A stretch of DNA of 64,000 nt from Chelatococcus reniformis (GTDB lineage Bacteria; Pseudomonadota; Alphaproteobacteria; Rhizobiales; Beijerinckiaceae): the NCBI RefSeq assembly GCF_014640075.1, contig NZ_BMGG01000013.1:1-64000 (forward strand), read 5' to 3'. Below the pieces are notes generated by a model. It was not told the DNA's origin. It made no database searches and saw nothing but the letters and a program-made list of their open reading frames with translations. Every line of letters begins with the position of its first letter. Position 1 is the stretch's first letter. Below are positions 1-64,000 of the stretch, in pieces. The position numbers were made by a program, and so were the translations under genes.

Positions 1-39
1 CGCAATGATCTGCTCTTCCGTGAACCGTGACTTCTTCAT
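1..39 (-). CDS. IS3-family transposase OrfA, N-terminal fragment (cut by window edge)
   Basis: Only 13 codons are present, starting at ATG 39 and leaving the window at base 1: MKKSRFTEEQIIA. This matches the well-known beginning of OrfA helix-turn-helix proteins of IS3-family elements (MKKSRFTEEQI...). OrfA binds the element ends and, through frameshifting with OrfB, forms the transposase. Nothing can be said about whether the element is intact. Confidence 0.75.
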   Translation of the reverse strand, partial: MKKSRFTEEQIIA

Positions 40-99
40 CCGTCCGTCCCTCGTGCTGGGGCGGACTCTAACTATCCGTGGAGGAGTTTCAGGGGCTCA
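1..99 (-). mobile_element. IS3-family insertion sequence, terminal part only
   Basis: The first 99 bases read leftward as the end of an IS3-family element. The minus strand begins TGAGCCCCTGAAACTCC at position 99, then runs through a short untranslated leader into an ATG at 39. The resulting start is typical of IS3-group OrfA proteins, and IS3 elements usually end in TG...CA, which fits the CA at 98-99. The rest of the element lies outside the window, so the other inverted repeat and the target duplication cannot be checked. The exact end at 99 is inferred. Confidence 0.72.
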
Positions 100-112
100 C
101 GTCATCGCCGTT

Positions 113-511
113 ATGAGCTATTTCCCTGACCTAACGCCGTTCACCTACGGAGGCGCCGAACCAGACCCAGCTATCTTAAACGTTGGCTGGCTGAACTTCG
201 ACCACGAAATGCCGGTGGCAGAACCAAACGAGTTGTTTCTCAGCGCTCTGAGGAAAGCGGCTGCGGAGCCCGTGAATCTTTATCGGGGTTGCCACCTTTG
301 CGACTTCTGCCCGCGACCACCAATGACCCTCTCATCAGGCGGCATGCCAATGCTGCAAGCTCGTCCCGAGACAATGGGTAACGGCGAGATTTGGGTCAAG
401 GGAAGTGATGGTTTCACATACGTCGCGCCGGCGCTTATCCTTCACTACGTCAGTGAACATCACTACGCACCGCCGAAGGTTTTCGTAGATGCCATCATCG
501 CCTGCCGCTGA
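113..511 (+). CDS. hypothetical protein with CxxCxxC motif (DUF7919-like)
   Basis: A 132-residue soluble protein without signal peptide or membrane segment. The open frame extends back to base 5, but those codons lie in the insertion-sequence end, so the ATG at 113 just inside the IS boundary is the sensible start. It begins MSYFPDLTPFTYGG, has a central NVGWLN element and a Cys-rich CHLCDFCPRP segment near residues 60-69. From memory the pattern resembles short uncharacterised DUF7919-type proteins, some linked to polymorphic toxin or immunity loci, but no function is known. It sits between the IS end and the HNH cassette and may belong to the same acquired block. Confidence 0.6.
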   Translation: MSYFPDLTPFTYGGAEPDPAILNVGWLNFDHEMPVAEPNELFLSALRKAAAEPVNLYRGCHLCDFCPRPPMTLSSGGMPMLQARPETMGNGEIWVKGSDGFTYVAPALILHYVSEHHYAPPKVFVDAIIACR

Positions 512-588
512 CGACGATGCGCCTTTCCTGCCTGCTTCCGTTTATGAGTTCACGACCTAGTCGCGGGTGACGAATTGGGGGCTTGTTG

Positions 589-1281
589 ATGGCGGACCGC
601 AAAACGATACCAGCAGCGACACGACTGCGACTGTTCTCTGAAGCAGCAGGGCATTGCCAAAGACCGGAATGCCTTGACGCTTTGTTCCCCGTTGAACTGG
701 GCGGCAACAAGCACATCGCGGAAATGGCCCACGTCATTCCGCACGGTGAGGCCGGCCCGCGCCACGAAGATCGACCTGAAGGCGACTTCGATCCGGACTC
801 CGTCGAAAATATCATCTTGCTCTGCCCGACGTGCCACACGATGATCGACAAGGACCCCGATGGCTTCCCCCGTAACATCCTCCTGGGGTGGAAGCAGAAC
901 CACGTATCCAACTTGGCGGCAAAGCAAGGGATCAGGGCTTATGACGATCGCGCTGAAGTGAGAGCAGCGATTTCCGGGGTCATGGCCGAAAACAAGGCGA
1001 TCTGGGACAAGTTCGCCCCGGAGCAAGGTACCGATTTCGAGTATGATCCCGAGTCCGAGGCTGCGAAGACGTGGAGCCATCGGATGCGGAGCGTTATCCT
1101 CCCCAACCACTACCGCGTTCAGGCTATCATCCAAGCGAACCTGCAGCTCGCCACTGAGGACGAGCGCCGGACATTTGCCGAATATCAGGAGCATGTGCGC
1201 GGGCTGGCGGAGCGCCATGTTTGCGGCGTCGCCGGCCGCGCGATCCGGTTTCCCGAAGCGATGGAAGGCATGTTCTCGTGA
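589..1281 (+). CDS. HNH endonuclease family protein, first gene of a three-gene cassette
   Basis: A 230-residue protein. The N-terminal ~90 residues form an HNH nuclease fold: zinc-type cysteine pairs C23/C28 and C79/C82, His48 in AHVIPH, Asn74 and His83 in NIILLCPTCHTMID. These are the residues expected to bind metal and cleave nucleic acid. The remaining 140 residues are mostly helical, with a W-x8-ILPNHY element, and probably act in sensing or partner binding. I chose ATG 589, preceded by a GGGGG ribosome-binding stretch, over two TTG codons just upstream. The stop overlaps the next gene's GTG (GTGA), indicating translational coupling. The location beside an IS end and the partner genes suggest a defence or genetic-conflict role; this is inference. 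Confidence 0.78.
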   Translation: MADRKTIPAATRLRLFSEAAGHCQRPECLDALFPVELGGNKHIAEMAHVIPHGEAGPRHEDRPEGDFDPDSVENIILLCPTCHTMIDKDPDGFPRNILLGWKQNHVSNLAAKQGIRAYDDRAEVRAAISGVMAENKAIWDKFAPEQGTDFEYDPESEAAKTWSHRMRSVILPNHYRVQAIIQANLQLATEDERRTFAEYQEHVRGLAERHVCGVAGRAIRFPEAMEGMFS

Positions 1282-1916
1282 ACTGGCAGGTCAAATACGC
1301 GCTCGCCAACATCGCGGAGCAGGGCCAATTGACCGCGGAATATGTCCATGGCGAGCTGATCCGGATTGTAACGCCGGATCAGCCGGACGTGCTTGCCGCC
1401 ATATCGGCCGCAAACGAGATCGATGCGGCGACTGCGGCGAATTACCAGCAGAAGTACCCCGACATGGACTTCCTGTGCGGCTATCGGTCGGCATGCATTT
1501 GGCGAGGCGACGCGATCAAGTATCTCGAAGACGCCCGTGTAGGCTGGGGAAGTTTCGGAACCTTGACCTCGGCCGCGCTCGACGGAGATGCGAACACGGC
1601 CTCGCATAAAGCGTACAGGTTTTCGGATCGGCTGCTTCGGCAATATGGTCCTGTGCGTGACGTGAGCCGGGAGTTTGACCGCATTCACCGGGTGGCACTT
1701 AGAAGTGGAACGAGCCTCAGAATTGGGATGCTGGCCGACTATGAGCCTACGGCAGACGCCGTTCGCAGCCTTTGGGCTGACTTCGGACCTCTAGATATTG
1801 TTTGGAACATCAACCCCAACGGGAATCCTTCGGCTGAGGCGATTGATGCTGGGCGTGAGCTTGGGTGTGAGGTGATGAAATGGGACCAGCTGAAGGAACA
1901 TCTGAGAACGGCCTGA
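1278..1916 (+). CDS. unrecognised protein, middle gene of HNH/NTase cassette
   Basis: A 212-residue soluble protein that I do not recognise. It starts at GTG 1278, overlapping the HNH gene's stop as GTGA, and its own TGA overlaps the next ATG as TGATG, so the three genes are co-translated. The N-terminal half carries a CGYRSAC pair of cysteines (about residues 63-69). The C-terminal half has alternating hydrophobic strands, LRIGMLADYEP then LDIVWNINPNG then ELGCEVMKWDQL, which look like an alpha/beta domain. There is no signal peptide, membrane segment or obvious catalytic motif. It could be a sensor, a nucleic-acid binding subunit or an antidote for the nuclease; none of these is shown. Confidence 0.72.
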   Translation: MNWQVKYALANIAEQGQLTAEYVHGELIRIVTPDQPDVLAAISAANEIDAATAANYQQKYPDMDFLCGYRSACIWRGDAIKYLEDARVGWGSFGTLTSAALDGDANTASHKAYRFSDRLLRQYGPVRDVSREFDRIHRVALRSGTSLRIGMLADYEPTADAVRSLWADFGPLDIVWNINPNGNPSAEAIDAGRELGCEVMKWDQLKEHLRTA

Positions 1917-2206
1917 TGACCGCCGGCGAGATAGCCGCCCATCTATTGGGCTGCTGTGGCTCGCTGGAGCAGTTCGACGCCTACATGTTCGGTTCGGCCT
2001 TGCGCGGCATCGGCGCGGATGTCGACATTCTGGTTGTGGGCCCCAGCGGTGACACGCTGTCCCAGCTGAAGCGGGAGCTCCGGGCGGCAGGCGAGTTTCT
2101 GCCGCTCCACATTCTTTACATGCAGCCATCTGAAGAGCGGCACACCGAATTTGTGACGCGACAAAAGTGCGTAGCGCTTACGACACTGTCGGCGTCCGCT
2201 ACTTGA
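1916..2206 (+). CDS. minimal nucleotidyltransferase-like protein, third gene of cassette
   Basis: A 96-residue protein. It contains GSALRGIGADVDILVV (about residues 26-41), which gives the glycine-serine and the DxD metal ligands (Asp35, Asp37) of the pol-beta-type minimal nucleotidyltransferase superfamily (GS-x7-DxD). Proteins of this type transfer nucleotides to proteins or RNA and occur in MNT/HEPN antitoxin pairs and in some defence loci. The ATG at 1916 is chosen because it overlaps the previous stop (TGATG); an ATG at 1880 is also in frame. At 96 residues it is a bare catalytic domain, and the third acidic residue is not obvious, so it may be inactive. Confidence 0.72.
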   Translation: MTAGEIAAHLLGCCGSLEQFDAYMFGSALRGIGADVDILVVGPSGDTLSQLKRELRAAGEFLPLHILYMQPSEERHTEFVTRQKCVALTTLSASAT

Positions 2207-2661
2207 CGAAGGGCGCACTCAGGCGTCTGCTTTACGCTACCAGATCGCTCCGATGCGGTCGTGCAGCTTCTCACCATCCTGTTGATCACCGCCACATGAA
2301 CCAACGGCTGCTTTCAAGATCAGCTTCGGAGCAGCTGAACGGCCGATATGCGGCGCGAAGCGGCCGTTCGCACCGCCGTGCCGGGAGGGCCGCCTTGGGT
2401 CAAAGTCGGTCGTTCCTCACACCTGCTCTCCGACGCGTTGCGGCGGGGTGTGCGCAAGACCGTCGTTGAGCAGGCGCACGAGGTGCGGCCGAAGCCGGTG
2501 GCTACCGCCGCCTCGCTCGGCGCCTTGCCGGGCCGGACGGCGCACAGGATGATGCGCTGCTTAATCGTCTCATGGGGCCTCGTCGCGCAGCGAGCGCGGC
2601 GCCGCGGCGGCCTCGTCCGGCCCTGGGCCCTCCTCCGCCATCGCGGCGGCCGCCGCCGCGC
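2207..2661. other. gap without a convincing gene
   Basis: About 455 bases between the nucleotidyltransferase and the DUF2848 gene. Several short open frames overlap here, but none has a recognisable product or a good ribosome-binding site. The stretch could be decayed mobile DNA on the right flank of the cassette. I see no clear inverted repeats or transposase remnant. Confidence 0.5.
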
Positions 2662-3348
2662 CTACCCCGCCACCGGCAGCACCCGCACGTCGTAGGCGTG
2701 GCGGATGCGGCGGCCCAGCACCGGGTCGGTGATCTCGAACGCGAAGCGGTCGGCCGGGCGGATGCCGCCGTGCACCGCCAAGGTGCCGCCGAACATCGCC
2801 GTACCGTCGGCGAGACTCTCGCCGTAACCGGCGATGATGTCGAGCGGCGGCAGCATCGCCGCCACCGAGCCCTCCTGGTACAGGCTGCGCTGGCCGCCGA
2901 TCTCCACATGCGAGCGCAGGATCAGCCGGTCCCAGTGCGGCAGCACCTCGTCCAGCGCCCACAGCTCGGGCGCGATCGGCTTGTCGCACATCTGCTTGGA
3001 GACGGTGACGTTGTAGATCTCCACCTTGCGGTCGGTGTGGTCGGAGCCGAGGCCGAGATAGCGACGGCCGTTGGCGGCCACGATCATGAACTCCACCTCG
3101 CCCGAGGAGTCGGGGCCGGAGCATTCGATGGCCGCCGCGGTGGTCAGGCGCGCCGCCGCCACCCGGTAGTAGACCGGCGTGGTGGCCGGCCGCGGCACGC
3201 CGAGCGCCTCCAATTCAGCGATGTGCGTCTCCAGCGCCGCCTTGTCGCGCCCGGTCCAGCCGGCGATGACGGCGGTGTGGATGGTGAGCCGCTCCTCGGT
3301 GCTGCGGCCGCCGGCATGGATCAGAAAACGAAGAGTTGGGCTACCCAC
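2662..3348 (-). CDS. DUF2848 family protein
   Basis: A 228-residue cytosolic protein. The central block GLGSDHTDR (about residues 99-107) followed by VSKQMCDKP is the hallmark of the DUF2848 family, usually annotated only as hypothetical and distantly related to the fumarylacetoacetate-hydrolase fold. The open frame runs back to 3399, but GTG 3348 has a strong GGAGGG box seven bases upstream and is preferred. It lies downstream of the ABC exporter on the same strand, about 230 bases away, and is probably an independent metabolic gene. The substrate is unknown. Confidence 0.8.
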   Translation of the reverse strand: MGSPTLRFLIHAGGRSTEERLTIHTAVIAGWTGRDKAALETHIAELEALGVPRPATTPVYYRVAAARLTTAAAIECSGPDSSGEVEFMIVAANGRRYLGLGSDHTDRKVEIYNVTVSKQMCDKPIAPELWALDEVLPHWDRLILRSHVEIGGQRSLYQEGSVAAMLPPLDIIAGYGESLADGTAMFGGTLAVHGGIRPADRFAFEITDPVLGRRIRHAYDVRVLPVAG

Positions 3349-3575
3349 GGCAATTCCCTCCGCCCACGGTTGCGATCCGTTGCGCTGCGCTCTCGGCATG
3401 CCGAATGCCGTGATCGGGCGGCATCCATTTGCCCTTCACCTTGCATACGTCAACCGCAGCCGCATCCCCGGCGACGAAAGATAGCGAGCCGTTGCGCGCG
3501 CGGAAACGCCCATGGGTCTGGCGAGGCGCGATCGCCGTGCGCCCGCGGCGCCGTGATGCTCCCTCGGCGCCGGCT

Positions 3576-5705
3576 CTATTGGGCGGGGGTGAGGACCGGC
3601 GTCGGCGGCCGCACGACACCGGTGTGGCCCAGATCGATCACGCGATCGGCGCTGCGGATGGTGGAGGGGCGGTGGGCCACGATGATACGGGTGATGCGCA
3701 GGCGCCGGATGGCGTTGTTCACCACCGCTTCATTGGCCTCGTCGAGGTGGCTGGTGGCCTCGTCGAGGAACAGGATCGCGGGCTCCTTGTAGAGTGCACG
3801 CGCCAGGAACAGCCGCTGCTTCTGGCCGCCGGAGAGCGTCGATCCCATGTCGCCGACCAGCGTCTCGTAGCCCATGGGCATGCGCAGGATATCCTCGTGC
3901 AGCGCCGCCGCCTGCGCGCAGGCGAGGATGCGATCGCCGTCCGGGCTGAGGTCGAAGGCGCAGATGTTGTCGGCGATGGATCCGGCGAAGAGCCGGTCCT
4001 CCTGCAGCACGCAGCCGACCAGCCGCCGGTAGTTGGTGAGGCCGAGGGCGCGCAGCGGCACGCCGTCGATGGCGATATCGCCCGAGCTCGGCGCCATCAG
4101 CCCGGCGAGCACCTTCACGAGGGTGGTCTTGCCGCAGCCGGAGGGGCCGACGATCGCCACGGATTCGCCCGGCTCCACGGCGAGATCGAGGCGCTTGAAG
4201 ATCTCGGGTTCGCTCGCGCCGTAGCGAAAGCTCAACTGCTTCGCCTCGAGGCGCCCCTCGGGGCGGCGCAGCGGCGGACTGCGATCGTCGCCCTCGTCCT
4301 CCACCTCGGACAGCACGATGTCCGACACCCGCTCGGCGTGCAGCGACAGCATGCGGAACTGAACGAGGCTGTTGATCAGGTTCTCGATGCGGCGTGCGAA
4401 GTCGTCCTTGTAGGCGAGGAACGCCAGCAGCATGCCGACCGAGGAGCTGCCGGCGATGATGGCGGCAGCCCCCAGATAGAGCATCAGGATGCGGTCGGCC
4501 CCGAACAGGATGCTGGTGGCCGTCTGGAAGATGACGTCGAGCTTCTCGGTCTTGAGGCTGGCGTTGGTGGCGTCGACGAGATGGTTCAGCCATCCGGCCC
4601 GGCGCCGCTCCTTGAGGTCGAACAGCTTCAGGCTCGAAATGCCGCGCACGGTCTCCATGAGATGCGTGTCGCGCTTGGCATTGAACACGATCTCCTCTTC
4701 CGAGGCCTGCAGGTAGGCGGCGTAGGTGATCGCCCGCGCCGCGACATAGAGCGCCGTCGTGACGAGCCCGATCGCCGCCAGCCAGCCGCCGTAGACGAGC
4801 ATCATGGCGAACAGGCCGATGGCCATGATGCCGTCGACGACGCTCGTCACCAGTTGCGTCGACACCGTGCGCTGGATCTCGCCCAGCGACGAAAAGCGCG
4901 AGATGACGTCGCCGATGTGGCGCTTCTCGAAATAGTCGACCGGCAGGCGGATCAGCCGGTCGAACAGGCTGGAGGTCAGCTGCACACCCAGGTTGGTGGA
5001 CATGACCATGATCGCCCACGAGCGCACGAAGCGGGTGGCGGCCTGCAGCGCGACGAGCAGGCCGAGCGCCAGCGCGATCACGGTCAGCAGCGACATGTCG
5101 CCGGCGACGATGACCTGGTCGACGACGAGCTGCGTCCCGATGGGGATCAGGAGGGCGAACGCCTCGATGGCGATCGAGATCAGCAGCACGTGGGACATCG
5201 CCCGGCCGAGGCCGCTGATGCTGCGCAGCAGCTCGGTGAGCTTGAGCTGGCGCCGCTCGATGACCGGCTTGAAGCTGGCGTTCGGCCACAGCTCCAGCGC
5301 AACGCCGGTGAACTGCTTGGCGAGCTCCGCCAACGCGAGCTTGCGCCGCCCGGCGGCCGGATCGTGGATCACGACGAAGGTCTCGTTCACCTCGACCAGC
5401 ACCACGAAGTGGTTGAGGTTCCAATGCAGGATACACGGCAGCCGCAGGCGGCCGAGGCTGGCCGGTTCCAGCCGGAGCGCCCGGGCCGTCAGGTCGAGGG
5501 TGCCGGCCAGCCCCATCAGGGCGCGCAGCGTCAGCCCCTTCAGGGTGGTCGCGTAGGCGCGGCGCATGGCGGCGAGGTCGAGCGAATGGCCGTGGAAGTT
5601 GGCCACCATCGCCAGGCACGCGAGGGCGCATTCCGCCGCCTCGGTCTGCAAGATGACGGGCGTGCGGCGGCCGAAGCCAAAGCGGAGGCGTTCGAGAACC
5701 GTCAC
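3576..5705 (-). CDS. C39-peptidase/ABC exporter (bacteriocin maturation and secretion)
   Basis: A 709-residue inner-membrane transporter that cuts leader peptides and exports the mature peptide. The N-terminal C39 cysteine protease has QTEAAEC with catalytic Cys26, His99 in NHFVVL and Asp115 in HDPAAG. A six-helix ABC membrane domain follows, then an ATPase with Walker A GPSGCGKTT, signature LSGGQKQR and Walker B ILFLDEAT. Start GTG 5705 overlaps the HlyD stop (GTGA). A longer frame to 5762 exists but lies inside hlyD. The complete protease triad means the protein should process a double-glycine-type leader, which matches the precursor gene at the head of the locus. It belongs to the CvaB/lactococcin-type exporter group. 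Confidence 0.93.
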   Translation of the reverse strand: MTVLERLRFGFGRRTPVILQTEAAECALACLAMVANFHGHSLDLAAMRRAYATTLKGLTLRALMGLAGTLDLTARALRLEPASLGRLRLPCILHWNLNHFVVLVEVNETFVVIHDPAAGRRKLALAELAKQFTGVALELWPNASFKPVIERRQLKLTELLRSISGLGRAMSHVLLISIAIEAFALLIPIGTQLVVDQVIVAGDMSLLTVIALALGLLVALQAATRFVRSWAIMVMSTNLGVQLTSSLFDRLIRLPVDYFEKRHIGDVISRFSSLGEIQRTVSTQLVTSVVDGIMAIGLFAMMLVYGGWLAAIGLVTTALYVAARAITYAAYLQASEEEIVFNAKRDTHLMETVRGISSLKLFDLKERRRAGWLNHLVDATNASLKTEKLDVIFQTATSILFGADRILMLYLGAAAIIAGSSSVGMLLAFLAYKDDFARRIENLINSLVQFRMLSLHAERVSDIVLSEVEDEGDDRSPPLRRPEGRLEAKQLSFRYGASEPEIFKRLDLAVEPGESVAIVGPSGCGKTTLVKVLAGLMAPSSGDIAIDGVPLRALGLTNYRRLVGCVLQEDRLFAGSIADNICAFDLSPDGDRILACAQAAALHEDILRMPMGYETLVGDMGSTLSGGQKQRLFLARALYKEPAILFLDEATSHLDEANEAVVNNAIRRLRITRIIVAHRPSTIRSADRVIDLGHTGVVRPPTPVLTPAQ

Positions 5706-7135
5706 GGGCTTCCCGCTCCCGCGGTGCCGGCGCTCAGGCTGTAGAGCGGATCGAGGATCCACTGATAGAGCGGCCGCTTGTCGAGAAAGACGGTGGCCTG
5801 CACCCGCATGCCGGCCGTCACCTTCTGCGCGGCGCCGTAGGCGTTCACCTCCGCACGCTCGGGCTCGACGGTGATGCGGTAGAGGTTCTGATTGCCCGGG
5901 GCCGGTCCCGGCGCGGCGCTCGGACCGGGTTGGCGAAGATCCGCCAGCTCCTCCGGCCGCAGCGCGATGCGTGAGATCGCTTTCACCCGCCCGCCGTACT
6001 GGCCGAACTTCTGGTAGGGAAACGCCTCGTAGCGGAGCAGCACCTTCTGGCCGGGCTCGATGAAGCCGATGGCGCTGCTCGGCGCGCCGAGCTCGGCCAG
6101 AAGGCGCGAGGTGCCGGGCAGGATCGTGGCCATCGGCGCGCCGGCTGCCACCGTCTCGCCGGCGCGCGCCACGATGCCGGTGACGATGCCGTCCCGCGGC
6201 GCCGTGATCCAGAGGGCACGCTTGGATTCGCCTTCGGCAATCGCCTGGTCCGTCTGCGCGATCTGACGTGTGAGCTCGCTCTGCGCCGAGGCGCTGCGCG
6301 TGTCGGAGGTGGCGATCTGCGATCTCAGCTCGCTCAGCTTGGTCGCCAGTTGCAGGCGCTCGCGGCGCAGCCGTTCGAGCTGCTGGCGCTCGGCCATGTA
6401 GGCCTGCTCCTTGATGTCGACCTGCATCTGCACGACGATCTGCCGCCGGGCATACTCCTGGTAGCGCGCAAAGCCCTCCTTGAGTGCCTTGACGTACTCC
6501 CCCGAGACCGCGATCTGCTGATCGATCTGGCCGATCTCGCGCGCCGTGTCGTGCTCGCGCTGGACGAGCTCCTGCTTCTGCGCGCGGTCGAGCGCGGCTT
6601 TGCGCAGGCGCTCGGCCTCGTGCTCCTGGCGCTGGCGCCGCAGCTCCTCCACGACAGCGACCTGGGTCCCGCCGAGATTGGACAGCGCGTCGATATCGAG
6701 CGTGTAGAGTAGCTGTCCCCGGGTCACGACCTGGCCCTCGCTCGCGGCGAGCTGGACGATCCGGCCGGCCGCGGGAGCGTTGATCTTGGCGATGCCGTCC
6801 ACGGGCGTCATGACCCCGTTGACGGTCGTCCGACGGCTGTAGCTGCCGAGCACCAGCAGGCCGGCGATGGCGGCGACGGCCGCCGCGGCAAACGGCGCCG
6901 CCGCCCGGAGCGCCAGGGGAGCGACGATCCGGGGCGCACCGAGCAGCCGCTCGCGCCGGGTATCGATGACCTCGGCGCGGAAGAGAGGCGTGGGCGCGGG
7001 GTCGGCGGCAGGCGCTGGCGCAGGCTCGGCGATCGCGGCCGCCGGCTGCGGGACCGCCTGTGGCGCCCAGGCCGGCGCGGCTGCGTTCGCAGGGGCGGCC
7101 GACAGCCGGACCTCATATCGGAAGGGCTGGTTCAT
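5702..7135 (-). CDS. HlyD-family periplasmic adaptor of a type I secretion system
   Basis: A 477-residue membrane-fusion protein. A proline/alanine-rich cytoplasmic tail (about residues 1-70) precedes one membrane helix (about 85-103). Then come a first biotinyl-lipoyl half (APAAGRIVQLAASEGQVV), a long coiled-coil hairpin (about 150-295), the second lipoyl half (APRDGIVTGIVARAGETV) and a C-terminal beta-barrel domain. It would connect the ABC exporter to an outer-membrane TolC-like channel. No TolC gene is present in the window, so a channel elsewhere in the genome is presumed. It lies between the small membrane protein and the exporter, overlapping the latter by four bases. Confidence 0.92.
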   Translation of the reverse strand: MNQPFRYEVRLSAAPANAAAPAWAPQAVPQPAAAIAEPAPAPAADPAPTPLFRAEVIDTRRERLLGAPRIVAPLALRAAAPFAAAAVAAIAGLLVLGSYSRRTTVNGVMTPVDGIAKINAPAAGRIVQLAASEGQVVTRGQLLYTLDIDALSNLGGTQVAVVEELRRQRQEHEAERLRKAALDRAQKQELVQREHDTAREIGQIDQQIAVSGEYVKALKEGFARYQEYARRQIVVQMQVDIKEQAYMAERQQLERLRRERLQLATKLSELRSQIATSDTRSASAQSELTRQIAQTDQAIAEGESKRALWITAPRDGIVTGIVARAGETVAAGAPMATILPGTSRLLAELGAPSSAIGFIEPGQKVLLRYEAFPYQKFGQYGGRVKAISRIALRPEELADLRQPGPSAAPGPAPGNQNLYRITVEPERAEVNAYGAAQKVTAGMRVQATVFLDKRPLYQWILDPLYSLSAGTAGAGSP

Positions 7136-7200
7136 TCAGGGCGCGAGCCGTCGTGCAGCAGCGCCCAAACCTGGGGGGCGGAGATCATCTTGCGGCGCGA

Positions 7201-7482
7201 TCAGCCGGCGGCCCGTGCCAGCCGCCAGATCGCGTAGCCGTTGTTGGCGACGATGAGCGCGAGGACCGCCGCGAGCCCTTCGAGCGCGCCTTCGAAGCGG
7301 GAGGCAAGGCCGATCGCCGCGCCCGCAACGATAGCATAGCCGGCAACGAAGACCTCCAGGCCGTGACGCGCGATCAGCCGCTGAAACAGCAAGTTGCTCT
7401 CGGCACCGGGACCGGCGATCCGCACGCCGGCGACCGTCGTGACGAGATCGGCCAGGGCCAGGGATGCAGTCAGCCAGATCAT
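7201..7482 (-). CDS. small three-helix membrane protein, candidate immunity protein
   Basis: A 93-residue hydrophobic protein with three probable membrane helices (about residues 1-21, 40-62 and 66-88). The N-terminal LADLVTTVAGVRI...ESN segment resembles DUF5658-type small membrane proteins. Start ATG 7482 has a GGAGGAG box six bases upstream; the longer frame to 7515 has none. It sits 55 bases after the bacteriocin-like precursor and 65 bases before hlyD, the usual place for a self-immunity protein. The immunity role is inference from position and topology only. Confidence 0.75.
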   Translation of the reverse strand: MIWLTASLALADLVTTVAGVRIAGPGAESNLLFQRLIARHGLEVFVAGYAIVAGAAIGLASRFEGALEGLAAVLALIVANNGYAIWRLARAAG

Positions 7483-7537
7483 TGCGATCTCCTCCGATGG
7501 GGCGGCGGGCGTCATCGACGCCCGCCGCGTTGACGAC

Positions 7538-7867
7538 TCAGAAGCCGCTGACCTTCAGCCAACCGCCGAATGCGCCGCCGAGGGCGCCTGCGGCCGCACC
7601 GGCGCCCACCGCGCGCCAGCTGAAATCGCCGTTGATGCTGGAGGTCACGCCGCCGGCCACGGCGCCGACCACGGCGCCCCCGCCGATACGAACCGCATAG
7701 ATCGCGAGCGGCGCGATGGCGCCGTTGACGGCGTCGAGCTCGTCATCGGACAGCTCGCGGATGTCATCGGGCATCACCGGCAGCGTCGCGTCGCGAAGCG
7801 CGATTGAGGCATGGAGGCCGGGAACGGCGGGGGCATAGGGAAGCTGATAGGTCATGGAATAGCTCAT
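7538..7867 (-). CDS. bacteriocin/microcin-like precursor peptide with C39-type leader
   Basis: A 109-residue precursor. The first ~50 residues end in ELSDDELDAVNGA, matching the LSxxELxxV-x-G-(G/A) rule for leaders cut by C39 peptidases, with predicted cleavage after Ala50. The 59-residue core is extremely rich in Gly and Ala, contains several GxxxG patterns (GGGAVVGAVAGG, GAGAAAGALGGAFGG) and no cysteine, and resembles membrane-inserting class II peptides. Start ATG 7867 follows a GAGGATCGCG box; another ATG is four codons later, and the frame to 7975 lacks support. It heads a four-gene set with the small membrane protein, HlyD and C39-ABC exporter. Its activity and target cannot be read from sequence. 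Confidence 0.85.
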   Translation of the reverse strand: MSYSMTYQLPYAPAVPGLHASIALRDATLPVMPDDIRELSDDELDAVNGAIAPLAIYAVRIGGGAVVGAVAGGVTSSINGDFSWRAVGAGAAAGALGGAFGGWLKVSGF

Positions 7868-8353
7868 CGCGATCCTCGTCGTCTGAGTTTGTGATGGGAC
7901 CGCCCGGCTTCGGGCGCATCGCGAGGGTCTGGGACCTCGTGACGCGCAATGGTGCCCCATGCCGCGTGGCGACAATCTGAATATCCTTTGTCGTATGCTT
8001 GGGTATTCTGTGTCAAAAATCTGTCGAATCGAGATTAAATTCCAATCTATAAATATCTTGCCAGCTTATTAGAGATATAATTCACACTTTTTTAGATCAC
8101 ATGGCAATTCGAAACAGATGTAAACGCATGATATCTGCTTGTGTTCCGACCCAATGAGCCAATAGTCGCTCTCAATTCGCCGGTCTCCCGGGCTACGGCA
8201 ATGCTATAGCTTGTTCAGCGCCGTCCTGCGACCGTGTCGGCAGCCAACGGATCCGCCAAGCGTGCGCCCGTCGCCCGCGCGACGATGCCTCTTAAGGAAA
8301 CTCAGATTCCGGTCGCGCGGAGCAGCGGCTAATCCGGCCGCCGCCGCGGTCGC
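7868..8353. other. AT-rich intergenic region upstream of the bacteriocin locus
   Basis: No gene is seen. Bases about 7985-8135 are strikingly AT-rich compared with the roughly 68% GC surroundings, with runs such as attaaattcc and ataaatatc. The minus strand has TTGACA at 8016-8011, a possible -35 element for the peptide operon, but no convincing -10 at the right distance. The AT-rich island is a likely promoter and silencer-binding region, or a scar of acquisition. Bases 8200-8353 return to the usual GC content. Confidence 0.5.
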
Positions 8354-9646
8354 TCAGGCGCCGGCGACGTCCGCCACCGGCTTGCCGTCGATGCCCCCGA
8401 CCGACGGGGCGCTCGCCTCGCGATAGCGCCCGAGCGACAGGAACAGCAGGGCCGGCACGATCTGGAGAGCGGCGAGCGCATACAGCGGCGCGCCGGAGCC
8501 GGGGTAGGCGGCGAGCGCCCAGGCGAAGACGACCGGTGCGACGGCGCCGCCGAGAAAGAAGGCGAACAGGAACCAGCCGAAGACCTTCGACACCGCTTCC
8601 GTGCCGAAATAGCGCCCGGCGAGATAAGGGAGCAGGTCGCTCTCGCCGCCGATGGCCAGGCCGCCGATGATGCCCCCCACCAGTAGCACGGCGAAGCTGG
8701 CGGACGTGCCGTAGACGAGGAAGCACACGGCCGAGAAGGCAAGCGCGATGATCGCCACCACGGGCGCGTGCAGGCGGTCGAGCATCAAGCCGAAACCGAT
8801 CCTGCCGACCAGGACGGCCACGCCCGCGAACGCCTGGATCAGCGCGACCTCGGCCAGGCTGCGGCCGCCCAGCTGGGTGAGGACGTAGGCGACGTTGGTG
8901 ATGATGGCATAAAGCGACGCGCCCATGAGCGCGAAGCCGATCGCCAGCTTCCAGAAGGTCGCCGTCCTCACCACGGCCGCCATGCGGAGCTGCACGGCGG
9001 GCGCCTGCGGCGCAGGGCGCTCGGGGAGCGCCTCGCCACCATCCGGCAGGAGGCCATAGGGGGCTGGGCTGTCGAGCACCAGCAGCGCCACCAGCGGCAG
9101 GCAGATCAGGAGCTCGAAAGCGGCGAGCACAAGCACCGCGGTCGGCCAGCCGGACTGGGCGATCAGCGCCTGCATGACGATCGGAATCGAGAACGCGCCG
9201 AGCGCTTGCGCCGAGGCGGCGATGCCCAGCGCCAGCCCGCGCTTGCGGTCGAACCACAGCGAGATCGCCCGCGCATAGGAGATCACATTCGTCCCGGCGC
9301 TGACGAGGCCGATGAGGACGAAGGCAAGGTAGAACTGGGTCAGCGAGTTGCCGATCTGGCTGAGGATCAGCAGCGAGGCACCGAACAAGGCGATGCTCGC
9401 CGTCGCGATCCTGCGCGAGCCCCAGCGGTCGAGCAGCCAGCCGCACACCGGAAACATCACGGTCTGGGCGAGCAGGTATAGCGTCGCCGCGCCGGCAAGT
9501 TGCGGCTGGGTCCAGCCGAACTGCCGGCCGATGGCGCCGGACAGCAGCGCGAAACCTGCCGCGAAGAAGACGGCGGATCCAAAACCGATGCCGATGCCGG
9601 ATCCGGCGACGACCTTCCAGCCCGGGAAGAACAGGGGCGTTCCCAT
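8354..9646 (-). CDS. MFS transporter
   Basis: A 430-residue inner-membrane protein with about twelve hydrophobic segments in two halves separated by a hydrophilic loop near residues 195-220. The GWLLDRWGSRR stretch between helices 2 and 3 is the MFS signature loop, and GFGLMLDRLH is its counterpart in the second half. The family resembles oxalate/formate-type and monocarboxylate-like MFS carriers, but the substrate cannot be assigned. ATG 9646 is chosen for its AAGGAG box six bases upstream; the frame extends to 9709. It is transcribed toward the bacteriocin locus and away from the autotransporter. Confidence 0.88.
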   Translation of the reverse strand: MGTPLFFPGWKVVAGSGIGIGFGSAVFFAAGFALLSGAIGRQFGWTQPQLAGAATLYLLAQTVMFPVCGWLLDRWGSRRIATASIALFGASLLILSQIGNSLTQFYLAFVLIGLVSAGTNVISYARAISLWFDRKRGLALGIAASAQALGAFSIPIVMQALIAQSGWPTAVLVLAAFELLICLPLVALLVLDSPAPYGLLPDGGEALPERPAPQAPAVQLRMAAVVRTATFWKLAIGFALMGASLYAIITNVAYVLTQLGGRSLAEVALIQAFAGVAVLVGRIGFGLMLDRLHAPVVAIIALAFSAVCFLVYGTSASFAVLLVGGIIGGLAIGGESDLLPYLAGRYFGTEAVSKVFGWFLFAFFLGGAVAPVVFAWALAAYPGSGAPLYALAALQIVPALLFLSLGRYREASAPSVGGIDGKPVADVAGA

Positions 9647-10142
9647 GGCGAGCTCCTTGCCATTCGAGGCGGTGCGGACGACAGCCCGGCTCGCCCACCG
9701 CCGATGCAAGGAGGACGGGCACCGCGACTCGCCGGTGGCCGACTATTGCAGCGCCTTCGGCCGCCGTCACCGATAGCGACGGCACACGACCAACGCGGAG
9801 AAGTGTATCGCCCGGTTCCTGCACGGGGCGCCGGGCCTCGGCAAGCCAGGCACTGTCAACGGAATGAGCGGGTAGACGGTCCCGTCGGCATCCGCGGCCC
9901 GAGGCACTTTGGACGCTCTGGACGGCGCCGCCCCTAGGGCGCGGACGGCCCTGCGCCGAGCGAGCGGTCCGCATGGACGCAAGTCGAAATTCTCTGTTAC
10001 TTTGCCGTCGACTCGCCGATGTGTGCGCGATCACCGCAACCACGTCATCGAGTCCAAGGCGCGCCATTGGCAGAGCTGTATCGCAGGGCTGAGCGGGCAG
10101 CTCGATCGGCTCCGGGCGCGTAGAGGGCAGAGGGGCGTTCAA
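9647..10142. other. divergent intergenic region, MFS / autotransporter
   Basis: About 500 bases between two divergently transcribed genes, so it must hold both promoters. No gene-like frame with a ribosome-binding site was found, and I could not identify a clear palindrome or consensus promoter. Confidence 0.45.
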
Positions 10143-13100
10143 ATGTGGTTCGCGGCTCGCGGCGCCTGGCGGCGCTCGCTTCTGTTCGTCTCGGCGGCGG
10201 CTATGCTCGCCGCGACCCCGGCGCTGGCGGATCCCGTCGCGCTCCCCTGGGGCGATCCGGCGAGCGTGAGCGTGCTCCAGCGGGCGATCGACCAGTTCCG
10301 GGTCGACAAACGCATCCCCGGCGCGGTCGTGCTGCTGCGCCAGGGCGACAGCAGCTTCGCCATCAACTCCGGCGTGGCCGACATCGCAACGAACGCCGCG
10401 CCAACGCCGGACACATATTTCGGCTACCGCAGCGTCACCAAGTCGTTCGTGACGACAGTTGTCATGCAGCTCGCCCAGGAAGGGCGCCTGAAGCTCGACG
10501 ACCCGGTCGGCAAATACGTGGCCGGTGTGCCCAGTGGCGACGTCATCACCGTGCGCCAGCTCGCCGAGATGCGTTCGGGCCTGTTCAGCTACACGGCCTC
10601 TCCGGCATTCGGCGAGGCAGCCGGAGCGGACCCCGGCAAGGTCTGGACGCCTGACGAACTGCTGGCCTACGGCTTCGCCCAGCCGCTGCAGTTCACGCCG
10701 GGCACGTCCTTCCAATACTCCAACACCAACACGGTTCTGCTGGGCCAGGTCATCGCCGCCGTCACGGGCAGCGCCTGGTCCGTGGAGGTGCAACGGCGCC
10801 TGAGCGGGCCGCTGGGCCTCGCCTCGGTGATCGACCAGGGTGGCGGCGCCCTGCCTCAACCCAACGCGGTCGGCTATTTCGACGCCGGGGAGGGGCCCGT
10901 CGCCCTCGACGAGTTCAACGCCTCGGGCGCTGGCGCGTCCGGAGCGCTGACCGGCGTCGCCCGCGATCTGGAGCGCTGGGGCAAGGCCGTCGGCACCGGC
11001 GCCACCTTGAGCGAGGCCGAATTCGTCGCCCGCATGAAGTCGTTCGGATCGACGAAAAGCGATCCAAACAGCCCGGAATACGACAGTTACGGCTTCGGCA
11101 TGGGCGAGATCCAGGGATGGATCGGGCACACCGGCAACGGCCTCGGCTTCGAGGTGCTGGTCATGTACGACCGCGCCACCGACCGCACCATCACCGTCCT
11201 GTTCAACGCGGCCAACGCCGACGATCACGACGCGCCGGCCCATCTCTTCCAGGAGTTGCTGGGCCTGCTCGGCTGGACGCCGCCGGCGAACCAACGGCAG
11301 GTGGTGGCCGACGGAGGGCCGGCGGTGGTGAGCGCCGGCACGGTCTGGACCGGCCTCGTCAGCGGCCCGTTCGGCGCGCGCGCCGCGGTCTATGCCGCCA
11401 ACGGCGGCGTCGTCACCGCCGACGGGCCGGTGACGCTCGCCCCCATGCAGGACTACGTGCCCGCGATCTTTGTCGGCGGCAATGGCCGGGTGGCGCTCGA
11501 CCAAGGCGGCACGATCTCGGCGTCGGTGGGCGGCGACGGCGCCTTCGTGCAGGGCGGCAGCGGCACCGCAGAACTGTCGCTCACCGGCGTCGCGGTCGCG
11601 CTGCGGGGCGATGCCGTCACCGGCACGGGCGTCGACGTGCGCGGGGGCGGCAGCGCCGTGCTGAACGGCGTGCGCATCAGCGGGGCGGCGCAAGCGGCGC
11701 TACACGCCGGAGGCACGGCGCCGGCGTCGATCAGCGCGACCGGGCTATCCGTCGATCTCGTCGGCGGACATGGGGCGTGGGCGACCGGCAACGGCACCAT
11801 CGCGCTCTCGGGCAGCACGATCGTGCTGCGCGGCGCGGGTCACGGCCTGCTCGCCACCAGCCTCGACGCGCCGGCCCGCATCTCGGCCCTGGGATCGACG
11901 GTGGAGACCTTCGGCGCCTTCAGTTTCGGTGCCGTGGCCCAAGGAGCCGGCGCCTCCGTGGCGCTCGCCGGCTCCCGCATCACCACCTTCGGCGCTTTCT
12001 CGCATGGCGCCGTATTGGGGCAGGGCGCGGCGATGGCCCTCGCCGGCAGCAGCATACGCGCGGAGGGCCTGGCTGCCGCGGCGGTGGCCGCCGTTCCGGT
12101 CGTCACGACGGCGGGCCCGAGCAGCGCGGCGCTGTCGCTCGACGCCAGCTCGCTGTCGGCCGCGAGCGGCATCGCCGTGATGGCGGCCGGCACCGATCTC
12201 GTCCTCAACGCGTCGCGCTCGGTGATCGCAGGCGCGATCACCGCCGCCGACACGGCGACGATCGCGCTGACGCTCGACAACGGCAGCGCCTGGACGCTCG
12301 CACCGGCGGACATCGCGCCGCCGTCGCGCCTGAGCCGCATCGCCGTCCGCGACAGCAGCATCGCCTTTGCGCCGCCCGCATCCGCAGGGGCCTACCAGGC
12401 CCTGGCCGTCGGCAGCTACACGGGCGCCGGCGCCACGCTGAGCATGAACGCCTTCCTCGCCGGCACGGGCGGCGCCGACCGGCTGATCATCGACGGGGGC
12501 ACGGCGAGCGGCCAGACGCAGCTCGTCATCCAACCCACCGGCGGTGGCGCGCCCACCACCGGCGACGGCATCCTGTTGGTCGAGACGGTGAACGGGGCTC
12601 AAACGTCGCCGACGGCGTTCTCGCTCAACGGGGCGCGCGTCGCCGCCGGCGCCTTCGACTACAATCTCTACCGCGGCGGCCTCGCGGGCGGAGACGACTG
12701 GTTCCTGCGCTCGACACGCCCGGCCCCGGGCGGGTCGGGCCTGCCGGACATCCGCCCCGAGGTCGCGGTCGACCTGGCGCTGCCGGCCATGGCCGCCCGC
12801 TTCGGCCTGGCCATGGTCGGCACCTACGACGACCGCGCCGATGCGCGGGCGGCCGCGGCGGGGAGCCCCCTGGGATCGAGCGGCGCGGCGTGGGCCCGCG
12901 CCTTCGGCGAGACCGGCCGCAACGGCTCGTCCGGCGGCAGCGGATTTGCGCAGCTCGATCGCTTCCTCGGGCAGGGGCCGAGCTACGATATCCGGTTTGC
13001 CGGCTTCCAGGCGGGCCTCGACCTCTATCGCACCGATGGCACCACCGGGTCGCGCGACCTCGCCGGCTTGTTCGTCGGGGCCGGTCACATCGAGGGCGAC

Positions 13101-13748
13101 GTCAACGCCGTCTACGGCGGGCGCGCCGGACAAGCCTCCATGGACGCCTATGCGATGGGGGCCTATTGGACCCATCGCGGTGCCGGCGGCTGGTACGTGG
13201 ACGCGGCGATCCAGGGCACCTTCTACGATCAGGCGCACGCCACCTCGCTCCTGGGCGAATTCCTGAAGACCCAGGGCTGGGGCCTGCTCGCCTCCTTGGA
13301 AGGCGGCTACCCCATCGCCCTCGGCACCGCCTGGACCATCGAACCGCAAGCCCAGGTCATCTATCAGCGCCTGTCGTTCGCCGACGGCGCCGACCGCTAC
13401 GGCGCCGTGGGCTACGACACGGCCGGAACGGCCTACGGCCGCATTGGCGCCCGCCTGACACGCGCCTGGATGCTGGACAACGGCCGCGCCATCTCGACCT
13501 GGGGGCGCGTCAATCTCTGGCACGCCTTCGGCGATGGCCCGACGGCGACCTTCGCCAGCCTGAGCGGCGCCTACCCGATGGCCTTCGATGCGGGCACCGG
13601 CGGCACCTGGGCGCAACTGGGCGCGGGCGTGTCCGCCGCTGTGGCCGACAACGTCAGCCTGTTCGCCGCCGCCGACTGCAATGTCCGCCTGGGCAGCGAG
13701 ACGGGGCGGTCCGTGGGCGGGCGCCTGGGCTTCCGCGTCACCTGGTAG
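10143..13748 (+). CDS. autotransporter with N-terminal serine beta-lactamase-like domain
   Basis: A 1201-residue secreted protein. A signal peptide (about residues 1-30, ending PALADP) is followed by a serine beta-lactamase/transpeptidase-like domain (about 35-390) with Ser97-x-x-Lys100, Tyr192-Ser-Asn194 and His329-Thr-Gly331 motifs, the class C or esterase type. Residues about 400-900 are a Gly/Ser/Ala-rich repetitive passenger of the pertactin beta-helix kind. The last ~290 residues form the autotransporter beta-barrel and end in FRVTW, with an aromatic C-terminus. It should be exported by Sec and displayed on or released from the outer membrane. The enzyme could be an esterase, peptidase or beta-lactamase. 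Start ATG 10143 is the only one that gives a signal peptide. Confidence 0.9.
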   Translation: MWFAARGAWRRSLLFVSAAAMLAATPALADPVALPWGDPASVSVLQRAIDQFRVDKRIPGAVVLLRQGDSSFAINSGVADIATNAAPTPDTYFGYRSVTKSFVTTVVMQLAQEGRLKLDDPVGKYVAGVPSGDVITVRQLAEMRSGLFSYTASPAFGEAAGADPGKVWTPDELLAYGFAQPLQFTPGTSFQYSNTNTVLLGQVIAAVTGSAWSVEVQRRLSGPLGLASVIDQGGGALPQPNAVGYFDAGEGPVALDEFNASGAGASGALTGVARDLERWGKAVGTGATLSEAEFVARMKSFGSTKSDPNSPEYDSYGFGMGEIQGWIGHTGNGLGFEVLVMYDRATDRTITVLFNAANADDHDAPAHLFQELLGLLGWTPPANQRQVVADGGPAVVSAGTVWTGLVSGPFGARAAVYAANGGVVTADGPVTLAPMQDYVPAIFVGGNGRVALDQGGTISASVGGDGAFVQGGSGTAELSLTGVAVALRGDAVTGTGVDVRGGGSAVLNGVRISGAAQAALHAGGTAPASISATGLSVDLVGGHGAWATGNGTIALSGSTIVLRGAGHGLLATSLDAPARISALGSTVETFGAFSFGAVAQGAGASVALAGSRITTFGAFSHGAVLGQGAAMALAGSSIRAEGLAAAAVAAVPVVTTAGPSSAALSLDASSLSAASGIAVMAAGTDLVLNASRSVIAGAITAADTATIALTLDNGSAWTLAPADIAPPSRLSRIAVRDSSIAFAPPASAGAYQALAVGSYTGAGATLSMNAFLAGTGGADRLIIDGGTASGQTQLVIQPTGGGAPTTGDGILLVETVNGAQTSPTAFSLNGARVAAGAFDYNLYRGGLAGGDDWFLRSTRPAPGGSGLPDIRPEVAVDLALPAMAARFGLAMVGTYDDRADARAAAAGSPLGSSGAAWARAFGETGRNGSSGGSGFAQLDRFLGQGPSYDIRFAGFQAGLDLYRTDGTTGSRDLAGLFVGAGHIEGDVNAVYGGRAGQASMDAYAMGAYWTHRGAGGWYVDAAIQGTFYDQAHATSLLGEFLKTQGWGLLASLEGGYPIALGTAWTIEPQAQVIYQRLSFADGADRYGAVGYDTAGTAYGRIGARLTRAWMLDNGRAISTWGRVNLWHAFGDGPTATFASLSGAYPMAFDAGTGGTWAQLGAGVSAAVADNVSLFAAADCNVRLGSETGRSVGGRLGFRVTW

Positions 13749-13875
13749 CGACCCGTGGCCCGCGGCCTGGTCCGCGATTGCATAGCGGCGATGGCCGGCG
13801 GCGGGCCACAGCCGGCAATTCGTCGCCGCCCCGGGCTCTGCTTGGCCTGCGCGCGGCGCTGGCGCGCATCTCCGT

Positions 13876-13895
13876 GGCCGGGCTCGACCCCGGCC
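13876..13895 (+). terminator. GC-rich hairpin after the autotransporter
   Basis: GGCCGGG-ctcga-CCCCGGCC, 128 bases after the autotransporter stop. It belongs to the same small palindrome family as those at 46466, 49138 and 61175. There is no T run, so its function as a terminator is uncertain; it may be a REP-like repeat. Confidence 0.4.
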
Positions 13896-13923
13896 ATCCA
13901 TCCCCAGGCGTGCGGGATCCTAG

Positions 13924-14026
13924 AGAGCATTTCCGCGTTTCTTCGAATCGCCGAAATGCTCTATCTGTTTGATTTGTCGCGTTTTCTTAACGCGAACCGG
14001 CGTCCACTTCGCTCGAAAACGCTCTA
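13924..14026 (-). repeat. 105-bp dispersed repeat, copy A
   Basis: One of five copies of an element with TAGAG...CTCTA ends. It contains an internal perfect stem (agagcattt...aaatgctct) and a gcgttttc...gcg segment. Its right end provides the TAG stop codon (14026-14024, minus strand) of the dehydrogenase pseudogene. Other copies are at 20392, 23578, 31467 and 45067. Confidence 0.9.
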
Positions 14027-15033
14027 GACGCGCACGACGACCTTGCCGAAATGCCCCCCGGCCTCCATCAGCCGCAGCGCCGCCGGCACCTCACCGAAGC
14101 CGAAGGCCCTGTCGACGACCGGCTCCAGCTTCCAGCGGTCGATGTGGGTGCACATGTCGTCGAAATGCGCGCGGCTGCCCACCGAGATGCCGAGGATGCG
14201 CAGATTCTTGCTGAACACCGAGGGCACCAGGATGGGCGTCGAGATGCCGCCGAGGACACCGATGACGACGATGGCCCCACCGACCCGCACCGCATCCAGC
14301 GACTGCTTCAGGGTGCTCTCGCCGCCCACCTCGACGATGACGTCGACGCCCTTGCCGCCGGTCAGCTCCAGGGCCCGGGCACCCCACTGCGGGGTGCTGC
14401 GGTAGTTGATCGTCTCGTCGGCTCCCAGCGCCCTGGCGCGCTCCAGCTTCTCCTCGCTCGACGAGGTCGCGATGACCCGCGCGCCGCGCGCCTTGGCGAA
14501 CTGGAGGGCGAAGATCGAAACCCCGCCCGTCCCCTGCACCAGCACCGTATCGCCCGGCCCCACCGGGGCCTCGACGGCGATGGCGCGCCAGGCGGTGAGC
14601 GCCGCGCAGGGCAAGGTCGCCGCCGCCTCGAAGGACAGGTGGGCCGGAACCTTGGAGACCCCGTCCGCATCGAGGAGCATCTGCTCCTGCAACACACCCG
14701 GAAGGGGGCCGCCCAGAGGCCGCGAGCGCTTCTGGGCGGTCACCGGCCCGTCGAGCCAGGATTGGAAGAACAGCGGACACACCCGGTCCCCGGTTTGACG
14801 CGCGACACCCCCTCGCCGACCGCCACGACCTCGCCGACGCCGTCGGAGAAGGGGATGAGCGGCAACGGATGGCGGCCGCCCTGCCCCTTCACGGTGATCA
14901 GGTCACGGTAGTTGAGCGACGTGGCCTTGATCGCCACCACGACCTGTCCCGGCCCGGCCTGCGGCGCCGGCGTCTCGCCCGCCCGCAGATTGTCGATGCC
15001 GTAGGCACCCTCGATCTGCCAGATCCTCATCAT
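14024..15033 (-). pseudogene. medium-chain (zinc-type) alcohol dehydrogenase, frameshifted
   Basis: Two overlapping frames together encode one medium-chain dehydrogenase/reductase. The first (from ATG 15033) gives the N-terminal GroES-like part through VKPG. The second continues from VCPLFFQSWLDG through the Rossmann domain (VLVQGTGGVS, VIVEVGGEST) to the end. The break is at a run of four C at 14788-14791; a fifth C would restore VKPGDRVCPLF in frame. It is therefore a one-base deletion, or a sequencing error in a homopolymer. The intact relative at 16707-17756 is clearly similar. These enzymes typically reduce alkenals, quinones or alcohols with NAD(P)H. It is the last gene of the TetR-flanked operon, and its stop codon lies in repeat copy A. 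Confidence 0.82.
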
Positions 15034-15188
15034 TCCCTCCCCGCGGCGCCGATGCGCCTCTCCTGGCCAGCGTCCTTTTGGGCGCGGCCCTTGGCGCTTG
15101 CGGGGGTAGTCTCACCGGCCACGGTCTGACAAGTCGGTTGGCTGCAATGCTCCGCTGCGGCAGGACGCCGTCCGACGGCCGCTCCCGC

Positions 15189-15848
15189 TCAGTCGAACCC
15201 GTGCAGCGCTGCCCAGGCGGCGAGCGGCTCGCGTCTGGTTCGCAACCCATTGATGGGATGCTCCGCCGCATATCCCAGCGCAATGCCGCAAAACACCATC
15301 TCCTCGGCGGGCAGATCGAGGAGCTCCGCCAGCGTCTGCGGATATTGCGACCAATACTCCTGGGCGCAGGTCGAGAGCCCATCGGCGACGGCGAGCAGCA
15401 TCAGCGTCTGCAGGAAGATGCCGAGATCGGCCCATTGCGGCGGACCCAGCCGCCGGTCGAGAGAGACGAAGAGGCCGACCGGCGCGCCGAACAGCCGCCC
15501 GTTCTCGGCGAGCTGCCGCAAGCGGCCGGCCCGATCCTGCCGCGCGATCGCGATTGTCGCGTAGAGGTCCTCGCCGCATTCGGAGCGCCGGCGCCGATAG
15601 GGATCCCACAGGCCCGGCGGATAGACCTGATACGCGGGGGCCTCGCCGGCCGGGTTGGCTGTTGCCCTGGCCTTGAGTTCCTCGAGCGGGGGGCCGGTCA
15701 GCGCGTGGACCCGCCAGGGCTGCAGGTTGCCGCCCGACGGCGCCTGCCCGGCCTTCGCCAACAAGGACAGCACCCGGTGCTTGGGAACCGGCTCGGGCGT
15801 GAAGGCTCGCACGGATATGCGCCGTGCCACGGCCTCGGAGACATCCAT
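15189..15848 (-). CDS. nitroreductase family protein
   Basis: A 219-residue FMN-dependent oxidoreductase of the nitroreductase fold. The N-terminal RRISVRAF segment (Arg residues binding FMN phosphate), the QAPSGGNLQPWRV motif near residues 34-46 and the late LGYAAEHPIN block match the family. Such enzymes reduce nitroaromatics, quinones or enones with NAD(P)H. ATG 15848 is chosen; it starts four bases after the hydrolase stop, so the two are co-transcribed. A longer frame to 15947 lies inside the hydrolase gene. Confidence 0.88.
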   Translation of the reverse strand: MDVSEAVARRISVRAFTPEPVPKHRVLSLLAKAGQAPSGGNLQPWRVHALTGPPLEELKARATANPAGEAPAYQVYPPGLWDPYRRRRSECGEDLYATIAIARQDRAGRLRQLAENGRLFGAPVGLFVSLDRRLGPPQWADLGIFLQTLMLLAVADGLSTCAQEYWSQYPQTLAELLDLPAEEMVFCGIALGYAAEHPINGLRTRREPLAAWAALHGFD

Positions 15849-15852
15849 GGCG

Positions 15853-16710
15853 TCACCCCAGCAGCTTGGCGAGGCCGTCGGCCACATCGTCCGGCCGCTC
15901 CACCTGGGGGAAATGGCCGAGGCCGGGAAGCCCGGCCGTCGTGGCATGCGGCAGCACGGCTGCGGCGCGCTCGACGATGGCCCCGCCCGAAATCGGATCG
16001 GCGAGGCCGTAGAGGAAGCCGAGCGGCACGCGTGTCTGGGCCAGCGCCGCTTCCCATGGCGCGGCGAGCCGCGCGCGCTCGGCCATGTAGACGAGGTGCT
16101 TGGGCCATAGCAGCTGGCCCCCCTCGTGCTGGACGGACGTCCACAGGTCGTCGACCTCCGCGTCCGAGAGCCGCCGGGACGGAAACAGCGGCGCCAGGCT
16201 CGCTGCGAGCGACTCCCGCGTCAGCGCCCGGGCCAGGGGCGGGCCCTGGACCGGATCGACCAGCGCCTGCTGTGCCGGCGTCGGTCGATAGAGCGCCGGA
16301 AAGACGGACGAGTTCATGAAGATGGCCTGCTGCAATGTGAAGGCGAGCCGGCCCTCCTCATGCCGGTGCAGGAGCTCCTGGAGCAGGATGCCGCCGAGAT
16401 CGTGGGCGACAACCTGCGCCTGCGCGACGCCGAGCGCGCTGAGAATGGCGAGGGCGCGGTCCGTCTGAATGAGCGCGGAATAATCGGCGTCGGGCGGCTT
16501 CGCCGAGGCGCCGTAGCCCAGGTAGTCGAAGCTCACGCAGCGATAGCGGCCGCGCAGCTGCTCGACCACCGCCGACCAGTCGTGCGACGAGGTCGGGAAC
16601 CCGTGGAGAAAGACGACCGTCCGCTCGCCGGCGCCGTCGATCCGGGTGAAGATGCGTGCCCCGTCGACCTCGACGAAGTCACCGCCGTCCCACCATTCGG
16701 CCAATCTCAT
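15853..16710 (-). CDS. alpha/beta hydrolase (haloalkane dehalogenase/epoxide hydrolase-like)
   Basis: A 285-residue alpha/beta-fold hydrolase. Residues 33-44 carry the oxyanion motif FLHGFPTSSHDW, and the nucleophile elbow is VAHDLGG with Asp104. Aspartate at the nucleophile position is typical of haloalkane dehalogenases and epoxide hydrolases rather than serine esterases. The C-terminal GLGHFPQVERP supplies the histidine. Start ATG 16710 overlaps the upstream dehydrogenase stop (ATGA). The partners (two dehydrogenases and a nitroreductase) suggest breakdown or detoxification of a small electrophilic or halogenated compound; the substrate is not known. Confidence 0.88.
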   Translation of the reverse strand: MRLAEWWDGGDFVEVDGARIFTRIDGAGERTVVFLHGFPTSSHDWSAVVEQLRGRYRCVSFDYLGYGASAKPPDADYSALIQTDRALAILSALGVAQAQVVAHDLGGILLQELLHRHEEGRLAFTLQQAIFMNSSVFPALYRPTPAQQALVDPVQGPPLARALTRESLAASLAPLFPSRRLSDAEVDDLWTSVQHEGGQLLWPKHLVYMAERARLAAPWEAALAQTRVPLGFLYGLADPISGGAIVERAAAVLPHATTAGLPGLGHFPQVERPDDVADGLAKLLG

Positions 16711-17756
16711 GGCTGCGTTTCCCTTGGCTGCGTTTCTCTTGGCTGCGTTTCTCTGAGGTTGATGCACACCTTGCCGTGCTGGTCAGCGCTGGCGAGACGC
16801 TGATAGGCCTGCGGGACCGCGTCGAAGGGGAAGACGCTGTCGATGACCGGCCTGAAGCTGGCACGCTCGATGAAGGCGAGCATCGCCTCGAAGCTCGCCC
16901 GCGAGCCCACCGTCACGCCGCGAATGGTGAGGTTCTTGGTGATGATCGGGCCGAGCTCGATCGTGGCGCTGAGGCCGCCGAGGAAGCCTGTCGCCACGAT
17001 CCGCCCGTTCTGAGCGCTGGCGGCGATCGACTGGGGCAGGCTTGTCTCGCCGCCGACGTCGACGACCGCGTCCACGCCGCGCCCGGCGGTCGCGGCGAGC
17101 ACCGCTTTGCCCCAGTCGGGCGTCTGCGATGAGATCACCGTCTCGACCCCGAGTGCGCGGATGGCAGCGGCCTTCTCCGCGGAGCGTGACACCGCGACGA
17201 CTTTCAGTCCGGCGGCCAGCCCGAGCTGGACGACGAAGGTCGATACGCCGCCGGACCCTTGCACCAGCACCGTTTCACCGGGCCTGGCTACCGCCAGCTC
17301 GAAGAGCGCGCACCAGGCGGTGAGCGCGGCGATGGGAAGGGTCGCGCATTCCACGTCGGTCAGCCGCTCGGGCGCGCGAACGATGAAGCCGGCCGGGAAG
17401 ACGCGGCGTTCGCAGAGCACCCCGTCGAGGGGCGAGCCGAGCGTGTGGGCGCGATCGGCTCGCTCGCTCGGCCCCCGATCCCAACTCTGCATGTAGCAGC
17501 CGATCACCCGATCGCCGATTCGCCAGCGGTCGACCTCGGCACCCACGGCGACGACGCGGCCCACGGCGTCGGACGCCGGGACCATCGGCAGCGGTTGGGC
17601 GGGCGCGTAGACACCACGCGCGATGGCCAGATCGCGATAATTCAGTGCCACGGCGTCAATTTCGACGAGCACCTCGCATGAGCCCGGCACCGGCTCCGGC
17701 CGTTCACCGGGGGCCAGACCGTCAGGACCGAATGAGCATAGCTCCCAGCACCGCAT
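16707..17756 (-). CDS. medium-chain alcohol dehydrogenase, first gene of TetR-flanked operon
   Basis: A 349-residue NAD(P)-dependent dehydrogenase with a GroES-like N-terminal half (ALNYRDLAIARG) and a Rossmann domain (VLVQGSGGVSTF, then VDAVVDVGGET). The catalytic zinc ligands of classical enzymes are not evident, so it resembles the zinc-independent quinone reductase-like branch. Its last 15 residues are three perfect RETQP units encoded by a 15-bp tandem repeat (16711-16755), which looks like a recent slippage expansion. The start is ATG 17756 (the frame extends to 17768). It is closely similar to the frameshifted copy at 14024-15033, pointing to an in-operon duplication. Confidence 0.9.
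   Translation of the reverse strand: MRCWELCSFGPDGLAPGERPEPVPGSCEVLVEIDAVALNYRDLAIARGVYAPAQPLPMVPASDAVGRVVAVGAEVDRWRIGDRVIGCYMQSWDRGPSERADRAHTLGSPLDGVLCERRVFPAGFIVRAPERLTDVECATLPIAALTAWCALFELAVARPGETVLVQGSGGVSTFVVQLGLAAGLKVVAVSRSAEKAAAIRALGVETVISSQTPDWGKAVLAATAGRGVDAVVDVGGETSLPQSIAASAQNGRIVATGFLGGLSATIELGPIITKNLTIRGVTVGSRASFEAMLAFIERASFRPVIDSVFPFDAVPQAYQRLASADQHGKVCINLRETQPRETQPRETQP
16711..16755 (-). repeat. 15-bp tandem repeat, three units
   Basis: Three consecutive units ggctgcgtttcYctK on the plus strand (16711-16725, 16726-16740, 16741-16755), differing at one or two bases. They encode (RETQP)3 at the dehydrogenase C-terminus, and the first unit abuts the start codon of the hydrolase. 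Copy number could vary without a frame change. Confidence 0.92.
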
Positions 17757-17788
17757 ACATATCACCATTCAAATACGATAATGTATCT
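17755..17788. promoter_or_regulatory. candidate TetR operator / divergent promoter region
   Basis: The short space between the dehydrogenase operon and the divergent TetR gene is AT-rich and holds inverted repeats: ATACAT (17755-17760) with ATGTAT (17781-17786), and GATA-atg-TATC at 17777-17787. TetR proteins usually bind such palindromes in the shared promoter. The exact site is a guess. Confidence 0.4.
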
Positions 17789-17834
17789 GAATTCATCCGT
17801 GCTATGGTGTCAAGCCGTTTCGACTGGAGGAGCC

Positions 17835-18452
17835 GTGCGCAACGCGAAACGACTGAGCCGCGAGGAAAGCCAGGCGCGAACCCGCGAGCTGCTCATGCGC
17901 TCAGCCGCGCGATGCTTCGCCGAGCTCGGCTTCGACAGAGCCTCGGTGGACCAGATCGCGGAGAATGCCGGCTTTTCGCGCGGCGCGTTCTACTCCAACT
18001 TCGCGGACAAGGACGCGATCTTCTTCGCCCTGTACCAGCGGCATCTCGACAGGGATCTACGGGACTTCGAAGTGCTGCTGGCGCAGAGCGCTACCTTCGA
18101 AAACTTCGTCGCCGGGGCCGCAGCCCGCTACCGGGAGCTCGGCGACAACCCCGATTGGTGCCTGCTGATCGCCGAATTCCAGCTGCGGGCATCGCGTGCC
18201 GCGACGGCCGACGACGCCTTCGCCCGCACCTATGCGGACTACCGCTCGGAACTCAGCCGCCTGATCGACGCCACGCTGGAGCGCTTTGGACGGAAGGGCA
18301 GCCTCACGCCCGCCGAACTGGCGATGTCACTGCTCGCCCTGTCGCATGGGCTTGCACTCGAGCGCGCCGCGTCGCGAGACACGGTGCCGATGGCCCTGAC
18401 CGGCAAAGCTATGGGCGCGCTGCTCACCGGCGCCACGGCCGCGACGGAGTAG
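17835..18452 (+). CDS. TetR family transcriptional regulator
   Basis: A 205-residue repressor-type protein. The N-terminal helix-turn-helix spans about residues 16-60 (ARTRELLMRSAARCFAELGF then IAENAGFSRGAFYSNFADKD), a typical TetR DNA-binding domain. The remainder is the helical ligand-binding and dimerisation domain. GTG 17835 has GGAGG just upstream and is preferred over the ATG at 17781, which lies in the likely operator. It is divergent to the dehydrogenase/hydrolase/nitroreductase operon and probably controls it in response to the pathway substrate. Confidence 0.9.
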   Translation: MRNAKRLSREESQARTRELLMRSAARCFAELGFDRASVDQIAENAGFSRGAFYSNFADKDAIFFALYQRHLDRDLRDFEVLLAQSATFENFVAGAAARYRELGDNPDWCLLIAEFQLRASRAATADDAFARTYADYRSELSRLIDATLERFGRKGSLTPAELAMSLLALSHGLALERAASRDTVPMALTGKAMGALLTGATAATE

Positions 18453-18868
18453 GCCGGCCGGGCGCCGGCGAGCAACCGCGCACGCGAACGCCACGAATAA
18501 GTGCAAAATTCTCTTCGATCATCCCGGGCGTGGCCGGCCGCACCAACGCGCTGGAGACCGGCGTGTTCGCTATGGCAGGCGCCATCCGTTGACCTTCGCC
18601 GACGCTGGGGCTGGATGTGGGCGGCTGCGACCTGCGGAAAGAACACACGCGCAAACCGGTCTACAAGCCGGTCGGCCCCGATCGGCGACAGCAGCACCCA
18701 GCCCAGAAGGCGGCGGGCGCGCCCGGTCGACGAGCCTGAGGAGGGGCGCCGCGACGAGCGACAGGGCCGGCAGGTTGCGGATCGCAAATGCAATCGAAAG
18801 GTCTTGAGAACGAAAGGTCTTGGCGACGAAGCGTTGCCCGCGGGATGCCGCCGCGACGGCGGCGCCGA
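18453..18868. other. gene-poor stretch, possible decayed coding remnant
   Basis: No intact gene. On the minus strand the frames FAIRNLPALSLVAAPLLRLVD (about 18790-18725) and RRLLGWVLLSPIGADRLVD (about 18715-18660) look protein-like but lie in different frames without start codons. A decayed gene is possible; I could not identify a family. Confidence 0.35.
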
Positions 18869-19132
18869 CTAGCCTCGAAGGCTCTCGAGCGCTTGCCGGG
18901 CACGCACCGACCCGGGCGGAGCCGGCTCCCAGCCTGCGCGCCGATCCGGCCGGCCCGCGAATGCGCGAAGCGCGGCCCGCGCCTCCAGGCAGCCCAGCGC
19001 TTCCTCACGCGTCGTGTGCTGATGGCTGCAACCGACGCCGACGCCGTCCGGGATGCTTACGCACAAGCGCCACGTGGTAACGACGAGACCGTCATCTCCA
19101 CGAGCGACACCTGGCATCAATTTGAGAGTCAT
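18869..19132 (-). CDS. small hypothetical protein
   Basis: An 87-residue frame starting at ATG 19132 behind a GGGGGAC box: MTLKLMPGVARGDDGLVVTTW... . It contains CSHQHTTREEALGCLEARAAL, a helix with spaced hydrophobic residues, and ends in a charged tail. No signal peptide or family is recognised. It may be a real small protein or chance; it lies alone in a repeat-rich area. Confidence 0.4.
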   Translation of the reverse strand: MTLKLMPGVARGDDGLVVTTWRLCVSIPDGVGVGCSHQHTTREEALGCLEARAALRAFAGRPDRRAGWEPAPPGSVRARQALESLRG

Positions 19133-19784
19133 TGCGTCCCCCAACTTGGACCTTCGCGAGGCTGGCCCCCCACCATGGGCATTGGAGGGTGGAGAACGGC
19201 GGACCTCAACGGGGGGAAATTCCCCCTGCAATACCGCTTGCCACAGCTCCTGAAGAACCCATTGCCGTGGTCAGGCCCGGTCGCTCGCCCTCAAGCATTT
19301 TGCCGTCGGGTGAGGCCATCCAACGGCAGAGAAATGCTCATAGTCCTTTGAATCTGGAGCGCTTCTCAGCGATCGGGTGATTCCACCCAATCGCGAGGGC
19401 TCTAGCGTCTGGTCGGCGGCGGCACCGCCGGCTGAGCGGAGACGCCCCCGAGGTGAACGCCCGGAGCGCCTAGGAGCCTGTTTGGGAATTGGGCGGCGGA
19501 GGGCCGTCGAGGGATTTTCGCGCCTTGGCAGGAGGCGATCACAGCCGATATCGGTCGATATCGGCAAGTTCGCCGACGCACCAGAGCGTGAAAAGACCCG
19601 TCGGCCGACCCGCCCGCCATTTCCAAGCAGGCTCTAAAGCCGCAGGGCCTTCATTTTCGTGATCACAATCGGCATTCGGGGGCTTGCAGTTTTCATAAAG
19701 CTCGCGTTCTAACAGGATTGGTCCTTACGATCGCAAACGGCGTCCGCGCGACCGCCAACTCATATCGAACTGGGAGGTCATCTA
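19133..19784. other. intergenic region with repeats
   Basis: About 650 bases with no convincing gene. It contains a segment (19318-19395) with cagaaatgctc...tctggagcgcttctc and the stem gcgatcgggtg-att-ccacccaatcgc (19369-19394), also present in altered form at 52570-52640. It also contains an element bounded by inverted repeats at 19471-19634. The promoter of the secreted repeat protein must lie near its right end. Confidence 0.55.
19471..19634. repeat. MITE-like element bounded by imperfect inverted repeats
   Basis: The left end gagcctgtttgggaattggg and the right end ccatttccaagcaggctc are imperfect inverted repeats around about 130 bases without a gene, including a gatatcggtcgatatcgg direct repeat. 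The same motif (gcctgtctggaaatgtcgg) forms the hairpin at 62149-62198. This suggests a small non-autonomous element family. Confidence 0.5.
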
Positions 19785-20102
19785 ATGAAAACGGCTCAAG
19801 CTATGATCGTCGCCGCCGCTGCCCTGCTCGCCTCCGGGCCGGCGCTCGCCGATGCTGCCTCGTCCTATGCAGGCGCGTTCGTGGTCGCCCAGAGCACCGG
19901 CGGCAACCAGGGCACCGATCGCCCGGGCCCGGGAGGCGGCCCGATCGCGACGGGCCGCGACGCGCAGGGCAATTACGGCTCGCAGAGCACCGGCGGCAAC
20001 CAGGCTACGGACAAGCCCGGCCCCGGCGGCGGCCCCATCGACAACAGCGCCAATCGGCAAGGCAATAAGGGCTGCCAAAGCACGGGCGGCAACCCCTGCT
20101 GA
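19785..20102 (+). CDS. small secreted Gly-rich repeat protein
   Basis: A 105-residue protein with a clear signal peptide (residues 1-23, cleavage near PALADA). The mature part consists of 2.3 copies of a ~31-residue repeat beginning QSTGGNQxTDxPGPGGGPI, followed by GNYGS or GNKGC. The last, truncated unit ends QSTGGNPC, giving two cysteines (in GC and PC) near the C-terminus that could form a disulfide. A GGGAGG box precedes ATG 19785. No family is recognised. The unit structure suggests a periplasmic or surface protein, possibly metal- or polymer-binding; this is speculative. It stands alone. Confidence 0.78.
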   Translation: MKTAQAMIVAAAALLASGPALADAASSYAGAFVVAQSTGGNQGTDRPGPGGGPIATGRDAQGNYGSQSTGGNQATDKPGPGGGPIDNSANRQGNKGCQSTGGNPC

Positions 20103-20601
20103 TCGGCTGCACGGCCACCGACTAGGCCGATGATCCGGCTGAACAGCCGGCGGCGCTACCGTGCCGCCGGCCTTTCGCGTATCTTACCGGGCGCTCGTGG
20201 ATTTCGTGGTGTGGCGACGGAGGCGACGCCGTCGGAAGACCCTCATGCATCCGCCGCGTTGCGGAGGGCTTAAAGCGGCTGTCTCAGCTCGCTTTGCGCG
20301 TCCTGACCGTCCGCACTTCGGCGCGAACTCTGCCACAGCGGTTCGACCGGCCATGACATCTGTCGGGCGGGACGCTCACTCGCGCTTCGATTAGAGCATT
20401 TCAGCGTTTCTTCGAATCGCCGAAATGCTCTATCTGTTTGTTTTGTCGCGTTTTCTTCACGCGAACCGGCGTCCACTTCGCTCGAAAACGCTCTAGGCCG
20501 GATGCCGCCGCGACGCGTAGAGCCGACCTCTTCGCGATAAGGTCTGATCCGCCTGATCAGCTCAGCCCGAAGCCCCTCGCAGCCTACCTCGAAGAGTTGC
20601 C
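20103..20601. other. intergenic region carrying repeat copy B
   Basis: About 500 bases with no gene. Repeat copy B occupies 20392-20496. The rest shows no recognisable feature. Confidence 0.55.
20392..20496 (-). repeat. 105-bp dispersed repeat, copy B
   Basis: A full-length copy, TAGAGCATTTCAGCG...AACGCTCTAG, in the same orientation as copy A and differing at a few bases. Confidence 0.9.
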
Positions 20602-22392
20602 CTATCTCTCGCTTGCCGGCGGAAAAACCCACTGTCCGTTTTTGATGGGCAGGAAGCTGCCGTCGTCCTCGCCGACCTCCGTTGCGATCAGGCCATTCAG
20701 CTTCCCGTTCATGGCCATGACCAGGTCGCCCGCTGCCTTGCCCTTCAGGGCCAGGTTGTCGACCTCATCCGGATCATTCTGAAGGTCGTAGATTTCGATG
20801 TCGTTCTTTCCGACGAGGTCTTCCCACGTGGACGGCGTGTTGAAGCCCACGGGGGAGAAGTAGCGGGAGAAACGGTAGCGGCCGTCGAACACGCTGCGGA
20901 TGGAGCAACGCAGTTTGAAGTCGGGCGGCTGTTTCTTGAGAGCGGCGATCCGCTGCGCGAGCGGGACCGAGTTGTTCGATCTCACGTCGAAATGGGCCGC
21001 CCACCCGGCGTCCTGGTAGCTCAGCATGTTGTAGCAGAACAGCGATCCCGGCCGTAGCGTCTCCGCCTTCGCCGCACCCGGCGTGGTGAGCAACCGTGAG
21101 AAATCACGCCCCGGCAAGCCCTCGGCCGCCTGCTTCAGCTTGTCCGGCGCGGCGCCGGTGAGCGCGAGGATGGTGGGAGCAATGTCTACCTGCGACGTCA
21201 CCGCATCGCAGGTGAGGCCGCCGGGATAGGCGGGGTGGACGATCATCAGCGGCAGATGGTTCTGCTGGCGATAGGTGGAATTGCCCTTGCCGCGCATCTG
21301 ATGGTGGCCGCCGAGCTCGCCATGATCGGCCGTGAAGACGATGATGGTGTCGTCCGACATGCCGTTGGCCTTGATGGCCTCCAGCACCCGGGACACTTGG
21401 AGGTCGCAGTCACGGATGCAGTTGAAATAGTAGTTCTGAAGCACCCGCCAACGGCGATCCTCGTCGGGCCATTGGCCGACCAGAAAATCCATGACTTCCT
21501 GATAGGTCTGCTGCGCCTTGGGGCGGCCGGGCGCGTCGAAGGCCTGCGTCCGCGTGGATGGCAGCGGCACGTCCCAGGTCGCCGCGTAGAGCTCGTTCCC
21601 CGGAGGGCGGGCAATCGGCATCGACGATCGCTCGCCCTGCACCGTCTGCCCCGGAAGGTCGGAATTGACGAACATCACGTCGTGGGGATTGACGAAGTTC
21701 ACCGCCAGATACCACGGCTTTCCAGCCGCCTTCAGGCCCTGCCCCTTGGTGCGCAGCCAGCGTGTGACGAAAGCCGTGGTGGTGTCGTCGTAATTATAGC
21801 CGCCCAGGGTCCGGTCGTTGATGTCGCCGACCCCAAAGAAGTCGTCGAAACCGTAGCTCTTGATGATTTCCCGATACTTGGGAAATGGCGCGTCGATGGC
21901 CTCGTTCACCTCATCGAGATTGATGGACAGGTGCCATTTGCCCTGATACGCGGCGTGATAGCCGAGCTGGGCGAGGCGGTGGCCCACCGTCTTCACATCC
22001 GTCGACATGTCCGGCTGCCATAGGGCGTTGGCGTTGTCGAAGACGCCGGTGTGGGGAATGTGGAGGCCGGTATAGAGCGTCGATCGGGCGGGCGAGCAGA
22101 CACAGGACGCGGCCTGATGGTTGGTGAACGTGATGCCGTTGGCCTTGATCCATTCGCGACCCGGCACTGGAAACTGCCACTTATTGAAGAAGTGCTCCTG
22201 GTCCACCAGGATGAACAGAATGTTGTAGCCGCCGGGCGGCGCGTCGGGCGCCTTGGTGGGGGTAGGCGCACGGGACGGCATGTCCCCGGCCTGCGCCGTA
22301 TTGGGCAAAAGGGTCGCTCCCAGCAGCGCCGCCCCGGACGTGAAAAGCCCTCTGCGGGACGGGTCGACCGACGTGTCCGCCTTCTTCGTCAC
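20602..22392 (-). CDS. sulfatase, Tat-exported
   Basis: A 596-residue type I sulfatase. The N-terminal SRRGLF (residues 12-17) followed by a hydrophobic stretch is a twin-arginine signal, so the folded enzyme acts in the periplasm. The active-site motif is C99-S-P-A-R103 followed by STLYTG, where Cys99 should become formylglycine. DQEH near residue 64 and the later FTADHGELGGHH supply calcium ligands. It hydrolyses a sulfate (possibly phosphonate) ester of unknown identity. A formylglycine-generating enzyme is needed and none is in the window. It is divergent from the decarboxylase gene at 22622, 229 bases away. Confidence 0.9.
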   Translation of the reverse strand: MTKKADTSVDPSRRGLFTSGAALLGATLLPNTAQAGDMPSRAPTPTKAPDAPPGGYNILFILVDQEHFFNKWQFPVPGREWIKANGITFTNHQAASCVCSPARSTLYTGLHIPHTGVFDNANALWQPDMSTDVKTVGHRLAQLGYHAAYQGKWHLSINLDEVNEAIDAPFPKYREIIKSYGFDDFFGVGDINDRTLGGYNYDDTTTAFVTRWLRTKGQGLKAAGKPWYLAVNFVNPHDVMFVNSDLPGQTVQGERSSMPIARPPGNELYAATWDVPLPSTRTQAFDAPGRPKAQQTYQEVMDFLVGQWPDEDRRWRVLQNYYFNCIRDCDLQVSRVLEAIKANGMSDDTIIVFTADHGELGGHHQMRGKGNSTYRQQNHLPLMIVHPAYPGGLTCDAVTSQVDIAPTILALTGAAPDKLKQAAEGLPGRDFSRLLTTPGAAKAETLRPGSLFCYNMLSYQDAGWAAHFDVRSNNSVPLAQRIAALKKQPPDFKLRCSIRSVFDGRYRFSRYFSPVGFNTPSTWEDLVGKNDIEIYDLQNDPDEVDNLALKGKAAGDLVMAMNGKLNGLIATEVGEDDGSFLPIKNGQWVFPPASER

Positions 22393-22621
22393 CAGGCACC
22401 CCCCCTAAGCCAAGCTCGTGGAGATATCTCAGGTGAAGAGTGCTGAAGCAACTGATTTCTCGGCCCCTATGAACAAGCAAGAGAAAGACGGGGACGCACG
22501 CGCGATGAAGCGGCGTTCACAAACCGGCTAGATTGCACTTCCCCCAGCGCATGGCAGCTCACATTCAGCTAAGGTCCCGCCCGCCCGGCGCCTCGGCGCC
22601 TCGTCATAAAGATGTTACATT

Positions 22622-23581
22622 ATGAAGAAGATCGCCCTCGAGGAACACTTCATTCTGCCGAGCCTGCTGCCGCATATGCTGGCGGCAATGCCACTGGTGA
22701 CCCCCGAAGCTTCGCGTGCGCTGGTGGACGCCATGTCGGATTTCGGCGAGCGCCGTCTGGCGGCCATGGATGCGGCAGGTATCGAGATCGCCGTCCTGTC
22801 GATCTCCGGGCCGGGCGTGCAGGCGGAAGCGGACGCGGCGCGCGCCGTCGATTTGGCGCGGGACGCCAACGATTTTCTCGCCGAGGCCATCGCGGGCCGG
22901 AGCGACCGCTATCGCGGATTTGCGCATCTCGCCATGCAGGATGTGCCCGCCGCCACGGCCGAGCTGCGGCGGTGTGTGCGAGATCTGGGCTTCGTTGGGT
23001 CCCTGGTGAACGGCCACACGCAAGGCGTCTATCTGGACGATGCGCGCTACGACCCGTTCTGGGAGGTGATGCAGGAGCTGGATGTGCCGCTCTACCTGCA
23101 TCCGGGTGATTCGTACGTGCTCCCCCACGTGCTTCAAGGTGCGCCGGAGTTGCGCAAGCCCACTTGGGAATGGACGATCGAGATGTCGTCCCACTTCCTG
23201 CGCCTGGTGTTCGCGGGCGTGTTCGACCGCTTTCCGCGGCTCAAGATCGTGCTCGGCCACATGGGCGAAACGCTGCCCTATACGCTGTGGCGCCTCGACA
23301 GCCGTGCGGCGCTCATCACCGGCAAGCGACCGTTGAAGCTGAAGCCGTCCGACTACCTCAGGCGCAACCTCTTCGTGACGACGTCAGGCCAGTGTGACGA
23401 CGTCCCTCTCATTGCCGCCATCTCGGCGCTCGGCGCCGACAACGTGCTGTTCTCGGCGGACTACCCTTACGAGGATAGCGCCGTGGCGGGCCAATTCGTC
23501 GACAACGCCGCAATCGACGAGGCAACGCGGGAGAAGGTGGCGCGGCTCAATGCGGTGCGCCTGATGAACCTGACGGTCTAG
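22622..23581 (+). CDS. amidohydrolase-family non-oxidative (dihydroxybenzoate/resorcylate-type) decarboxylase
   Basis: A 319-residue TIM-barrel metalloenzyme. The N-terminal ALEEHF motif (Glu7-x-His9), His160 in YLHPGD, His213 in LGHMGE and Asp280 in FSADYPYE are the metal and catalytic residues of the gamma-resorcylate and 2,3-dihydroxybenzoate decarboxylase group within amidohydrolase_2. These enzymes remove CO2 from hydroxybenzoates without a cofactor. It heads a run of genes that includes two UbiD-type decarboxylases and UbiX, supporting aromatic-acid metabolism. Its TAG stop is the first three bases of repeat copy C. Confidence 0.85.
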   Translation: MKKIALEEHFILPSLLPHMLAAMPLVTPEASRALVDAMSDFGERRLAAMDAAGIEIAVLSISGPGVQAEADAARAVDLARDANDFLAEAIAGRSDRYRGFAHLAMQDVPAATAELRRCVRDLGFVGSLVNGHTQGVYLDDARYDPFWEVMQELDVPLYLHPGDSYVLPHVLQGAPELRKPTWEWTIEMSSHFLRLVFAGVFDRFPRLKIVLGHMGETLPYTLWRLDSRAALITGKRPLKLKPSDYLRRNLFVTTSGQCDDVPLIAAISALGADNVLFSADYPYEDSAVAGQFVDNAAIDEATREKVARLNAVRLMNLTV

Positions 23582-23683
23582 AGCGTTTTCGAGCAAAGTG
23601 GACGCCGGTTCGCGTAAAGAAAACGCGACAAATCAAACAGATAGAGCATTTCGGCGATTCGAAGAAACGCGGAAATGCTCTAG
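23578..23683 (+). repeat. 105-bp dispersed repeat, copy C
   Basis: An inverted-orientation copy, TAGAGCGTTTTCGAG...GGAAATGCTCTAG. Its first TAG (23579-23581) is the stop codon of the decarboxylase. Confidence 0.9.
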
Positions 23684-23919
23684 GCGGGCCGCCCTTGAGC
23701 ACGATCCTCTAGAGTGAACGGCAAGCTCTGAAAGAGATCATGTTCAAGGTCATGATCTGGGGCGGGACCATTCAACAGAGAATCATCCCGCCCTCTGGCT
23801 CTCTCGGCCACCGCCACGCGCCGCTAGCCAACCATTGAAACGCGCACGGCTCGTCGCGGCTTGAGCATCGCGGGGCCGATGGGCTAAAGCCATCGGCAGC
23901 CACTGCGAAGGGGGTTCGC
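23684..23919. other. intergenic region after repeat copy C
   Basis: About 236 bases with no gene. Near 23735-23765 there is a weak inverted repeat (gatcatg...catgatc). Otherwise nothing was recognised. Confidence 0.45.
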
Positions 23920-24600
23920 GTGCACAAGATCGAGCTCAACGACGACATCGTTCAGATCGCCTTGCAACGGCGCGGCCGCCTTCGCCTGTTCGAACGCATC
24001 GATCCCAAGCGGACAGCGCATTTGGTGATCGACATGCAAGTCGGCTTCATGACACCCGGGGCGCCTGCTGAAATTGCGCCGGCGGTCGACATCATCCCCA
24101 ACGTTAACCGGATCAGCGCCGCATGTCGTGCAGCGGGCGCCCTCAACGTGTTCGTTCAGAACTCCATCAGCGACGAGAGCAAGACGAGCTGGTCCAATTG
24201 GTTCGATGCGTTCTGGACACCCGCCAAGCGCGAGGGGATGTACGCGACATTCATGGTCGGCCAGCCCGGACACGCGCTTCATCCTGACCTCGACATCGAG
24301 CCTGCCGACATGCGCATCAACAAGTTCAGGTTCGGGACGTTTGTCGACGGCTCGTCGCAGCTTCATCAGCGCTTGTCCGGCCTCGGGATCGATACCGTGA
24401 TCGTCAGCGGCTGCGCCACCAACATTTGTTGCGAGTCAACCGCTCGCGACGCCATGATGATGAACTACAAAATCTTGTTTGTATCGGACGCGACTGCAAC
24501 TCACACCGATTTTGAGCACAACAATACGCTCAACAACATGATGCTCACCTTTGCCGACGTAGTTACAACGGACGAGGTGTCATCTCTCTTGGCGTCATAG
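23920..24600 (+). CDS. isochorismatase-like cysteine hydrolase
   Basis: A 226-residue hydrolase of the isochorismatase/nicotinamidase fold. Asp39 in VIDMQ, Lys135 in INKFRF and Cys170 in SGCATNICCESTARDA form the expected Asp-Lys-Cys triad. Family members hydrolyse amides, carbamates or vinyl ethers; the substrate here is unknown. It starts at GTG 23920 behind GAAGGGGG. It lies in the aromatic-acid cluster on the same strand as the decarboxylases and may hydrolyse an amide or ring-cleavage product. Confidence 0.88.
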   Translation: MHKIELNDDIVQIALQRRGRLRLFERIDPKRTAHLVIDMQVGFMTPGAPAEIAPAVDIIPNVNRISAACRAAGALNVFVQNSISDESKTSWSNWFDAFWTPAKREGMYATFMVGQPGHALHPDLDIEPADMRINKFRFGTFVDGSSQLHQRLSGLGIDTVIVSGCATNICCESTARDAMMMNYKILFVSDATATHTDFEHNNTLNNMMLTFADVVTTDEVSSLLAS

Positions 24601-24867
24601 CGGGCGAAGACGGGGAACCGTGTTCCGGCGGCCGGAGCACCGGCCACGCGCGCCGATACGGTCTTCGCCTTCATCTGCGCCTGCGATGCCGTCCCGCATG
24701 CGGGAGACGCGGCGCCCCGCCCCTCCGGGGCCAGCAGACCGGGGATCGGACGTGCGTCCTAGGGTCGCTCGGCCGAGCGCCGCCGACACCCGTTTGTCAC
24801 TAGCCTTTAGTTAGGTCGCGGCTATAGTGCGGCGGCCGGCCCGCACGGCGTGTGGAAGGGGGATCGC

Positions 24868-25293
24868 ATGTCAAGTCATTCGTTGCGCCACGTCGTCAAC
24901 ATCGATGCAGACCACGCCAAAGTCCATCGTGCGCTGACCACACCCGAGGGACTGGCGGGCTGGACGATGGCCGAAGTCTCCGGCGACGGAGATGTCGGCT
25001 CCAAATGGGTCCTTAAATACGGTCGCGGTCCGACCTTTCATTGGGAAATCGTCGCGCACGACGCCGATAAAGTGTCCTGGAAATGCACCGAGGGGCCGGG
25101 TGACTCCGTCGGCACGACGGCGACCTTCCACCTGGGAACGGAACCGCGCGGTCGCGTGCAGGTCACGTTCGACCATGCCGGCTGGCCTCATGACGGCGGC
25201 AACTTCGCCAAATGCAACAGCCTGTGGGGCGCCATGCTCCACCACCTCCGCGCCTACACGGAAAAAGGCACTGTCGCCCCCGCCCATTCCTGA
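24868..25293 (+). CDS. SRPBCC-domain (START-like) protein
   Basis: A 141-residue single-domain protein with the helix-grip pattern: an N-terminal VNIDADHAKVHRALTTPEGLAGW helix and loop, then alternating beta-strands (KWVLKYG, VSWKCTEGP, RVQVTFDHAGW) and a long C-terminal helix. Such proteins bind hydrophobic ligands, and some act as cyclases or Aha1-like proteins. ATG 24868 has GGGGGATCGC upstream; the earlier GTG at 24850 is less likely. It is only 26 bases from the UbiD gene that follows, so probably shares a transcript. Confidence 0.82.
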   Translation: MSSHSLRHVVNIDADHAKVHRALTTPEGLAGWTMAEVSGDGDVGSKWVLKYGRGPTFHWEIVAHDADKVSWKCTEGPGDSVGTTATFHLGTEPRGRVQVTFDHAGWPHDGGNFAKCNSLWGAMLHHLRAYTEKGTVAPAHS

Positions 25294-25319
25294 GGCATGC
25301 CCGTCGTAAGGCTCGCATC

Positions 25320-26948
25320 ATGCAGCAATCGCTCGCCGATTTCGTGGCCTCGATGGATGAGGCCGGTTTCCTCGTGCGGATTCCCGACGAGGTTCGCGTC
25401 GACCAGATCCCACAACTCCTCGAGGCGCATCCGACCAAGGCGGTCCTTATCGAAAAGGTGAAGGACAGCGAGTTCTCCGTGCTCGCCAACGCCTATTCGA
25501 ATCAGGACATGTTCGCCTGGGCGATGGGGTGCGACAAAACCAAGACGGGCCTGAAGATGGTCGAGCGATCCAAGGGCCGGATCGCCTGGGAGCAGGTCAC
25601 GACCGCCCCGTGTAAGGAGGTGATCCTGAGGGGCGACGATGTCGACCTCACGCGGTTGCCGCTATTCCTCCACCACGACCGGGACGGCCACGCCTATACC
25701 AACGACAATCTGTTCATCAGCAAGCACCCGGATACCGGCGTCTACGACTGGGGCATCTATCGCTCGATGTTCCGATCGAAGGACGAAAAGTCCGTCGACA
25801 TGACCTGCACCTCCCACAGGCAGCGCATCCACGCGATGGTGGCGGCGGCCAAGGGGCAGAACCTCGAGGTCGCCATCGTGCTCGGCGGCCCGACGCTCGA
25901 TAAGATCTCCGCCCTGGTCGGCGTCACGACCGACACGGACGACTTCGAGGTGCTGGGATCGTTCTACGGCGCCGCCGCGAAGATGATCCGCTGCGAGACG
26001 ATCGACGTCGTCGTGCCCGCGAATGCCGAGATCGTTCTCGAATGCGAGTTGCTGGCGCTGGAAGGGCTCGTCTACGACGAGGGTCCGTACGGCGAGTTCA
26101 CCGGCATGTACGGCGGGGGCATCAAGCATAACTATCGCCTCAAGGTAAAGGCGATGACGTATCGCAAGGGCGGCATCTACCAGCATTGCACGATCGGTGG
26201 TCTGCACCCCTGGTATACGGACAACATGCTGCAGCTGCCGGCGATCGAGGCCGATCTATTCAACGGCCTGAAGAACGCGGGCATCGATGTCCACGAGGTG
26301 CGCTGCCCCGCCGGCGGCCTGTCGAACATCGCCTATGCCAAGATCCATCCGCTCGGCGCCGGCGACGCCAAGCAGGCGCTGGGGGTGATGCTCACCTGCT
26401 CCAAGCAGGGTCTTCCCAAGGTCGCGATGGTCTTCGACACGGATGTCGACATCTGGGATGACCAGGCGGTGCTGGCGGCCATGGCCTATCGGTATATGCC
26501 CGATCGGGACACGGTGCGGCTCGACGGGCTGAACACGATGACGGTGGACCCCAAGAGTACGGAACCGGGCATCGCCTCCAAGATCGGAATGGACTGCACG
26601 GTTCCGCTGGGGAGCAACTGGAATCCGAACGAGTTCGTCCGCAGCACGCTGACCGATCTGGGCGACCCGCCGCCGGATGTGAGGATCATGAGCGAGGAGG
26701 AACTGACGGGCGACATGCGGGCGTTCATCGCCGCGGAGCCGCGTGCCTGGTACGAGATCCTCAAGCACTATCACGGGCAGCCCTATCCGATCCTCTATCG
26801 CTCGTTCGGCAATCTCCGGCACGAGCTCGGCCGCAGCAACGATCCGCCCTGGTACCGCTACACGCTGTCGAGCCAGCCTTTCGCATGGGAAGCGACACCA
26901 CAGCCCGATCACCACTCCGACCCGCGGCACCTCAAGACCGCCGGCTAG
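25320..26948 (+). CDS. UbiD family decarboxylase (first copy)
   Basis: A 542-residue prenylated-FMN-dependent decarboxylase. The motif DEGPYGEFTG (residues 253-262) contains the active-site glutamates, and the N-terminal region shows CKEVILRGDDVDLTRLP, as in UbiD/AroY/VdcC proteins. Family members reversibly decarboxylate aromatic or unsaturated acids using the cofactor made by UbiX, which is encoded about 3.3 kb downstream. Start ATG 25320 is taken because it begins MQQSLADFVASMDEAG as in relatives; the frame runs back to 25212 inside the SRPBCC gene. The two UbiD proteins here are only distantly similar, so probably have different substrates or form a hetero-complex. Confidence 0.9.
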   Translation: MQQSLADFVASMDEAGFLVRIPDEVRVDQIPQLLEAHPTKAVLIEKVKDSEFSVLANAYSNQDMFAWAMGCDKTKTGLKMVERSKGRIAWEQVTTAPCKEVILRGDDVDLTRLPLFLHHDRDGHAYTNDNLFISKHPDTGVYDWGIYRSMFRSKDEKSVDMTCTSHRQRIHAMVAAAKGQNLEVAIVLGGPTLDKISALVGVTTDTDDFEVLGSFYGAAAKMIRCETIDVVVPANAEIVLECELLALEGLVYDEGPYGEFTGMYGGGIKHNYRLKVKAMTYRKGGIYQHCTIGGLHPWYTDNMLQLPAIEADLFNGLKNAGIDVHEVRCPAGGLSNIAYAKIHPLGAGDAKQALGVMLTCSKQGLPKVAMVFDTDVDIWDDQAVLAAMAYRYMPDRDTVRLDGLNTMTVDPKSTEPGIASKIGMDCTVPLGSNWNPNEFVRSTLTDLGDPPPDVRIMSEEELTGDMRAFIAAEPRAWYEILKHYHGQPYPILYRSFGNLRHELGRSNDPPWYRYTLSSQPFAWEATPQPDHHSDPRHLKTAG

Positions 26949-27086
26949 ACATGAGACGGAGCCGGCGGGAGCCGCCGGCTCCGGCGTCCAGACGTGTCGG
27001 GGAGGGCCACATTGAGCTTCGGCCTACCGACCAAGAGGACGCTCGCCGATTGGGAGGTCGTTCGCCCGCAAGCAGCCAGATGCGCG

Positions 27087-28127
27087 TCACCGTGCCTCGA
27101 CTTGGCTCGGCTCCTCCAGACGGATCCCCGCCAGCTCGCGGACCACGAAGATCACCGCCAGTCCGATAGCCGCGCCCAGTCCCGCTTCGACGAGACGGTC
27201 GGCCATCAACGGCCCCCAGGGCAAGCCCCGACCGAGATTGCTCATCCCGATCGCGAGTGGCGACAGGAACAGAAGCGCAAGGCCAAAATTCTTGGCGATG
27301 AAGAGCTCGGCGATGGCTTGGCACACCATGATCATCACGATCAGCTCGAGGGGACTTGGCTCAAAGGCGAATATGACGGCGGCCATCGCGACGCCGCCGA
27401 GGGTGCCAGCGAGGACATGGACGACCCTGGAGCGAACCCGGGACGACAGCAGGGCGGGCATGAGTGCGGTGACGACCACCGATGCCCAGTACGGATGGCC
27501 GATTCCCAAGGCGAGCGCCGCCAACCACGCGGCAAGAACGCCGACAGTGGCCGCGACGACGGAGATGACGTGTTGACGGCGCTCGATGCTGGCAAGGCGC
27601 GCGGCGATCCGGTCGCGCAGTCGATCGGGTTTACCCGTGTCGCCGGCGAGCGTTCGGTCGAGGACGGTCAGCGCCACCGAAAAGAGAGCGGCGCCGAGGC
27701 CGACCGCTGTGCCGACGAGAGCTTTCGTCCAGGTCGCCGGAATGCCGGCGAGAACCAGGAGGACGAGAACGAAGAATATCTCGCCGCGCGGCACCCATCC
27801 CATGACGGCGCCCAAGGCCCCCGAGCAGAGCACGACGGCGACAAGAAGGACGCCGAGCAACCATGTCGGTCCCTGGGCGGCGGCAAAGAACGTCGCGGCC
27901 GCCATCGTGAGCGTCAAGGCCACCGCCACGACCAGTTGGGTTCCGACTCGGCGGCCGGATGGCTCGCTGTGGCCATAGAGCGCGGTAAGGGCGCCGAAGG
28001 CGGCGAAGACGGCAAGATCAAGCCTGCCCATTGCGAAGATGGTCAGCAAGGGAAGGCCGACGGCTAACCCGACGCGGACGGCGGCTCGAATCTCGTGGCC
28101 GCTCGGGCTTGGAATAAATCGGCGCAT
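27087..28127 (-). CDS. FUSC-family membrane protein (aromatic acid exporter-like)
   Basis: A 346-residue inner-membrane protein with two blocks of about five or six hydrophobic helices each, separated by a cytoplasmic segment (about residues 170-195). This resembles the FUSC/AaeB/YccS group, some of which export aromatic carboxylic acids. It is encoded against the direction of the decarboxylase genes and separates the two UbiD genes. The start is uncertain. ATG 28163 is in frame but would overlap the divergent UbiD start at 28157, so ATG 28127 is given. Export of aromatic acids is inferred from family and location. Confidence 0.8.
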   Translation of the reverse strand: MRRFIPSPSGHEIRAAVRVGLAVGLPLLTIFAMGRLDLAVFAAFGALTALYGHSEPSGRRVGTQLVVAVALTLTMAAATFFAAAQGPTWLLGVLLVAVVLCSGALGAVMGWVPRGEIFFVLVLLVLAGIPATWTKALVGTAVGLGAALFSVALTVLDRTLAGDTGKPDRLRDRIAARLASIERRQHVISVVAATVGVLAAWLAALALGIGHPYWASVVVTALMPALLSSRVRSRVVHVLAGTLGGVAMAAVIFAFEPSPLELIVMIMVCQAIAELFIAKNFGLALLFLSPLAIGMSNLGRGLPWGPLMADRLVEAGLGAAIGLAVIFVVRELAGIRLEEPSQVEAR

Positions 28128-28156
28128 TACTGAACTGATGAAGGGGATGATCTTCA

Positions 28157-29512
28157 ATGCCATATCAGGACCTGCGATCTTTCTTGGCAGCACTGAAAGA
28201 ATCTGGTGAGCTCGTCGAAATCGAGCGGCCCATCGCCTTGAAGTACGACATCGCCAAGGCGCTGGCAAAGTCTAGTTCGCGCGACGGACCGGCCCTCCTC
28301 TTCCGCGATACGGGGACGGCGTTCCCGCTCGTGGCCGGCCTGTACGGAAACCGCAAGCGGGCACTGATCGGCTTCGAGGCCACCGAGGCGACCATTCACA
28401 AACGCGTCCTCGACGGCATCCAGAATCCCGTCGGCCCGATCGATTTCCAGGGGTCTCCGCCATGCCAGGACGTCGTGCTCCAGGGCGACGACATCGATCT
28501 CACCAAGCTGCCGGTGCCGATCTACAGCCCCAAGGACGGCGGCCCCTATATCACCGCCGCCATCATCGTCTCCGAGAATCCCGAGACGGGTGTGCCGGAT
28601 ATCGGCAACTACCGCCTTCAGGTGCAGGGACCCAAGCAGATGGGGGTCTTTTCGGCAAGCAACCATCGCTTCGGGAAGAACATCGCGAAAGCCCAGGAAC
28701 TGGGGGTAACGTTGCATGGCGCGGCCATCATCGGTGTCGACCCGATGACGATGTTCTCGTGCCAGGTTCAATCCGGTGATGCCAGCAACGACTGGTACGT
28801 TGCGGGAGGTCTGCGTGGGGCGCCGGTCGAGCTCGCGAAGGCCATCGGCAGTGACTTGAAGATCCCGGCGTGGGCGGAGTTCGTTATCGAATTCACCGTC
28901 AACACGGATAAGCTGGAGGTGGAGGGGCCGCTCGGTGAGTATACCGGCTACTACACACCGGCTTCACTGAAGCCGACGGCAACGGTTACCGCGATCACCC
29001 ATCGTAAGGACGGTATATTTCAGGGATTGTTGACGGGCAAACCAATTACCGAGAACCATGTCTTGAAGCAGATTCCTTTCGAGACCTCGGTCCTGCAGCA
29101 GCTTCAGGCGCAGTTCCCATCGATCAGCGACATCTCGATCAACAGTTCCGGCGGGGTGCAGGTCTACATCGTCCTGGCCATGACCCCCCGATATGAAGGT
29201 GAGGCGAAGCAGGCGATCCTGGCGACGATGGCCTGCAACCTCCATCCAAAATGGGTGATCGTGGTTGAGCCGGATATCGACATCAGAAACTCGGCCGAGG
29301 TCGAATGGGCGATGTCGTTCCGCGTGAAGCCACGGACCGATGTGTTCGTCGTGGACGGCACAGCCACGGCGCCACTCGACCCCTACACCGATGGGCCGCT
29401 GTCGTCGGCCGTCGGCATCGATGCAACGCGCCCGTTCGGCGGTGACTTCCCTGACGTCTCGGAGGTCCCGGGCTGGCGGGAGTTCGACCTGCCCGAGATC
29501 GAATCCCGCTAA
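28157..29512 (+). CDS. UbiD family decarboxylase (second copy)
   Basis: A 451-residue UbiD-type decarboxylase. The N-terminus (YQDLRSFLAALKESGELVEI) is the standard UbiD opening, DVVLQGDDIDLTKLP follows, and the catalytic segment is EGPLGEYTG (residues 256-264). The length matches the usual 440-500 residues. It uses prenyl-FMN to decarboxylate, or in reverse carboxylate, an aromatic or alpha,beta-unsaturated acid. It starts at ATG 28157 after AAGGGGA. A perfect hairpin begins nine bases after its stop. Confidence 0.9.
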   Translation: MPYQDLRSFLAALKESGELVEIERPIALKYDIAKALAKSSSRDGPALLFRDTGTAFPLVAGLYGNRKRALIGFEATEATIHKRVLDGIQNPVGPIDFQGSPPCQDVVLQGDDIDLTKLPVPIYSPKDGGPYITAAIIVSENPETGVPDIGNYRLQVQGPKQMGVFSASNHRFGKNIAKAQELGVTLHGAAIIGVDPMTMFSCQVQSGDASNDWYVAGGLRGAPVELAKAIGSDLKIPAWAEFVIEFTVNTDKLEVEGPLGEYTGYYTPASLKPTATVTAITHRKDGIFQGLLTGKPITENHVLKQIPFETSVLQQLQAQFPSISDISINSSGGVQVYIVLAMTPRYEGEAKQAILATMACNLHPKWVIVVEPDIDIRNSAEVEWAMSFRVKPRTDVFVVDGTATAPLDPYTDGPLSSAVGIDATRPFGGDFPDVSEVPGWREFDLPEIESR

Positions 29513-29520
29513 GGCGCGTC

Positions 29521-29546
29521 CTGATCGGGTGGAACCACCCGATCAG
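29521..29546 (+). terminator. perfect hairpin after second UbiD gene
   Basis: CTGATCGGGTGG-aa-CCACCCGATCAG, twelve paired bases each side, starting nine bases after the stop. It is followed by gagaaaag rather than a T run. It may end transcription or be a palindromic repeat; a related stem is at 19369-19394. Confidence 0.55.
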
Positions 29547-29756
29547 AGAAAAGCGCTCCGGATTCGAAAAGCTTGCCGTCTCAATACGACAGCCGGGCTT
29601 GGCCCGGCTATTCGTCGCTTTGGAAACACAGACCTGATCAGGGGTCCGTCCGTCACTCTCCGTGCCGGTCGACGCCGCGCCCGCGGCCGGGCGCGGCCTT
29701 CTCCTCGGTCTGGTAAAGTCGCCGTTCTACTGTCCGCATGACGCACGGGGGGAGAC

Positions 29757-30278
29757 ATGTCCGAAGACGCCGGCCTGGCACGCTTTGCCGTCGAACTGTA
29801 CGGACGGCCAGGGGTCGGAGACGCCTGCCTGCTGCTGCAGGACCGTGCTGGTGTAAATGTCGTCATATTGCTGACCGCCGTCTGGACGGCGGCTCGGAGC
29901 GGCGCGCGGCTGACGGAGGCCGACATCGGCGGCCTGCATGCGCAGGTCGCCGACTGGAACGCGCACGTCGTTCAGCCGCTGCGCTCGGCACGCAGATGGC
30001 TCAAGACTTCCGACGTTCCGGCCGCAGCCGAGCGGGCGACGCGGCTGCGGACGGAGGTCAAGAAGCTCGAACTCGATGCCGAGTTGATCGAGCTCGATAT
30101 GCTGGAGGCGGCGGCGAGCGACATCGGCGTCGCCGACGGCCATGAGAGCACGGCCGCCGGGACCGCCGAGCGGAACGGGTTGGCCGTCCTATCCTTTTAC
30201 AGTAGCCGTGCAGCGCGCGACGATGAGCGACAAGCTTTGCTCACGATCGCGCGTTCGGCCACAAGCGGGGTGTCATGA
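29757..30278 (+). CDS. TIGR02444 family protein (DUF2390)
   Basis: A 173-residue soluble, mostly helical protein. The N-terminal FAVELYGRPGVGDACLLLQD followed by GVNVVILL matches the TIGR02444/DUF2390 family of uncharacterised proteobacterial proteins. A strong GGGGGGAGA box precedes ATG 29757. Its TGA overlaps the ubiX ATG (ATGA), so the two are translationally coupled. Coupling to ubiX is notable because the family has no known role. Confidence 0.85.
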   Translation: MSEDAGLARFAVELYGRPGVGDACLLLQDRAGVNVVILLTAVWTAARSGARLTEADIGGLHAQVADWNAHVVQPLRSARRWLKTSDVPAAAERATRLRTEVKKLELDAELIELDMLEAAASDIGVADGHESTAAGTAERNGLAVLSFYSSRAARDDERQALLTIARSATSGVS

Positions 30279-30841
30279 GGCGCGTCATCATTGCTATTAC
30301 CGGCGCCTCGGGTGTCATCTACGGCATCCGCGCGCTTGAACTGCTGCGATCCGTCGATGACGTGGAGACCCATCTCATCGTGACGCCCTCCGGCGCGCGC
30401 ACGATCGCCGAGGAAACGCACCATCATTTGGACGACGTGCGCCAGCTCGCCGATGAGGTCTACAGCCACAAGGACATCGGCGCGGCCATCTCGTCGGGGT
30501 CGTTCCTGACGTCGGGCATGCTGGTGGCGCCTTGCTCCATCAAGACGCTCAGCGGCATTGCGCACTGCTACAACGACGAGCTGGTCGTCCGGGCCGCCGA
30601 CGTCTGCCTCAAGGAGCGGCGCCGGGTCGTGCTGCTGCTGCGCGAGACGCCGTTGCATGCCGGCCATATCCAGCTCATGGCCCAGGCGACGCAGAACGGC
30701 GCCATCGTCATGCCGCCCGTTCCGGCCTTCTACCATGGCCTCCAGACCCTGGACGAAGCGGTGACGCAGACGGTGGCGCGGGCCATGGATCTGTTCGCCA
30801 TCCACCTCGACCTCACCAAGCGCTGGCGCGAACCGGGTTGA
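30275..30841 (+). CDS. ubiX: UbiX flavin prenyltransferase
   Basis: A 188-residue enzyme that attaches a dimethylallyl group to FMN to form prenyl-FMN, the cofactor of UbiD decarboxylases. The N-terminal IIAITGASGVIYGIRALELL is the FMN-binding start, followed by TPSGA and the SSGSFLTSGMLVAPCSIKTLS active-site region, all typical of UbiX/Pad1. Length is standard. Start ATG 30275 overlaps the previous stop. Placement after two UbiD genes indicates it serves them, though it could also serve ubiquinone synthesis. Confidence 0.94.
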   Translation: MRRVIIAITGASGVIYGIRALELLRSVDDVETHLIVTPSGARTIAEETHHHLDDVRQLADEVYSHKDIGAAISSGSFLTSGMLVAPCSIKTLSGIAHCYNDELVVRAADVCLKERRRVVLLLRETPLHAGHIQLMAQATQNGAIVMPPVPAFYHGLQTLDEAVTQTVARAMDLFAIHLDLTKRWREPG

Positions 30842-31672
30842 TGACGGCACGCGGGGGCAATGCCCCTGCCGGCGACGCGCGAGCCGGGCTATCGATGGGC
30901 CGCGGCCAAAGCGGCGCAAGCGGGCCTGCGAGCCGCGCGAGTAGGTCATTTGCCCGTCTTGAGCTGCGATAACCCAGGACGCGTTTCCGCGGGGAGATCT
31001 CAGAATGATGGCCGTGTACAGTTATCAATCAGGCTGCGGCGCCCTCTATGATGCCGCGACGAGTCAACTGCCGCTCAATACAGAATTCGTGTCTCCCGGC
31101 CACGCCCTGCTGGTCGAGGGGTGCTGATTGAGCTTCGCCGCGGCTGCTTGAACGTGTGATGAAGCGATGCCCGACGGCCCGGCTCGAGCGGGCGCCGCAG
31201 GATGGCGATAGATCCATGGCAATGAAGACCCGGGTGGGCGGCGCGAAAGCGTCTGGCGCGCGGCGCGACGCTCGGGCTTGTCAACGCCGCAGCCCCGTAG
31301 CTCGTTCTCCAGCCGCTCCGTCCTCGTGGTCTGCCCTGGCACCGGGAGGCGGCCGTCGGGCCCTGCCCTTCGGACGCGGCCCGCGGCCATGATGACGAGC
31401 GACAACGCGGAGATGCTGGGGAATGTCTCGCCTCTCATGATGGGCGAGGAAGCGTCGCATCGCTGTTAGAGCGTTTTCGAGCGAAGTGGACGCCGGTTCG
31501 CGTGAAGAAAAGGCGACAAATCAAACAGATAGAGCATTTCGACGATTCGAAGAAACGCGGAAATGCACTAGCCCCGCGGCGCCGGTGCCACTGATTAGCC
31601 GAGGTAAATTGTTAGGCTGCGGGCTGTGCCACTCAAGGAAAGCGGCACGGGTCAAACATGACCCGTATCAAT
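30842..31672. other. gene-free stretch carrying repeat copy D
   Basis: About 830 bases between ubiX and the tRNA. Short frames exist on both strands, but none has recognisable homology or a convincing ribosome-binding site. Repeat copy D occupies 31467-31570. The sequence gcactcaaggaaagcggcacgggtcaaacatgacccg before the tRNA 3' end includes a small gggtca/tgaccc stem (31650-31664). Confidence 0.5.
31467..31570 (+). repeat. 105-bp dispersed repeat, copy D
   Basis: An inverted-orientation copy, TAGAGCGTTTTCGAG...GGAAATGCACTA, with a mutated right end (gcacta instead of gctcta) and aaaagg instead of aaaacg internally. Its first TAG ends an open frame of unknown status. Confidence 0.88.
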
Positions 31673-31762
31673 TGGCGGAGAGGGAGGGATTTGAACCCCC
31701 GATACGGTTGCCCGTATGCCGCATTTCGAGTGCGGTGCATTCAACCACTCTGCCACCTCTCC
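31673..31762 (-). tRNA. tRNA-Ser (anticodon CGA)
   Basis: Read on the minus strand, the 90-base gene begins GGAGAGGTGGCAGAGTGG and ends CCTCTCCGCCA with an encoded CCA. The acceptor stem GGAGAGG/CCTCTCC pairs perfectly. The anticodon stem CCGCA/TGCGG encloses CTCGAAA, giving anticodon CGA for UCG codons. The long variable arm (CATACGGGCAACCGTATC) and the GGTTCAAATCC T-loop confirm a class II serine tRNA. UCG is common in this GC-rich genome. Confidence 0.96.
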
Positions 31763-31910
31763 GCAACCAGAGGCCAAGCGCCGTGGTAAGGGGCGCTTAC
31801 TACACGTGAGCGGGCGGCGAGACAAGCGCTCCCGCCGCCGATTTCCAAGGTTGTGGGAGCGACCCGGCGGCGCAGGCCCCGTCCACCTTGCAAGGTCCGC
31901 CGGCGCGGCG

Positions 31911-33659
31911 CTAAGCGCCCTCCGCCCGCGTCGCCGGCAGAGGCGTGTCGGTCACCGCGCGGACCGAGCGCAGGCCCGCATCGTCGCCGGCCTCGCCAAA
32001 GGCGGGCAGGCCCAGGTGGCGGGTGCCGGCGACGAGCGAGCGCAGCACGAAGCGGCCCTGGCTTGCGGTCACGGCCCCGGCGACCAGCGCGCGGTTGATG
32101 GTCACCAGATCGGCTGACAGGTCCGATAGATCGGCAAGATTCAGCCGCCCGCCGCCGTAGCCAGCGATGGCGACACCGAGGCCCAGCGCCTTCATGGCCG
32201 ACAGATTGGCCGCCACGGTGGTGGCGGGGACGCAGCTCTGCCCGGTGGCCGGATCGACGGCGAACGCACGCTCGTCGATGGCGACGACGAGGCGGTCGAC
32301 GACGTCGCGATGGGCACCGAGATAGGCGGACAGCGTGGCGAGCCAGCCGGGCCCCAGGAGCGTTGCCGCCGACAGCGTCATCATCAGCTGCGCTTCCGGG
32401 TCGGCCCGCAGCGCCTTGAGCGCCAGCTCCAGCACCCGGTGGTCGAGCAGCGGCGACAGGCCGAGGCGCTCGGCCAGCGGCGCTAGGGCGGCGGCACCGG
32501 CAAAGCTGCCGTCGGCATCGGTCACCTCGGCCTGCACCGCTTCCAGGCCGGGCTGCGGCGCGGCGAGAGGCCGCTCGCCCGTATGCCAAACGTGCTCGGC
32601 CGCCTGACGGCGGGCACCAAGCTCGATCAGCGGCCGGCGCGCCAACCGCACGCGGCGGCCATTGAGGGCGGCGATAAGGTCGAGCGGCGAGGGTGATTTG
32701 GAGCGCGCGACGGCCCGGCGGCGCAGGCGGGGCGGCAATCGCCACACGCTTTCGCCCTGCACTTTGGCGTGGTCGGCGGCCTCCTCGGCGCGCTCCAGGA
32801 GGGCGGTGGCATCACCGCTGCGCTCGCCCGCCGTCACGGCGCCGATGCGCAACAGCGCCTGACGGCCGGGCCCCACCAGATCGGCGACGCCGCCGCCGAG
32901 CGCACGCGCCGCCGCCAAGGCGTGATCGACGTCGCAGGCGTTCAGCACGATGCACAGGCGGGCCGGCGTGAGCTGGACGAGGAAATCGCGGCGCTTGAGC
33001 CGGTGACGCAGGCGCGCCTCGAGCCGAGCCATCTCGGCCTCGCTCGGCACCGCGCGGGCCGGGTCGGCCAAGTCGGCATTTTCCGGACGCTCCACCGCCG
33101 CGACCATGACCGTCACCTGGGTCCGCACGGCCGCCGGGTCGTGCAGGCGGGCGGTCAACGCCCGCAGCAGCCGCTCGCGCGCCGGCTCCGGCCGCGCCTC
33201 GCTCGTCCCCCGCTCGGGATCGGCTGCGCGCCGGCCGAGCGGGAAGGCGCGCACGAGGCCCTGGGCCCAGGCCGGGCGACCGTCCGGACCTGCAAACCAG
33301 TGACCGCTATCCTCGATGACGAACTTGCGCGGGCCGAAGGCCACCACGTAGCGGCAGCGGTAGGCGACGCCGTTGCCATGATCGGCCTGTCCCGAGGCCA
33401 GCACCGCCTCGTCGCGGCTGTCGCCGGACGCCGCGACGACGAGCGCGTTGTAGGCCCGGCCACAGGCAAGCCGGTGGCGACGGTCGAGGCCGAAGACGGC
33501 GCGCAGATTAGGGCCCCAGGTCAGCCGGTCGGTGGCCAGGTCCCACTCGTAGACCACCGCGCCACATGTGCAGAGCACCCGCTCGGGGTCGAGCGGCGCA
33601 TCGCGAGCGCCGGTGCCCGCATGGGCTGTCGCGATGGCGAAGACCTGCCGCATATCCAT
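31911..33659 (-). CDS. PAS-domain protein with degenerate GGDEF and EAL-like regions
   Basis: A 582-residue cytosolic signalling protein. Residues about 20-135 resemble a PAS fold (VVYEWDLATDRLTWGPNLRAVFGL). The middle (about 160-320) has the shape of a diguanylate cyclase domain (FLVQLTPARLCIVLNA, then a RIGAVTAGE-type strand) but no GGDEF motif. The C-terminal 230 residues follow the EAL phosphodiesterase layout (ARRPLIELGARR, LALKALRADPEAQLMMTLSA, GVAIAGYGGG) yet lack the EAL and metal-binding acidic residues. It is probably a non-enzymatic c-di-GMP-related sensor or regulator. ATG 33659 is chosen over the longer frame to 33893. Confidence 0.7.
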   Translation of the reverse strand: MDMRQVFAIATAHAGTGARDAPLDPERVLCTCGAVVYEWDLATDRLTWGPNLRAVFGLDRRHRLACGRAYNALVVAASGDSRDEAVLASGQADHGNGVAYRCRYVVAFGPRKFVIEDSGHWFAGPDGRPAWAQGLVRAFPLGRRAADPERGTSEARPEPARERLLRALTARLHDPAAVRTQVTVMVAAVERPENADLADPARAVPSEAEMARLEARLRHRLKRRDFLVQLTPARLCIVLNACDVDHALAAARALGGGVADLVGPGRQALLRIGAVTAGERSGDATALLERAEEAADHAKVQGESVWRLPPRLRRRAVARSKSPSPLDLIAALNGRRVRLARRPLIELGARRQAAEHVWHTGERPLAAPQPGLEAVQAEVTDADGSFAGAAALAPLAERLGLSPLLDHRVLELALKALRADPEAQLMMTLSAATLLGPGWLATLSAYLGAHRDVVDRLVVAIDERAFAVDPATGQSCVPATTVAANLSAMKALGLGVAIAGYGGGRLNLADLSDLSADLVTINRALVAGAVTASQGRFVLRSLVAGTRHLGLPAFGEAGDDAGLRSVRAVTDTPLPATRAEGA

Positions 33660-33972
33660 CCCGTTCCGCCCCCGACCGACGCCCCGAGCAACTCCCCGAC
33701 CGGGCGCGATCGTCCGGTCAGGCCACAATGCGTCAGGGGCTCGAAGCAGCAGCACCTCTCTGCGGTCGGATGCTCCATCCGCGAGGCACTCCAGAGCCGC
33801 CGATGATGGGATGCCGTCGTTAACAGAGTGTGAAAACGGCGGCACCGAGATGACCGAGGACGGGACACGGCGCTCGGCCCGCAAGCCCGCCAACGCAACA
33901 AGCCCCGCATGGGGGCCATGCGGGGCTCACGCCGACGATCACTCGAAGAGAAGCGGCTTGCCGCCGCTCCGC

Positions 33973-34158
33973 TCAGGCCTCGCTGCGGGGCTTCAGCACC
34001 TGCCGGCCACGGTACATGCCGGTCTTCAGATCGATGTGATGCGGGCGGCGCAGCTCGCCGGAATCCTTGTCCTCCACATAGGTCGGGGCGACGAGGGCAT
34101 CGGCGGAACGGCGGAAGCCGCGCTTCATGGGCGAGGTTTTACGTTTCGGAACGGCCAT
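33973..34158 (-). CDS. rpmF: 50S ribosomal protein L32
   Basis: A 61-residue basic protein beginning [20 protein letters not shown], the standard L32 start, and ending in [13 protein letters not shown]. It is part of the large ribosomal subunit near the peptidyl-transferase exit. The zinc-binding cysteines of some L32 versions are absent, as is usual in alphaproteobacteria. ATG 34158 is chosen; the longer frame to 34359 is non-coding. The position just downstream of mtgA is conserved in Hyphomicrobiales. Confidence 0.96.
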
Positions 34159-34314
34159 GTCAGTCTCTCGGTGAGCGTGCTGCAGCCGGAGCGGGGACGA
34201 TGTCCCCGCAGCCGCGCGATGTGGATTGCGCAGCACCAAATGGCCGGAATGGTGTCCCACCCGGATCCGATGCGGCAGAAGCCGCGGCTTATACAGGCTG
34301 GCGCGCTCATTGGC

Positions 34315-34346
34315 TAGAGCACGTTCCCAAAAAGTGGCCCCTCCGG
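34315..34346. repeat. short dispersed repeat, tagagcacgttcc...aagtgg type
   Basis: ctagagcacgttcccaaaaagtgg matches the pattern of ttagaacatgttccaccgaagtgg at 59455-59478. Both resemble the abundant tagagcatgatcccgaaaagtgg repeat known from many Hyphomicrobiales genomes. It sits between rpmF and mtgA. Confidence 0.55.
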
Positions 34347-34450
34347 CGGACGAGATCACGCCCGAAACGAAGCCCTGGGACCGATGACGGGCAGGACAGT
34401 CCTCTCATGGGATGGGCAAGATCTGCCGCCCACAGCAAGGTGGCGGCGGC

Positions 34451-35239
34451 TCACAGGCAGTCCGTCGGCTGGTTCGGCATGCGGGCCAGGATCCTGCCCG
34501 TGCGGCGCGAGACGAAGGCGGAGGGACGGCCCGCATCGAAGCGCAGCGGGTTGGGCAGCACGGCGGCCAGCCGCGCCGCCTCGCCCGCCGTCAGGTCGCG
34601 GGCGCTCTTGCGGAAGTAGCGCCGCGCCGCGGCCTCCGCGCCGAAGATGCCGTCGCCCCATTCGGCGATGTTGAGATAGACCTCCATCACGCGGGGCTTC
34701 GACCATAGCGCATCGATCACCACGGCGAGCGGGATCTCCAGAGCCTTGCGCACATAGGAATGCCCGGGCCAGAGAAAGACGTTCTTCACCGTCTGCATGG
34801 CGATGGTCGAGGCGCCGCGGCTCGGGCCGCCGTCCTCCTCCCAGTCCTCCAGCACGTTGCGCATCTCGATGAGGTCGACGCCGAAATGCTGGCAGAAGCG
34901 GGAATCTTCCGAGGTCATGACGGCGCGCGGCAGGTTGGGCGAGATCGACCGCAAGGGTATCCAGGTGCGCGCCACCGGCTGGCCGGTGAGCCAGCGGCCC
35001 AGCATCAGCGTCGAGACCGGCGGCACGAAGACGTAGATCACGATGAGCAGGGCCGGCACCAGCACGACGGCCAGGAGCACGCCATGCAGCACGTCGGCGA
35101 AGCGGCGCAGGCTGCGTTTGGGCCGTCGGCGCGTCGGAATGGCACCCTGCTCCGTTGGCGGATCGCGCCGGGCCGGCCGCAGTGGGTTGACCCCGCCGGC
35201 CGCCTCCGGCATGCGATGGGCACGATGAGGAGGCCACAT
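34451..35239 (-). CDS. mtgA: monofunctional peptidoglycan glycosyltransferase
   Basis: A 262-residue inner-membrane glycosyltransferase that polymerises lipid II into glycan strands. A short cytoplasmic N-terminus precedes one membrane helix (VLLAVVLVPALLIVIYVF). The GT51 motifs follow: TSEDSRFCQHFGVD with the catalytic Glu, GASTIAMQTVKN, and KPRVMEVYLNIAEWGDGIFGAE. There is no transpeptidase domain, so it is MtgA rather than a class A PBP. Start ATG 35239 is given; ATG 35212 is also possible. It is divergent from ispA with only a short gap. Confidence 0.93.
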   Translation of the reverse strand: MWPPHRAHRMPEAAGGVNPLRPARRDPPTEQGAIPTRRRPKRSLRRFADVLHGVLLAVVLVPALLIVIYVFVPPVSTLMLGRWLTGQPVARTWIPLRSISPNLPRAVMTSEDSRFCQHFGVDLIEMRNVLEDWEEDGGPSRGASTIAMQTVKNVFLWPGHSYVRKALEIPLAVVIDALWSKPRVMEVYLNIAEWGDGIFGAEAAARRYFRKSARDLTAGEAARLAAVLPNPLRFDAGRPSAFVSRRTGRILARMPNQPTDCL

Positions 35240-35313
35240 ACGGTCATCCGCGTCCGGCACGGCGAACCCTGTCAAATTCCGCTCGCGCGCGGCGTAATGG
35301 ATCGGACAACCCC

Positions 35314-36234
35314 TTGCTCCCAAATGCGTTCCAAGTGCGGCTGCAGACAGCGGCCGAGGCCGTCGAAGCCCACCTTGCAGCCATTCTGGTCGATGATGCC
35401 CGGCCAGGCGAGAGGCGGCGGCCGGTGCGGCTCATGCAGGCCATGCGCCATGCGGCGCTCGGTGGCGGCAAACGGCTCAGGCCCTTCCTGACGATCGAGA
35501 CGGGCCGGCTCTGCGGGGCGCCGGAAGCAGCCGCGCTCCGTGCCGGCTGCGCCATCGAGCTCGTCCACTGCTACTCGCTGGTGCACGACGACCTCCCGTC
35601 CATGGATGACGACGAGGTGCGCCGGGGCCGACCCACCGTGCACAGGGCGTTCGACGAGGCGACAGCGATTCTCGCCGGCGACGGGCTGCTGACTCTCGCC
35701 TTCGACGTGTTGGCCGACGAAGCGACCCACGCGCGGGCCGAGGTGCGCGGCGCGCTCGTCGCCGGCCTTGCCCGCGCGGCCGGCGCCGGCGGCATGGTCG
35801 GCGGCCAGATGCACGACCTCGCGGCCGAGGGCCGCTTCGGCACGGCAGCGCTCGGCGAACCCGAGATCCGCGAGCTGCAGGCGATGAAGACCGGCGCCAT
35901 CCTGGCCTTCGCCGTCCGCGCCGGCGCGCTGGTGGGCGAGGCGCCCGCCGACGCGCGGCGTCACCTCGACACCTATGGGGCGGCTTTGGGCGCCGCCTTC
36001 CAGGTCGCCGACGACCTGCTGGACTACGAGGGCGACAGTGCCGCGGTGGGCAAGCGCACCGGCAAGGACGCGGCAGCGGGCAAGGCGACCCTGGTCGCGG
36101 CGCTCGGCCCCGATGGCGCGCGCGCCCGCTGCGCCGCGCTGGTCGACGAGGCGATCGCCAGCCTGGTCGGCTTCGGCCCCGAGGCCGACATCCTGCGCGA
36201 AGCGGCTCGCTTCGTCGCCGTGCGGCGCACGTAG
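35314..36234 (+). CDS. ispA: polyprenyl (farnesyl) diphosphate synthase
   Basis: A 306-residue short-chain prenyltransferase making farnesyl (or geranyl) diphosphate from isopentenyl diphosphate and allylic substrates. GGGKRLRPFL, the first Asp-rich motif DDLPSMDDDEVRRGRPT and the second motif QVADDLLDYEGD are all present. The start is probably TTG 35314, because the preceding MLPNAFQVRLQ resembles relatives (F..RL near the N-terminus). No strong ribosome-binding site is visible, and GTG 35335 is the alternative. It supplies precursors for ubiquinone, hopanoids or undecaprenyl phosphate and links functionally to ispG at 53462. Confidence 0.92.
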   Translation: MLPNAFQVRLQTAAEAVEAHLAAILVDDARPGERRRPVRLMQAMRHAALGGGKRLRPFLTIETGRLCGAPEAAALRAGCAIELVHCYSLVHDDLPSMDDDEVRRGRPTVHRAFDEATAILAGDGLLTLAFDVLADEATHARAEVRGALVAGLARAAGAGGMVGGQMHDLAAEGRFGTAALGEPEIRELQAMKTGAILAFAVRAGALVGEAPADARRHLDTYGAALGAAFQVADDLLDYEGDSAAVGKRTGKDAAAGKATLVAALGPDGARARCAALVDEAIASLVGFGPEADILREAARFVAVRRT

Positions 36235-36414
36235 GGCGGCCCGGCCGTCCCACGCGTCATGGCCGCGTCTCGAGCCTGGTCGAGCTACGCGGACGGGCGG
36301 GTCAAACCCGTCACGCCCGCCGATGCGAACGGCGGGCTATCAGGTCAGGACAAGCCCCGCCGAAGGCGGTGGAGGGGGTCGAGTGGCGGGCACCGACCGG
36401 GACGCAGGAGCCCG

Positions 36415-37029
36415 TCAGGGCGCGCTCACCCGCCTCAGCGTCAGGTTGATGCGGCCGCCCTGCGGCAGCAGGGTCGAGGTGCCGGCCATCACCCGGTCGA
36501 TGCCATGGAAGGCGAGGCGGGCCGGGCCGCCGAACACCAGCGCGTCACCGGAGGCGAGCTTCAGCGAGCGCGTCGGGCCACGCCGCTCGGCGGCGCCGAT
36601 GCGGAACAGCGCGGTGTCGCCGAGCGACAGCGATACCACCGGCGCCGCAAAGTCCGCCTCGTCCTTGTCCTGGTGCAGCCCCATGCGCGCCGACGCCGCA
36701 TAGAAGTTCACCAGGCAGGCTTCCGGCCCGTGGGGATAGCCGGCAAGCTCCGCCCACGCCCGCAGCAGCGCGGACGGCATCGGCGGCCACGGTTCGCCCG
36801 TGGCCGGATGGGTGGGCTGGTAGCGGTAGCCGCTCTCATCGGACACCCAGCCGAGCGGCCCGCAATTGGTCATGCGCACCGAGAACGGCTTGCCGGTGCG
36901 CGGCATGCGCGGGGTGAAGACGGGGGCGGCCCGCGCCACGACGCGCAGGTCGGCGGCGAGCGCCTCCTGCGCGGCACGGTCGAGGTAGCCCGGCAGATGG
37001 ACCACGCCGGGGGCGACGTCGATCCTCAC
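36415..37029 (-). CDS. alkB: AlkB-like 2-oxoglutarate/Fe(II) dioxygenase (DNA repair)
   Basis: A 204-residue enzyme that oxidatively removes alkyl groups from 1-methyladenine and 3-methylcytosine in DNA. The iron ligands HxD lie in GLHQDKDE, the third His in FHGIDRV and the 2-oxoglutarate-binding arginines in [10 protein letters not shown], the classic AlkB end. [14 protein letters not shown] is the typical substrate lid region. It starts at GTG 37029, overlapping the phosphoglycerate mutase stop (GTGA). Confidence 0.92.
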
Positions 37030-37649
37030 GCGGTGAGGATCTCCTTGGCGTCGACCGTGGTGTCGGCCTTGAGCCGGTAGACCAGCGGGACGCCGGTGGC
37101 GAGCTCGACGCCGGGGATGGTGTCGGCGTCGAGGCCGTCGAGCACCATGAGCAGGGCCCTGAGCGAATTTCCATGCGCCGCCACCAGCGTGCGCTCACCG
37201 CGCATCACCGCCGGCAGGATGGTCCTGATGTAATAGGGCAGCACGCGGGCCGCCGTATCCTTCAGGCTCTCGCCGCCGGGCGGCGGCACGTCGTAGGACC
37301 GGCGCCAGACATGCACCTGCTCCTCGCCCCAGCGGGCGCGGGCGTCATCCTTGTTGAGGCCGGAGAGTTCGCCGTAGTCGCGCTCGTTCAGGGCCTGGTC
37401 GCGGGCGATCGGCAGCGCCGTCTGGCCGAGCGCTGCGAGGATCAGGTCGAGGGTGCGCTGGGCCCGGGTCAGGTCCGAGGTGAAGCAGCGGTCGAAGCTC
37501 AGGGCCCGCGCCTTCAGGCGATGGCCGGCCGCCTTGGCCTCCTCGACGCCGAGCGCGGTCAGGTCCGGATCCTTCCAGCCGGTGAACAGGTTCTTCAGGT
37601 TCCAGTCGCTCTGGCCGTGGCGGACGAGGACGAGCAGGCGTTCGGACAT
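37026..37649 (-). CDS. gpmA: 2,3-bisphosphoglycerate-dependent phosphoglycerate mutase
   Basis: A 207-residue glycolytic enzyme interconverting 3- and 2-phosphoglycerate. The N-terminal [12 protein letters not shown] holds the catalytic phospho-histidine, followed by [30 protein letters not shown] and [12 protein letters not shown] with the second active-site His, all diagnostic of dPGM. The length is the shorter alphaproteobacterial form. ATG 37649 is preferred over 37676 because it starts directly before the conserved block. It is followed by alkB and preceded by dapB on the same strand. Confidence 0.95.
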
Positions 37650-37705
37650 GGGATGGAGACTCCGGCGTAGCGACATGAAGACGGGAAAACTGGAAGGCTG
37701 GAAGG

Positions 37706-38515
37706 TCAGGCGAGGCCGAGGACATCGGCCATGGAATAGAGGCCCGGCGGCCGGCCGCGCGTCCAGAGCGCCGCCCTGACGGCGCCGCGCGCGAAGATGC
37801 CGCGATCCTCGGCCCGGTGGGCGAGCTCCAGCCGCTCGCCCGCGCCGGCCAGCACGACGCTGTGGTCGCCGACCACAGAGCCCCCGCGCAGGGCGGCGAA
37901 GCCGATGTCGCCGGCCCCGCGGGCGCCGGTGTGGCCGTCGCGCACGCGCACCGAGCGCTGCGCCAGGTCGACGCCGCGCCCGGCGGCGGCGGCCTCGCCG
38001 AGCAGCAGCGCCGTGCCCGAGGGTGCATCCACCTTGTGGCGGTGGTGCATTTCCAGGATCTCGATGTCGAAGTCGTCGCCCAGCGCCGCCGCCGCCTGCC
38101 TCACCAGGCCGGCCAGCAGGTTGACGCCCAGGCTCATATTGCCCGAGCGCACCACGGCGATGCGGCGCGCCGCCTCGGCCAGGGCGGCGAGGTCAGCCTC
38201 ACCGAGGCCGGTCGTGCCGACGACGTGGGCGACGCCCCGCTCGGCGGCAAGGGCGGCGAGCGCCACCGAGGCGGCCGGCGACGAGAAGTCGACCACGGCG
38301 TCGGCACCGGCAAGGGCGGCGGCCGCATCGTCGGTCACGGCGACGCCGGCGGCGCCGAGCCCGGCGAGCGTGCCGGCGTCCTGGCCGAGGGCCGGCGAGC
38401 CCGGACGCTCGGTGGCCCCGGCGAGCACGACGCCGGCGGTATCGGCGATGGTCGCGACCAGCATGCGGCCCATGCGACCCGCCGCGCCGACGACAACCAG
38501 TCTCGTATCGGTCAT
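37706..38515 (-). CDS. dapB: 4-hydroxy-tetrahydrodipicolinate reductase
   Basis: A 269-residue NAD(P)H-dependent reductase of lysine and diaminopimelate synthesis. The N-terminal [11 protein letters not shown] is the nucleotide-binding loop, DAVVDFSSP and HVVGTTG follow, and the catalytic motif [16 protein letters not shown] carries the His pair and Lys. ATG 38515 is chosen; the frame extending to 38767 is inside the DUF1330 gene. The gene order dapB-gpmA is usual for Hyphomicrobiales. Confidence 0.96.
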
Positions 38516-38522
38516 GGCACCC

Positions 38523-38831
38523 TCAGCCCGGCTGCGGGCCGTCGTAGCCCTCGATGACGATGATATCGGCAAGCCCGACCGGCGGCTCGCGGAACGCCTT
38601 CGCGCGCTGGTATTCGGGCGAGTGCCAGCAGGCGAGCGCCGCCTCGTGGCTGGGAAATTCGATGACCACATTGCGCGCCCGCGCCTCGCCTTCGACGGCC
38701 GCGAAGGCGCCGCCGCGCACCAGGAAGCGCGCGCCGTACTTGGCGAACGCCTCGGCATTGGCGGCAACGTAGGCCTTGTAGCCCTCCGGGTCGTTCACGT
38801 CGACGCGGCCGATCCAATATCCCTTCGCCAT
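38523..38831 (-). CDS. DUF1330 family protein
   Basis: A 102-residue ferredoxin-like dimeric alpha/beta-barrel protein. The pattern [35 protein letters not shown] and [15 protein letters not shown] fits DUF1330, whose members have no established function (some act as monooxygenase-like proteins). It ends seven bases before dapB starts, so they form one transcript. Confidence 0.92.
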
Positions 38832-38884
38832 GGGCTGTCACTCCTGTTCCGGCGGGCCCTCAGCGTGGAGCAGTCCCGCGCCGT

Positions 38885-38900
38885 CGGATGATCTCATCCG
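38885..38900. repeat. small palindrome cggatgatctcatccg
   Basis: CGGATGA-tc-TCATCCG overlaps the 3' end of pyrF, whose TGA stop is in the right arm. A longer relative is at 62107-62136. It is a palindromic repeat or hairpin of unknown effect. Confidence 0.6.
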
Positions 38901-39643
38901 AGGGCCGAAGGCGCGAGGCCCGCAGCAATGTCCTGCACGATCGCCTCGGCCGCGGCCGCCGGATCGGCCGCTGCGGTGATCGGCCGTCCGACCACGATAT
39001 AGTCGGCGCCCGCGCGCATGGCCGCCGCCGGCGTCACCGCTCGCTTCTGGTCGGCCAGATCGGCACCCGCCGGGCGGATGCCCGGCGTCACCATCAGCAG
39101 GCGCGGACCAAGCTCGCTCCGCACCGCCGCCGTTTCCTCGGCCGACAGCACGAGCCCGTCGATACCGAGCCGGGCGGCGTAGGCGGCGCGGGCCGCCACC
39201 GTGGCGCGGACGCCGGCGGGGAAGCCGGCGTCGGCCAGATCGGCATCGTTGTAAGACGTCATCACCGTCACGGCGAGGAGCCGCAGCCCGCCGGCGCCGC
39301 GGCCGGCGAGCGCGGCGCGCATGGTCTGCGGGTAAGCGTGGACGGTGAGGAAGGTGGCGCCCAGGCGTGCCACCTGTGCCGCCGCGCGCTCCACCGTATT
39401 GGGAATGTCGTGCAGCTTGAGGTCGAGGAACACCCGCTTGCCGCGGGAGGCCAGTTCCTCGACCAGCGGCAGGCCACCGCCGTAGGCGAGTTCGAGGCCG
39501 ACCTTATAGAAGCCGACGGTCGGCCCCAGACGTTCGACCATGGCCTCGGCCGCCCTGCGGTCGGGGACATCGAGGGCGACGATCAGCCGCTCACGTGCAG
39601 TCGGGGCGGGACGGGGCGGGGGCGGGAGGGGCGGCGCGCTCAT
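38894..39643 (-). CDS. pyrF: orotidine 5'-phosphate decarboxylase
   Basis: A 249-residue TIM-barrel enzyme that makes UMP from OMP in pyrimidine synthesis. LIVALDVPD begins the barrel, the catalytic [11 protein letters not shown] motif is present, and the C-terminal VTPGIRPAG and YIVVGRPIT phosphate-binding segments are intact. The N-terminal 15 residues are a Pro-rich extension. ATG 39643 is preferred; the frame to 39724 overlaps the neighbouring methyltransferase. Its stop codon sits inside a palindrome. Confidence 0.95.
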
Positions 39644-39675
39644 GGCGCCGTCATGGCACAGGGGTGCCGGGTCCC

Positions 39676-40272
39676 TCAAGGGCGGCGATAGGCCCAGACG
39701 CGGGCCGGCGGCAGGTTCCACCACACCCGCTCCGATCGCTCAGCGGTATATGAGGTCGAATCCTTGGGGATCGGCGGCACCACCGAATAGGTGAACTGCA
39801 CGAAGGGCGCGTTGCGATGCATGAGGTCGAAAGCGTGGCCGAGCAGGCCCATGCGCTGCGGTAGCGGCTTGGTGAACAGCGGCAGGCTCGACACCGTACC
39901 GGCCACCGGCTCTTGCGCCAGTTCGCGCACGATGCGCGGGAAGTCGTAGGCATCGCCCTCGATCACCATGGCCTGCGGGAAGCGATGGCGCAGCAGCTTG
40001 CAGAAGTCCGGGTTGAACTCGATCAGGATCAGCCGCGATGCGTCGAAGCCGCGGCGCAGGATCGCCTCGGTCACCGGGCCGGTGCCGGGCCCGAGCTCGA
40101 CCACCGGACCGGGGGTTTCGGGGTTGAGGTAGCTCGCCATGGTCCGCGCCAGCATGCGGCCGGACGGGGTGACCGCGCCGGTGACCAGCGGTCGTTCGAC
40201 CCAGGACTTCAGGAAACGTGCATCGTCTTCGATGCGGACGGGCGGCTCTTTGCGTCGGCTCGCGTGCGGCAA
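39676..40272 (-). CDS. SAM-dependent phospholipid N-methyltransferase-like protein
   Basis: A 198-residue class I methyltransferase. Motif I is [16 protein letters not shown] (about residues 57-72), with EFNPDFC as the acidic ribose-binding loop and SLPLFTKP as motif IV. The pattern and the short length match rhizobial PmtA-type phosphatidylethanolamine N-methyltransferases, which are related to KsgA. These make phosphatidylcholine, a common lipid in this order. The location between pyrF and dnaJ is typical. The assignment to PmtA is probable, not certain. Confidence 0.8.
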
Positions 40273-40470
40273 GGGATGCCTCCGGCTTCCTGTGCCGGCG
40301 AACAGGCGCCGGCTTTCGCTAACTCGACAATCTCGGGGGCGCCGTCAAGATGCCAAGCCCGCCCCGGGCTGCCTGGCGAGCATGGCCACCATTCGCCGGT
40401 CGCCGCCCTCCGCCTGCCGGTGCGCGGCGGCCAGGGTCGAACGTGTCGGCTGAAGGCTGCAACAGCCGGT

Positions 40471-41598
40471 CTAGCCACTCAGGCCGGCGAACAGCTCCTT
40501 GACCCGCGACAGGAAGCCCGAGCTCTCGGGATGCGTATCGCCGGACGATTCGCGCTCGAATTCGGCCAGCAGCTCGCGCTGGCGGCGCGTCAGGTTCTGG
40601 GGTGTTTCGACCACCACCTGGATGTAGAGGTCGCCGACGTTGCGCGTGCGCAGCACCGGCATGCCCTTGCTCCGCAGCCGGAACTGCTTTCCCGTCTGGG
40701 TGCCTTCCGGCACCTTGACCTGGGTCTGGGTGCCGTCGAGCGTCGGGACCTCGAGCTCGCCGCCCAGCGCCGCCACGGTCATGGCGATCGGCACGCGGCA
40801 GAACAGGTCGGCTCCGTCGCGCTGGAAGATGGCGTGCGGCTTGATCGCGATGAAGATGTAGAGGTCGCCGGAGGGGCCGCCCTGGGAACCCGCCTCGCCT
40901 TCGCCGGCGAGCCGGATGCGAGTGCCGTCCTCGACGCCGGCCGGCACGTTGACCGACAGCGTCCGCTCGCGCGTCTGGCGGCCGGCGCCATGGCAGGCCT
41001 CGCACGGGTTCTCGATGACCTCGCCGCGGCCGTTGCAGGTGGGGCAGGTGCGCTGGATCGAGAAGAAGCCCTGGCTCGTGCGCACCTGGCCGGCGCCGGC
41101 GCAGGTGGCGCAGGTGCGCGGCCGCGAGCCTGCCTTCGTGCCGCTGCCCTGGCAGGTCTCGCAGCGGATGGCGGTCGGGATGCGAATCGAGGCGGTCTTG
41201 CCCGTGAACGCTTCCTCGAGCGCGATCTCCAGGTTGTAGCGCAGGTCCGAGCCGCGGTTGCGTGCCTGGCGGCCGCCGCGCTGGCGCGTCTCGCCGAAGA
41301 ACGTATCGAAGATGTCGGTCATGAACTCCGAGAAGTCGGTTCCGAAGCCCTGCTGACCGGCTCCCACGCCCTGCTCGAAGGCACGGTGGCCGAACTGGTC
41401 GTAGGCCGCCCGTCGCTGCGGGTCCTTGAGGATCTCGTAGGCTTCGGCGATCTCGCGGAACTTGACCTCGGCTGCCTGGTCGCCGGGATTGCGGTCCGGG
41501 TGCCATTTCATGGCGGCCTTGCGGAAGGCCGTCTTCAGTTCGCCGTCGGAGGCACTCCGCTCGACCTCCAGCACCTCGTAGAAGCAGCGCTTGCTCAT
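40471..41598 (-). CDS. dnaJ: co-chaperone DnaJ
   Basis: A 375-residue Hsp40. The J domain has His33-Pro34-Asp35 for stimulating DnaK. A Gly-rich linker follows, then four CxxCxGxG zinc modules ([32 protein letters not shown]) and the beta-sandwich substrate domains. It works with DnaK and GrpE in folding and heat-shock control. ATG 41598 is chosen over the upstream frame. It follows dnaK after 227 bases on the same strand. Confidence 0.97.
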
Positions 41599-41825
41599 GC
41601 TTATTCCCGCCCCGCTGCGAAAAACGTCCGGATCGCAGCCCGGATGTGGTGCTCGCGCGTGTCCGAAGACCCCACGTCGCAACAATCAAACAACATATCA
41701 TCGCGGCCGCCGGGCGATGGGCGGCTGGGCGCCTCGGCACTCTTCGGTCCAGCGATCATCGGCCCACACGGCACCGTTCTGCTCGAAACAGGCAGCCGCC
41801 GGGGAGACCGGCGGCTGCCGCGAAC

Positions 41826-43736
<1,911 letters not shown>

Positions 43737-43859
43737 GGTTGATCCCTCACTTTCCAAAGCAGACCGCCGGGCCCCGAAGCGACCCGGCCATGGACCTTCC
43801 CGTCATCCAAGGTGGCATGACAGGCCGGTTACCTGAGAACTGACGCGAGTTCTTCGGCT

Positions 43860-43888
43860 ATATAAGAGCCTGGCCAAAACCTCGCAAG
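43860..43888 (-). promoter_or_regulatory. candidate RpoH (sigma-32) promoter of dnaK
   Basis: On the minus strand CTTG (43888-43885) is followed after 18 bases by CTTATAT (43866-43860), fitting the alphaproteobacterial heat-shock consensus CTTG-N16-18-CYTATNT. It lies about 124 bases before the dnaK start. The grpE upstream region has the same spacing. Confidence 0.65.
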
Positions 43889-44007
43889 GCGAGTGCCCCG
43901 GGGCGGCGGCGCCCCGACTTGGGCCACAGCTAGGGGCACCGGAGGGGCTTCGCAAGGCGTCTGGTTAGGTTGATCGCGCCCCATTCGCAACCGCGCAGCG
44001 AAATGCT

Positions 44008-45069
44008 ATGGTGGCACGGGGATTGCGATATATCATTGCACTCGGGCAGGTGTTGCGTTTGGCGGGGCCGCATATGCGCTTGAGCGGATCGCACCGGTTG
44101 AAGCGGCCCAAGCCTCTCTTCGGCAAGCTTCTTTGCTTTGGCAAGCCGCCTCTCTTTGGCAAGTCGCTTCGCTTTGGCATCGCCGTGGCCTTGCTCTGCC
44201 CGCTGCTGACGCCTGCGCCCGCCGCAGCCCAGCTCATCCTCCAGGGCGCCCAGCCGCAGATGCTGAAACGCCAGCCGCCGGGGGAAAGCAAGCGCCCGGC
44301 GCGTCCGGGCGCCGCCGGCGGCAGCTCCGTCCGCTCGGCCACCAGTCATGGCCTGGCCCAGCGGCCCGCCGTGGTGACGCCCACCGGCCCGGCGGTCGCG
44401 GGACGCTTCGCCGAGCCGACGCTGTTCGGCACCGACCTCTATCTCAACGGCAACGGCAGCTCGCTCAAGTTGACGCGAGCGGGGAACGGCGTATCGGCCG
44501 AGCTCAAACTCGCCGGGCGCGCCATCGGCAGCCCGGACCAGCTGTGCCAGGTCGACATGGCGTCGACCGGATCCCTGCTTGCGCTCGGCTCGCCCGACGG
44601 GCTGCCCCGCTACCGCATCGATGCGCCGGTCTGCCCCATCGACCTCGACGTCATGGACGACGCGGTGATCGCCAACGGCCCTGACGGCGGCGCATGCACG
44701 TTCACCCAGGCGCAATGCCGGGCGGAGGTCACCGGCCTGTGGGGGCCGAAGGGCACCTCGCTCGGCCCCAAAGTGCGGGACATCGAGCGCGAGCGCGGCC
44801 GGGCCGATGCCGCCCTACGCGACGTCTTCCGGCAGGTGCTGGCGCGAGCCCGCGGCCCGGAGGTGACGCGCGAGGCCGCGGAGCAGGCGGGCTTCTCGTC
44901 CCGGCGCAGCATGCAGTGCGCCAACTACGTCGCCGAGGACTCCCACGGCTTCTGCAACACACGTCTCACCCAGGCCCGTGTCGCCGGCCTCAGGGCACGA
45001 CTGTCGCCGCAGGCGACCGCCGAGGCGCGGGCGCAGACACCCCGCCCGGCTGCCGCCGCCGCACAATAG
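44008..45069 (+). CDS. hypothetical secreted protein
   Basis: A 353-residue protein that I do not recognise. The first 74 residues include a basic stretch with FGK-containing repeats (PLFGKLLCFGKPPLFGKSLRF) followed by a hydrophobic segment ending APAAAQ, so a signal peptide near residues 55-74 is likely. A true start further downstream, for example the ATG at 44074, is possible. The mature part contains six or more cysteines (LCQVDMAS, VCPIDLDV, CTFTQAQC, QCANYV, FCNTRL), typical of disulfide-bonded periplasmic proteins. The 44118-44180 segment has repeated tttggcaag units. Its TAG stop belongs to repeat copy E. Confidence 0.75.
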   Translation: MVARGLRYIIALGQVLRLAGPHMRLSGSHRLKRPKPLFGKLLCFGKPPLFGKSLRFGIAVALLCPLLTPAPAAAQLILQGAQPQMLKRQPPGESKRPARPGAAGGSSVRSATSHGLAQRPAVVTPTGPAVAGRFAEPTLFGTDLYLNGNGSSLKLTRAGNGVSAELKLAGRAIGSPDQLCQVDMASTGSLLALGSPDGLPRYRIDAPVCPIDLDVMDDAVIANGPDGGACTFTQAQCRAEVTGLWGPKGTSLGPKVRDIERERGRADAALRDVFRQVLARARGPEVTREAAEQAGFSSRRSMQCANYVAEDSHGFCNTRLTQARVAGLRARLSPQATAEARAQTPRPAAAAAQ

Positions 45070-45136
45070 AGCGTTTTCGAGCGAAGTGGACGCCGGTTCG
45101 CGTGAAGAAAACGCGCGACAAATCAAACAGATAGCA
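45067..45136 (+). repeat. 105-bp dispersed repeat, copy E (truncated)
   Basis: TAGAGCGTTTTCGAGCGAAG... continues through aaaacgcgcgacaaatcaaacagatag and then stops matching; the second half with the aaatgctcta arm is missing. Its first TAG (45067-45069) is the stop codon of the preceding gene. Confidence 0.85.
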
Positions 45137-45197
45137 GATCGCGCCCGTTCGGACCCGCCCGCCCGTCCCGGCCGTTATGTCCGACACGAGGAGCACC

Positions 45198-45788
45198 ATG
45201 CGCGACGCACACCCCGGCGACCCCCAAACCCCTTTACCCCGCCCGCCTCTCGGTCCGCACGAGGGTCCCGGAAGCGGCAACGCCGAGCCAGCCCACGCGC
45301 CCGGCGGCGCCCGGCCGTCCCCGTTGGCCCGCCTTGCGGCGGCCGTCCTGCCGGTCGTCGCCGCCTCGGTGCTCGGACAGGTCGCCACCTATCCCAACAT
45401 CGAGAGCTGGTATGCAGGCCTCACGAAGGCGTCGTTCAACCCGCCGGACTGGGTGTTCGCCCCGGTCTGGACGGCGCTGTTCGCGCTGATGGCGTTCGCG
45501 GTCTGGCGCATCCTTCGGCTGCCGGCCGACCGCCCCGGACGGACGACGGCGCTCGCCGCCTTCTTCGTTCAGCTGGCGCTCAACGCCACGTGGCCATGGA
45601 TGTTCTTCGCCGCCCGCAACCCACCGCTCGGTCTCGCCAACATCGTCGTGCAGCTGGCGGCGATCCTGGTCGCCATCGCGCTGTTCCGCCGCCTCGACCG
45701 CGCCGCAGCCTGGCTGCTGGTGCCGCTGGCCGCCTGGGTGGCCTTCGCCGCGTTGCTCAACCTGGCGGTATGGCGGCTCAACGGATAG
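45198..45788 (+). CDS. tspO: TspO/MBR family tryptophan-rich sensory protein
   Basis: A 196-residue inner-membrane protein of the translocator-protein family, with five membrane helices. The conserved SWYAGLTKASFNPPDWVFAPVW, then ALNATWPWMFF and the terminal LVPLAAWVAFAALLNLAVW are diagnostic. Family members bind porphyrins and other small ligands. The first ~40 residues are a Pro/Gly-rich extension. ATG 45198 has AGGAG upstream, though ATG 45177 is also in frame. The gene is unlinked to pigment genes here. Confidence 0.9.
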   Translation: MRDAHPGDPQTPLPRPPLGPHEGPGSGNAEPAHAPGGARPSPLARLAAAVLPVVAASVLGQVATYPNIESWYAGLTKASFNPPDWVFAPVWTALFALMAFAVWRILRLPADRPGRTTALAAFFVQLALNATWPWMFFAARNPPLGLANIVVQLAAILVAIALFRRLDRAAAWLLVPLAAWVAFAALLNLAVWRLNG

Positions 45789-45814
45789 CCTCCCGAAGTC
45801 CGCGAACGACCGCT

Positions 45815-46348
45815 TCAATCTTCGATGACACCGACGAACGGAAGTTGCCGATAGGAATGCCCGACGTCCATGCCGTAGCCGACGACAAAAACGTCAGGGC
45901 ATGGGAAGCCGACATAGTCGGGCACGATGTTGACCGCCCGCCGGCGCGGCTTCTCCAGCATCACGCAGCACTTCACGGCGCGGGCCCCGCGCGCCACCAG
46001 GAGGTCCTTGGCGAAGGCCAGCGTGCGCCCGGATTCCAGGATGTCGTCGACGAGCAATACGTCGCGGCCGCGCACGTCGCTCTCGATGTCCTTGATCATG
46101 GTGACCTGGCCGACCGACGTGGTGCCCAGGCCGTAGCTGGAGAGCTGCATGAACTCGACCTGCGGCGTCAGCCCGGCCCGGTGCAGGGTGCGCAGCAGGT
46201 CGGCCGCGAACATGAAGGAGCCCTTGAGGATCGCCACGACGAGGAGATCCTTGAGGTGGGCTGCGGCAATGGCCTGGGCGATCTCGTCGTTGCGCCCGGC
46301 GATGGCGGCCTCGTCGAACAGGACCCGGATGCGTCGTTCTGCCGTCAT
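45815..46348 (-). CDS. hpt: hypoxanthine phosphoribosyltransferase
   Basis: A 177-residue purine salvage enzyme converting hypoxanthine (or guanine) and PRPP to IMP (or GMP). VVAILKGSFMFAADLLR and the PRPP-binding loop VLLVDDILESGRTL are typical, with DYVGFPCPDVFVVGYGMD as the purine-binding segment. Length is standard. It faces tspO and diverges from ftsE. Confidence 0.94.
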   Translation of the reverse strand: MTAERRIRVLFDEAAIAGRNDEIAQAIAAAHLKDLLVVAILKGSFMFAADLLRTLHRAGLTPQVEFMQLSSYGLGTTSVGQVTMIKDIESDVRGRDVLLVDDILESGRTLAFAKDLLVARGARAVKCCVMLEKPRRRAVNIVPDYVGFPCPDVFVVGYGMDVGHSYRQLPFVGVIED

Positions 46349-46465
46349 GTCGTTCCTTCGTCCCCTCGTCCGTTCGGCACCGCGCGCCTGGCGGATTGAC
46401 CGGGGCCGTCCGCCGCCCCGACAAACGCGTGCCCGAGCCGCTGGCGATGCATTCTTAGTGGATAG

Positions 46466-46488
46466 ATGGCCGGGTCAAGCCCGGCCAT
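46466..46488. repeat. GC-rich palindrome atggccggg-tcaag-cccggccat
   Basis: A perfect nine-base stem with a five-base loop between hpt and ftsE. The same type occurs at 13876, 49138 and 61175. It is a small palindromic repeat of the kind spread through Hyphomicrobiales intergenic regions, and may also act as a transcription barrier. Confidence 0.65.
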
Positions 46489-46605
46489 GGCGACGGCACG
46501 GCCGCACAGGCGCTACCCATATTCCAGTTTGCCGGCCGCGGCGGTACAGTCCGGCCGCGATCCGGCCGCGGTGACGGCGGATCGAACGGAGAGGGCTCGC
46601 CCGCG

Positions 46606-47265
46606 GTGGTTCGTTTCGAGAGTGTCGGCCTGCGATACGGCATGGGGCCCGAGGTGTTGCGCGACCTCACCTTTGCCATCGAGCCTCGATCGTTCCAGTT
46701 CCTCACCGGCCCCTCCGGCGCCGGCAAGACGACGCTGTTGCGGCTCATCCTGCTGGCGCTGAAGCCGACTCGCGGCTTCATCAGCATCTTCGACGAGGAC
46801 GTCTCGCACATCGGCGGCGAGGCCCTGACCTCGGTGCGCCGGCGCATGGGCGTGGTGTTCCAGGATTTCCGCCTGCTCGACCACCTCACCACCTACGAGA
46901 ACGTGGCGCTGCCGCTCCGGGTGCAGGGCAAGGAGGAGGCCAGCTACCGCTCCGAGGTCGTCGAGCTGCTGCGTTGGGTGGGCCTGGGCGAGCGCATGCA
47001 CGTGCTGCCGCCGGTGCTCTCGGGCGGCGAGAAGCAAAGGGCGGCCATCGCCCGGGCCCTGATCGTGCGCCCGGAGCTGCTGCTTGCCGACGAGCCGACC
47101 GGCAACGTCGATCCTAACCTGGCGCGGCGGCTGCTGCGCCTGTTCATCGAGCTCAATCGCCTGGGCACGTCGGTCCTCATCGCCACTCACGATCTCAATT
47201 TGATGGATCAGGTGGACGCACGCCGGCTCGTCTTGGGCGAGGGCCGGCTGCACATCTACGATTGA
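46606..47265 (+). CDS. ftsE: cell-division ABC transporter ATPase FtsE
   Basis: A 219-residue ATPase that, with FtsX, activates septal peptidoglycan hydrolases during division. Walker A is GPSGAGKTTLLRLI, the Q-loop is VFQDFRLLDHLT, the signature is LSGGEKQR and Walker B is LLLADEPTGNVDP, matching FtsE closely. It starts at GTG 46606. It is followed by ftsX after a few bases. Confidence 0.95.
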   Translation: MVRFESVGLRYGMGPEVLRDLTFAIEPRSFQFLTGPSGAGKTTLLRLILLALKPTRGFISIFDEDVSHIGGEALTSVRRRMGVVFQDFRLLDHLTTYENVALPLRVQGKEEASYRSEVVELLRWVGLGERMHVLPPVLSGGEKQRAAIARALIVRPELLLADEPTGNVDPNLARRLLRLFIELNRLGTSVLIATHDLNLMDQVDARRLVLGEGRLHIYD

Positions 47266-47273
47266 TTGTATCG

Positions 47274-48254
47274 ATGACCATGACCGACGATCGCGCCACC
47301 GCGGTCCCGCAGCCAGAGACCGGGACCGCCGACAGCGAGCCCGCCACGGCCTCGCTCCGGCGCGACCAGCCCCTGGTGCCGGCGGGCTCCATCTCGGGAC
47401 GCGCCCTGGTCACCGTCATCGCCATCCTGACGTTCCTTGCCGCGTTGACGGCCTGCGGCGCGGTGCTGATGGCACGCGCCTCCTCCGACTGGCGCGCCGA
47501 CGTGGCGCGCGAGATGACGATCCAGGTGCGCCCCACCAGCCAACGCGACGTGGAGGCAGACGTGGCCAAGGCGGCCGACATCGCCAAGGCGACGCCGGGC
47601 ATCGCCAGCGCCGAGATCTACTCGAAGGCGGAGGCCGAACGGCTGCTCGAGCCATGGCTCGGCAGCAACCTGGGGCTGGCGGAACTGCCCATTCCGCGCA
47701 TCGTCGTGCTCAAGCTGGCGAACGGCCGCCAGCTTGATCCGGACGGCCTGCGCAAGGCCCTCGCCGCCGCCGTGCCGGGCTCGACGCTGGACGACCACCA
47801 CATGTGGATCACCCGGCTCGCCGCCATGGCCAACACGGTGGTGGTGATCGGTGCGCTGATCGTCGGCCTGGTGCTGGTCGCGACGGCGCTGGCGGTCGCC
47901 TTCGCCACGCGCGGCGCCATGGCGGGCAACAAGGAGATCGTCGAGGTGCTGCATTTCGTCGGCGCCGACGACCGCTTCATCGCCCGCGAATTCCAGGCCC
48001 GGTTCCTGAATCTCGGCCTGCGCGGGGGCCTCATCGGGGGCCTTGGCGCAGTGGCGCTGATCATGCTGCTCGGCATGCTCGCCGCGGTCTGGCGCTCCAG
48101 CGCCGGCGGCGAGCAGATCGAGGCCCTGTTCGGCGCCTTCAGCATCGGCTGGGAGGGCTACGCCGCCGTGCTCGCCATCGCCATCGTGGTAGCGCTGGTC
48201 ACGGCGGTGATGTCGCGGGTCACCGTGCGGCGGCATCTGCACGACATCGAGTAG
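47274..48254 (+). CDS. ftsX: cell-division protein FtsX
   Basis: A 326-residue inner-membrane protein with an N-terminal helix (VTVIAILTFLAALTACGAVL), an extracytoplasmic domain (about 55-180) and three further helices, the FtsX layout. The large domain relays the signal from FtsE to cell-wall hydrolases. ATG 47274 is eight bases after the ftsE stop; an in-frame TTG at 47262 would overlap ftsE. It forms an operon with ftsE. Confidence 0.93.
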   Translation: MTMTDDRATAVPQPETGTADSEPATASLRRDQPLVPAGSISGRALVTVIAILTFLAALTACGAVLMARASSDWRADVAREMTIQVRPTSQRDVEADVAKAADIAKATPGIASAEIYSKAEAERLLEPWLGSNLGLAELPIPRIVVLKLANGRQLDPDGLRKALAAAVPGSTLDDHHMWITRLAAMANTVVVIGALIVGLVLVATALAVAFATRGAMAGNKEIVEVLHFVGADDRFIAREFQARFLNLGLRGGLIGGLGAVALIMLLGMLAAVWRSSAGGEQIEALFGAFSIGWEGYAAVLAIAIVVALVTAVMSRVTVRRHLHDIE

Positions 48255-48366
48255 CCAAAATAAAACGGGGTCCCATGCATCGTCGGATCGGCAAGAAGCG
48301 CGCTCTTAACAAGACGTTAAGGCCTACGCCTTCAGGGTGCCGCATTCGGCCCTATGGTGGCATTCG

Positions 48367-49134
48367 ATGTCTATGATCCGATCGACGGCTCCCTACGCCC
48401 GCTTTGCGCGCACGCCCATGACCGGTATGAGCGAATGGTCGGCAGCTGGAGCGCGACTGCTAGGACAGGTAGTGCACATCCTCGGGCGCCTGGCGGCCGT
48501 GACGAGCGTCGTGGCGGTGATCGTGCTCGGCGGCGGTTTCTTCTGGTTCGTCAACGCGATCGAGCGCAAGGAATCGCTGCCGACCGAATCCGCTGACGGC
48601 ATCGTCGTGCTCACCGGGGGAGCCCAGCGGATCGACGACGCCGTCAACCTGCTGCTGCGCGGCCAGGCCCAGCGTCTGCTGGTCTCGGGCGTCAACGAGA
48701 AGACCAGCCGCGGCCAGATCGCCCGCCTCAACCCGGAGGCGCAGCGCCTGTTCTCCTGCTGCGTCGATCTCGACTACCGGGCCCGCAATACGATCGGCAA
48801 CGCCATCGAGACGCGCCGCTGGGTGCGCGAGCACGGCTTTCGCTCGCTCATCGTGGTCACCTCGAACTATCACATGCCGCGCGCCCTGGTGGAGCTGTCG
48901 AGCGTCGTGGAGGGCGCGCAACTGCGCCCGCATGTCGTCGTCACCGACCAGTCCAATCCGGACCGCTGGTGGTACGAGCCGATGACCGCCCGTCTGCTGC
49001 TCAGCGAATACGCCAAGTACCTGCTGGCCCTGGTGCGTACGCGGGTCGAGGGCGATCCGGAGCATTCGCGCGTCGCGGTGGTGGTCGGCGGCAGGAAGCC
49101 GCTGACGCCGTTGCCCGTCGCCTACCTGCATTGA
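48367..49134 (+). CDS. YdcF/ElyC family protein
   Basis: A 255-residue protein with one N-terminal membrane helix (about residues 42-62) and a DUF218 domain. ADGIVVLTGGAQRI, RLLVSGVNEKTSR, ARNTIGNAIETRRWV and LIVVTSNYHMPRALVEL are the hallmarks of the ElyC/SanA/YdcF group, which in other bacteria affects envelope peptidoglycan and lipid-carrier balance. ATG 48367 is chosen over an in-frame start at 48337. The position after ftsEX fits a cell-envelope role. Confidence 0.88.
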   Translation: MSMIRSTAPYARFARTPMTGMSEWSAAGARLLGQVVHILGRLAAVTSVVAVIVLGGGFFWFVNAIERKESLPTESADGIVVLTGGAQRIDDAVNLLLRGQAQRLLVSGVNEKTSRGQIARLNPEAQRLFSCCVDLDYRARNTIGNAIETRRWVREHGFRSLIVVTSNYHMPRALVELSSVVEGAQLRPHVVVTDQSNPDRWWYEPMTARLLLSEYAKYLLALVRTRVEGDPEHSRVAVVVGGRKPLTPLPVAYLH

Positions 49135-49137
49135 GCC

Positions 49138-49156
49138 GGCGGGCTTGACCCGGCCC
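49138..49156. repeat. GC-rich palindrome after YdcF gene
   Basis: ggcgggc-ttga-cccggcc, just after the stop of the YdcF-type gene. It is a degenerate member of the 46466/61175 palindrome family. Confidence 0.45.
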
Positions 49157-49181
49157 GCGATCCGTTCAAGAACCCAGGCTG

Positions 49182-49418
49182 ATGCAGACCTTCTTCGTGC
49201 AGATCAAATGCAAGCTCGGCCGCACCTACGCGGTGGCGAGCGAACTGGCCGATCGCGAGATCGCCTCGGAGATCTATTCGATCGCCGGCGACTTCGACAT
49301 CATCGCCAAGTTCCACGTGGATGCCGGTGTCGACATCGGCCATTTCGTGGCGGAGAAGGTGCAGACCGTTCCGGACATCGCCGACACGCGCACGCTCATC
49401 ACCTTCAAGGCGTTCTAG
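49182..49418 (+). CDS. Lrp/AsnC ligand-binding (RAM) domain protein
   Basis: A 78-residue protein consisting only of the RAM domain that forms the effector-binding half of Lrp/AsnC regulators; there is no helix-turn-helix. The pattern FFVQIKCKLGRTYAVASELADREIASEIYSIAGDFDIIAKF is typical, and stand-alone versions are common in alphaproteobacteria. It probably binds amino acids or partner proteins; its function is unknown. The stop is one base before the glycosyltransferase GTG. Confidence 0.88.
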   Translation: MQTFFVQIKCKLGRTYAVASELADREIASEIYSIAGDFDIIAKFHVDAGVDIGHFVAEKVQTVPDIADTRTLITFKAF

Positions 49419-49419
49419 T

Positions 49420-50637
49420 GTGGAGGCCGACCGGTCCCCGCCCTGCGGCGGCGGCGGCGGCCGGGCGCCGCTGCTCGCCTTCCTGATCACCGAGGACTGG
49501 TTCTTCGCCTCGCATTTCCTGCCGATGGCGCGCGCCGCCCGCGAGATGGGGCTCGACGTGCTCGTCATCACCCGGGTGCGGCGTCACCGCGCGGTGCTGG
49601 AGGCGGCAGGCTGCCGCGTCATCGCGCTGGAGGCCGAGCGGCGCAGCCTCAATCCACTGGCGATCGCCGCCACCTTCGCCCGGCTGAGCGCGATCCTGGC
49701 GCGGGAGAAGCCGGCGATCCTGCATATGATCGCCCTGCGCTCGATCCTGATCGGCGGCTTCGCCGCGCGCCGCGCCGGCGTGGCGCGCCGGATCTTTGCC
49801 CTGACCGGCCTCGGCTTCCTCGGCGCGCGGCGCGATCAGGTCGGCAAGCGGGCGCGCGGCATCATCCGCGCCGCCATGCGCGGCGTCTTGCGCAACGCCA
49901 CGACCGTCTTCCTGTTCGAGAATGTGGACGACGTCCGGCGCCTGGGCCTGGAGCCCGGGGACCCGAGCGTCGCCGTGGTCGGCGGGGCCGGCGTCGATCC
50001 CGACGCTTTCGCGCCGGCGCCGCTGCCCCCGCAGCCGCCGCTCAAGGTCGCGGTCGTCGCGCGCATGCTGTGGTCCAAGGGTATCGACCTCGCCGTCGCC
50101 GCGACCCGCCTGGCGCGGGCCCAGGGCGCGGCCGTCGAGCTGTCGCTCTACGGGGCGCCCGATCCCTCCAATCCCAAGGCCATTCCCGAGGCCACGCTGC
50201 GGCAATGGGCGGCCGAGCCGGGAATCGCCTGGCACGGCCGCTCCGACGACGTGCCGGCGGTATGGCGCGACCATCACGTCGCCTGCCTGCCCTCGCGCGG
50301 CGGCGAGGGCCTGCCGCGCACGCTGCTGGAAGCGGCGGCCTGCGGCCGCGCGATCGTCACCACCGACGTGCCGGGCTGCCGCTCGTTCGTCCGCGACGGC
50401 ATCGATGGCCGCGTGGTGGCGGTCGATGATGCGGCCGCCGTCGCCGCCGCCCTGATGGAGTTCGCCGGCGATCCCGGACGCGTGGCCGCCTGTGGCGCGG
50501 CCGCCCGGGCGCGCCTGCTCGACGGCCACACCGAGCGGGCAGTGATGGACGACGTCAAGGCGATCTACGCGCGCCTGCTGGCCGCGCCGCTGCCGGCCGG
50601 CCCCGCCGCCGCGGCGCCGCGATCCGCCGCCGCATGA
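49420..50637 (+). CDS. glycosyltransferase family 4 protein
   Basis: A 405-residue GT-B fold glycosyltransferase. The N-terminal domain begins LLAFLITEDWFFASHFLPMARAA, and the C-terminal domain carries KVAVVARMLWSKGIDLAVAA and the donor-binding EGLPRTLLEAAACGRAIVTTD. Related enzymes build capsular or exopolysaccharide and lipid-linked sugars. GTG 49420 is taken because it follows the previous stop by one base. The donor and acceptor are unknown. It overlaps the methyltransferase gene (ATGA), implying a shared job. Confidence 0.85.
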   Translation: MEADRSPPCGGGGGRAPLLAFLITEDWFFASHFLPMARAAREMGLDVLVITRVRRHRAVLEAAGCRVIALEAERRSLNPLAIAATFARLSAILAREKPAILHMIALRSILIGGFAARRAGVARRIFALTGLGFLGARRDQVGKRARGIIRAAMRGVLRNATTVFLFENVDDVRRLGLEPGDPSVAVVGGAGVDPDAFAPAPLPPQPPLKVAVVARMLWSKGIDLAVAATRLARAQGAAVELSLYGAPDPSNPKAIPEATLRQWAAEPGIAWHGRSDDVPAVWRDHHVACLPSRGGEGLPRTLLEAAACGRAIVTTDVPGCRSFVRDGIDGRVVAVDDAAAVAAALMEFAGDPGRVAACGAAARARLLDGHTERAVMDDVKAIYARLLAAPLPAGPAAAAPRSAAA

Positions 50638-51296
50638 GCCCCCCATCGGTCGCCGACCGCGCCGCCTTCATCGCCGCCCACACCACGGTCTTTCCCGTGC
50701 CCAACGCGCCGGAGCTGCGGCTACACCTGGCCGGCGAGGCCACGGCCCTGTGGCAGAAGACCGAGGAGGAGCTCGGCGAGATCGGCCTGCCGCCACCGTT
50801 CTGGGCCTTCGCCTGGGCCGGCGGCCAGGCGCTGGCCCGCTACATCCTCGACAACCCCGGCCTGGTCGCCGGCCGGCGCGTGCTCGACTTCGCCTCGGGC
50901 TCGGGCCTGGTCGCGGTGGCGGCCGCACGGGCGGGCGCGGCCAAGGTGGAGGCGGCCGATATCGACGTCTTTGCCGTCACCGCCATCGGCCTCAACGCCG
51001 CGCTCAACGGCGCCGTCGTCGCGGCGCGCGACGACGATGTGCTGGACCTGGACGAGGGCTGGGACGTCGTGCTGGCCGGCGACATCTGCTACGAGCGGGA
51101 CCTCGCGGCCCGGGTCATCGCCTGGCTCACGGTGCTGGCCGGGCGCGGTGCCACCGTGCTGATCGGCGATCCCGGCCGCAGCTACCTGCCGCGCGAGCGG
51201 CTCCGTGCCGTCGCGAGCTACGACATCGCGGTGACGCGGGAGCTGGAGGACAGCGAGATCAAGCACACGTCGGTGTGGCGGCTGGCGGACGGCTGA
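50634..51296 (+). CDS. class I methyltransferase (ETF-beta lysine methyltransferase-like)
   Basis: A 220-residue SAM-dependent methyltransferase. PPFWAFAWAGGQALARYILD, the SAM motif RVLDFASGSGLVAVAAARAGA and the DVVLAGDICYERDLA motif resemble the METTL20/EtfB-lysine and nicotinamide-type methyltransferases. The start overlaps the glycosyltransferase stop (ATGA). Protein methylation is the likely function, not sugar methylation; the target is inferred. Confidence 0.82.
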   Translation: MSPPSVADRAAFIAAHTTVFPVPNAPELRLHLAGEATALWQKTEEELGEIGLPPPFWAFAWAGGQALARYILDNPGLVAGRRVLDFASGSGLVAVAAARAGAAKVEAADIDVFAVTAIGLNAALNGAVVAARDDDVLDLDEGWDVVLAGDICYERDLAARVIAWLTVLAGRGATVLIGDPGRSYLPRERLRAVASYDIAVTRELEDSEIKHTSVWRLADG

Positions 51297-51367
51297 CTGC
51301 CCGTGCCGCGGCCTGCTCACGCCGATGTTGCCCCGCGCGGGAGAGGCAGATGGAGACGGGCCGCCCG

Positions 51368-52423
51368 TCAGGCCACCATGGCGGCGAGATCCAGGGTTGC
51401 CTTGCTGCCGATGTCGCCGTAGTGGCGGCCAAGCCAGGCCTGGGCGCAGGCGCGGCCGGCATCGCGCAGGTCCTGGAAGAGGCGCCAGTCGGCGGCCCCG
51501 CGCGTCTCGCCCGGCAGGGCGTTCAGCACCTCATCGGCGTCGATGCGGTGCATGAGCACGCGCTTGTATTCGCGCAGCGACAGTTTGCCCTCGTCGATCA
51601 GCCGGCCGACGAACTCCACCGTGCGCAGCTCGCGCAGCAGCGCGCTGTTGAAGTTGATCTCGCTCAGCCGGTTCTCGATCTCCTTGTGCGACCGCGGTGT
51701 CTCGGCGCGCTCGATCGGGTTGATCTGGACCAGCAGGATGTCGTCGCTGGACGCCTCGTAGAACAGCGGAATGAGCGGCGGATTGCCGGAATAGCCGCCG
51801 TCCCAATAGGGCACGTCGTCGATCTCCACCGTCTGGAAGATGGTAGGCAGGCAGGCCGAGGCCATCAGATGGTCCGCCGTGAGTTCGCCGCCCGCGAAGA
51901 TCGTCAGCTTGCCGGTGCGCACGTTGGTGGCCGAGACGTAGAGCTTCACGGCCGTCGCCTGCCGCACCCGCGGAAAGTCGATCAGCTCCTCCACCACGCT
52001 GCGGAGCGCATTAATGTTGAGCGGGTTGCTCTCATAGGGGCTCATCTGTCGCAGCACGGTGGAGAACGGCGCCACCGCGCCGCTCCAAAAACCGAGCACC
52101 TGGTCCATGACGGCGCGCTGCACCGGATTGAGCGTGCCGTCCAGGCTCACCGCCTTCCAGAACCGCTCCAGATGCGCCCGCGCGCCATCGACCCCGTCGG
52201 CGAGGAAGCCGTCGGCCATCACCACGGCATTCATCGCGCCGGCGCTGGCGCCTGAGATCGCTTCGAAGCCGAGGCGCCCGTCCTCCAGGAGCGCGTCGAG
52301 CACGCCCCAGGTGAAGGCGCCATGGGCGCCCCCGCCCTGCAGCGCGAGCGCCACGTATTTCTCGGTTCCCGGCCCCGCCAGCCCCACCGGGGGCGGCTTG
52401 CGCCGGAAGAACGCGTCCAACAT
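51368..52423 (-). CDS. patatin-like phospholipase
   Basis: A 351-residue lipid acyl hydrolase. The oxyanion loop LQGGGAHGAFTWG, the nucleophile elbow GASAGAMNA (Ser) and the second catalytic motif YWDGGYSGNPPLIPL (Asp) form the Ser-Asp dyad. Patatin-like proteins cleave phospholipids or neutral lipids. ATG 52423 is chosen; the frame to 52507 has a Cys/His-rich tail that is non-coding. It converges with the methyltransferase and diverges from the Zur-like gene. Confidence 0.9.
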   Translation of the reverse strand: MLDAFFRRKPPPVGLAGPGTEKYVALALQGGGAHGAFTWGVLDALLEDGRLGFEAISGASAGAMNAVVMADGFLADGVDGARAHLERFWKAVSLDGTLNPVQRAVMDQVLGFWSGAVAPFSTVLRQMSPYESNPLNINALRSVVEELIDFPRVRQATAVKLYVSATNVRTGKLTIFAGGELTADHLMASACLPTIFQTVEIDDVPYWDGGYSGNPPLIPLFYEASSDDILLVQINPIERAETPRSHKEIENRLSEINFNSALLRELRTVEFVGRLIDEGKLSLREYKRVLMHRIDADEVLNALPGETRGAADWRLFQDLRDAGRACAQAWLGRHYGDIGSKATLDLAAMVA

Positions 52424-52751
52424 CCTGCAATCCTGTTCTTTGGGGTGAATTCGGCCCCCGCGCCGTTGTGCAATGCAGCATAAATGGAGTGCCGGCTGCG
52501 CCTGCACAAGCTCAGGGGGCTTGCAGGCGAGAGCGTTCCGCCGTTGGATGGGTCCCTCGGACGGCGCAGAAATGCTCGGGAATTCTGATCCTGGAGCGCT
52601 TCTCCTGCGATTGGGTGACGCCGCCGGATCGCGAAGCGCTCCCAGGCTCGCCTTCGCTACGCCACGGTCGCCGCTGACAGGTGAAACCGCCCGCGGACTG
52701 GCCTATATTGCCCGGAGCAGAAGGCGTGGAGCGCGCCATGACGGGAACCCC
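52424..52751. other. divergent intergenic region, patatin / Zur-like
   Basis: About 330 bases. It contains a repeat-like stretch (52570-52640: cagaaatgctcgggaattctgatcctggagcgcttctcctgcgattgggtg) matching part of 19318-19390. A five-codon frame (52739-52756) precedes and overlaps the GTG start of the regulator. No zinc-box palindrome could be recognised. Confidence 0.45.
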
Positions 52752-53360
52752 GTGACGATCATTGACCGCAAACCGAGCCGCGACGGCCGGCGGCAGGCGA
52801 AGGCCGAGGTGCGTGGCCACGCTGCGCACGCCCCCGCCGACCGCGCCTCCGCTGCCCCTGCGCACGCCGCCCATGCGCACGATGCAGGCGCCTGCGCCCA
52901 TGCGGCCGAACGGGCGCGGGAGGCGCCGCAGGCGCTCGCCCTCGCGGACGAGATCTGCCGCGAGCGCGGCGTGCGGCTGACGGACCTGCGCCGCTCCGTC
53001 CTGGAGGCGCTCTACGACACGCACCGGCCGCTGGGCGCCTACGACCTGGCCGAGGTGCTGGCCGGGCGCACGCGCAAGCGCATCGCGCCGATCACCATCT
53101 ACCGAGTGCTCGAATTCCTGACCGAGCAGGGTTTCGTGCACCGGTTGGCCACCAAGAACGCCTTCGTCGCCTGCCCGCACGCCCACGCCCCCGGCGAGAT
53201 GAACGTCTTCCTGATCTGCGAGGCCTGCGGCGGTGTCGACGAGGCGACGTCGCCGCAGGTCGCTGGTGCGGTCGGCGCCGTCATCGCCGCGCATCGCTTC
53301 GCGCCGCGTGGCCAGGTGCTGGAGATCGAGGGACTTTGCGCCCATTGCCGGCCGCGCTGA
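52752..53360 (+). CDS. Fur-family (Zur-like) transcriptional regulator with His-rich N-terminus
   Basis: A 202-residue regulator. Residues about 65-135 form the winged-helix domain (RGVRLTDLRRSVLEAL, APITIYRVLEFLTEQGFVHRL), and the C-terminal part has the zinc-site cysteines CEACGG and CAHC. This fits Zur, the zinc-uptake repressor, better than Fur. Unusually the first ~60 residues add a low-complexity stretch of at least nine His and many Ala (HAAHAPADRASAAPAHAAHAHDAGACAHAAE), which could itself bind metal. GTG 52752 is used; upstream in-frame codons exist. No uptake genes are adjacent. Confidence 0.85.
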   Translation: MTIIDRKPSRDGRRQAKAEVRGHAAHAPADRASAAPAHAAHAHDAGACAHAAERAREAPQALALADEICRERGVRLTDLRRSVLEALYDTHRPLGAYDLAEVLAGRTRKRIAPITIYRVLEFLTEQGFVHRLATKNAFVACPHAHAPGEMNVFLICEACGGVDEATSPQVAGAVGAVIAAHRFAPRGQVLEIEGLCAHCRPR

Positions 53361-53461
53361 CCAGCCCGGCGCCGCGGCGGCTTGTGAGCGCCGCAGGATT
53401 TTCCTAATCAGCGCGTCAAGTCACGCTGGCGCCGGCGGCGCCGTGATGGAGAAAGATCGCC

Positions 53462-54763
53462 ATGAACCTTGCGGTTCAAGTTCCTGCCGCCGCGGCTGGC
53501 GATGAAGCCGGGCCGCCGCCCTGCCTGGAGGAGCGCCTTGCCGGGCCGAGCCCGCGCCGGCGGACGGTCGCCGTTCGCGTCGGCGAGGTGACGATCGGCG
53601 GCGGCGCGCCGATCGTCGTCCAGTCGATGACCAACACCGACACCGCCGACGTCGACGCGACGGTCCGGCAGGTGGCGGCGCTGGCGCAGACGGGCTCCGA
53701 ACTGGTGCGCATCACGGTGGACCGGGACGAAGCGGCGCGGGCGGTGCCGTTCATCCGCGACCGGCTCGCCCGCATCGGCGTCGAGGTGCCGCTGGTGGGC
53801 GATTTTCACTACATCGGCCACAAGCTGCTCGCCGATCACCCGGCCTGCGCCGAGGCGTTGGCCAAATATCGCATCAACCCGGGCAACGTCGGCTTCAAGG
53901 ACAAGCGCGACCGCCAGTTCGGCGCCATCATCGAGATGGCGCTGCGCTACGACAAGCCGGTGCGCATCGGGGCCAATTGGGGCTCGCTCGACCAGGAACT
54001 GCTGACCACGCTGATGGACGAGAACGCGCGCGCGCCGGCGCCGCGCGACACGCGCGCCATCACCCGCGAAGCCATGATCCAGTCCGCCCTGCTCTCCGCT
54101 GCCCGGGCCGAGGAGATGGGGCTCGGCCGCGACCGCATCATCCTGTCGGCGAAGGTCTCGGCGGTACAGGACCTGATCGCCGTCTACCGCGAGCTCGCCC
54201 GGCGGTCCGACTATGCCATCCACCTGGGCCTGACCGAGGCGGGCATGGGCTCCAAGGGCATCGTCGCCTCGTCGGCGGCGATCGGCATCCTGCTGGAGGA
54301 GGGCATCGGCGACACCATCCGCTATTCGCTGACGCCGGAGCCCGGCGGCGACCGCTCGCTGGAGGTGCGCACCGCCCAGGAACTCCTCCAGACCATGGGT
54401 TTCCGCACCTTCGTGCCTCTGGTCGCCGCTTGCCCCGGATGTGGCCGCACCACCTCCACCGTGTTCCAGGAACTCGCCCGGGATATCCAGGACTGGATCG
54501 TCGCCTCGATGCCCGGCTGGCGAGAGCGCTACCCCGGTGTCGAGACGCTGAACGTCGCCATCATGGGCTGCATCGTCAACGGTCCGGGCGAGTCCAAGCA
54601 CGCCGACATCGGCATCTCGCTGCCCGGCACCGGCGAGAGCCCGGCAGCCCCGGTGTTCGTCGACGGTCAAAAGGTCGCGACGCTGCGCGGGCCCCAGATC
54701 GCCGCCGACTTCCGCGGCATGGTCGAGACCTACATCGAAGACCGCTTCGGCACGCCCGCCTGA
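53462..54763 (+). CDS. ispG: 4-hydroxy-3-methylbut-2-enyl diphosphate synthase
   Basis: A 433-residue iron-sulfur enzyme of the MEP isoprenoid pathway, converting MEcPP to [19 protein letters not shown] opens the TIM-barrel part, the 4Fe-4S ligands lie in ACPGCGRTT and in [17 protein letters not shown], as expected. ATG 53462 follows a GGAGAAAG box. It supplies precursors to the prenyltransferase at 35314. It follows the Zur-like gene by 101 bases. Confidence 0.96.
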
Positions 54764-54986
54764 CGATCCGCGCCCCCTTCCCCGCCTATGGTGGGGCGCC
54801 ACGGACCCGTCTATCTTTCCGTTGCAGAGCTGTGGTACGTCCATGGGGCTCGGGGGGGCCGGGCGGCCGGGACCGCACGCTCGCAGTCCCGAGGCCGCAG
54901 GGTCCGCGTCCGGACGGTCCGCATGTCAGCAGGTGGGCCGCAGCCAAGCGACCAGACCTAGCGATCCTATCGAGCCGGCACCTCAC

Positions 54987-56924
54987 ATGGCATCCGACCG
55001 AACGCTTCAGCAGGCCGACAACGCCGACATGACGTCGGCTGCCCTGGAGGCGCCCGCCCCCAAGGTGGGCTTCTGGCCCCTGGTGATCGGCTCGCTCGGC
55101 GTCGTCTACGGGGACATCGGCACCAGCCCGCTCTATGCCTTTCGCGAAACCGTGAACGTGGTGGTGAGCCACGGGGGCGAGACCCTGTCCCGCGCCCTCG
55201 TGGTCGGCGCGCTGTCGCTCATCCTGTGGTCCCTGACCATCATCGTGACCTGCAAATACGTGCTGGTGCTGCTGCGGGCCGACAACAACGGCGAGGGCGG
55301 GACGCTCACCCTGGTGGCGCTCGCCCAGCGCGCCCTGGCCGGCCGGTGGCGCCACGCCATCCTCTTCCTCGGCGCGGCGGGCGCCGCCCTGTTCTTCGGC
55401 GATGCCATGATCACGCCGGCGATCTCGGTGCTGTCGGCGGTCGAGGGCGTGAAGCTGATCACGCCGGCGCTCGACCACTACATCGTCGCCATCACCATCG
55501 TCATTCTCATCGCCCTGTTCGCGGTGCAGAATCACGGGTCGGGCCGGGTCGGAGCCCTCTTCGGCCCGGTCATGGGGCTCTGGTTCGGCACCATGGGCCT
55601 GCTCGGGCTGGTGCAGGTGGTGCAGAACCCGGACGTGCTGTGGGCCATCTCGCCCCACCACGCCGCGCTCTTCTTCATCAACCACCCGGGCCTCAGCCTG
55701 GCCGTGCTCGGCGCCGTCTGCCTGTCCGTCACCGGCGCCGAGGCGCTCTACGCCGACCTCGGACACTTCGGCCGCACGCCGATCCGCAGCGCCTGGTTCG
55801 GCTACGTCTTTCCGGCCCTGATGCTGAACTACCTCGGCCAGGGCGCCCTGGTGCTCGCCGATCCGGCCGCCATCGAGAACCCGTTCTATCGCCTGGCACC
55901 GCAATGGCTGCTGCTGCCGTTGGTCCTGTTGGCGACGGCCGCCACCATCATCGCCAGCCAGTCCGTCATCACCGGCGCCTTCTCGCTGACCCGGCAGGCC
56001 ATCCAGCTCGGCCTGATCCCGCGCCTCGCCATCCGCTTCACCTCGGCCGAGCACTCCGGCCAGATCTACCTGCCGCGCATCAACTTCATCCTGCTGGTCG
56101 GCGTCATCCTGCTCGTCGCCGCCTTCGGCTCCTCGAGCGCGCTCGCCCACGCCTACGGCATCTCCGTGTTCGGCGCCATGACGGTCGACGCCTTGCTCGC
56201 CGTCATCGTCATCTGGAAGGGCTGGCGCTGGTCGCTCACCGCGACGCTGGCGCTGATGATGCCGCTCATCCTCGTCGACCTCGCCTTCTTCAGCTCCACC
56301 TTCTCCAAGCTGCTCACCGGCGGCTACGTGCCGCTGATGATGGCCGGGGCGCTCATCTTGATGATGTGGACCTGGGTCAAGGGCAGCGAGATCCTCTTCG
56401 CCAAGACACGCCGCACCGACGTGCCGCTCGAGGAGCTGGTGCAGATGCTCGCCAAGAGCCCGCCCCACCGGGTCAAGGGAACCGCCGTGTTCCTCACCAG
56501 CGACCCGGAGACGGCCCCCTCGGCCATGTTGCACAACCTCAAGCACAACAAGGTGCTGCACGAAAAGAACGTCATCCTGACGATCCGCGCGCTCGACCGA
56601 CCGCGCGTCGACGATGACGAACGCGTCGTCACCCACCCGCTTGCCGACGGCTTCTGGCGGGTCGAGATGAACTTCGGCTACATGGAGACGCCCAACGTGC
56701 CGCGCGGGCTCGCCATCCTGCGCAAGCAGGGGCTCAAGTTCGACATCATGTCGACGTCGTTCTTCCTGTCCCGGCGCTCGATCCGGCCGGCGGCCGATTC
56801 CGGCATGCCGATGTGGCAGGACAAGCTGTTCATCGCGCTGGCCAAGAATGCCAGCGACGCCACCGACTTCTTCCAGATCCCGACCGGCCGCGTCGTCGAG
56901 GTGGGCACCCAGGTCACGATCTGA
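54987..56924 (+). CDS. kup: potassium transport protein Kup
   Basis: A 645-residue inner-membrane K+ uptake protein. The start [21 protein letters not shown], the [13 protein letters not shown]-type region ([18 protein letters not shown]) and about twelve membrane helices followed by a C-terminal cytosolic domain match KUP transporters. ATG 54987 is chosen; the longer frame to 54822 has a non-conserved tail. Length is as in the family (about 620-650). It acts alone, not in an operon. Confidence 0.95.
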
Positions 56925-57010
56925 GGGCGGGACGTCGGTCCTGGGCGAGGCGACCTGAGCGCGGGGTTCTGCGGGGACGGGCTCGGCCGCCCCCGGAGCG
57001 CCGCGGGGGC

Positions 57011-57916
57011 TCAGCCCCCCGCCATCTTGCGGAAGAACTTCTGGCCCTGCTCGCCGCCGGCAGCGTAGGCCTGCTGGCCGGCCTCGTCACCGATCCTGGC
57101 CCAGTTGTCGCGGACCGCCTCCGCCGACAGGTCGGCCGGTGCCAGATGGACGCCTTCCGTCTCGTACATGCGCGCCAGCGCGAACGCGCCGCCGCCGGCC
57201 GCCAGGATCGCGCCGCTGGGTGCGGCGTCCGAAGCCAGGTAGATCACGCCGGGCATGACATACTGGGGGGCGATCGCCTTGAAGACCTCGGGGGTCACGA
57301 GGCTCTCGGTCATGCGGGTCCCGGCCACCGGGCTGATCGCGTTGGCGTGGATGTTGTTCTTCTGCCCTTCGAGCTTCAGCGTGTTGATGAAGCCGATGAG
57401 GCCGAGCTTGGCGGCACCGTAGTTGGCCTGGCCGAAATTGCCGTAGAGGCCGGTCGACGAGGTGGTCACGACGATGCGGCCGTAGTTCTGGGCCCGCATG
57501 ATGTCCCACACCGCCTTGGTCGGTTTGACCGTGCCGAGCAGGTGCACGTTCAGCACCGCCTCGAAGTCCGGGACGGTCATCTTGGTGAACGACTTGTCGC
57601 GCAGGATGCCGGCGTTGGCGATCAGCACGTCGATGCGGCCCCAGGCGTCCATGGCCTGCTGCACCATGGCGGCCATCCCGGCATCGTCGGTCACGGAGCT
57701 CGCGTTGGCGATAGCCTCGCCGCCCGCGGCCTTGATCTCCGCCGCGACGCCCTCGGCCGCCGCCGGCGAGCCGCCGGTGCCGTCGAGGTTGCCACCGAGA
57801 TCATTGACGACCACCTTGGCGCCCCGACGGGCGAGCTCCAGGGCATATTGACGGCCCAGGCCACCCCCCGCACCGGTGACGATGGCAACCTTGGCGTCAA
57901 AGCGGATGTCCGACAT
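57011..57916 (-). CDS. SDR family oxidoreductase (multifunctional beta-oxidation type)
   Basis: A 301-residue short-chain dehydrogenase. The cofactor motif VTGAGGGLGRQYALEL (TGxxxGxG), NAG in ANAGILRDKS, Ser in TSSTGLYGN and YGAAK with the catalytic Tyr-Lys are present. The RDKSFTKMTVPDFEAVLNVHL segment matches the dehydrogenase part of peroxisomal multifunctional enzymes, so the natural substrate may be a 3-hydroxyacyl-CoA. It lies in tandem with an acyl-CoA dehydrogenase, consistent with fatty-acid or sterol side-chain oxidation. Confidence 0.92.
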   Translation of the reverse strand: MSDIRFDAKVAIVTGAGGGLGRQYALELARRGAKVVVNDLGGNLDGTGGSPAAAEGVAAEIKAAGGEAIANASSVTDDAGMAAMVQQAMDAWGRIDVLIANAGILRDKSFTKMTVPDFEAVLNVHLLGTVKPTKAVWDIMRAQNYGRIVVTTSSTGLYGNFGQANYGAAKLGLIGFINTLKLEGQKNNIHANAISPVAGTRMTESLVTPEVFKAIAPQYVMPGVIYLASDAAPSGAILAAGGGAFALARMYETEGVHLAPADLSAEAVRDNWARIGDEAGQQAYAAGGEQGQKFFRKMAGG

Positions 57917-58008
57917 CGATTCCTCCCGTATTTGCCAAGCGGGCGTGTTTGATGAGCTTTGCGTTGCACAAAAGTTTTTGGCGGTTTGGCGCTAACGGTG
58001 CCGCCGCG

Positions 58009-58050
58009 CACCCTCTCCCCGCTGGCGGGGAGAGGGAGGGTGAGGGGGCT
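58009..58050. repeat. ccctctccccg-type palindrome
   Basis: ccctctccccgctggcggggagagggagggtgaggggg includes the stem cctctccccgc...gcggggagagg. It is a common small repeat class of GC-rich proteobacterial genomes and could terminate transcription between the acyl-CoA dehydrogenase and SDR genes. Confidence 0.55.
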
Positions 58051-58168
58051 TGCCATGCCCTGACTGCCTTGAGCCTTCTCCGGGAGCCCCCCTCACCCGG
58101 CTTGCGCTGGATAACGCGCAAGCCGATCGCTCCTCACAAGCGGGGCGAGGTATGGAGCCCCGACCCCA

Positions 58169-59404
58169 CTAAAGCAGGTCGCCGCCGGCGGCCGAGGCGC
58201 TGGTGCCGTGTTCCTCGTAGGCCTTGATGACGTTGCGGCCGGTGATCCAGCGGTGCACCTCGTCCGGTCCGTCCACCAGCCGCTGCATGCGGATGCTGGT
58301 GTACCAGGCAGCCAGCGGCGTATCGAGGCTGAAGCCCAGCGCGCCGTGCAGCTGGAGGGAGGTGTCGACCACCTTGTGCACCATGTTCGCCAGGAACACC
58401 TTGGCGATCGAGTTCTCCTGCCGCAGGTCCAGGCCCTTCTCCGCCTTGTAGGCGATGTGCAGCAGCATCAGCCGGGCCTTGTAGAGCTCGGCCGCGCAAT
58501 CGGCGAGCATCCACTGCACGCCTTGGCGATCGGCCAGCCGCTGGCCGAAGGTCTCGCGCTTGATGACGTGGGCGGTGGCGAGATCCAACGCCCGCTGCGC
58601 CATGGCCACGTTGTGCATGCCGTGGCGCAGGCGCCCGTAGGCGAGGCGATGCTGGCCCATGTTGAAGCCGTTGCCCTCGCCGCCGAGCAGGTTCGCCTCC
58701 GGCACCACCAGGTTGTCGATCAGCACCTCGCAGTGGCCATGGCCCATCTCGCGGGCAAAGGGCCCGTGGACCGCCATGGTCTCGATGTCGCGCAGGATCT
58801 GATAGCCGGGGTTGGGCAGCTCGACGATGAAGGTCGAATGCCGGTTGCGGCGCGACGCCTCCGGGTTGGTCAGCGCCATGACGAGGGCGATGTCGGCCGC
58901 GCTCGCCGCCGACGAGAACCACTTCTCGCCGTTCAGCACATAGTTGCCCTTGCCGTCCTTCACGGCCGTCGTCTTCATGCCGGTGGCGTCGGCCCCGGCC
59001 GCCTTCTCCGTCATCGAGTAGCAGATACGCTTCTCGCCGTTCAGCAGCGGCTTGAGATACTTCTCCTTCTGATAGTCCGTCCCATAGGACATCAGGGTCA
59101 TGATGGTGGCGTCGTCAGGCCCCTGCGTGTTCATCGACAGCGCGCCCAGATGGCTGTCGCCCAGCTCCATCTGCACCAGCGCATTGGCGAGCGGGCCGAG
59201 GCCCATGCCGCCGTACTCGACCGGCACGAAGGGGTTCCAGAGGCCTTGCGCACGCGCCTTGGCACGCAGCTCCGCCAGCGTTGCCTTGAAGTCGGCCCCG
59301 TCTTTGAGCCGCTGCTCGGCGGGCTTGCACTCGTCCTGCACCCATTGGCGCACCTTCTGACGGACGGCCTTGGCGTCCTCTGGAATCTCGAAATCGATCG
59401 ACAT
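58169..59404 (-). CDS. acyl-CoA dehydrogenase
   Basis: A 411-residue FAD enzyme that introduces the first double bond in acyl-CoA beta-oxidation. YGGMGLGPLANALVQMEL, CYSMTEKAAGADATGMKTTA, KWFSSAASAADIALVM and the C-terminal LHGALGFSLDTPLAAWYTSIRMQRLVDGPDEVH are characteristic. The active-site base is probably within the region after DGPDEVH. ATG 59404 has a GGAGGA box. It is divergent from the acyl-CoA synthetase, and the space between carries palindromes. Confidence 0.93.
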   Translation of the reverse strand: MSIDFEIPEDAKAVRQKVRQWVQDECKPAEQRLKDGADFKATLAELRAKARAQGLWNPFVPVEYGGMGLGPLANALVQMELGDSHLGALSMNTQGPDDATIMTLMSYGTDYQKEKYLKPLLNGEKRICYSMTEKAAGADATGMKTTAVKDGKGNYVLNGEKWFSSAASAADIALVMALTNPEASRRNRHSTFIVELPNPGYQILRDIETMAVHGPFAREMGHGHCEVLIDNLVVPEANLLGGEGNGFNMGQHRLAYGRLRHGMHNVAMAQRALDLATAHVIKRETFGQRLADRQGVQWMLADCAAELYKARLMLLHIAYKAEKGLDLRQENSIAKVFLANMVHKVVDTSLQLHGALGFSLDTPLAAWYTSIRMQRLVDGPDEVHRWITGRNVIKAYEEHGTSASAAGGDLL

Positions 59405-59455
59405 GGCGTTCCTCCGTGCTGCGCTTCGTCCATGGGTTTTTCGCCGAAGCTTGTT

Positions 59456-59479
59456 AGAACATGTTCCACCGAAGTGGAA
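59456..59479. promoter_or_regulatory. palindrome between acyl-CoA dehydrogenase and synthetase
   Basis: GAACATGTTC (59457-59466) followed by TTCCAC-cgaa-GTGGAA (59464-59479). It lies in the divergent promoter region and could be an operator, but resembles the repeat at 34315, so it may be only a repeat copy. Confidence 0.4.
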
Positions 59480-59550
59480 ACCGGACGTGAGATCCGGTCG
59501 ACCAACGACGCGCGTCCCCGCGCCGGGGGCGCACGAACAGGGAGAGAGAC

Positions 59551-61188
59551 GTGGGCTGGAACTTTGGAGACATCCTCGACGGTATCGAGCCGGTGCTCGC
59601 GCCCGATAGACCCGCCTTCATCCATGGCAGCCGGGTGATAACCTGGGGCGAGACCAGCCGGCGCTCCAACAACCTGGCCCGCGCGCTGCTGGCGGCCGGC
59701 GCCGCCACCGGCGACAAGGTCGCCTTCTACATGCGCAATAGGCCCGAATACGTGGAGACGGTGGCCGCCTGCTACAAAGCGCGCCTGACGCACGTCAACA
59801 TCAACTACCGCTATACGCCCGACGAGGTGCTTTACATCTTCGACAATTCGGACGCGGCGGTCGTGGTCTACGGCGCCGAGTTCCGTGCCACGGTGGCCCA
59901 GCTCCGGCCACGGCTGACCAAGGTCAAGCTGTTCGTGGAGGTGCCGGACGGCGGCCGCGTCGCCGATTTCGCCGCCAATTACGACGAGCTGATCGCCGCC
60001 GGCGACGGCGCGCCCCTCGCCATCGCGCGTTCGCCGGACGACCTGCTGTTCATCTACACCGGCGGCACCACCGGCATGCCGAAAGGCGTGATGTGGACGC
60101 ACCACGACCTGCGCGAGATGGGGCTGTGGTCGGCCCGCAAGCTCGGGCCGGTGCCGGAGACCCTCGAGCAGACGATCGAAGCGGCCCGGCAGGCGCCGGG
60201 CGGGCGCACCCTGCCGGCGCCGCCGCTCATGCACGGCACCGGGCTCCTGACCGCGCTCGCCGCCCATACCGCCGGCGGCTGCGTGGTCACCCTGACGGGG
60301 GCCTCCTTTGACGGCGTGGAGATGGCGGAGACGATCGACAGGCACCGGCCCGACAGCCTGTCCCTGGTCGGCGACGCCTTCGGCCGCCCGCTGCTGCACG
60401 CGCTCGACGCGGCGCCGGGCCGCTACGACCTGTCCAGCGTCGTCGGCATCATCTCGTCCGGCGTGATGTGGAGCGTCGAGGTCAAGCGCGGCCTGCTGCG
60501 CCACATGCCCCAGGCGGCCATGAGCGACAGCTTCGGCTCGTCGGAGGCGATCGGCATGGGCATGTCGGTGATGACCGCCGACGGCGAGGTGCCGACGGCC
60601 AAGTTCATGGTCGACGAGCGCTGCCGCGTGTTCGACGAGGCCGACCGGCCGGTCCAGCCGGGATCCGGCGTGGCGGGGATGGTGGCGGTCGGCCCACCCA
60701 ACCCGCTCGGCTACTACAACGACGAGGCCAAGACGGCGCGCACCTTCCGCACCATCGGCGGCGTCCGCTACTCGCTGCCGGGCGACTTCTGCACGGTTGA
60801 GGCGGACGGCTCGATCACGCTGCTGGGCCGCGGCAGCGTCTGCATCAACACGGCCGGCGAGAAGGTCTTTCCCGAGGAGGTGGAGGAGGCGCTGAAGACC
60901 CACCCGGCCATCGAGGACGCGCTGGTGGTCGGCGTGCCGGACGAGACCTGGGGCCAGGCGGTGACGGCCGTCATCGAGCTCGCCCCCGGCGAGGCGCTGG
61001 ACGAGGACGCCGTGCGACGGCACGTGCGGCAGAGCTTAGCCGGTTACAAGACGCCCAAGCGGGTGCTCGTGGCGGCCCGCCCGCTGCGCGCGGCGAACGG
61101 CAAGGCCGATTACAAGACCGCCGCCGATTTCGCTCGTGCCCAGGTGGCGGCAGCCGAGAGCGGCCAATTGCGCCATGGCCGGACGTGA
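59551..61188 (+). CDS. acyl-CoA synthetase (AMP-forming)
   Basis: A 545-residue adenylate-forming enzyme that activates a carboxylic acid with ATP and CoA. The AMP-binding motif FIYTGGTTGMPKGVMWTHHD, the LGRGSVCINTAGEKVFPEEVEE motif and the late YKTPKRVLV...ANGKADYK with the catalytic Lys are all present. The sequence resembles FadD-type long-chain or sterol-derived acid CoA ligases. GTG 59551 follows GGAGAGAGAC. It diverges from the acyl-CoA dehydrogenase, and together with the SDR gene forms a lipid oxidation module. The stop lies in the loop of a hairpin. Confidence 0.93.
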   Translation: MGWNFGDILDGIEPVLAPDRPAFIHGSRVITWGETSRRSNNLARALLAAGAATGDKVAFYMRNRPEYVETVAACYKARLTHVNINYRYTPDEVLYIFDNSDAAVVVYGAEFRATVAQLRPRLTKVKLFVEVPDGGRVADFAANYDELIAAGDGAPLAIARSPDDLLFIYTGGTTGMPKGVMWTHHDLREMGLWSARKLGPVPETLEQTIEAARQAPGGRTLPAPPLMHGTGLLTALAAHTAGGCVVTLTGASFDGVEMAETIDRHRPDSLSLVGDAFGRPLLHALDAAPGRYDLSSVVGIISSGVMWSVEVKRGLLRHMPQAAMSDSFGSSEAIGMGMSVMTADGEVPTAKFMVDERCRVFDEADRPVQPGSGVAGMVAVGPPNPLGYYNDEAKTARTFRTIGGVRYSLPGDFCTVEADGSITLLGRGSVCINTAGEKVFPEEVEEALKTHPAIEDALVVGVPDETWGQAVTAVIELAPGEALDEDAVRRHVRQSLAGYKTPKRVLVAARPLRAANGKADYKTAADFARAQVAAAESGQLRHGRT

Positions 61189-61197
61189 TCCGGCCAT
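61175..61197 (+). terminator. hairpin enclosing the acyl-CoA synthetase stop codon
   Basis: ATGGCCGGA-cgtga-TCCGGCCAT, a perfect nine-base stem. The TGA stop (61186-61188) is in the five-base loop. The palindrome is one of the same small family found at 13876, 46466 and 49138. No T run follows. Confidence 0.55.
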
Positions 61198-61303
61198 CCA
61201 TCCCCGTGGAACGGGCCGTTGAGTCAGCCCTGTCGGGCTGACGTTCGCCGCTCCGGCGGTGGCCGGTGAGGCCCGGCCATCGCCGTCGAACGGCTGCCGT
61301 GGC

Positions 61304-61930
61304 TCAGCCTTCGTCCGTGTTCGCTTCGCCGCCGGCGGGCTGCGGGGCGGGCTTGGCGCCGCCCTTGGACACGCCCACCAGGGCGGGGCGCAGGACGCGT
61401 TCGCCGATGACGAAGCCCGGCTGCACCACTTGCACGACCGTGCCGTTGGGCACCGACGTGTCGGGCAGCTCGAACATCGCCTGATGGCGGTGAGGGTCGA
61501 AGCGCTCGCCCTGCGGCGAGATGCGCTTCACGCCGTGGCGCTCGAGGGTCTTGATGAGATCGCGCTCGGTGAGCTCGATGCCCTCGACGAAGCTCTTGAG
61601 GGGAGCATCCGCATGGCCGCGTGCCTCGGCCGGGATCGCCTCCAGCGCCCGGGCGATATTGTCCACCACGGTCAGCATGTCGCGCGCGAAGCTCGAGACG
61701 CCGTAGGTCTTCGCGTCGCCCACCTCGCGCTCGGTGCGGCGGCGCAGGTTCTCCATATCGGCCAGGGTGCGCAGCACCTTGTCTTTGAGCTCGGTGTTCT
61801 CAGCGGCTAGCGCCTCGATCACATCACCCGGCTCGCGCTGCGCAGCGGCGGCCGGCTCCGGCTGCACGCCGGTGTCCTGGATGACGGTGTCGGGGCCGGC
61901 GGCCTCGTGGTCGTTCGGCTTCTGGTTCAT
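61304..61930 (-). CDS. grpE: nucleotide exchange factor GrpE
   Basis: A 208-residue dimeric protein that releases ADP from DnaK. The acidic N-terminal tail leads into a long coiled coil ([28 protein letters not shown]) and then the wing domain with [12 protein letters not shown] and [24 protein letters not shown], the signature of GrpE. ATG 61930 begins MNQKPND. It has a candidate heat-shock promoter just upstream and works with the dnaK/dnaJ genes at 40-44 kb. Confidence 0.95.
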
Positions 61931-61982
61931 AGCGTCAATCTAAGTGATGCCGAGTTCGGCGAAAGGGGTGAATTCACCGGCC

Positions 61983-62011
61983 ATATCAGCCCCTGACGCC
62001 GAAAAATCAAG
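61983..62011 (-). promoter_or_regulatory. candidate RpoH (sigma-32) promoter of grpE
   Basis: On the minus strand CTTG (62011-62008) is followed after 18 bases by CTGATAT (61989-61983), matching the heat-shock pattern and the spacing of the dnaK promoter. It is about 53 bases before the grpE start. Confidence 0.55.
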
Positions 62012-62106
62012 GTATTGGCCAAGACGGCGCGGACGCTCGGCGGCGATCGGGTGAGATCACGCGAGCGCAAGGGGGCGCTCCGCATGCAAAGCGTCGGGCA
62101 TTTTCT

Positions 62107-62136
62107 GCGCCATCGGATGATCTCATGCGATGGCGC
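62107..62136. repeat. palindrome gcgccatcggatga-tc-tcatgcgatggcgc
   Basis: A fourteen-base stem with one mismatch, between grpE and glnD. It is a longer version of the palindrome at 38885-38900. Confidence 0.6.
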
Positions 62137-62148
62137 AATGCCTTAAGC

Positions 62149-62198
62149 AGGCTGTCTGGAAATGTCGGGCGGGTCGGTCCGACATTTCCAGACAGGCT
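62149..62198 (-). terminator. strong hairpin downstream of glnD
   Basis: aggctgtctggaaatgtcgg ... ccgacatttccagacaggct, nearly perfect inverted repeats of about 20 bases around a gcgggtcggt loop, starting directly after the glnD stop (62202-62200). It shares its motif with the element at 19471-19634. There is no T run on the minus strand, so a terminator role is only probable. Confidence 0.55.
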
Positions 62199-62199
62199 C

Positions 62200-64000
62200 T
62201 CAGCGGCCCCCGGCGCGCCTGGCCTCCTCCTCGTCGATGCGCAGCACATCGACCAGGGCCCGGCGAATGGCGTTCTGCCGCGCCGTCGACGTCACCTTGG
62301 CGCCGGTCAGGTCGGTGACGTAGAAGGTATCGACGGCCCGCTCTCCGAAGGTCACGATGTGGGCGGACGAGATGTTGAGGTTCAGCCGGCCGATCGCCGT
62401 CGTCAGGTCGTAGAGCAGCCCGGCGCGGTCGAGGCCCGACACCTCCAGCACCGTCTCGCGGCTCGACAGGGTGTTGTCGATCTGCACCTCCGGCGCCACC
62501 TGGAACGGCTTGCTGCGACTGTACGAGCGCTTGGCGGCCACCAGGTCGGCGATCTTGACCTCGCCCTTGAGCGCGCGCTCCATCGCCTTGGCGATGCGCT
62601 CGCCGCGGCGCATCTCGTCGTCGTCCGCCGTGAACGCCCGCGAGATGAACAGGGTGTCGAGCGCCAGGCCATCGGCCGTGGTGAAGATCTGGGCATCGAC
62701 GATGTTGCCGCCCGCGGCCGCACAGGCGCCGGTCGCGATGGCGAGCAGGCGCGGATGGTCCGGCGCCATCACGGTAAGCTCGGTGACCCCGCGGAAGTGA
62801 TCGGTCTCGACCATGGTCGCCGTGGTCCGTCCGGCGGCCTCCGACGCCTTGATGAACTCCGCCTGCTTCACCTTGCGGCCGAGATCGACCTTGAGCCAGT
62901 AGGCGGGATAGTGGCGCGCCGCGTACGTCTCGAACGCCTCGGTCATCCAGCCGGCCAGCGCCTCGCGCAGAGCCTCCTGGGCGACGCGGATGCGCTCGCC
63001 GCGCGCCACGACGCCGTGGCCGCCGGTGATGAAGGCCTCCGTCTCGAAGTAGAGCGTCCGCAGCAGCTCCCCCTTCCAGCCGTTCCAGACGCCGGGGCCC
63101 ACCGCCTTGATATCGGCGACGGTGAGGATCAGCAGCAGTTTCAGCCGCTCCGGGGTCTGCACCACGCCGGCGAAGGTCTCGATGGTGCGCGGATCGGACA
63201 GATCGCGGCTCTGCGCCACCATGGACATCAGCAGGTGATGCTCGACGAGCCAGGCGACGAGATCGGTCTCGGTCTCGCTGAGGCCGAAGCGCGGCCCGAG
63301 CCGGCGGGCGATTCGGGCGCCGGCGATCGAGTGATCCTCGGTGCGACCCTTGGCGATGTCGTGCAGGAACAGCGCGACATACAGGGCCTTGCGGTTCTGA
63401 ATGGTGCGGATGATCTTGTTGGCGAGCGGATGCTCGGCCTCGACGCGGCCGCCGTCGATCTCGGCCAGCACGCCGATGGCGCGCAGCAGGTGCTCGTCCA
63501 CCGTGAAGTGGTGGTACATGTTGAACTGCATCATTGCCACGACGCGGCCGAACTCGGTGACGAAGCGGCCGAGCACGCCCGTCTCGTTCATGCGTCGGAG
63601 CACCACCTCGGGCGAATGGCGCGAGGTCAGGATGTCCATGAACAGCCGGTTGGCCTCCGGGCTCTCGCGCAGGCCGCGGTTCACCAGGCCGAGCGAGCGG
63701 GTGACGAGCCGGCTGGCATCGGGATGGATCGCCTTGTCGTTCTGGTCGGCGAGCCAGAACAGGCGGATCAGGTTGACCGGATCCTTCTGAAAGACGGGCG
63801 GCGACTTGATGGTGATGCGGTCCGACACCAGCGCGAAATCGTCGGACCGGAGCTGCGCGCCCGGCCGCAGCCGCCGCACGAAGCGGTTGAGCATCGGCGC
63901 CTTCTTGGCGTGCCGGGCCTCCAGCGCGGCGCAGACAATGGCGGTCAGGTCCCCCACGTCCTTGGCGACCAGGAAGTAGCGCTTCATGAAGCGCTCCACG
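62200..64000 (-). CDS. glnD: bifunctional PII uridylyltransferase/uridylyl-removing enzyme GlnD, C-terminal part
   Basis: About 600 residues of the C-terminal portion; the gene continues beyond base 64000, so the catalytic nucleotidyltransferase domain is not visible. The visible part begins in the linker and contains the HD domain (ALFLHDIAKGRTEDHS, WLVEHHLLMSMVAQSRD) that removes UMP from PII, then two C-terminal ACT domains (ELTVMAPDHPRLLAIATGACAA and VLEVSGLDRAGLLYDLTTAIGRLNLNISSAHIVTFGE) that sense glutamine. GlnD regulates nitrogen metabolism through PII. The last few residues before the stop are Glu/Arg/Gly-rich. Confidence 0.95.
   Translation of the reverse strand, partial: VERFMKRYFLVAKDVGDLTAIVCAALEARHAKKAPMLNRFVRRLRPGAQLRSDDFALVSDRITIKSPPVFQKDPVNLIRLFWLADQNDKAIHPDASRLVTRSLGLVNRGLRESPEANRLFMDILTSRHSPEVVLRRMNETGVLGRFVTEFGRVVAMMQFNMYHHFTVDEHLLRAIGVLAEIDGGRVEAEHPLANKIIRTIQNRKALYVALFLHDIAKGRTEDHSIAGARIARRLGPRFGLSETETDLVAWLVEHHLLMSMVAQSRDLSDPRTIETFAGVVQTPERLKLLLILTVADIKAVGPGVWNGWKGELLRTLYFETEAFITGGHGVVARGERIRVAQEALREALAGWMTEAFETYAARHYPAYWLKVDLGRKVKQAEFIKASEAAGRTTATMVETDHFRGVTELTVMAPDHPRLLAIATGACAAAGGNIVDAQIFTTADGLALDTLFISRAFTADDDEMRRGERIAKAMERALKGEVKIADLVAAKRSYSRSKPFQVAPEVQIDNTLSSRETVLEVSGLDRAGLLYDLTTAIGRLNLNISSAHIVTFGERAVDTFYVTDLTGAKVTSTARQNAIRRALVDVLRIDEEEARRAGGR

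Follow-up and report, generated by a model that had tools for sequence, protein, structure and literature searches.

Does the leftward gene series examined here encode a new bacteriocin of an alphaproteobacterium, and if so, of what kind? The window analysed was a 64-kb stretch of Chelatococcus reniformis DNA, in which the preliminary description had placed a leadered precursor, a small three-helix membrane protein, an HlyD protein and a C39-ABC exporter in one series. All four open reading frames were found at that place on the minus strand: the precursor P0001 (109 amino acids; 7538–7867), the small membrane protein P0002 (7201–7482), the HlyD-type membrane fusion protein P0003 (477 amino acids; 5702–7135) and the exporter P0004 (709 amino acids, GTG start; 3576–5705). 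The genes for P0003 and P0004 overlap by 4 bases, and gaps of 55 and 65 bases separate P0001 from P0002 (using its 7482 start) and P0002 from P0003, so the four genes likely form one operon. An intergenic stretch of lower GC content upstream (7868–8353; GC 0.594 in 8001–8500) is the presumed promoter region; a promoter and terminator consensus scan of the locus returned no match. By family search the series is flanked downstream by a DUF2848 gene and upstream by an MFS gene, the latter with matches only 26–32% identical in two congeners, and neither flanking gene seems to belong to the system. PADLOC assigned the four proteins no defence meaning beyond generic ABC matches and one weak coiled-coil-like match.

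The leader proposed earlier for P0001, ELSDDELDAVNGA, was confirmed; residues 1–50 form the leader, which ends in NGA. The strict leader motif occurs once across the six frames of the window. The remaining 59 residues comprise 15 Gly, 13 Ala and no Cys, with six GxxxG patterns, in agreement with the Gly/Ala-rich, cysteine-free core described earlier. GxxxG spacing was only slightly more frequent than expected from composition (p=0.07; GxxxGxxxG, p=0.047; small-xxx-small, p=0.21). Two glycine zippers, GGGAVVGAVAGG and GAGAAAGALGGAFGG, are interrupted by neither proline nor charge, and the C-terminus, WLKVSGF, contains a single Lys and is barely polar. A single-sequence AlphaFold model of poor confidence (mean pLDDT 53.6) displayed helices at residues 64–79 and 84–107. 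Comparison with solved structures gave no match at E≤1.

No microcin model matched in the Pfam and NCBIfam searches, and our microcin comparison rests on these models. TIGR03949, the model of the lactobin A/cerein 7B family of class IIb bacteriocins, aligned with the leader and the start of the GxxxG core (model positions 2–38 of 45) at 20.7 bits (E 0.00026), below its cut-off of 21.5. This match was lost in all four controls joining the leader to a shuffled core and in all four joining a shuffled leader to the core; a leader-driven match to TIGR03898 persisted in the four leader plus shuffled-core controls. Among the 15 precursors of our alignment A1, TIGR03949 matched P0001 alone. The locus shares with the class IIb family a leader and the start of a GxxxG core, and differs in its sub-threshold score, its Gram-negative exporter with HlyD and its single peptide.

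P0004 matched the C39 peptidase family PF03412 (116.8 bits, 7.7e-34; cut-off 22) as well as PF00664 and PF00005. The triad Cys26/His99/Asp115, reported earlier as intact, is indeed present together with Gln20, as are Walker A, LSGGQ and Walker B, and residues 7/8–692 of 709 align with two solved C39 transporters, 4ry2 and 8vp3. Against TIGR03796, the model for NHLP bacteriocin export systems, P0004 scored 495.4 bits, below the cut-off of 853.3. P0003 bore out the HlyD assignment, matching PF13437 (4.2e-19) and, under the model cut-off, TIGR01843 (1.7e-34). A TolC-type ORF with two OEP repeats, the one found elsewhere in the genome (G000:C2:396168-397307), is a candidate for the partner channel of P0003 and P0004. 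C39 exporters cleave double-glycine leaders and secrete the product. Given this established biology and the intact catalytic residues, cleavage of P0001 after GA and its leader-dependent export are very likely, as judged from sequence.

For P0002 the ATG at 7482, just downstream of GGAGGAG, is probably the start in preference to that at 7515, and gives a protein of 93 rather than 104 amino acids. With the start so amended, the small three-helix membrane protein of the preliminary description was recovered: P0002 is hydrophobic, adjoins the precursor in either form (93–104 amino acids), and displayed three helices in a single-sequence AlphaFold model of low confidence (mean pLDDT 60.1). DUF5658 scored 14.6 bits against a cut-off of 25.2. 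Searches of 298 family genomes returned P0002 itself as the one match, and those of 385 class genomes returned three including itself; the other two were at loci L175, where no exporter was seen, and L176. Small transmembrane ORFs near related exporters gave a best E of 0.17 with filters off, and P0002 had no recognisable relation to the immunity families searched. The layout makes it a candidate immunity protein.

In these sequence searches both P0001 and P0002 are near-orphans. No P0001 homologue was found in plasmids (tblastn, E 0.01), and a scan of viral and genome contigs by six short peptide patterns gave none that was confirmed. Matches occurred in 3 of 60 relatives and in 6 of 385 class genomes, each count including the genome itself, leaving two and five weak matches, respectively. 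When the five class matches were inspected, only that in genome G465 (locus L182), the best relative of P0001 (E 2.8e-6), was a double-glycine precursor beside an exporter. This precursor has a glycine zipper and a leader ending in VNGA, and is followed by a 68-amino-acid ORF with two transmembrane segments, HlyD and C39-ABC, the same order as in the window. A separate search with P0004 placed the G465 exporter, 44% identical, among the matches in 7 of 385 class genomes at E≤1e-120. No other evidence that the four genes belong together is as strong as this convergence of the precursor and exporter searches on a single locus, arranged in the same way. The G465 locus differs in carrying five more double-glycine ORFs upstream, and its 68-amino-acid ORF did not match P0002 (tblastn, E 0.01). 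In core alignments, none of 2,000 shuffles was as good as that of P0001 with the G465 peptide, and 22 columns from DFSW aligned with an Aureimonas peptide (p 0.0005); for the remaining six cores p ranged from 0.017 to 0.28. These p-values are generous, since the shuffles preserve composition and not repeat periodicity.

Matches to the exporter P0004 at E≤1e-60 were present in 160 of the 298 family genomes, a count that includes the genome itself, and near full-length ones at 44–55% identity in only 39 other family genomes; both congeners lacked a match at E≤1e-60, with at most three candidates scored per genome. The genome contigs yielded 270 confirmed matches, and the best 80 of the 270, which were retained, are mostly from Pseudomonadota, with five Bacteroidota records and one Acidobacteriota record. 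To survey the cargo we assembled 125 loci (40 family, 80 named and 5 class) minus one duplicate contig; 111 had an HlyD match and enough upstream DNA and were scored, and 13 did not. A double-glycine ORF lay within 3 kb upstream of HlyD at 59 of the 111 loci against 3 of 102 downstream controls, by a motif that was fixed after these same loci had been viewed. A cysteine-free glycine-zipper version was present at 30 of 111 loci and in 0 of 102 downstream controls, near relatives (Methylobacterium, Rahnella) entering the 111-locus count several times. Sixteen control pieces of the window contained neither kind, and 52 of the 111 loci had no double-glycine ORF by the motif used. Related exporters are thus enriched for double-glycine-leader precursors upstream, a recurring association seen at the level of sequence.

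The nature of this cargo varies. Glycine-zipper peptides accompany the exporters of Methylobacterium, and Gly/Ala-rich ones those of Paracoccus, Labrys, Aureimonas and Aquimarina; other loci encode Lys/Ser-rich, Pro-rich or Gly-Asn repeat peptides unlike bacteriocins. Such strong variation means that the exporter predicts an exported, cleaved peptide with confidence and a bacteriocin only moderately. Two precursors of locus L037 (genus g9) are letter-identical to those of Methylobacterium bullatum L166, in keeping with a host in the Beijerinckiaceae/Methylobacteriaceae group of the alphaproteobacteria (GTDB placement inferred). In an exporter tree of 111 rows (10 of 121 were dropped for stops or low coverage) the exporters of L046 and L085 are identical, and the window exporter sits on a long branch (0.79) inside a 54-row set, where it has no resolved nearest neighbour.

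Two known kinds of system bear comparison. Caulobacter Cdz comprises glycine-zipper bacteriocins of an alphaproteobacterium with leaders ending in G[G/A/S] and type I export (PMC5380434). The locus shares with it a small precursor with such a leader, zippers free of proline and charge, a type I exporter, a small membrane protein of three helices in the (candidate) immunity role and an alphaproteobacterial host. At 109 residues with a leader ending in GA, P0001 falls within the 60–151 residues and G[G/A/S] ending that define Cdz-like precursors; its zippers agree with the one or two uninterrupted zippers of the definition, and the genes for P0003 and P0004, which belong to type I secretion, lie inside the 10-kb limit. 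Cdz, with its CdzA/B exporter and CdzI, differs in having two peptides, CdzC and CdzD, and two divergent operons, compared with one peptide in one series here. By layout and by these features Cdz is the system that the locus would seem to work most like, a likeness that we do not extend to membership.

Class II microcins are defined by a leadered precursor, a C39 exporter, a fusion protein, TolC and an immunity protein, the last usually a small inner-membrane protein adjoining the precursor (PMC9746304). Four of these five parts are present, and P0002 is a candidate for the fifth. The locus has in common with the class II microcins of Enterobacterales the GG/GA leader, C39 triad, membrane fusion protein, TolC and a small membrane protein beside the precursor (PMC9746304). 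It differs in its alphaproteobacterial host, its 50-residue leader and the lack of a match to Pfam or NCBIfam microcin models.

The product of the operon is, in our view, probably a bacteriocin of the class II microcin or Cdz-like kind, formed by one unmodified peptide. In this model the C39 domain of P0004 would cut P0001 after Gly49-Ala50, and P0004 and P0003, together with a TolC channel encoded elsewhere, would export the 59-residue core. Folded as a glycine-zipper helical hairpin, this core may then enter the inner membrane of related cells nearby and render that membrane leaky, while P0002 in the producer's own inner membrane would confer immunity. An antibacterial action of the core is plausible and is inferred; the hydrophobic core, its helices in the poorly scored model and the layout suggest that it acts on membranes and that P0002 gives immunity.

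Other roles have to be weighed against this bacteriocin reading. That related exporters stand beside cargo unlike bacteriocins leaves room for signalling or surface roles, and it is unlikely, though worth weighing, that the C39 system exports no weapon at all and that the peptide serves in signalling, in autolysis or as a surface or biofilm component. The cargo differences in composition fit such a role, and so does the precedent of the gonococcal Nap peptides, which carry double-glycine leaders and come with an immunity-like gene, yet fail to kill competitors and promote autolysis (PMC11798529). In a Serratia screen, 12 of 40 predicted microcins inhibited the E. coli strain secreting them, and zones on Serratia were seen for 7 (PMC13101503); these 7 of 40 and the non-killing Nap peptides count against an easy bacteriocin reading. 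So do a GxxxG content close to what composition predicts, the sub-threshold TIGR03949 match confined to P0001 in alignment A1, the 52 of 111 loci lacking a double-glycine ORF by the motif used, and the lack of a recognisable relation of P0002 to the immunity families searched. However, the hydrophobic Gly/Ala-rich core, the adjacent small membrane protein and the near-orphan, unshared sequence are what would be expected of a toxin and immunity pair and not of a conserved signal. It is similarly unlikely that the exported core, in the form of a glycine-zipper aggregate, is retained on the producer surface and kills by contact only, like CdzC/D, instead of diffusing as a microcin would. Every Cdz-like feature considered above, from precursor length and leader to the zippers and the neighbouring type I secretion genes, speaks for this mode, whereas the barely polar C-terminus speaks against it, as does the single peptide, although the Cdz authors report a single toxin at the majority of Cdz-like loci (PMC5380434).

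A modified product (RiPP), or a need for a second peptide encoded elsewhere, appears improbable. Several relatives (L037, L039 and L182) do carry at least two precursors, and at Aureimonas L084 a TTLAVGEEDGG-repeat precursor lies upstream of the exporter together with a gene that we take to be ATP-grasp-like, of the graspetide kind. However, no modifying enzyme is among the families detected in the four genes and their two neighbours, and a precursor profile that itself includes P0001 returned no precursor-like match in the genome besides P0001, so that a one-peptide system is likely on sequence. Rather doubtful, too, is a wider proposal in which the exporter clade would mark a large, cargo-swapping proteobacterial family of glycine-zipper weapons, the operon a single-peptide, contact-dependent member of it, and the precursor and a distant DUF5658-like immunity protein new families.

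Returning to the single-peptide bacteriocin, we conclude that the preliminary description had the anatomy right and a plausible activity, and overstated the novelty: the peptide itself, near-orphan in these searches, is new, and the kind of system, glycine-zipper and class II microcin or Cdz-like, was already known. If the peptide kills, the locus would add to the Methylobacterium/Beijerinckiaceae side of the alphaproteobacteria a glycine-zipper bacteriocin made of one peptide, whose small immunity protein is an unrelated one. It would then also mark a group of exporters found in Methylobacterium, Paracoccus, Labrys and Aureimonas, and the small ORFs upstream of such exporters could be mined for more toxin and immunity pairs.

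Several of the loci that encode exporters related to the window's C39-ABC exporter P0004 carry other cargo upstream. At L182 (genome G465), a single exporter is preceded by a row of six double-glycine ORFs (5336-8434, numbered in the exporter's orientation), which differ greatly in composition. Upstream of a C39 exporter of Aureimonas altamirensis (L084), a glycine-zipper precursor is adjoined, at 2727-4210, by a TTLAVGEEDGGG-type repeat precursor, which we take to be graspetide-like, and by a 352-aa ORF that presumably resembles an ATP-grasp ligase. Double-glycine precursors were also found in Methylobacterium nodulans pMNOD02 (L171, 1447-4004) and Rhodobacter sp. CZR27 (L169, 1540-4004), in both cases followed by a hypothetical gene of ~320 aa, HlyD and a related exporter. 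These precursors are Lys/Ser- or Arg/Lys/Ser-rich, end in YGA and do not resemble bacteriocins.

Within the window itself, the forward strand encodes an autotransporter (10068-13748) with an esterase-like passenger domain of the beta-lactamase family (PF00144) and a PF03797 barrel. Also on the forward strand, the stretch 583-2206 begins with an HNH endonuclease whose N-terminal part matched CBASS/SAVED-HNH effector and PDC-M68A models. The endonuclease is followed by a 231-aa ORF without a family and then by a 108-aa nucleotidyltransferase-like ORF, whose PF01909 score was barely above the cut-off. GC content is lower in this region (0.56-0.61 across window positions 1-2000). Together these three genes possibly constitute a defence module.
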